In this document: piece after piece, positions 1 through 10,964 of the stretch
How positions within the stretch are numbered: the first letter of the stretch is position 1
How the letters are laid out: each line of letters starts with the position of its first letter
DNA from: Kiritimatiellales bacterium
Lineage (GTDB): Bacteria > Verrucomicrobiota > Kiritimatiellia > Kiritimatiellales > Tichowtungiaceae
Length of the DNA: 10,964 nt
Direction: 5' to 3'
Assembly: GCA_028692515.1 (NCBI GenBank)
Contig: JAQUXG010000036.1
Coordinates: 1-10,964 of the forward strand
Notes under the pieces: generated by a model
Databases searched by the model: none
What the model was told of the DNA's origin: nothing
What the model saw: the letters and a program-made list of their open reading frames with translations, nothing else
Program-made: the position numbers and the translations under genes

Positions 1-3000
1 GTGATCAAAACGAACTGCGACTGCGTCAGGAAGCCTTTAACCATTTTCACGAAGCGGCTGACATTGGCTTCATCGAGCGCGGCGTCCATTTCGTCGAGCA
101 CGCAGAAGGGACTCGGTTTGACTTTGAAGAGCGCGAACAGCAGCGCGACGGCGGTCATGGTGCGTTCGCCCCCGGAAAGGAGCGAAATGGTCTGAAGTTT
201 TTTGCCGGGCGGGCGGGCGATAATTTCGATGCCCGATTCGAGCACGTCGGTTTCGTCGACCAGCACCAGCTTGGCGGAACCGCCGCCGAAGAGCTGTTCG
301 AAGATGCCGCCGAAGTTGTCGTTCACTTTATCAAACGTATCTTTAAAGAGTTCGGTCGTGGTGGCGTTGATCTTTTTGATCATTTCTGTGAGCTGATCTT
401 TGGCGCTGATCAGGTCGGCCTCCTGCTGACTCAAAAAGGCGAAGCGCTCTTCAAGTTCGGCGTGTTCTTCGATGGCGACGAGATTGACCGGGCCCATGGA
501 GTCCAGCTTGGCGCGATGCTCGGCGACGAGAATTTCAACATCCTCCATGGACGGCTTGACGTCTTCTTCCCACTTCGGTTCCGGCTCGCGGGCGAGATCT
601 TCGGGTGTGATGTGCCATGTGGAGATGATCCGGTCGAGCGAGTTCTGGTGGCGCATACGCTGTTCAGCCAGTTCGACTTCCATGCCGGTTTTTCCGGTCT
701 GCAAGGTTTCCAGCTCATTCTGCAGAATGCGCAAACTTTGTTCGCGTTCGGAAAGGGCGGCGGTTTGACGTTCGCGCACCAGACGGGCTTCGGCCAGTTT
801 AGTTTCGGCGGCGGCGACGGCGTCGCTGAGCGGCTCGATTTTTTCTTCGGCTTCGATGCTGGCGGTTTTAAGCTGGGCGACGCGTTGCTGATAGGAGCTG
901 ACGCCGCGGGTACGCTCTTCGATCAGCTCCTGCAGTTCACGCAGACGGGCTTCGAGCGGCTGGCGGCGGCTCTTGAGCGATTCGATTCGCTGTTCGTGCT
1001 GCGAATACTGCACGCGGCACTCGGAGGTTTCGGAAAGCACGTTGGCGCGCTGTTCTTCGAGCGCGTTGAGCATTTCGGTTTGCGTGGAAATCTGCTGGCG
1101 GGTCTGCGCAAGTTTATCGCGCGCCTCGGCCCCTTCGCGGGCGACGGCGGTGCGGCGGTCTTCACCGGAACCCTTCTGTTCCATCAGTTTATTAAATTCG
1201 TAGGTGACGGTTTCAACGCGGTCGCGCGACTGTTTCAGTTCGCGGGCAATCACCTGGCTTTCGCCCTGCTGGACGGCGAGGGCGCGGCGGCGTTCGTCGA
1301 GATCGCGCTGAGCGGCGTCGAGTGCGTCGCCGGTTCCGCTCTGCTCGGCGCGCAGGGCTTCGTGCATGCGTCGTTTATCGGACAGCGTTTTTTCCAAGGT
1401 TTGGATATCGTTCTGCAATTGCTCGCGCAGATGGTGACGACCGAGCGGATTGGCTTCGCCGTCTTCCGGTTTCCAGAGTTCGGCCGCGCCTTCGGCGGTT
1501 AAAATTTCGCCGCGCGGAGTTACAAACACAGAGCCGGCGGGCAGAGTGAGCGGAACAGTTTGGAGATTTTCGGCAACAATCACGTTGGACAGCAGGCGCG
1601 CGGCGAGCGGGCGGATTTCATCAGCGCAGGATATTTTGCCGAGCAGTGAGTTTCCGGCGGCAGACGGTGCGTCGCCGTCGGCGGCGAGCAGGCGCACAGC
1701 CCCTTGATTGCTCTCGGCCAGCAGGGTGAGAACGTTGCGGGCTCCGGCACGGGTGCGGACGACGAGAGCATCCATCCACGGTCGGAGCACCGCTTCGAGC
1801 GCGGTTTCATAGCCGGAGGCGGCGGTCAGCTGTTCGGCCAGCGGGCCGATGACGTTTTCGTTGCCGGAGTCGAGCAGATGCTGTGCGCCGGCGGGAAAGC
1901 CTTCTTTACGGGCTTCGAAAACCATTTCAAGGCGGGCGTTTTTATCGGCGAGCTGGCGCTGGAGTTCGGAAATCTCTTTTTCCAGGGTTTGGATTTTTTC
2001 GGCGGCGGAAGAACGGCGGTCACGCAGTTCATCCATCGCTTCCTGCTGTTCGGCGACGGAGTTTTTGAGTTCTTCCGCCATGGCGGCCATCTGCTCGCTG
2101 CGTTCCTGATAAGAAGCGAGCGCCCGTTCGAGGCTGTTTTTTTCGGAAGCGAGCTGTTCCTTGCGGATCACGCTGGCGCGCTCTTTGGCATCGATTTCAG
2201 ACAGTTCATTTTGCAGACGGCCGATCCGGCTGTCGAGGGTCATTGATTCGTTGCGAAGCTGATTGAGCGATTCGCGGCCGGACTGAACCTGCGCTTCCGT
2301 TTCGCGCTGGCGGGCGGTGGCGGTTTCAAGCTCGGCCTTGGCCTTTACCCGTTCGGCTTCAGCGGACTCCATCATCTGCACCACTTCGTCGAGCGAGGCG
2401 CGGTGCTGAGTCAGACGGCTCTGCGCCTCTTCAGATTCTTTGGTGTTCTGTTGGGCGAGGGTTTCGAGTTCGGTGATGCGCTCGGTGTTGGTGCGGATGG
2501 TGTGCTGGGCACGCTCGAGTTCGTTTTTGACGCGCATCGCGTCGTCCATCGCTGTGCCGATCGCATTTTCGAGTTGCTGGAGTTCGGCGCGCAGGGCATC
2601 GGTTTCGCCGTTGGCGGCTTCAATTTTATAATGGGTGTCGTCGACTCTCAGGCGTGAGGTTTCGAGCTGGGCGCGGATTTGCTCGATGCGGGTGCTGAGT
2701 TCTTTTAAACGGTGGCGGGTGGAATAGATATCGAGTCCGCGCAGTTCCTCTTGCAGGGTTTTAAAACGCTGGGCTTTACCGGCCTGCCGCTGGAGGGAGA
2801 TGATCTGGCGTTTTACTTCGCGGATGACGTCGGCGAGGCGCAGCAGGTTGGCGTCGGTTTGATCGAGTTTGCGCAGGGCTTCCTGCTTGTCGGTTTTATA
2901 TTTTGTAATGCCGGAGGCTTCTTCAAAAACGGCGCGGCGGTCATCGGGGCGCGAGGAGAGCACGCGGTCGATTTTGCCTTGCTCCATCACGGAGTAGGCG

Positions 3001-3407
3001 TCGGTGCCGATCCCGGTATCCATGAAGAGGCGTTGGATGTCTTTGCGGCGGCAGGCCTTTTTATTGATGAAATAGTCGCTTTCGCCGGAACGGAAAACGC
3101 GGCGGGTGACGCTGACTTCGTTCAGGCCGAGATCAAATTCTTTTTCGCAGTCTCCGAGTGTCAGGCTGACTTCCGCCATGCCGAGCGGCTTATGGCTGTC
3201 GGTCCCGTTGAAAATGCAGTCTTCCATCGAGGAGCCGCGGATGGCGGTGGGGCGGGATTCGCCGAGCACCCAGCGGATGGCATCCGAGACGTTGCTTTTG
3301 CCGCAACCGTTCGGACCGACGATAGCCGTCATGCCCGGTTCGAACTCCAAACGGGTTTTTTCTGCGAAACTTTTGAACCCAACGATTTCCAAGGTTTTCA
3401 GGTACAT
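1..3407 (-). CDS. smc: Chromosome segregation protein SMC (3' end beyond window)
   Basis: SMC is the ATPase of the bacterial condensin, which organises and segregates the nucleoid. The protein starts MYLKTLEIVGFKSF, the usual SMC N-terminus. Walker A is GPNGCGKS at residues 31-38, and a VMEQGKID segment in the head fits the Q-loop region. A long coiled coil follows, then a hinge at roughly residues 500-640 (NVIGPLAEQL near 518), then the second coiled coil. The ABC signature is SGGE at 1078-1081 and Walker B is CVLDE ending at D1105-E1106. N-terminus, hinge and C-terminus read in one frame, so I see no frameshift. There are 1135 full codons in view; the family is usually about 1150-1200, so only a short tail is missing. 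The ATG at 3407 is set by the conserved N-terminus; I see no good Shine-Dalgarno and there is an in-frame stop a short way upstream. The gene is transcribed divergently from the ATPase operon. Confidence 0.97.
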   Translation of the reverse strand, partial: MYLKTLEIVGFKSFAEKTRLEFEPGMTAIVGPNGCGKSNVSDAIRWVLGESRPTAIRGSSMEDCIFNGTDSHKPLGMAEVSLTLGDCEKEFDLGLNEVSVTRRVFRSGESDYFINKKACRRKDIQRLFMDTGIGTDAYSVMEQGKIDRVLSSRPDDRRAVFEEASGITKYKTDKQEALRKLDQTDANLLRLADVIREVKRQIISLQRQAGKAQRFKTLQEELRGLDIYSTRHRLKELSTRIEQIRAQLETSRLRVDDTHYKIEAANGETDALRAELQQLENAIGTAMDDAMRVKNELERAQHTIRTNTERITELETLAQQNTKESEEAQSRLTQHRASLDEVVQMMESAEAERVKAKAELETATARQRETEAQVQSGRESLNQLRNESMTLDSRIGRLQNELSEIDAKERASVIRKEQLASEKNSLERALASYQERSEQMAAMAEELKNSVAEQQEAMDELRDRRSSAAEKIQTLEKEISELQRQLADKNARLEMVFEARKEGFPAGAQHLLDSGNENVIGPLAEQLTAASGYETALEAVLRPWMDALVVRTRAGARNVLTLLAESNQGAVRLLAADGDAPSAAGNSLLGKISCADEIRPLAARLLSNVIVAENLQTVPLTLPAGSVFVTPRGEILTAEGAAELWKPEDGEANPLGRHHLREQLQNDIQTLEKTLSDKRRMHEALRAEQSGTGDALDAAQRDLDERRRALAVQQGESQVIARELKQSRDRVETVTYEFNKLMEQKGSGEDRRTAVAREGAEARDKLAQTRQQISTQTEMLNALEEQRANVLSETSECRVQYSQHEQRIESLKSRRQPLEARLRELQELIEERTRGVSSYQQRVAQLKTASIEAEEKIEPLSDAVAAAETKLAEARLVRERQTAALSEREQSLRILQNELETLQTGKTGMEVELAEQRMRHQNSLDRIISTWHITPEDLAREPEPKWEEDVKPSMEDVEILVAEHRAKLDSMGPVNLVAIEEHAELEERFAFLSQQEADLISAKDQLTEMIKKINATTTELFKDTFDKVNDNFGGIFEQLFGGGSAKLVLVDETDVLESGIEIIARPPGKKLQTISLLSGGERTMTAVALLFALFKVKPSPFCVLDEMDAALDEANVSRFVKMVKGFLTQSQFVLI

Positions 3408-3488
3408 TGGGATTTGATAGCACGCGCGGCCCCTTCGGCGCAATATCGCAGGCTTCAAAAGTCACTTTTGCCATTTCCTGCGGTCATT

Positions 3489-3506
3489 GCCCCGCGGTAG
3501 CGGGGC
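3489..3506. repeat. Perfect 7-base inverted repeat, GC-rich hairpin
   Basis: GCCCCGC and GCGGGGC flank the loop GGTA. It lies about 80 bases upstream of the smc start, with no following T-run, so it does not look like an intrinsic terminator. It could be an operator, a transcript leader hairpin or a dispersed repeat. Confidence 0.6.
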
Positions 3507-3545
3507 CTCTCTCGGGCCCAAACCGTGGAAAGAACAGGGCGAATT

Positions 3546-3562
3546 TTTCCAAGGATTGGAAA
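3546..3562. repeat. Palindrome TTTCCAA-GGA-TTGGAAA
   Basis: Perfect 7-base arms with a 3-base spacer, in the divergent intergenic region. It belongs to the TTCCAA-N3-TTGGAA family that recurs at 4604, 6714 and 9507. It may be a protein-binding site or a dispersed palindromic repeat. Confidence 0.65.
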
Positions 3563-3632
3563 TCTCCAGTTTTGAAACCCGGAAAGGTCCTGATTAGTAC
3601 GAGTTTGTAATGACATTTTATTGATCGGAAGC

Positions 3633-3660
3633 TTGCAGGGGGGCGGGCATCCTTTAGAAT
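3633..3660 (+). promoter_or_regulatory. Candidate promoter for the V-ATPase operon
   Basis: TAGAAT at 3655-3660 matches the -10 consensus at five of six bases and lies 36 bases before the atpE ATG. The best -35 partner is a weak TTGCAG at 3633-3638, 16 bases upstream. Support is only sequence likeness and position. Confidence 0.3.
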
Positions 3661-3696
3661 TCCCGCTTCATTTTCACCAATCGACTGGAGCGCATT

Positions 3697-4320
3697 ATGG
3701 CTGAAGAACTGCAACCGTTACTCGAACAGATTCGCAAGGAAGGCGTCGAAAAGGCCCAAAAAGAGGCCTCGGACATTCTTGCACAGGCCAAAGAGAAGGC
3801 CGCGCAGATGGTGCGCGATGCAGAAGCCAAAGCCAAAGAGCTGATCGTCAAGGCCGAATCCGACGCCGAAGTCTACACACAGCGCTCCACTGCCACACTC
3901 GAACAGGCCGCCCGCGACGTACTCATCACCGTCGGGCAGGGCATTGAAAACATTATCGCCGAGCTGGTTGCCGAATCCACCAAAGAGGCGCTGAAGATCG
4001 AAGTACTCGAACAGATGATGGTCAAAATGGCCGAAGCCTGCGCCGCACATCACGGCGAAACCCGCATTGAACTGCTGATCAGCGAAGCTGACCAGAAGGA
4101 GATGGTGAGATTTTTTGCTGATAAATACCGAGAGAAGATGATTCACGGTATTGAGCTGCACACCGACAAGGAAATCCTGAAGGGATTCAAGGTCAGCTTT
4201 GCCGATGACCACGTCTATCTCGACTTCACACAGGAAGCCATTGCGGATTCTCTCACGGCCTTCCTTCGTCCGAAACTGGCCGAAATCGTCGGCCGCGTCG
4301 CCAAAACAACTACAAAATAA
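3697..4320 (+). CDS. atpE: V-type ATP synthase subunit E
   Basis: Subunit E forms a peripheral stator stalk that holds the A3B3 head against the membrane part of the V-type ATPase. The 207-residue product fits the family's length. Residues 1 to about 75 are an Ala/Lys/Glu-rich helix of coiled-coil type (EKAQKEASDILAQAKEKAAQ), as in E subunits. The C-terminal globular half ends with a helical segment (SLTAFLRPKLAEIVGRV) that in the family contacts the head. The start is supported by GGAG at 3687-3690, six bases before the ATG. It is the first gene of the operon, as in chlamydial and Bacteroidetes V-ATPase loci. The next gene is separated by an inserted 103-base repeat element. The family call rests on composition, length, domain pattern and context. 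Confidence 0.93.
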   Translation: MAEELQPLLEQIRKEGVEKAQKEASDILAQAKEKAAQMVRDAEAKAKELIVKAESDAEVYTQRSTATLEQAARDVLITVGQGIENIIAELVAESTKEALKIEVLEQMMVKMAEACAAHHGETRIELLISEADQKEMVRFFADKYREKMIHGIELHTDKEILKGFKVSFADDHVYLDFTQEAIADSLTAFLRPKLAEIVGRVAKTTTK

Positions 4321-4325
4321 AACTG

Positions 4326-4428
4326 CCCACGAATCACACGAATGAACACGAATGTGAACTATTTTTGTTGGAGTGTTGAAAATCAGAGCCGCTCTCTGGA
4401 TTCGTGTCTTATTCGTGTGATTCGTGGG
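4326..4428. mobile_element. 103-base element with 18-base terminal inverted repeats (MITE-like)
   Basis: The left end is CCCACGAATCACACGAAT (4326-4343) and the right end, 4411-4428, is its exact reverse complement. Each is followed inward by one more CACGAAT unit (4347-4353 and 4400-4406), so each arm carries three copies of that 7-mer. The arms enclose about 46 bases. The same ends flank the GxxExxY gene at 9833-10262, so this looks like an internally deleted or non-autonomous relative. It begins 5 bases after the atpE stop and ends 8 bases before the next ATG. No clear target duplication is visible. Mobility is inferred, not shown. Confidence 0.75.
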
Positions 4429-4440
4429 AAAAGAAAATGA
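4342..4440 (+). CDS. Possible 32-residue leader ORF through the repeat element
   Basis: An open frame starts at the ATG inside the left repeat, the same ATG that starts the GxxExxY gene in the other copy; both begin MNTN. It reads through both arms without a stop and ends in TGA at 4438-4440, overlapping the DUF2764 ATG as ATGA. Such an overlap would allow translational coupling and so keep the downstream gene translated across the insertion. No Shine-Dalgarno is visible and the peptide resembles no family I know. It may be a chance frame. Confidence 0.25.
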   Translation: MNTNVNYFCWSVENQSRSLDSCLIRVIRGKRK

Positions 4441-4958
4441 AATTCTGGTTTTTAGTTTCTTCGTTACCGTATTTGCGTCTCGGCGAAAAACCGCCGATGG
4501 ACGTTGCGGGGTTTCGTGCGGCCTGTGCCGGGCATCTTTCTGACGATGAAACGTCCGCGGTTGACGCGGTTCTTGAAAACCGCGAACCTGCATCGGGCGC
4601 GGCTTCCAATCTTTGGAACAGCGAAGTTCAGTTGCGCGACGCCATCGTGCGTGTCCGCGCCAAAAACCGTGGCACCGATGCCGCACGTTTTATCCGTCCG
4701 CATGACGGGTTCAGTGTTTCAATCGAAAAGGCGGTGACCGATGCCTTTACCCGCCCGAATCCGCTCGAACAGCAAATGGAGCTAGATCGCGCCCGCTGGA
4801 TGCTGGCCGATGAGCTGGCACTGACCGATCCGTTCGGTTTCGCCGGGGTTCTGGCCTTTGCTTCAAAAGCACGTCTGGCTGAGCGCTGGGCCGGACTGGA
4901 TGAAGCCGCCGGACAGGCGAAGGTTGAAGAACTGATTGAGCAGGCGACCGCTTTATAA
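4437..4958 (+). CDS. DUF2764 family protein of V-ATPase operons
   Basis: This 173-residue protein begins MKFWFLVSSLPYLRLGEKPP, matching the characteristic start of the DUF2764 family: an F-L-V-S-S-L-P stretch, then a K-P-P turn before the first helix. Family members sit between atpE and atpA in compact bacterial V-ATPase operons, as here. The rest is helical and Ala/Leu/Glu-rich, with no membrane segment or catalytic motif. Its function is not known. Since these operons lack recognisable C and F genes, it may serve as a stalk or C-like subunit, which is inference from context only. I chose the ATG at 4437 over an in-frame GTG at 4404, because the latter lies in the repeat element and adds residues foreign to the family. 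The ribosome site is weak: only GGG from the element end, then AAAAG. It contains a TTCCAATCTTTGGAA palindrome at 4604-4618. Confidence 0.85.
   Translation: MKFWFLVSSLPYLRLGEKPPMDVAGFRAACAGHLSDDETSAVDAVLENREPASGAASNLWNSEVQLRDAIVRVRAKNRGTDAARFIRPHDGFSVSIEKAVTDAFTRPNPLEQQMELDRARWMLADELALTDPFGFAGVLAFASKARLAERWAGLDEAAGQAKVEELIEQATAL
4604..4618. repeat. Palindrome TTCCAATCTTTGGAA inside the DUF2764 gene
   Basis: Six-base arms with a 3-base spacer, read here as codons tcc-aat-ctt-tgg. The identical 15-mer occurs at 9507-9521 in atpD in a different codon phase, so protein conservation does not explain the match. Confidence 0.6.
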
Positions 4959-4977
4959 ACGAATAGGGAACAGAGTT

Positions 4978-6705
4978 ATGAATCTTGGAAAAATTGTCGG
5001 TGTAAACGGAAACCTGTTAACGGTGGAATTTGAGAAGCCGGTTATTCAGAACGAAGTAGGCTTCGCACGGCTGGGGGACATTCACCTGAAAGCCGAAGTG
5101 ATTCGTATTCGCGGACGCCACGCCGAGTTGCAGGTGTTTGAAGATACCACCGGGCTCAAAGTGGGCGACCAGGTGGAGTTCACTGGCAGTCTGCTTTCCG
5201 TAGAACTTGGTCCGGGCTTGCTGACACAGGTGTTCGATGGGCTCCAGAATCCGCTTCCGGCGCTGGCCGAAGAGTGCGGCTTTTTCCTTCAGCGAGGCAA
5301 ATACATCAAACCGCTACCGCGTGACGTGAAGTGGGCGTTCACTCCGCTCGTTAAGGCGGGTGCAACGGTTCTGGCCGGCGACGCAGTTGGTCAGGTTCCC
5401 GAAGGAATTTTTGCTCACAAAATTATGGTGCCGTTCCGGTTGTCCGGTCGTCTGACAGTTAAGTTTGTGGCAGGCGCGGGCGAATTCACGGTTGAAGACA
5501 CCGTTGCTGTTGTGGTCGATGACAAAGACCGCGAGCATGAAGTGAAGCTGATGCAGGTCTGGCCGGTGAAGATGCCGATCAAATGCTACGCCGAACGTCT
5601 CCGTCCGACCGAACCGCTGGCGACCTCTCAGCGTATTGTGGACACCTTCTTTCCGGTGGCGCGCGGCGGAACCTATTGTATTCCCGGCCCGTTCGGCGCC
5701 GGTAAAACCGTTTTGCAGCAGATCACCAGCCGTCACGCCGATGTGGACGTGGTGATTATCGCCGCTTGCGGCGAGCGCGCCGGGGAAGTGGTGGAAACGC
5801 TGCGCGAATTTCCCGAGCTGACCGACCCGAAGACCGGCAAGAGCCTGATGGAGCGCACGGTGATTATTTGTAACACCAGCTCAATGCCGGTGGCCGCGCG
5901 TGAAGCGTCAGTTTATACCGGCGTGACGCTGGCGGAATACTACCGCCAGATGGGTCTCGACGTGCTGCTCCTCGCCGACTCCACCTCCCGCTGGGCGCAG
6001 GCATTGCGCGAAATGTCCGGCCGCCTTGAAGAAATTCCCGGCGAAGAAGCCTTCCCGGCTTATCTCGAATCGGTGATCGCCGCTTTCTATGAGCGCGGCG
6101 GCGTGGTTCGCCTCCATAACGACGAAACCGGATCGGTTACCATCGGCGGAACCGTTTCTCCGGCGGGCGGTAACTTTGAAGAACCGGTCACGCAGGCCAC
6201 GCTCAAAGTGGTCGGCGCGTTCCACGGGTTGAGCCGCGCGCGTTCCGATGCCCGCCGCTATCCCGCCATCGACCCGCTCGAAAGCTGGAGCAAATATACC
6301 AGTGTGGTGGATGTCGACGAGTTGGTGCAGGCCCGTCACTTCCTGCGCGAAGGGTCCGAAGTCGGCCAGATGATGAAAGTCGTCGGCGAAGAGGGAACCT
6401 CTATTGATGACTTTATGGTTTATCTGAAAGGCGAATATCTCGACGCGGTTTATCTGCAGCAGAATGCTTTTAACGATGTGGACGCCGCCACGCCGGTCGA
6501 TCGCCAGAAACACGTTTTCGGGTTCATCGCCCGTTTTCTGAAAACCACATTGAAGTTTGAAGACAAAGACACCGCGCGCAGCTTTTTCCATAAGCTCACG
6601 CAAGCCACACGCGACTGGAACCAGCTCGCGTTCGACTCGGACGAATTTAAAAAACAGCAGGAGCAGCTCGATCACCAGATCGCGGAAGTCACCAGTTACG
6701 ACTAA
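4978..6705 (+). CDS. atpA: V-type ATP synthase subunit A (catalytic)
   Basis: This is the catalytic nucleotide-binding subunit of the V1 head, which couples ATP hydrolysis or synthesis to ion movement through the membrane ring. The product is 575 residues, normal for the family. The N-terminal beta-barrel begins MNLGKIVGVNGNLLTVEF. The non-homologous insert typical of A subunits occupies roughly residues 110-190. The P-loop is GPFGAGKT at 237-244, and GER at 265-267 carries the catalytic glutamate. The family block LADSTSRWAQALREMSGRL follows, with EIPGEEAFPAYL after it. The ATG at 4978 is preferred over an in-frame GTG at 4936 because AGGGA lies 8 bases before it and the earlier start would overlap the DUF2764 gene. 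It follows that gene by 19 bases. In most operons of this type atpB comes next; here a nuclease gene intervenes. Confidence 0.98.
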   Translation: MNLGKIVGVNGNLLTVEFEKPVIQNEVGFARLGDIHLKAEVIRIRGRHAELQVFEDTTGLKVGDQVEFTGSLLSVELGPGLLTQVFDGLQNPLPALAEECGFFLQRGKYIKPLPRDVKWAFTPLVKAGATVLAGDAVGQVPEGIFAHKIMVPFRLSGRLTVKFVAGAGEFTVEDTVAVVVDDKDREHEVKLMQVWPVKMPIKCYAERLRPTEPLATSQRIVDTFFPVARGGTYCIPGPFGAGKTVLQQITSRHADVDVVIIAACGERAGEVVETLREFPELTDPKTGKSLMERTVIICNTSSMPVAAREASVYTGVTLAEYYRQMGLDVLLLADSTSRWAQALREMSGRLEEIPGEEAFPAYLESVIAAFYERGGVVRLHNDETGSVTIGGTVSPAGGNFEEPVTQATLKVVGAFHGLSRARSDARRYPAIDPLESWSKYTSVVDVDELVQARHFLREGSEVGQMMKVVGEEGTSIDDFMVYLKGEYLDAVYLQQNAFNDVDAATPVDRQKHVFGFIARFLKTTLKFEDKDTARSFFHKLTQATRDWNQLAFDSDEFKKQQEQLDHQIAEVTSYD

Positions 6706-6713
6706 ATGAGAAG

Positions 6714-6730
6714 TTTCCAAGGTTTGGAAA
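6714..6730. repeat. Palindrome TTTCCAA-GGT-TTGGAAA
   Basis: Perfect 7-base arms with a 3-base spacer, 8 bases after the atpA stop, at the left boundary of the inserted DUF1016 gene. Its first 15 bases also occur exactly at 1391-1405 within smc. Confidence 0.65.
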
Positions 6731-6741
6731 AACAGATGGGT

Positions 6742-6756
6742 GAAGGCTCAGCCTTC
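6742..6756. repeat. Inverted repeat GAAGGCT-C-AGCCTTC
   Basis: Perfect 7-base arms around one base. Directly after it comes TTCCAAACATGGGAA (6757-6771), a degenerate relative of the TTCCAA family that contains the first possible ATG of the nuclease gene. There is no T-run, so it is unlikely to be a terminator. Confidence 0.5.
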
Positions 6757-6764
6757 TTCCAAAC

Positions 6765-7895
6765 ATGGGAAAACATAAGAAGCAGAAAATGACGCAGAGC
6801 GAAAACAGTCAGATCATCCGGAACGCCGATTATTCGGCGTTTCTTAAGGATGTGAAGCAGCGGATTCAGTCGGCGCAGATCAAAGCGGCCGTCCGGGTGA
6901 ATCAGGAGCTGTTGGGTCTGTACTGGGATTTGGGCGAGCAGATTATTGAAAAGCAGCGCGAGGCCAAATGGGGCGACGGCTTTCTAGAACAGATGAGCCG
7001 CGACCTGTTGGCCGAGTTTCCCGGAATTAAGGGGTTTTCTTTCCGTAATTTGAAGCATTTGCGGCAATGGGTACAGTTCTGGATGCCAATTGGGAAACAA
7101 CTTGTTTCCCAATTGGCGAAGCAGCCTGCTTCGCAATCAGATTCGAACGAATTTGTGCGGCAGCTTGTCGCACAAATTCCATGGGGTCATAACATACTCA
7201 TTCTCCAGAAGGTTCAAGATGCGGGTGAAGCCCTGTTCTACGTCCGAAAGACCATCGAAAACAACTGGTCGCGGGCGGTTTTGACCCATCAGATTGAGGG
7301 CGGGCTTTATCAGCGGGACGGCAAAGCGATCACTAATTTTGAGGCGACGCTTCCGGCTCCGCAGTCTGATCTGGCCATTCAGACGCTGAAGGATCCGTAT
7401 AATTTCGATTTTCTGATGCTGCGCGAGCGGCACGATGAAAAAGAACTCGAAGATGCTCTGACCGATCATCTGACCCGCTTCCTGCTGGAACTGGGAGCTG
7501 GATTTTCTTTTCTTGGCCGTCAGTTCCGACTGGAGGTCGGCGGCGACGAGTTTTTTGCGGATCTGCTGTTTTATCACGTGCGTCTTCACTGCTACGTGGT
7601 GGTTGAGCTGAAAACAGACAAATTTAAGCCGGAATTCGCCGGGAAGTTGAATTTCTATATTTCAGCGGTCGATAACCTCCTGAAGGCGGAAGGGGATCAT
7701 CCGACTATCGGGATTTTGATTTGCAAGTCGAAGAACGATACGGTGGTGGAATATTCCCTGAAGGATGTTCATAAGCCTATTGGAGTCAGTGAATATCTGA
7801 TCACTCAGAATTTGCCGAATGAATTGAGGTCATCGCTGCCGAGCATCGAAGAGATCGAGGCGGAAGTGGACAGAGATTTTGGATTGGAGAAATGA
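6765..7895 (+). CDS. DUF1016/YhcG family PD-(D/E)XK nuclease-like protein
   Basis: The product has the two domains of the DUF1016 (YhcG) family. An N-terminal helical domain (about residues 25-110) contains GLYWDLGEQIIEKQ and FSFRNLKHLRQW. A linker ending in QLVAQIPWGHN leads into the family's C-terminal nuclease fold. There, FFADLLFY (D266) and VVVELK (E281, K283) supply the PD-(D/E)XK residues, followed by FKPEFAGKLNFY. Residues 107-139 are encoded by three perfect palindromes. The family's role is uncertain: DNA cleavage, defence or mobile-element functions have been proposed. Its place between atpA and atpB, 59 bases after one and 3 before the other, is not part of the ATPase and looks like an insertion. 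The start could also be ATG 6789 (MTQSENSQ); neither has a good ribosome site. The gene looks intact. Confidence 0.93.
   Translation: MGKHKKQKMTQSENSQIIRNADYSAFLKDVKQRIQSAQIKAAVRVNQELLGLYWDLGEQIIEKQREAKWGDGFLEQMSRDLLAEFPGIKGFSFRNLKHLRQWVQFWMPIGKQLVSQLAKQPASQSDSNEFVRQLVAQIPWGHNILILQKVQDAGEALFYVRKTIENNWSRAVLTHQIEGGLYQRDGKAITNFEATLPAPQSDLAIQTLKDPYNFDFLMLRERHDEKELEDALTDHLTRFLLELGAGFSFLGRQFRLEVGGDEFFADLLFYHVRLHCYVVVELKTDKFKPEFAGKLNFYISAVDNLLKAEGDHPTIGILICKSKNDTVVEYSLKDVHKPIGVSEYLITQNLPNELRSSLPSIEEIEAEVDRDFGLEK
7085..7117. repeat. Perfect 16-base inverted repeat inside the DUF1016 gene
   Basis: Bases 7085-7100 (GCCAATTGGGAAACAA) and 7102-7117 are exact reverse complements around a single C. The codons over its centre encode KQLVSQ. 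It overlaps the next palindrome by two bases. Confidence 0.85.
7116..7134. repeat. Perfect 9-base inverted repeat inside the DUF1016 gene
   Basis: GCGAAGCAG and CTGCTTCGC flank a single C. The centre CAGCCTG is in the same codon phase as that of the preceding palindrome (CAACTTG), here encoding KQPASQ. Confidence 0.8.
7149..7179. repeat. 11-base inverted repeat at the QLVAQ motif of the DUF1016 gene
   Basis: GAATTTGTGCG and CGCACAAATTC are exact reverse complements. The 9-base spacer extends the stem by a G-T, a C-G and an A-T pair to a three-base loop. The centre CAGCTTG encodes RQLVAQ, the family-conserved residues just before IPWGHN. Confidence 0.8.
7886..7889 (+). promoter_or_regulatory. 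Ribosome binding site for atpB inside the end of the nuclease gene
   Basis: GGAG lies 9 bases before the atpB ATG and within the last sense codons of the DUF1016 gene (F-G-L-E-K-stop). It supports the ATG at 7899 and shows that atpB initiation now depends on sequence at the 3' end of the inserted gene. Confidence 0.65.
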
Positions 7896-7898
7896 GTT

Positions 7899-9191
7899 AT
7901 GCATAAGGTTTATCACCGCATTGAACAGATCGCCGGTAACGTCATCGTTGTCAGCGCCGAAGGAATTGTCTACGGCGAGCTGGCGCAGGTGGAGTCCGCA
8001 TTTGGCACGTCATTGGCGCAGGTCATCCGTCTCGAAGCCAATCGCGTTTATCTGCAGGTCTTCGCCGGTGGCCGCGGCGTTTCCACCGATTCGAAAGTCC
8101 GCTTCCTCGGCCGCACCATGCAGATTCCGTTCTCCGAAAATCTGATGGGCCGCGTCTTCACCGGCTCCGGCGTTCCGCGCGACAACGGACCGGAACTGAC
8201 CGAAAATCTGATTCCGATCGGCGGCCCATCCGTCAATCCCGCCAAGCGCATTATTCCGCGCAACATGGTTCGTACCGGGATCCCGATGATCGACGTGTTC
8301 AACACGCTGGTCGAATCGCAGAAGCTTCCGATTTTCTCAGTCGCCGGTGAGCCCTACAACGAACTGCTTGCCCGCATTGCCCTGCAGGCCGAAGTCGACA
8401 TCATCATTCTCGGCGGCATGGGACTGAAGCACGACGACTATCTGTACTTCCGCGACTACCTCGAAGAAAACGGCGCGCTGTCGCGCTCGGTGCTTTATGT
8501 GCATACGGCGGCCGATCCGGTTGTTGAATGTATGCTCGTGCCCGACATTGCGCTCGCCACCGCCGAGCAGTTCGCTCTGCAAAACAAGCGGGTGCTCGTG
8601 CTGCTCACCGACATGACCAACTTCGCCGACGCCATGAAAGAAGTTGCCATCACCATGGAACAGATTCCGTCCAACCGCGGTTATCCCGGCGACCTCTACT
8701 CGCAGCTCGCTTCGCGTTACGAAAAAGCCGTCGACTTTGAAGGCTCCGGATCAATCACGATTCTTGCTGTAACCACCATGCCCGGCGACGATGTCACTCA
8801 TCCGGTTCCGGACAACACCGGCTACATCACTGAAGGGCAGTTCTACCTTAAGAACGGCCGCATTGAGCCGTTCGGTTCGCTGTCGCGTTTGAAACAGCAG
8901 GTCAACGGCAAAACCCGCGCCGACCATCGCACCATCATGGATACCATGATTCAGCTCTACGCTTCTTATAAGGAAACGCTGGAGAAGCAGTCCATGGGCT
9001 TCCGTATGAGCGAATGGGACACCAAGCTTCTCAAATACGGCGAACGCTTCGAAAAAGAAATGATGGCACTTTCCGTTAACATTCCGCTCGAAGAAGCCCT
9101 CGATCGTGGATGGAACATTCTGGCCGACTGCTTCGAGCCGCAGGAAACCGGGATTGCCTCAAAACTTACCGACGAATTCTGGCCGAAGTAA
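7899..9191 (+). CDS. atpB: V-type ATP synthase subunit B (regulatory/non-catalytic)
   Basis: Subunit B alternates with A in the V1 head, and its arginine finger completes the catalytic sites at A/B interfaces. The 430-residue product begins [18 protein letters not shown]. It lacks a P-loop, as expected for B, and has [19 protein letters not shown] where A has its Walker A. Family blocks include [21 protein letters not shown], then [19 protein letters not shown] (arginine-finger region), then [20 protein letters not shown]. The length is normal and no frame break is visible. The ATG has GGAG 9 bases upstream. It starts 3 bases after the DUF1016 stop and is followed by a 35-base gap with a hairpin before atpD. 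Confidence 0.98.
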
Positions 9192-9211
9192 GGGCGAGTC
9201 GCAACTCGCCC
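9192..9211. repeat. Hairpin GGGCGAGT-cgca-ACTCGCCC between atpB and atpD
   Basis: Perfect 8-base arms with a 4-base loop, starting at the base after the atpB stop. There is no T-run, and atpD follows within 16 bases of it, so a full terminator is unlikely. It could act in transcript processing or translational control, or be a dispersed palindromic repeat. Confidence 0.6.
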
Positions 9212-9226
9212 ATACCTGAGAAAACC

Positions 9227-9832
9227 ATGGCGAAAATAAAGTACACGAAAAACGAGTTGAAGGCCCAGCGCGATGCGCTGACGCGCTTCCGGCGCTATCT
9301 GCCGACGCTGATGCTCAAGAAGCAGCAGTTGCAGATGGAGCTGCGCGGACTCGAAGCGCAGATCGCCGAAAAACGCGGCGAAGAAGAAAAGGCGCGTGCC
9401 GATCTGACTCCGTGGGTAAAACTGTTTTCCGAGCCGTTTGATTTTACGCCGTATATTCAGATCAAAGAAATTGAGCGCTCAACCGGCAATATCGCCGGCG
9501 TGGCGATTCCAATCTTTGGAAGCATCACCTTTATCGAAGAAATGCCCGACCTGTTTGAAACGCCCGCGTGGGTCGATAGCGGAACCGATCTGCTCCGTCA
9601 GCTGATCCGTCTGCGCGTCGAGCGGCAGATTATTGAAGAGCAGCACCGCTTGCTGTCCGCCGAACTGCGCACCACCTCTCAGCGCGTCAATCTGTTTGAA
9701 AAAGTAAAGATTCCCGAATGCCGCGAAAACATCCGTGTCATCCGCATTTTCATGGGTGACCAGCAGACAGCCGCCGTAGCCCGCTCCAAGATCGCCAAAG
9801 GCAAGAGTGTAGAAAAGGTGAGATCGAGTTAG
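9227..9832 (+). CDS. atpD: V-type ATP synthase subunit D (central rotor)
   Basis: Subunit D is the coiled-coil central axle that turns inside the A3B3 head. The 201-residue product matches the family length. It begins MAKIKYTKNELKAQRDALTR and continues FRRYLPTLMLKKQQLQMEL; the motif of a leucine/lysine-rich helix with Y-L-P-T-L-x-L-K-K is typical of bacterial D subunits. A C-terminal helix (SAELRTTSQRVNLFEKVKIP) completes the hairpin, ending with ENIRVIRIFMGDQQTAAVARSKIAKGK. The ATG at 9227 is set by the family N-terminus; the longer in-frame reading from 9110 would overlap atpB. The ribosome site is weak (CTGAG). The gene contains a TTCCAATCTTTGGAA palindrome at 9507-9521, and an inserted element begins at the base after its stop. 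Confidence 0.95.
   Translation: MAKIKYTKNELKAQRDALTRFRRYLPTLMLKKQQLQMELRGLEAQIAEKRGEEEKARADLTPWVKLFSEPFDFTPYIQIKEIERSTGNIAGVAIPIFGSITFIEEMPDLFETPAWVDSGTDLLRQLIRLRVERQIIEEQHRLLSAELRTTSQRVNLFEKVKIPECRENIRVIRIFMGDQQTAAVARSKIAKGKSVEKVRSS
9507..9521. repeat. Palindrome TTCCAATCTTTGGAA inside atpD
   Basis: Identical to the 15-mer at 4604-4618 but read in another codon phase (cca-atc-ttt-gga). It is a perfect member of the TTCCAA-N3-TTGGAA family. Confidence 0.6.
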
Positions 9833-10262
9833 CCCACGAATCACACGAATGAACACGAATAAGGATATTTTATATAAAGAGGAAAGCTTCGCGATAATCG
9901 GGGCGTGCTTCAATGTGTACAACGATAAGGGGGCAGGTTTTCTCGAGCCAGTCTATCAGGAATGCATGGGGATCGAATTGGCGCTTCAGAACATCCCGGC
10001 GGAGCCCCAAAAGAAACTCGACCTGTTTTATAGAGAGCAGAAGCTGGAGCACTTTTATCAACCTGATTTTATCTGCTTCGGAAAAATAATTGTTGAGCTG
10101 AAGGCCGTGGAGAAGATTACAGATGCGCATCGTGCGCAGGTTCTCAACTACCTGAACGCAACTGGTTTAAAGTTAGGAATCATTGTAAATTTTGGACATT
10201 ATCCGGATCTCGAATATGAACGAATTGTTCTCTGATTCGTGCTTATTCGTGTGATTCGTGGG
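9833..10262 (+). mobile_element. 430-base terminal-inverted-repeat element carrying a GxxExxY gene
   Basis: The left end, 9833-9850, is CCCACGAATCACACGAAT and the right end, 10245-10262, is its exact reverse complement. Including the next inner CACGAAT unit, 26 of 28 bases are complementary between the ends. The same ends delimit the ORF-less element at 4326-4428. The only gene between them starts with its ATG in the left repeat, and its stop codon's last base is the first base of the right inner unit. The element fills the whole atpD-atpI gap except 8 bases before the atpI ATG. No target duplication is seen. That it is, or was, mobile is inferred from the repeat ends and two copies in one operon. 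Confidence 0.75.
9849..10235 (+). CDS. GxxExxY family protein, PD-(D/E)XK nuclease-like
   Basis: This 128-residue protein carries the family's naming motif as GFLEPVY (residues 30-36), preceded by a helix (ESFAIIGACFNVYNDKG). The later YQPDFICFGKIIVELKA supplies D73, E83 and K85 in the spacing of a PD-(D/E)XK nuclease core. The length is typical of the family and the frame is intact. The biological role of GxxExxY proteins is unknown; nuclease activity is inferred from the motif. The first four residues (MNTN) are encoded by the left terminal repeat, and no Shine-Dalgarno is visible; the ATG is 16 bases after the atpD stop, so coupling to atpD translation is possible. The stretch after the start is more AT-rich by eye than the ATPase genes, fitting recent acquisition. 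It is not expected to be an ATPase subunit. Confidence 0.92.
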   Translation: MNTNKDILYKEESFAIIGACFNVYNDKGAGFLEPVYQECMGIELALQNIPAEPQKKLDLFYREQKLEHFYQPDFICFGKIIVELKAVEKITDAHRAQVLNYLNATGLKLGIIVNFGHYPDLEYERIVL

Positions 10263-10270
10263 CGGTAAAT

Positions 10271-10964
10271 ATGATTGTGAGGATGAAAAAACTGACGCTG
10301 CTGTGTACGCGTGCTTCCCGCGAGGAGACGCTCGCGGCGCTACGCGATCTTGGTGCAGTGCATTTGCAGCATATTCAGCCGCCGGAAGGGGCCGATCTCG
10401 AAGAAGCCCGCAATCTTGTCGATCATCTCAACCGCGCGCTCGAAGTTCTGCCGAAACATCCGCACGTCAAACCGTCTGGTAAAACACCGTACGAAACCGT
10501 AAAGGCCGTCTGGGAACTGATCCATCGCAAGCAGGCGCTGATCGAGCAGATTGACGCGCTGGAAATGGAAATCCGCCACTACGAACCGTTCGGAAGTTTT
10601 TCGCCGGAGTCTGTTCGCGAACTGGCGGAGCAGGGCGTAACGGTGAAGCTTTGTAAGCTGCCGATTAAAGAAATGCCGGATATTCCGGACAACGTGAAGC
10701 TGGCGGAACTTAGCCGCGACCGCAGTAGCGTTTATGCGGCACTGATTGTGCGTGGCGAACTGAACCTCGCCGTTGAGGAGGTTCCTCTTCCGAAACAGTC
10801 GCTGGATGCGATGACGAAATATCTTGAAGAGCTCCGCGCTGAACTGGCGCAGACAGAAGAAGAATTTTCCGGGTTTGCCGGCGATCACGACGCCGTCTCT
10901 GAGCTGGCGGGCGATGCGGAAGACCGAGTGAAGTATCTTGAAGCCCGTACCGGAATGGGCGACA
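10271..10964 (+). CDS. atpI: V-type ATP synthase subunit I (5' part only)
   Basis: Subunit I is the large membrane stator subunit of the Vo sector, with a cytoplasmic N-terminal arm and a C-terminal membrane half that forms the ion half-channels. Only the first 231 codons are in the window. They begin MIVRMKKLTLLCTRASREET, and continue LAALRDLGAVHLQHIQPPEG, the usual start of bacterial I subunits. Coiled-coil stretches follow (KAVWELIHRKQALIEQIDAL and TKYLEELRAELAQTEEEF). No membrane segment has appeared yet, as expected for the N-terminal arm. I chose ATG 10271 because M-I-V-x-M-K-K-L is the family N-terminus; ATG 10283 is possible but AGG would be too close to it. The ribosome site, GGGCGGT, overlaps the end of the inserted element. 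The proteolipid gene would be expected downstream. Confidence 0.93.
   Translation, partial: MIVRMKKLTLLCTRASREETLAALRDLGAVHLQHIQPPEGADLEEARNLVDHLNRALEVLPKHPHVKPSGKTPYETVKAVWELIHRKQALIEQIDALEMEIRHYEPFGSFSPESVRELAEQGVTVKLCKLPIKEMPDIPDNVKLAELSRDRSSVYAALIVRGELNLAVEEVPLPKQSLDAMTKYLEELRAELAQTEEEFSGFAGDHDAVSELAGDAEDRVKYLEARTGMGD

Follow-up and report, generated by a model that had tools for sequence, protein, structure and literature searches.

In a bacterium of the order Kiritimatiellales, a small gene enclosed by two mirror-image repeat arms separates atpD from atpI, two genes of a V-type ATPase operon. The locus raises the question of whether gene and arms form a mobile unit and, if so, what moves it. 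The window, meaning here the whole stretch of DNA analysed, measures 10,964 nucleotides. The 430-base stretch 9833–10262 is made by one small nuclease-fold gene framed by the arms, and a second, gene-less pair of arms is found upstream in the window. The features are as follows.

4325–4353, + strand: left arm of the gene-less hairpin, between an atpE-like and a DUF2764-like gene
4400–4428, − strand: right arm of the gene-less hairpin (46-nt loop, 4354–4399)
9227–9832, + strand: atpD, V-type ATP synthase subunit D, flanking the insertion on the left (match over its cut-offs)
9832–9863, + strand: left inverted arm, GCC plus three CACGAAT units (9835, 9844, 9854)
9849–10235, + strand: GxxExxY gene, 128 aa, predicted PD-(D/E)XK nuclease fold
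10232–10263, − strand: right inverted arm, three CACGAAT units (10235, 10245, 10254) plus GCC
10271–10964, + strand: start of atpI, V-type ATP synthase subunit I, right neighbour

The gene and its arms

The arms measure 32 nt each (the left one, 9832–9863, reads GCCCACGAATCACACGAATGAACACGAATAAG), are 91% complementary, and are separated by a spacer of 368 nt. The description in an earlier note on this DNA is accurate: the outermost 18 bases (left copy 9833–9850) are exact reverse complements, 26 of 28 bases pair when the third unit is included, and three CACGAAT units mark each arm. The gene boundaries are as stated there, too, the ATG (9849–9851) and the MNTN codons lying inside the left arm, and the A of the TGA stop (10233–10235) being the first base of the right inner unit. 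On the left side, the first base of the arm (G9832) is the last base of the TAG stop of atpD. CACGAAT is found 12 times in the window, six times in the arms of the element and six in the gene-less inverted pair (4328–4426); the mean of 200 shuffles is 2.1, the maximum 7, and none reached 12. The neighbour atpI was identified at 81.8 bits over the 231 residues present in the window, a portion for which no Pfam match was found.

The gene product is a GxxExxY protein, the identity first proposed from the sequence (TIGR04256, 137 bits, cut-off 35; PF13366, PDDEXK_3, 136 bits, cut-off 22). Nucleases of the PD-(D/E)XK superfamily of the RecB/Cas4 QxxxY kind feature a D...ExK active site, a glutamate provided by a helix, and a QxxxY motif. 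Candidate residues for all of these are found in the window protein (E33, D73, E83-x-K85, Q97-xxx-Y101), and make a complete PD-(D/E)XK plus QxxxY site. E33, D73, K85, Q97 and Y101 are invariant in 50 sequences, and E83 is conserved in at least 90%. The predicted structure (pLDDT 93) shows the PD-(D/E)XK fold of the RecB/Cas4 kind, and is closest to SSO0001, a Cas4 protein. The protein, as modelled, has a Cas4-like nuclease fold with a complete active site, and the fold differs from that of RAYTs, as the earlier note had supposed. Cas4 proper carries a four-cysteine iron-sulphur site, which is impossible here because the window protein has only three cysteines; assignment to Cas4 proper was rejected on this ground, as on those of the V-ATPase neighbours and of the Cas4 models, which match at E 0.01 only. 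No known transposase, of the DDE or any other type, was found in the element gene. PF13366 is the only match of the protein, and RAYT membership via a Y1 HUH transposase in the element is ruled out.

Relative to its three closest relatives, the window gene features pS values of 0.84–0.88 and pN values of 0.05–0.07, and is under strong purifying selection. As synonymous sites are saturated, the copies compared are old, and no recent burst is involved. The arms have been held constant over the same time: in four elements the six arm units are the same at 42 of 42 bases, against 27 of 120 third codon positions. On the left side, the inner units overlap the coding sequence. The right arm, in which 21 of 21 unit bases are constant, is non-coding except for one base.

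Another gene is inserted in the operon of the window. It encodes a DUF1016/YhcG PD-(D/E)XK protein (PADLOC candidate PDC-S02), and resides between atpA and atpB (6765–7895). These two genes overlap in 8 of the 9 congeners read, and the ninth (G006) has another insert; YhcG pieces were also found upstream of atpB in G011 and G012.

Insertion sites and gene-less hairpins

The same arms, together with an 87–90% identical protein, are found at three sites. In the window the site is atpD/atpI, and in G009 atpB/atpD; in G004 and G013 the element precedes a kdsD-like gene (KpsF/GutQ family), and the G013 copy has a stop codon inside the GxxExxY gene. Each site is devoid of the element in some of the other congeners. 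V-ATPase junctions lacking the insert, with which the earlier note would have had the locus compared, do exist. The atpD/atpI junction is insert-free in 24 of the 28 relatives readable there (gap of 23 nt or less, mostly an overlap), and G004, G013 and G009, which host sibling elements elsewhere, are among them. At the kdsD site, where ten loci and the G013 stretch were read, the spacer measures 72–73 bases without the element (G000, G007, G008) and 505 bases with it (G004); in the other congeners read the element is also missing, and the spacer differs. The genome of the window has no element at kdsD, and thus provides an insert-free allele for the site of the sibling. The kdsD and atpD/atpI sites read as empty contain no arms. 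A target-site duplication was not readable at kdsD, where filled and empty flanks differ by more than the insert. Terminal inverted repeats, a hallmark of insertion sequences and MITEs, are present in the element. GxxExxY elements with CACGAAT-type arms reside at atpD/atpI also in G029, a genome of another family, and in G011 (read from two contig ends), so that either this junction was hit repeatedly or the element is old there. Shrunken forms, made by the arms and part of the gene only, were found at two loci (L195, L333). The element 9832–10263 is a complete small mobile unit which has moved between sites in related bacteria; the evidence for the element, and for its mobility, is good.

The gene-less hairpin at 4325–4428 features a 29-base left arm identical to the first 29 bases of the arm at 9832. 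As single-stranded DNA it is predicted to fold at −31.2 kcal/mol (z −9.1). The flanking genes match their families below cut-off (atpE-like, 149 bits against 241; DUF2764-like, 21 bits against 24.1). The hairpin is missing from all 9 congeners compared, 6 of which have stop and start abutting or nearly so at this junction, and 3 another insert. By eye, the loop (4354–4399) resembles neither end of the GxxExxY gene.

Searching the genome of the window (a 1.81-Mb assembly in 288 contigs, 86% complete) for a 26-base arm with up to 3 mismatches yielded 12 matches, against 0 for the reversed pattern. Nine other arm places were read; clear gene-less inverted pairs are found at six (L004, L006, L008, L009, L014, L015), a partial partner at two (L007, L011), and at one (L012) a partner is not evident. 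The gene-less pairs reside on other contigs than the GxxExxY genes. The same genome has two further GxxExxY pieces. One, truncated to 38 residues (76% identical), has CACGAAATACACCAAAAACACGAAAA-type arms around it, and the other is distant (27% identical) and enclosed by CCACAAAAAACACAAAAA arms; different members of the family therefore carry different repeated units, or words.

Armed loci and repeat words in other genomes

GxxExxY is a commonly annotated family: matches were found in 76 of the 97 genomes of the neighbourhood, up to 21 per genome, and of the 4851 candidates of one search 4849 were homologues. When the 200 bases upstream of the gene are compared with the 200 bases downstream, the best inverted match scores a median of 18.5 in 53 loci, against 8.5 in 394 shifted windows (99th percentile 12.5, largest 17), and 49 of the 53 loci reach the 99th percentile of these controls. 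Pairs made by the left flank of one locus and the right flank of another (2756) have the same median of 8.5, and a higher 99th percentile (19.5) because words are shared between loci.

Printed arms are mostly made by CRCNRAN units (CACGAAT, CACGAAA, CACGGAA, CACAGAG, CACGAAG, CGCGAAA, CGCGGAA, CGCAAAG, CGCCAAG, CACTAAT, CACGGAT, CGCAGAT and others). By a strict count (at least 5 units, mean pairwise match 5.5 of 7), 50 of 82 loci are armed, and 49 of 80 after removal of duplicates (L170 of L037, L173 of L040), against 0 of 468 shifted windows. Inward-facing arms flank both sides in 51 of the 58 loci with a clear word, and units are spaced 8–10 bases apart in 189 of 207 cases. L058 and L320 differ in having a complete hairpin, rather than a single arm, on each side of the gene.

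The survey was extended to nine wider genomes, labelled Prevotellaceae, Tectomicrobia, Planctomycetota (including Roseimaritima and Phycisphaerae), Hydrogenedentota, Sumerlaeota, Lentisphaerota and Akkermansia, in which 30 of 36 GxxExxY matches were tested. Scores of at least 13.5 (99th percentile of 161 shifted controls) were reached by 23 of the 30 loci, scores of at least 12.5 by 24; among the 21 loci new to the tests, 16 pass at either value. The Prevotellaceae genome features also quite different words (GACAACTTG, GGAATAATT, CGTCAATT). Clear arms are found in only 2 of 7 plasmid homologues (Bernardetia, Bacteroides finegoldii). Arms are thus a general feature of GxxExxY genes, as the earlier note had predicted, with a word usually other than CACGAAT and with plasmids departing from the rule.

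The word follows the protein. Over 56 loci, left from 82 after dropping 22 without a unit chain on both sides, L058 (poor chain), L003 (<100 residues), L057 (stop) and the duplicate L173, word distance rises with protein distance (Mantel Spearman 0.39, 0 of 2000 permutations), near-copies contributing to the clustering. On a maximum-likelihood tree, 15 changes suffice to explain two variable word positions; shuffling raises the number to 35.7, and 0 of 200 shuffles are as low. The clade with CRCGGAA-type words spans Planctomycetota, Sumerlaeota and Hydrogenedentota. Exactly the same consensus word is shared with the nearest protein of less than 70% identity in only 11 of 56 cases, so words drift; the corresponding figure for random pairs is 4.6%. 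Word and protein have been inherited together across phyla. Several words may occur in one genome, as in G009, which has nine GxxExxY matches (one a remnant) and, where arms are present, arms of several words. In the same genome, arm remnants of four different words are clustered within about 1.1 kb (G009:C1:1529043-1530166).

Arms occur also away from the genes. Exact CACGAAT triples number 62, gene-bearing ones included, in 14 of the 97 genomes, against 0 for reversed controls; a generic triple pattern gave 1377 matches, against 141 reversed, and 796 of the generic matches are in excess of two per GxxExxY gene. Genomes with a GxxExxY match (76) have a median of 12.5 generic arms, those without (21) one of 1.0, the reversed control being also slightly commoner in the former (median 1 vs 0, p 0.016). 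Generic arms correlate with the number of GxxExxY genes (Spearman 0.51). The presence of the cognate gene is associated with CACGAAT arms over all 97 genomes (p 8e-6, kinship uncorrected), and the association is not significant within the genus (p 0.22). In G056 the resident gene has arms with CGCGAAT as middle unit, and among the places listed (41 of 88) a CGCGAA- middle unit is found in 21 of 24 GAAT-type arms. Dispersed gene-less arm pairs, able to form hairpins, thus exist in genomes which host the gene-bearing element, in the layout of REPINs (dispersed gene-less inverted doublets).

Some arm families are orphans in the assemblies. Those of G001 and G060, about 90% complete, yielded 12 and 11 CACGAAT arms, respectively, but no CACGAAT-armed GxxExxY gene, and G049, G062 and G086, with 23, 17 and 7 generic arms, have no GxxExxY match. 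Three gene-less copies with CACGAAT arms reside at different places in G060 (L311, L312, L313), 83–97% identical over 120–228 nt. The earlier note had proposed a small selfish element, an idea that was to fail if homologues generally lacked arms, or if the repeats were independent of the genes. It survives on both counts, arm numbers and word tree tying the repeats to the genes. A simple version of it is opposed by G001 and G060, which are rich in CACGAAT arms without a GxxExxY gene armed by them in their assemblies.

Relation to known elements and explanations

Two other kinds of small genes are armed in these genomes. Y1_Tnp matches were found in 41 of 45 genomes, two of them in that of the window. 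Y1 loci (L297–L310) have inverted repeats of other sequence, with 11 of 14 scoring at least 12.5 in a count made with no control windows; CRCNRAN triples flank both sides in 0 of 14, and one side in 1 of 14. Their terminal inverted repeats (GGGGTCAGTCCTATAATTTAATG and similar) are as in published TIRtrons. Genes encoding four-helix-bundle proteins (TIGR02436, S23/IVS-type) are a second protein family with the same armed design. Flanking inverted arms were found in 24 of 30 such loci at the 99th percentile of 165 shifted controls, and in 20 of 30 at the 12.5 threshold, with words such as GATAAC, GGCNNTAG and GTTTGGA (L124–L153). As these proteins are not nucleases, a nuclease is not needed for the armed architecture. 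Four-helix-bundle genes were recognised by eye also at the atpB/atpD junction (L069, L071, L073, L080, L092).

REP/RAYT systems, as described in PMC3116915 and PMC3733652, feature a small gene flanked by its own repeats, dispersed hairpin-forming doublets, and several repeat types with dedicated proteins in one genome; long persistence, rather than bursts, is described in PMC8049555. GxxExxY elements resemble REPtrons (REP/REPIN plus RAYT) in having one small gene flanked by short repeats of its own, and in the gene-less inverted doublets, dispersed in intergenic DNA, that fold as hairpins. They differ in the enzyme, apparently a RecB/Cas4-kind PD-(D/E)XK nuclease rather than an HUH/tyrosine enzyme, in the arms, three tandem 7-base words rather than GTAG-tagged repeats, and in the word, which changes from one protein subfamily to another; the repeats of the Y1 genes in these genomes are different. 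TIRtrons, described in PMC3733652 as Y1 transposases (TIRYTs) between terminal inverted repeats, share the one-gene design and the dispersed copies, but not the enzyme fold or the tandem-word arms. Y1 loci whose inverted repeats are of the GGGGTCAGTCCTAT type resemble TIRtrons, and represent a separate system. The IVS of Coxiella 23S rRNA is called a selfish element, with tandem GACAGAT heptamers upstream of its gene, in PMC4990558. IVS/S23 elements are alike in size (about 430 bases, one small gene) and arms, but encode a four-helix bundle, and their words are of another kind. With Cas4, RecB, AddB and lambda exonuclease the window protein shares the predicted PD-(D/E)XK fold and the QxxxY active site; it stands alone between its own repeats, with neither helicase nor Cas1-Cas2 in the operon of the window. 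MITEs and insertion sequences are similar in their terminal inverted repeats and in occurring as gene-bearing and gene-less forms, but the gene of the element matches no DDE or other known transposase, and at kdsD no target-site duplication was readable. A literature search found no paper tying GxxExxY to repeats, mobility or function, most subscription papers and preprints being outside its reach. Relatives with their own words are found in several phyla, and the element may represent a kind of mobile element not described before.

The element is probably, by analogy, a REP/RAYT-like selfish element run by a Cas4-like nuclease, which works like RAYT/REP without being a member of that group. 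It consists of two arms, each of three 7-base words at a spacing of about 9.5 bases, around one gene for a 128-residue putative nuclease of the RecB/Cas4 kind. Both the analogy and the predicted fold suggest that the protein acts on its arms. It would recognise the triple word, as hairpin or cruciform ends or as duplex, and nick or cut there; the cut might start copying or relocation via host repair or replication. Provided that they carry the right word, gene-less hairpins would be non-autonomous passengers, as REPINs are for RAYTs. Insertions would be tolerated at gene junctions, here the stop/start overlaps of the V-ATPase operon. Several observations count against this explanation: the internal stop in the G013 copy, the orphan arm families of G001, G060, G049, G062 and G086, the non-significant within-genus association, the few plasmid arms, the four-helix-bundle parallel, the age of the copies, the bias of the reversed control, and the lack of a readable duplication at kdsD.

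A rather unlikely alternative is that the unit is mobile but its arms are moved by the host, through hairpin template switching in replication or recombination between dispersed arms, the protein being a regulator, resolver, protector or passenger. Arms around four-helix-bundle genes, orphan arm families and the G060 copies speak for it; the invariant catalytic residues, the strong purifying selection, and a word that tracks the protein tree across phyla, needless for a passenger, speak against it. A variant hard to separate fully from the selfish-element reading is homing, in which gene-less hairpins are there first, those with the word of the nuclease are cut by it, and repair copies the gene in; gene-less arms would then be the targets of the element and not its derivatives. 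Gene-less hairpins with the word of the resident gene in the same genomes, the odd middle unit shared in G056 among the places listed, and the dissimilar loop in the window are in keeping with homing, which the armless empty kdsD and atpD/atpI sites make improbable.

Mobilisation of CACGAAT repeats in trans by Y1 transposases (RAYT/TIRYT), with GxxExxY as cargo, has little to recommend it beyond the wide occurrence of Y1 genes, as the Y1 loci have repeats of their own, and CRCNRAN triples are nearly missing from them. Just as improbable is the view that an ordinary operon gene has been inherited vertically, with arms that serve solely as operators or RNA hairpins for its autoregulation, and that patchy presence reflects loss. 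The start codon within the left arm suits it, as do the atpD/atpI copies in G029 and G011, which allow for old insertions or repeated site use. It is largely refuted by the site differences, given the same arms and a close protein at three sites, the nearest relative of the window element at another junction, and gene-less pairs on contigs separate from the genes.

With a chance slightly below even, the selfish-element reading extends to the whole family. GxxExxY would then be a large unrecognised class of mobile elements independent of known transposases, in which a minimal Cas4-like nuclease reads, on either of its arms, three copies of a 7-base word spaced at roughly a helical turn, the word is specific to each subfamily, and gene-less hairpins are spread as well; armed micro-elements would have had at least three origins, with unrelated proteins (RAYT, four-helix bundle, Cas4-like nuclease). 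Such an element would move without any known type of transposase or recombinase, and a Cas4-like nuclease acting on repeats outside CRISPR would bear on how Cas4 joined Cas1-Cas2. Should the arms be the substrate, one explanation would cover the family, the gene-less repeats, and the scattered intergenic repeats of CACGAAG, CACAGAG and CGCAAAG type, and protein-word pairs would provide a natural set for studying how a small PD-(D/E)XK nuclease reads DNA. The four-helix-bundle parallel widens the interest of the design while weakening the claim that a nuclease is required.

Repeats of other types were noted in the same genomes. Intergenic palindromes of the TTCCAAnnnTTGGAA type recur by eye (window 6720–6735; L002, L003, L007, L351, L353–L355), and are a further repeat family without known owner. 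Palindromes of the GGGCAGGATGCATCCTGCCC type mark the atpB/atpD junction in several genomes (L067, L079, L085, L091).
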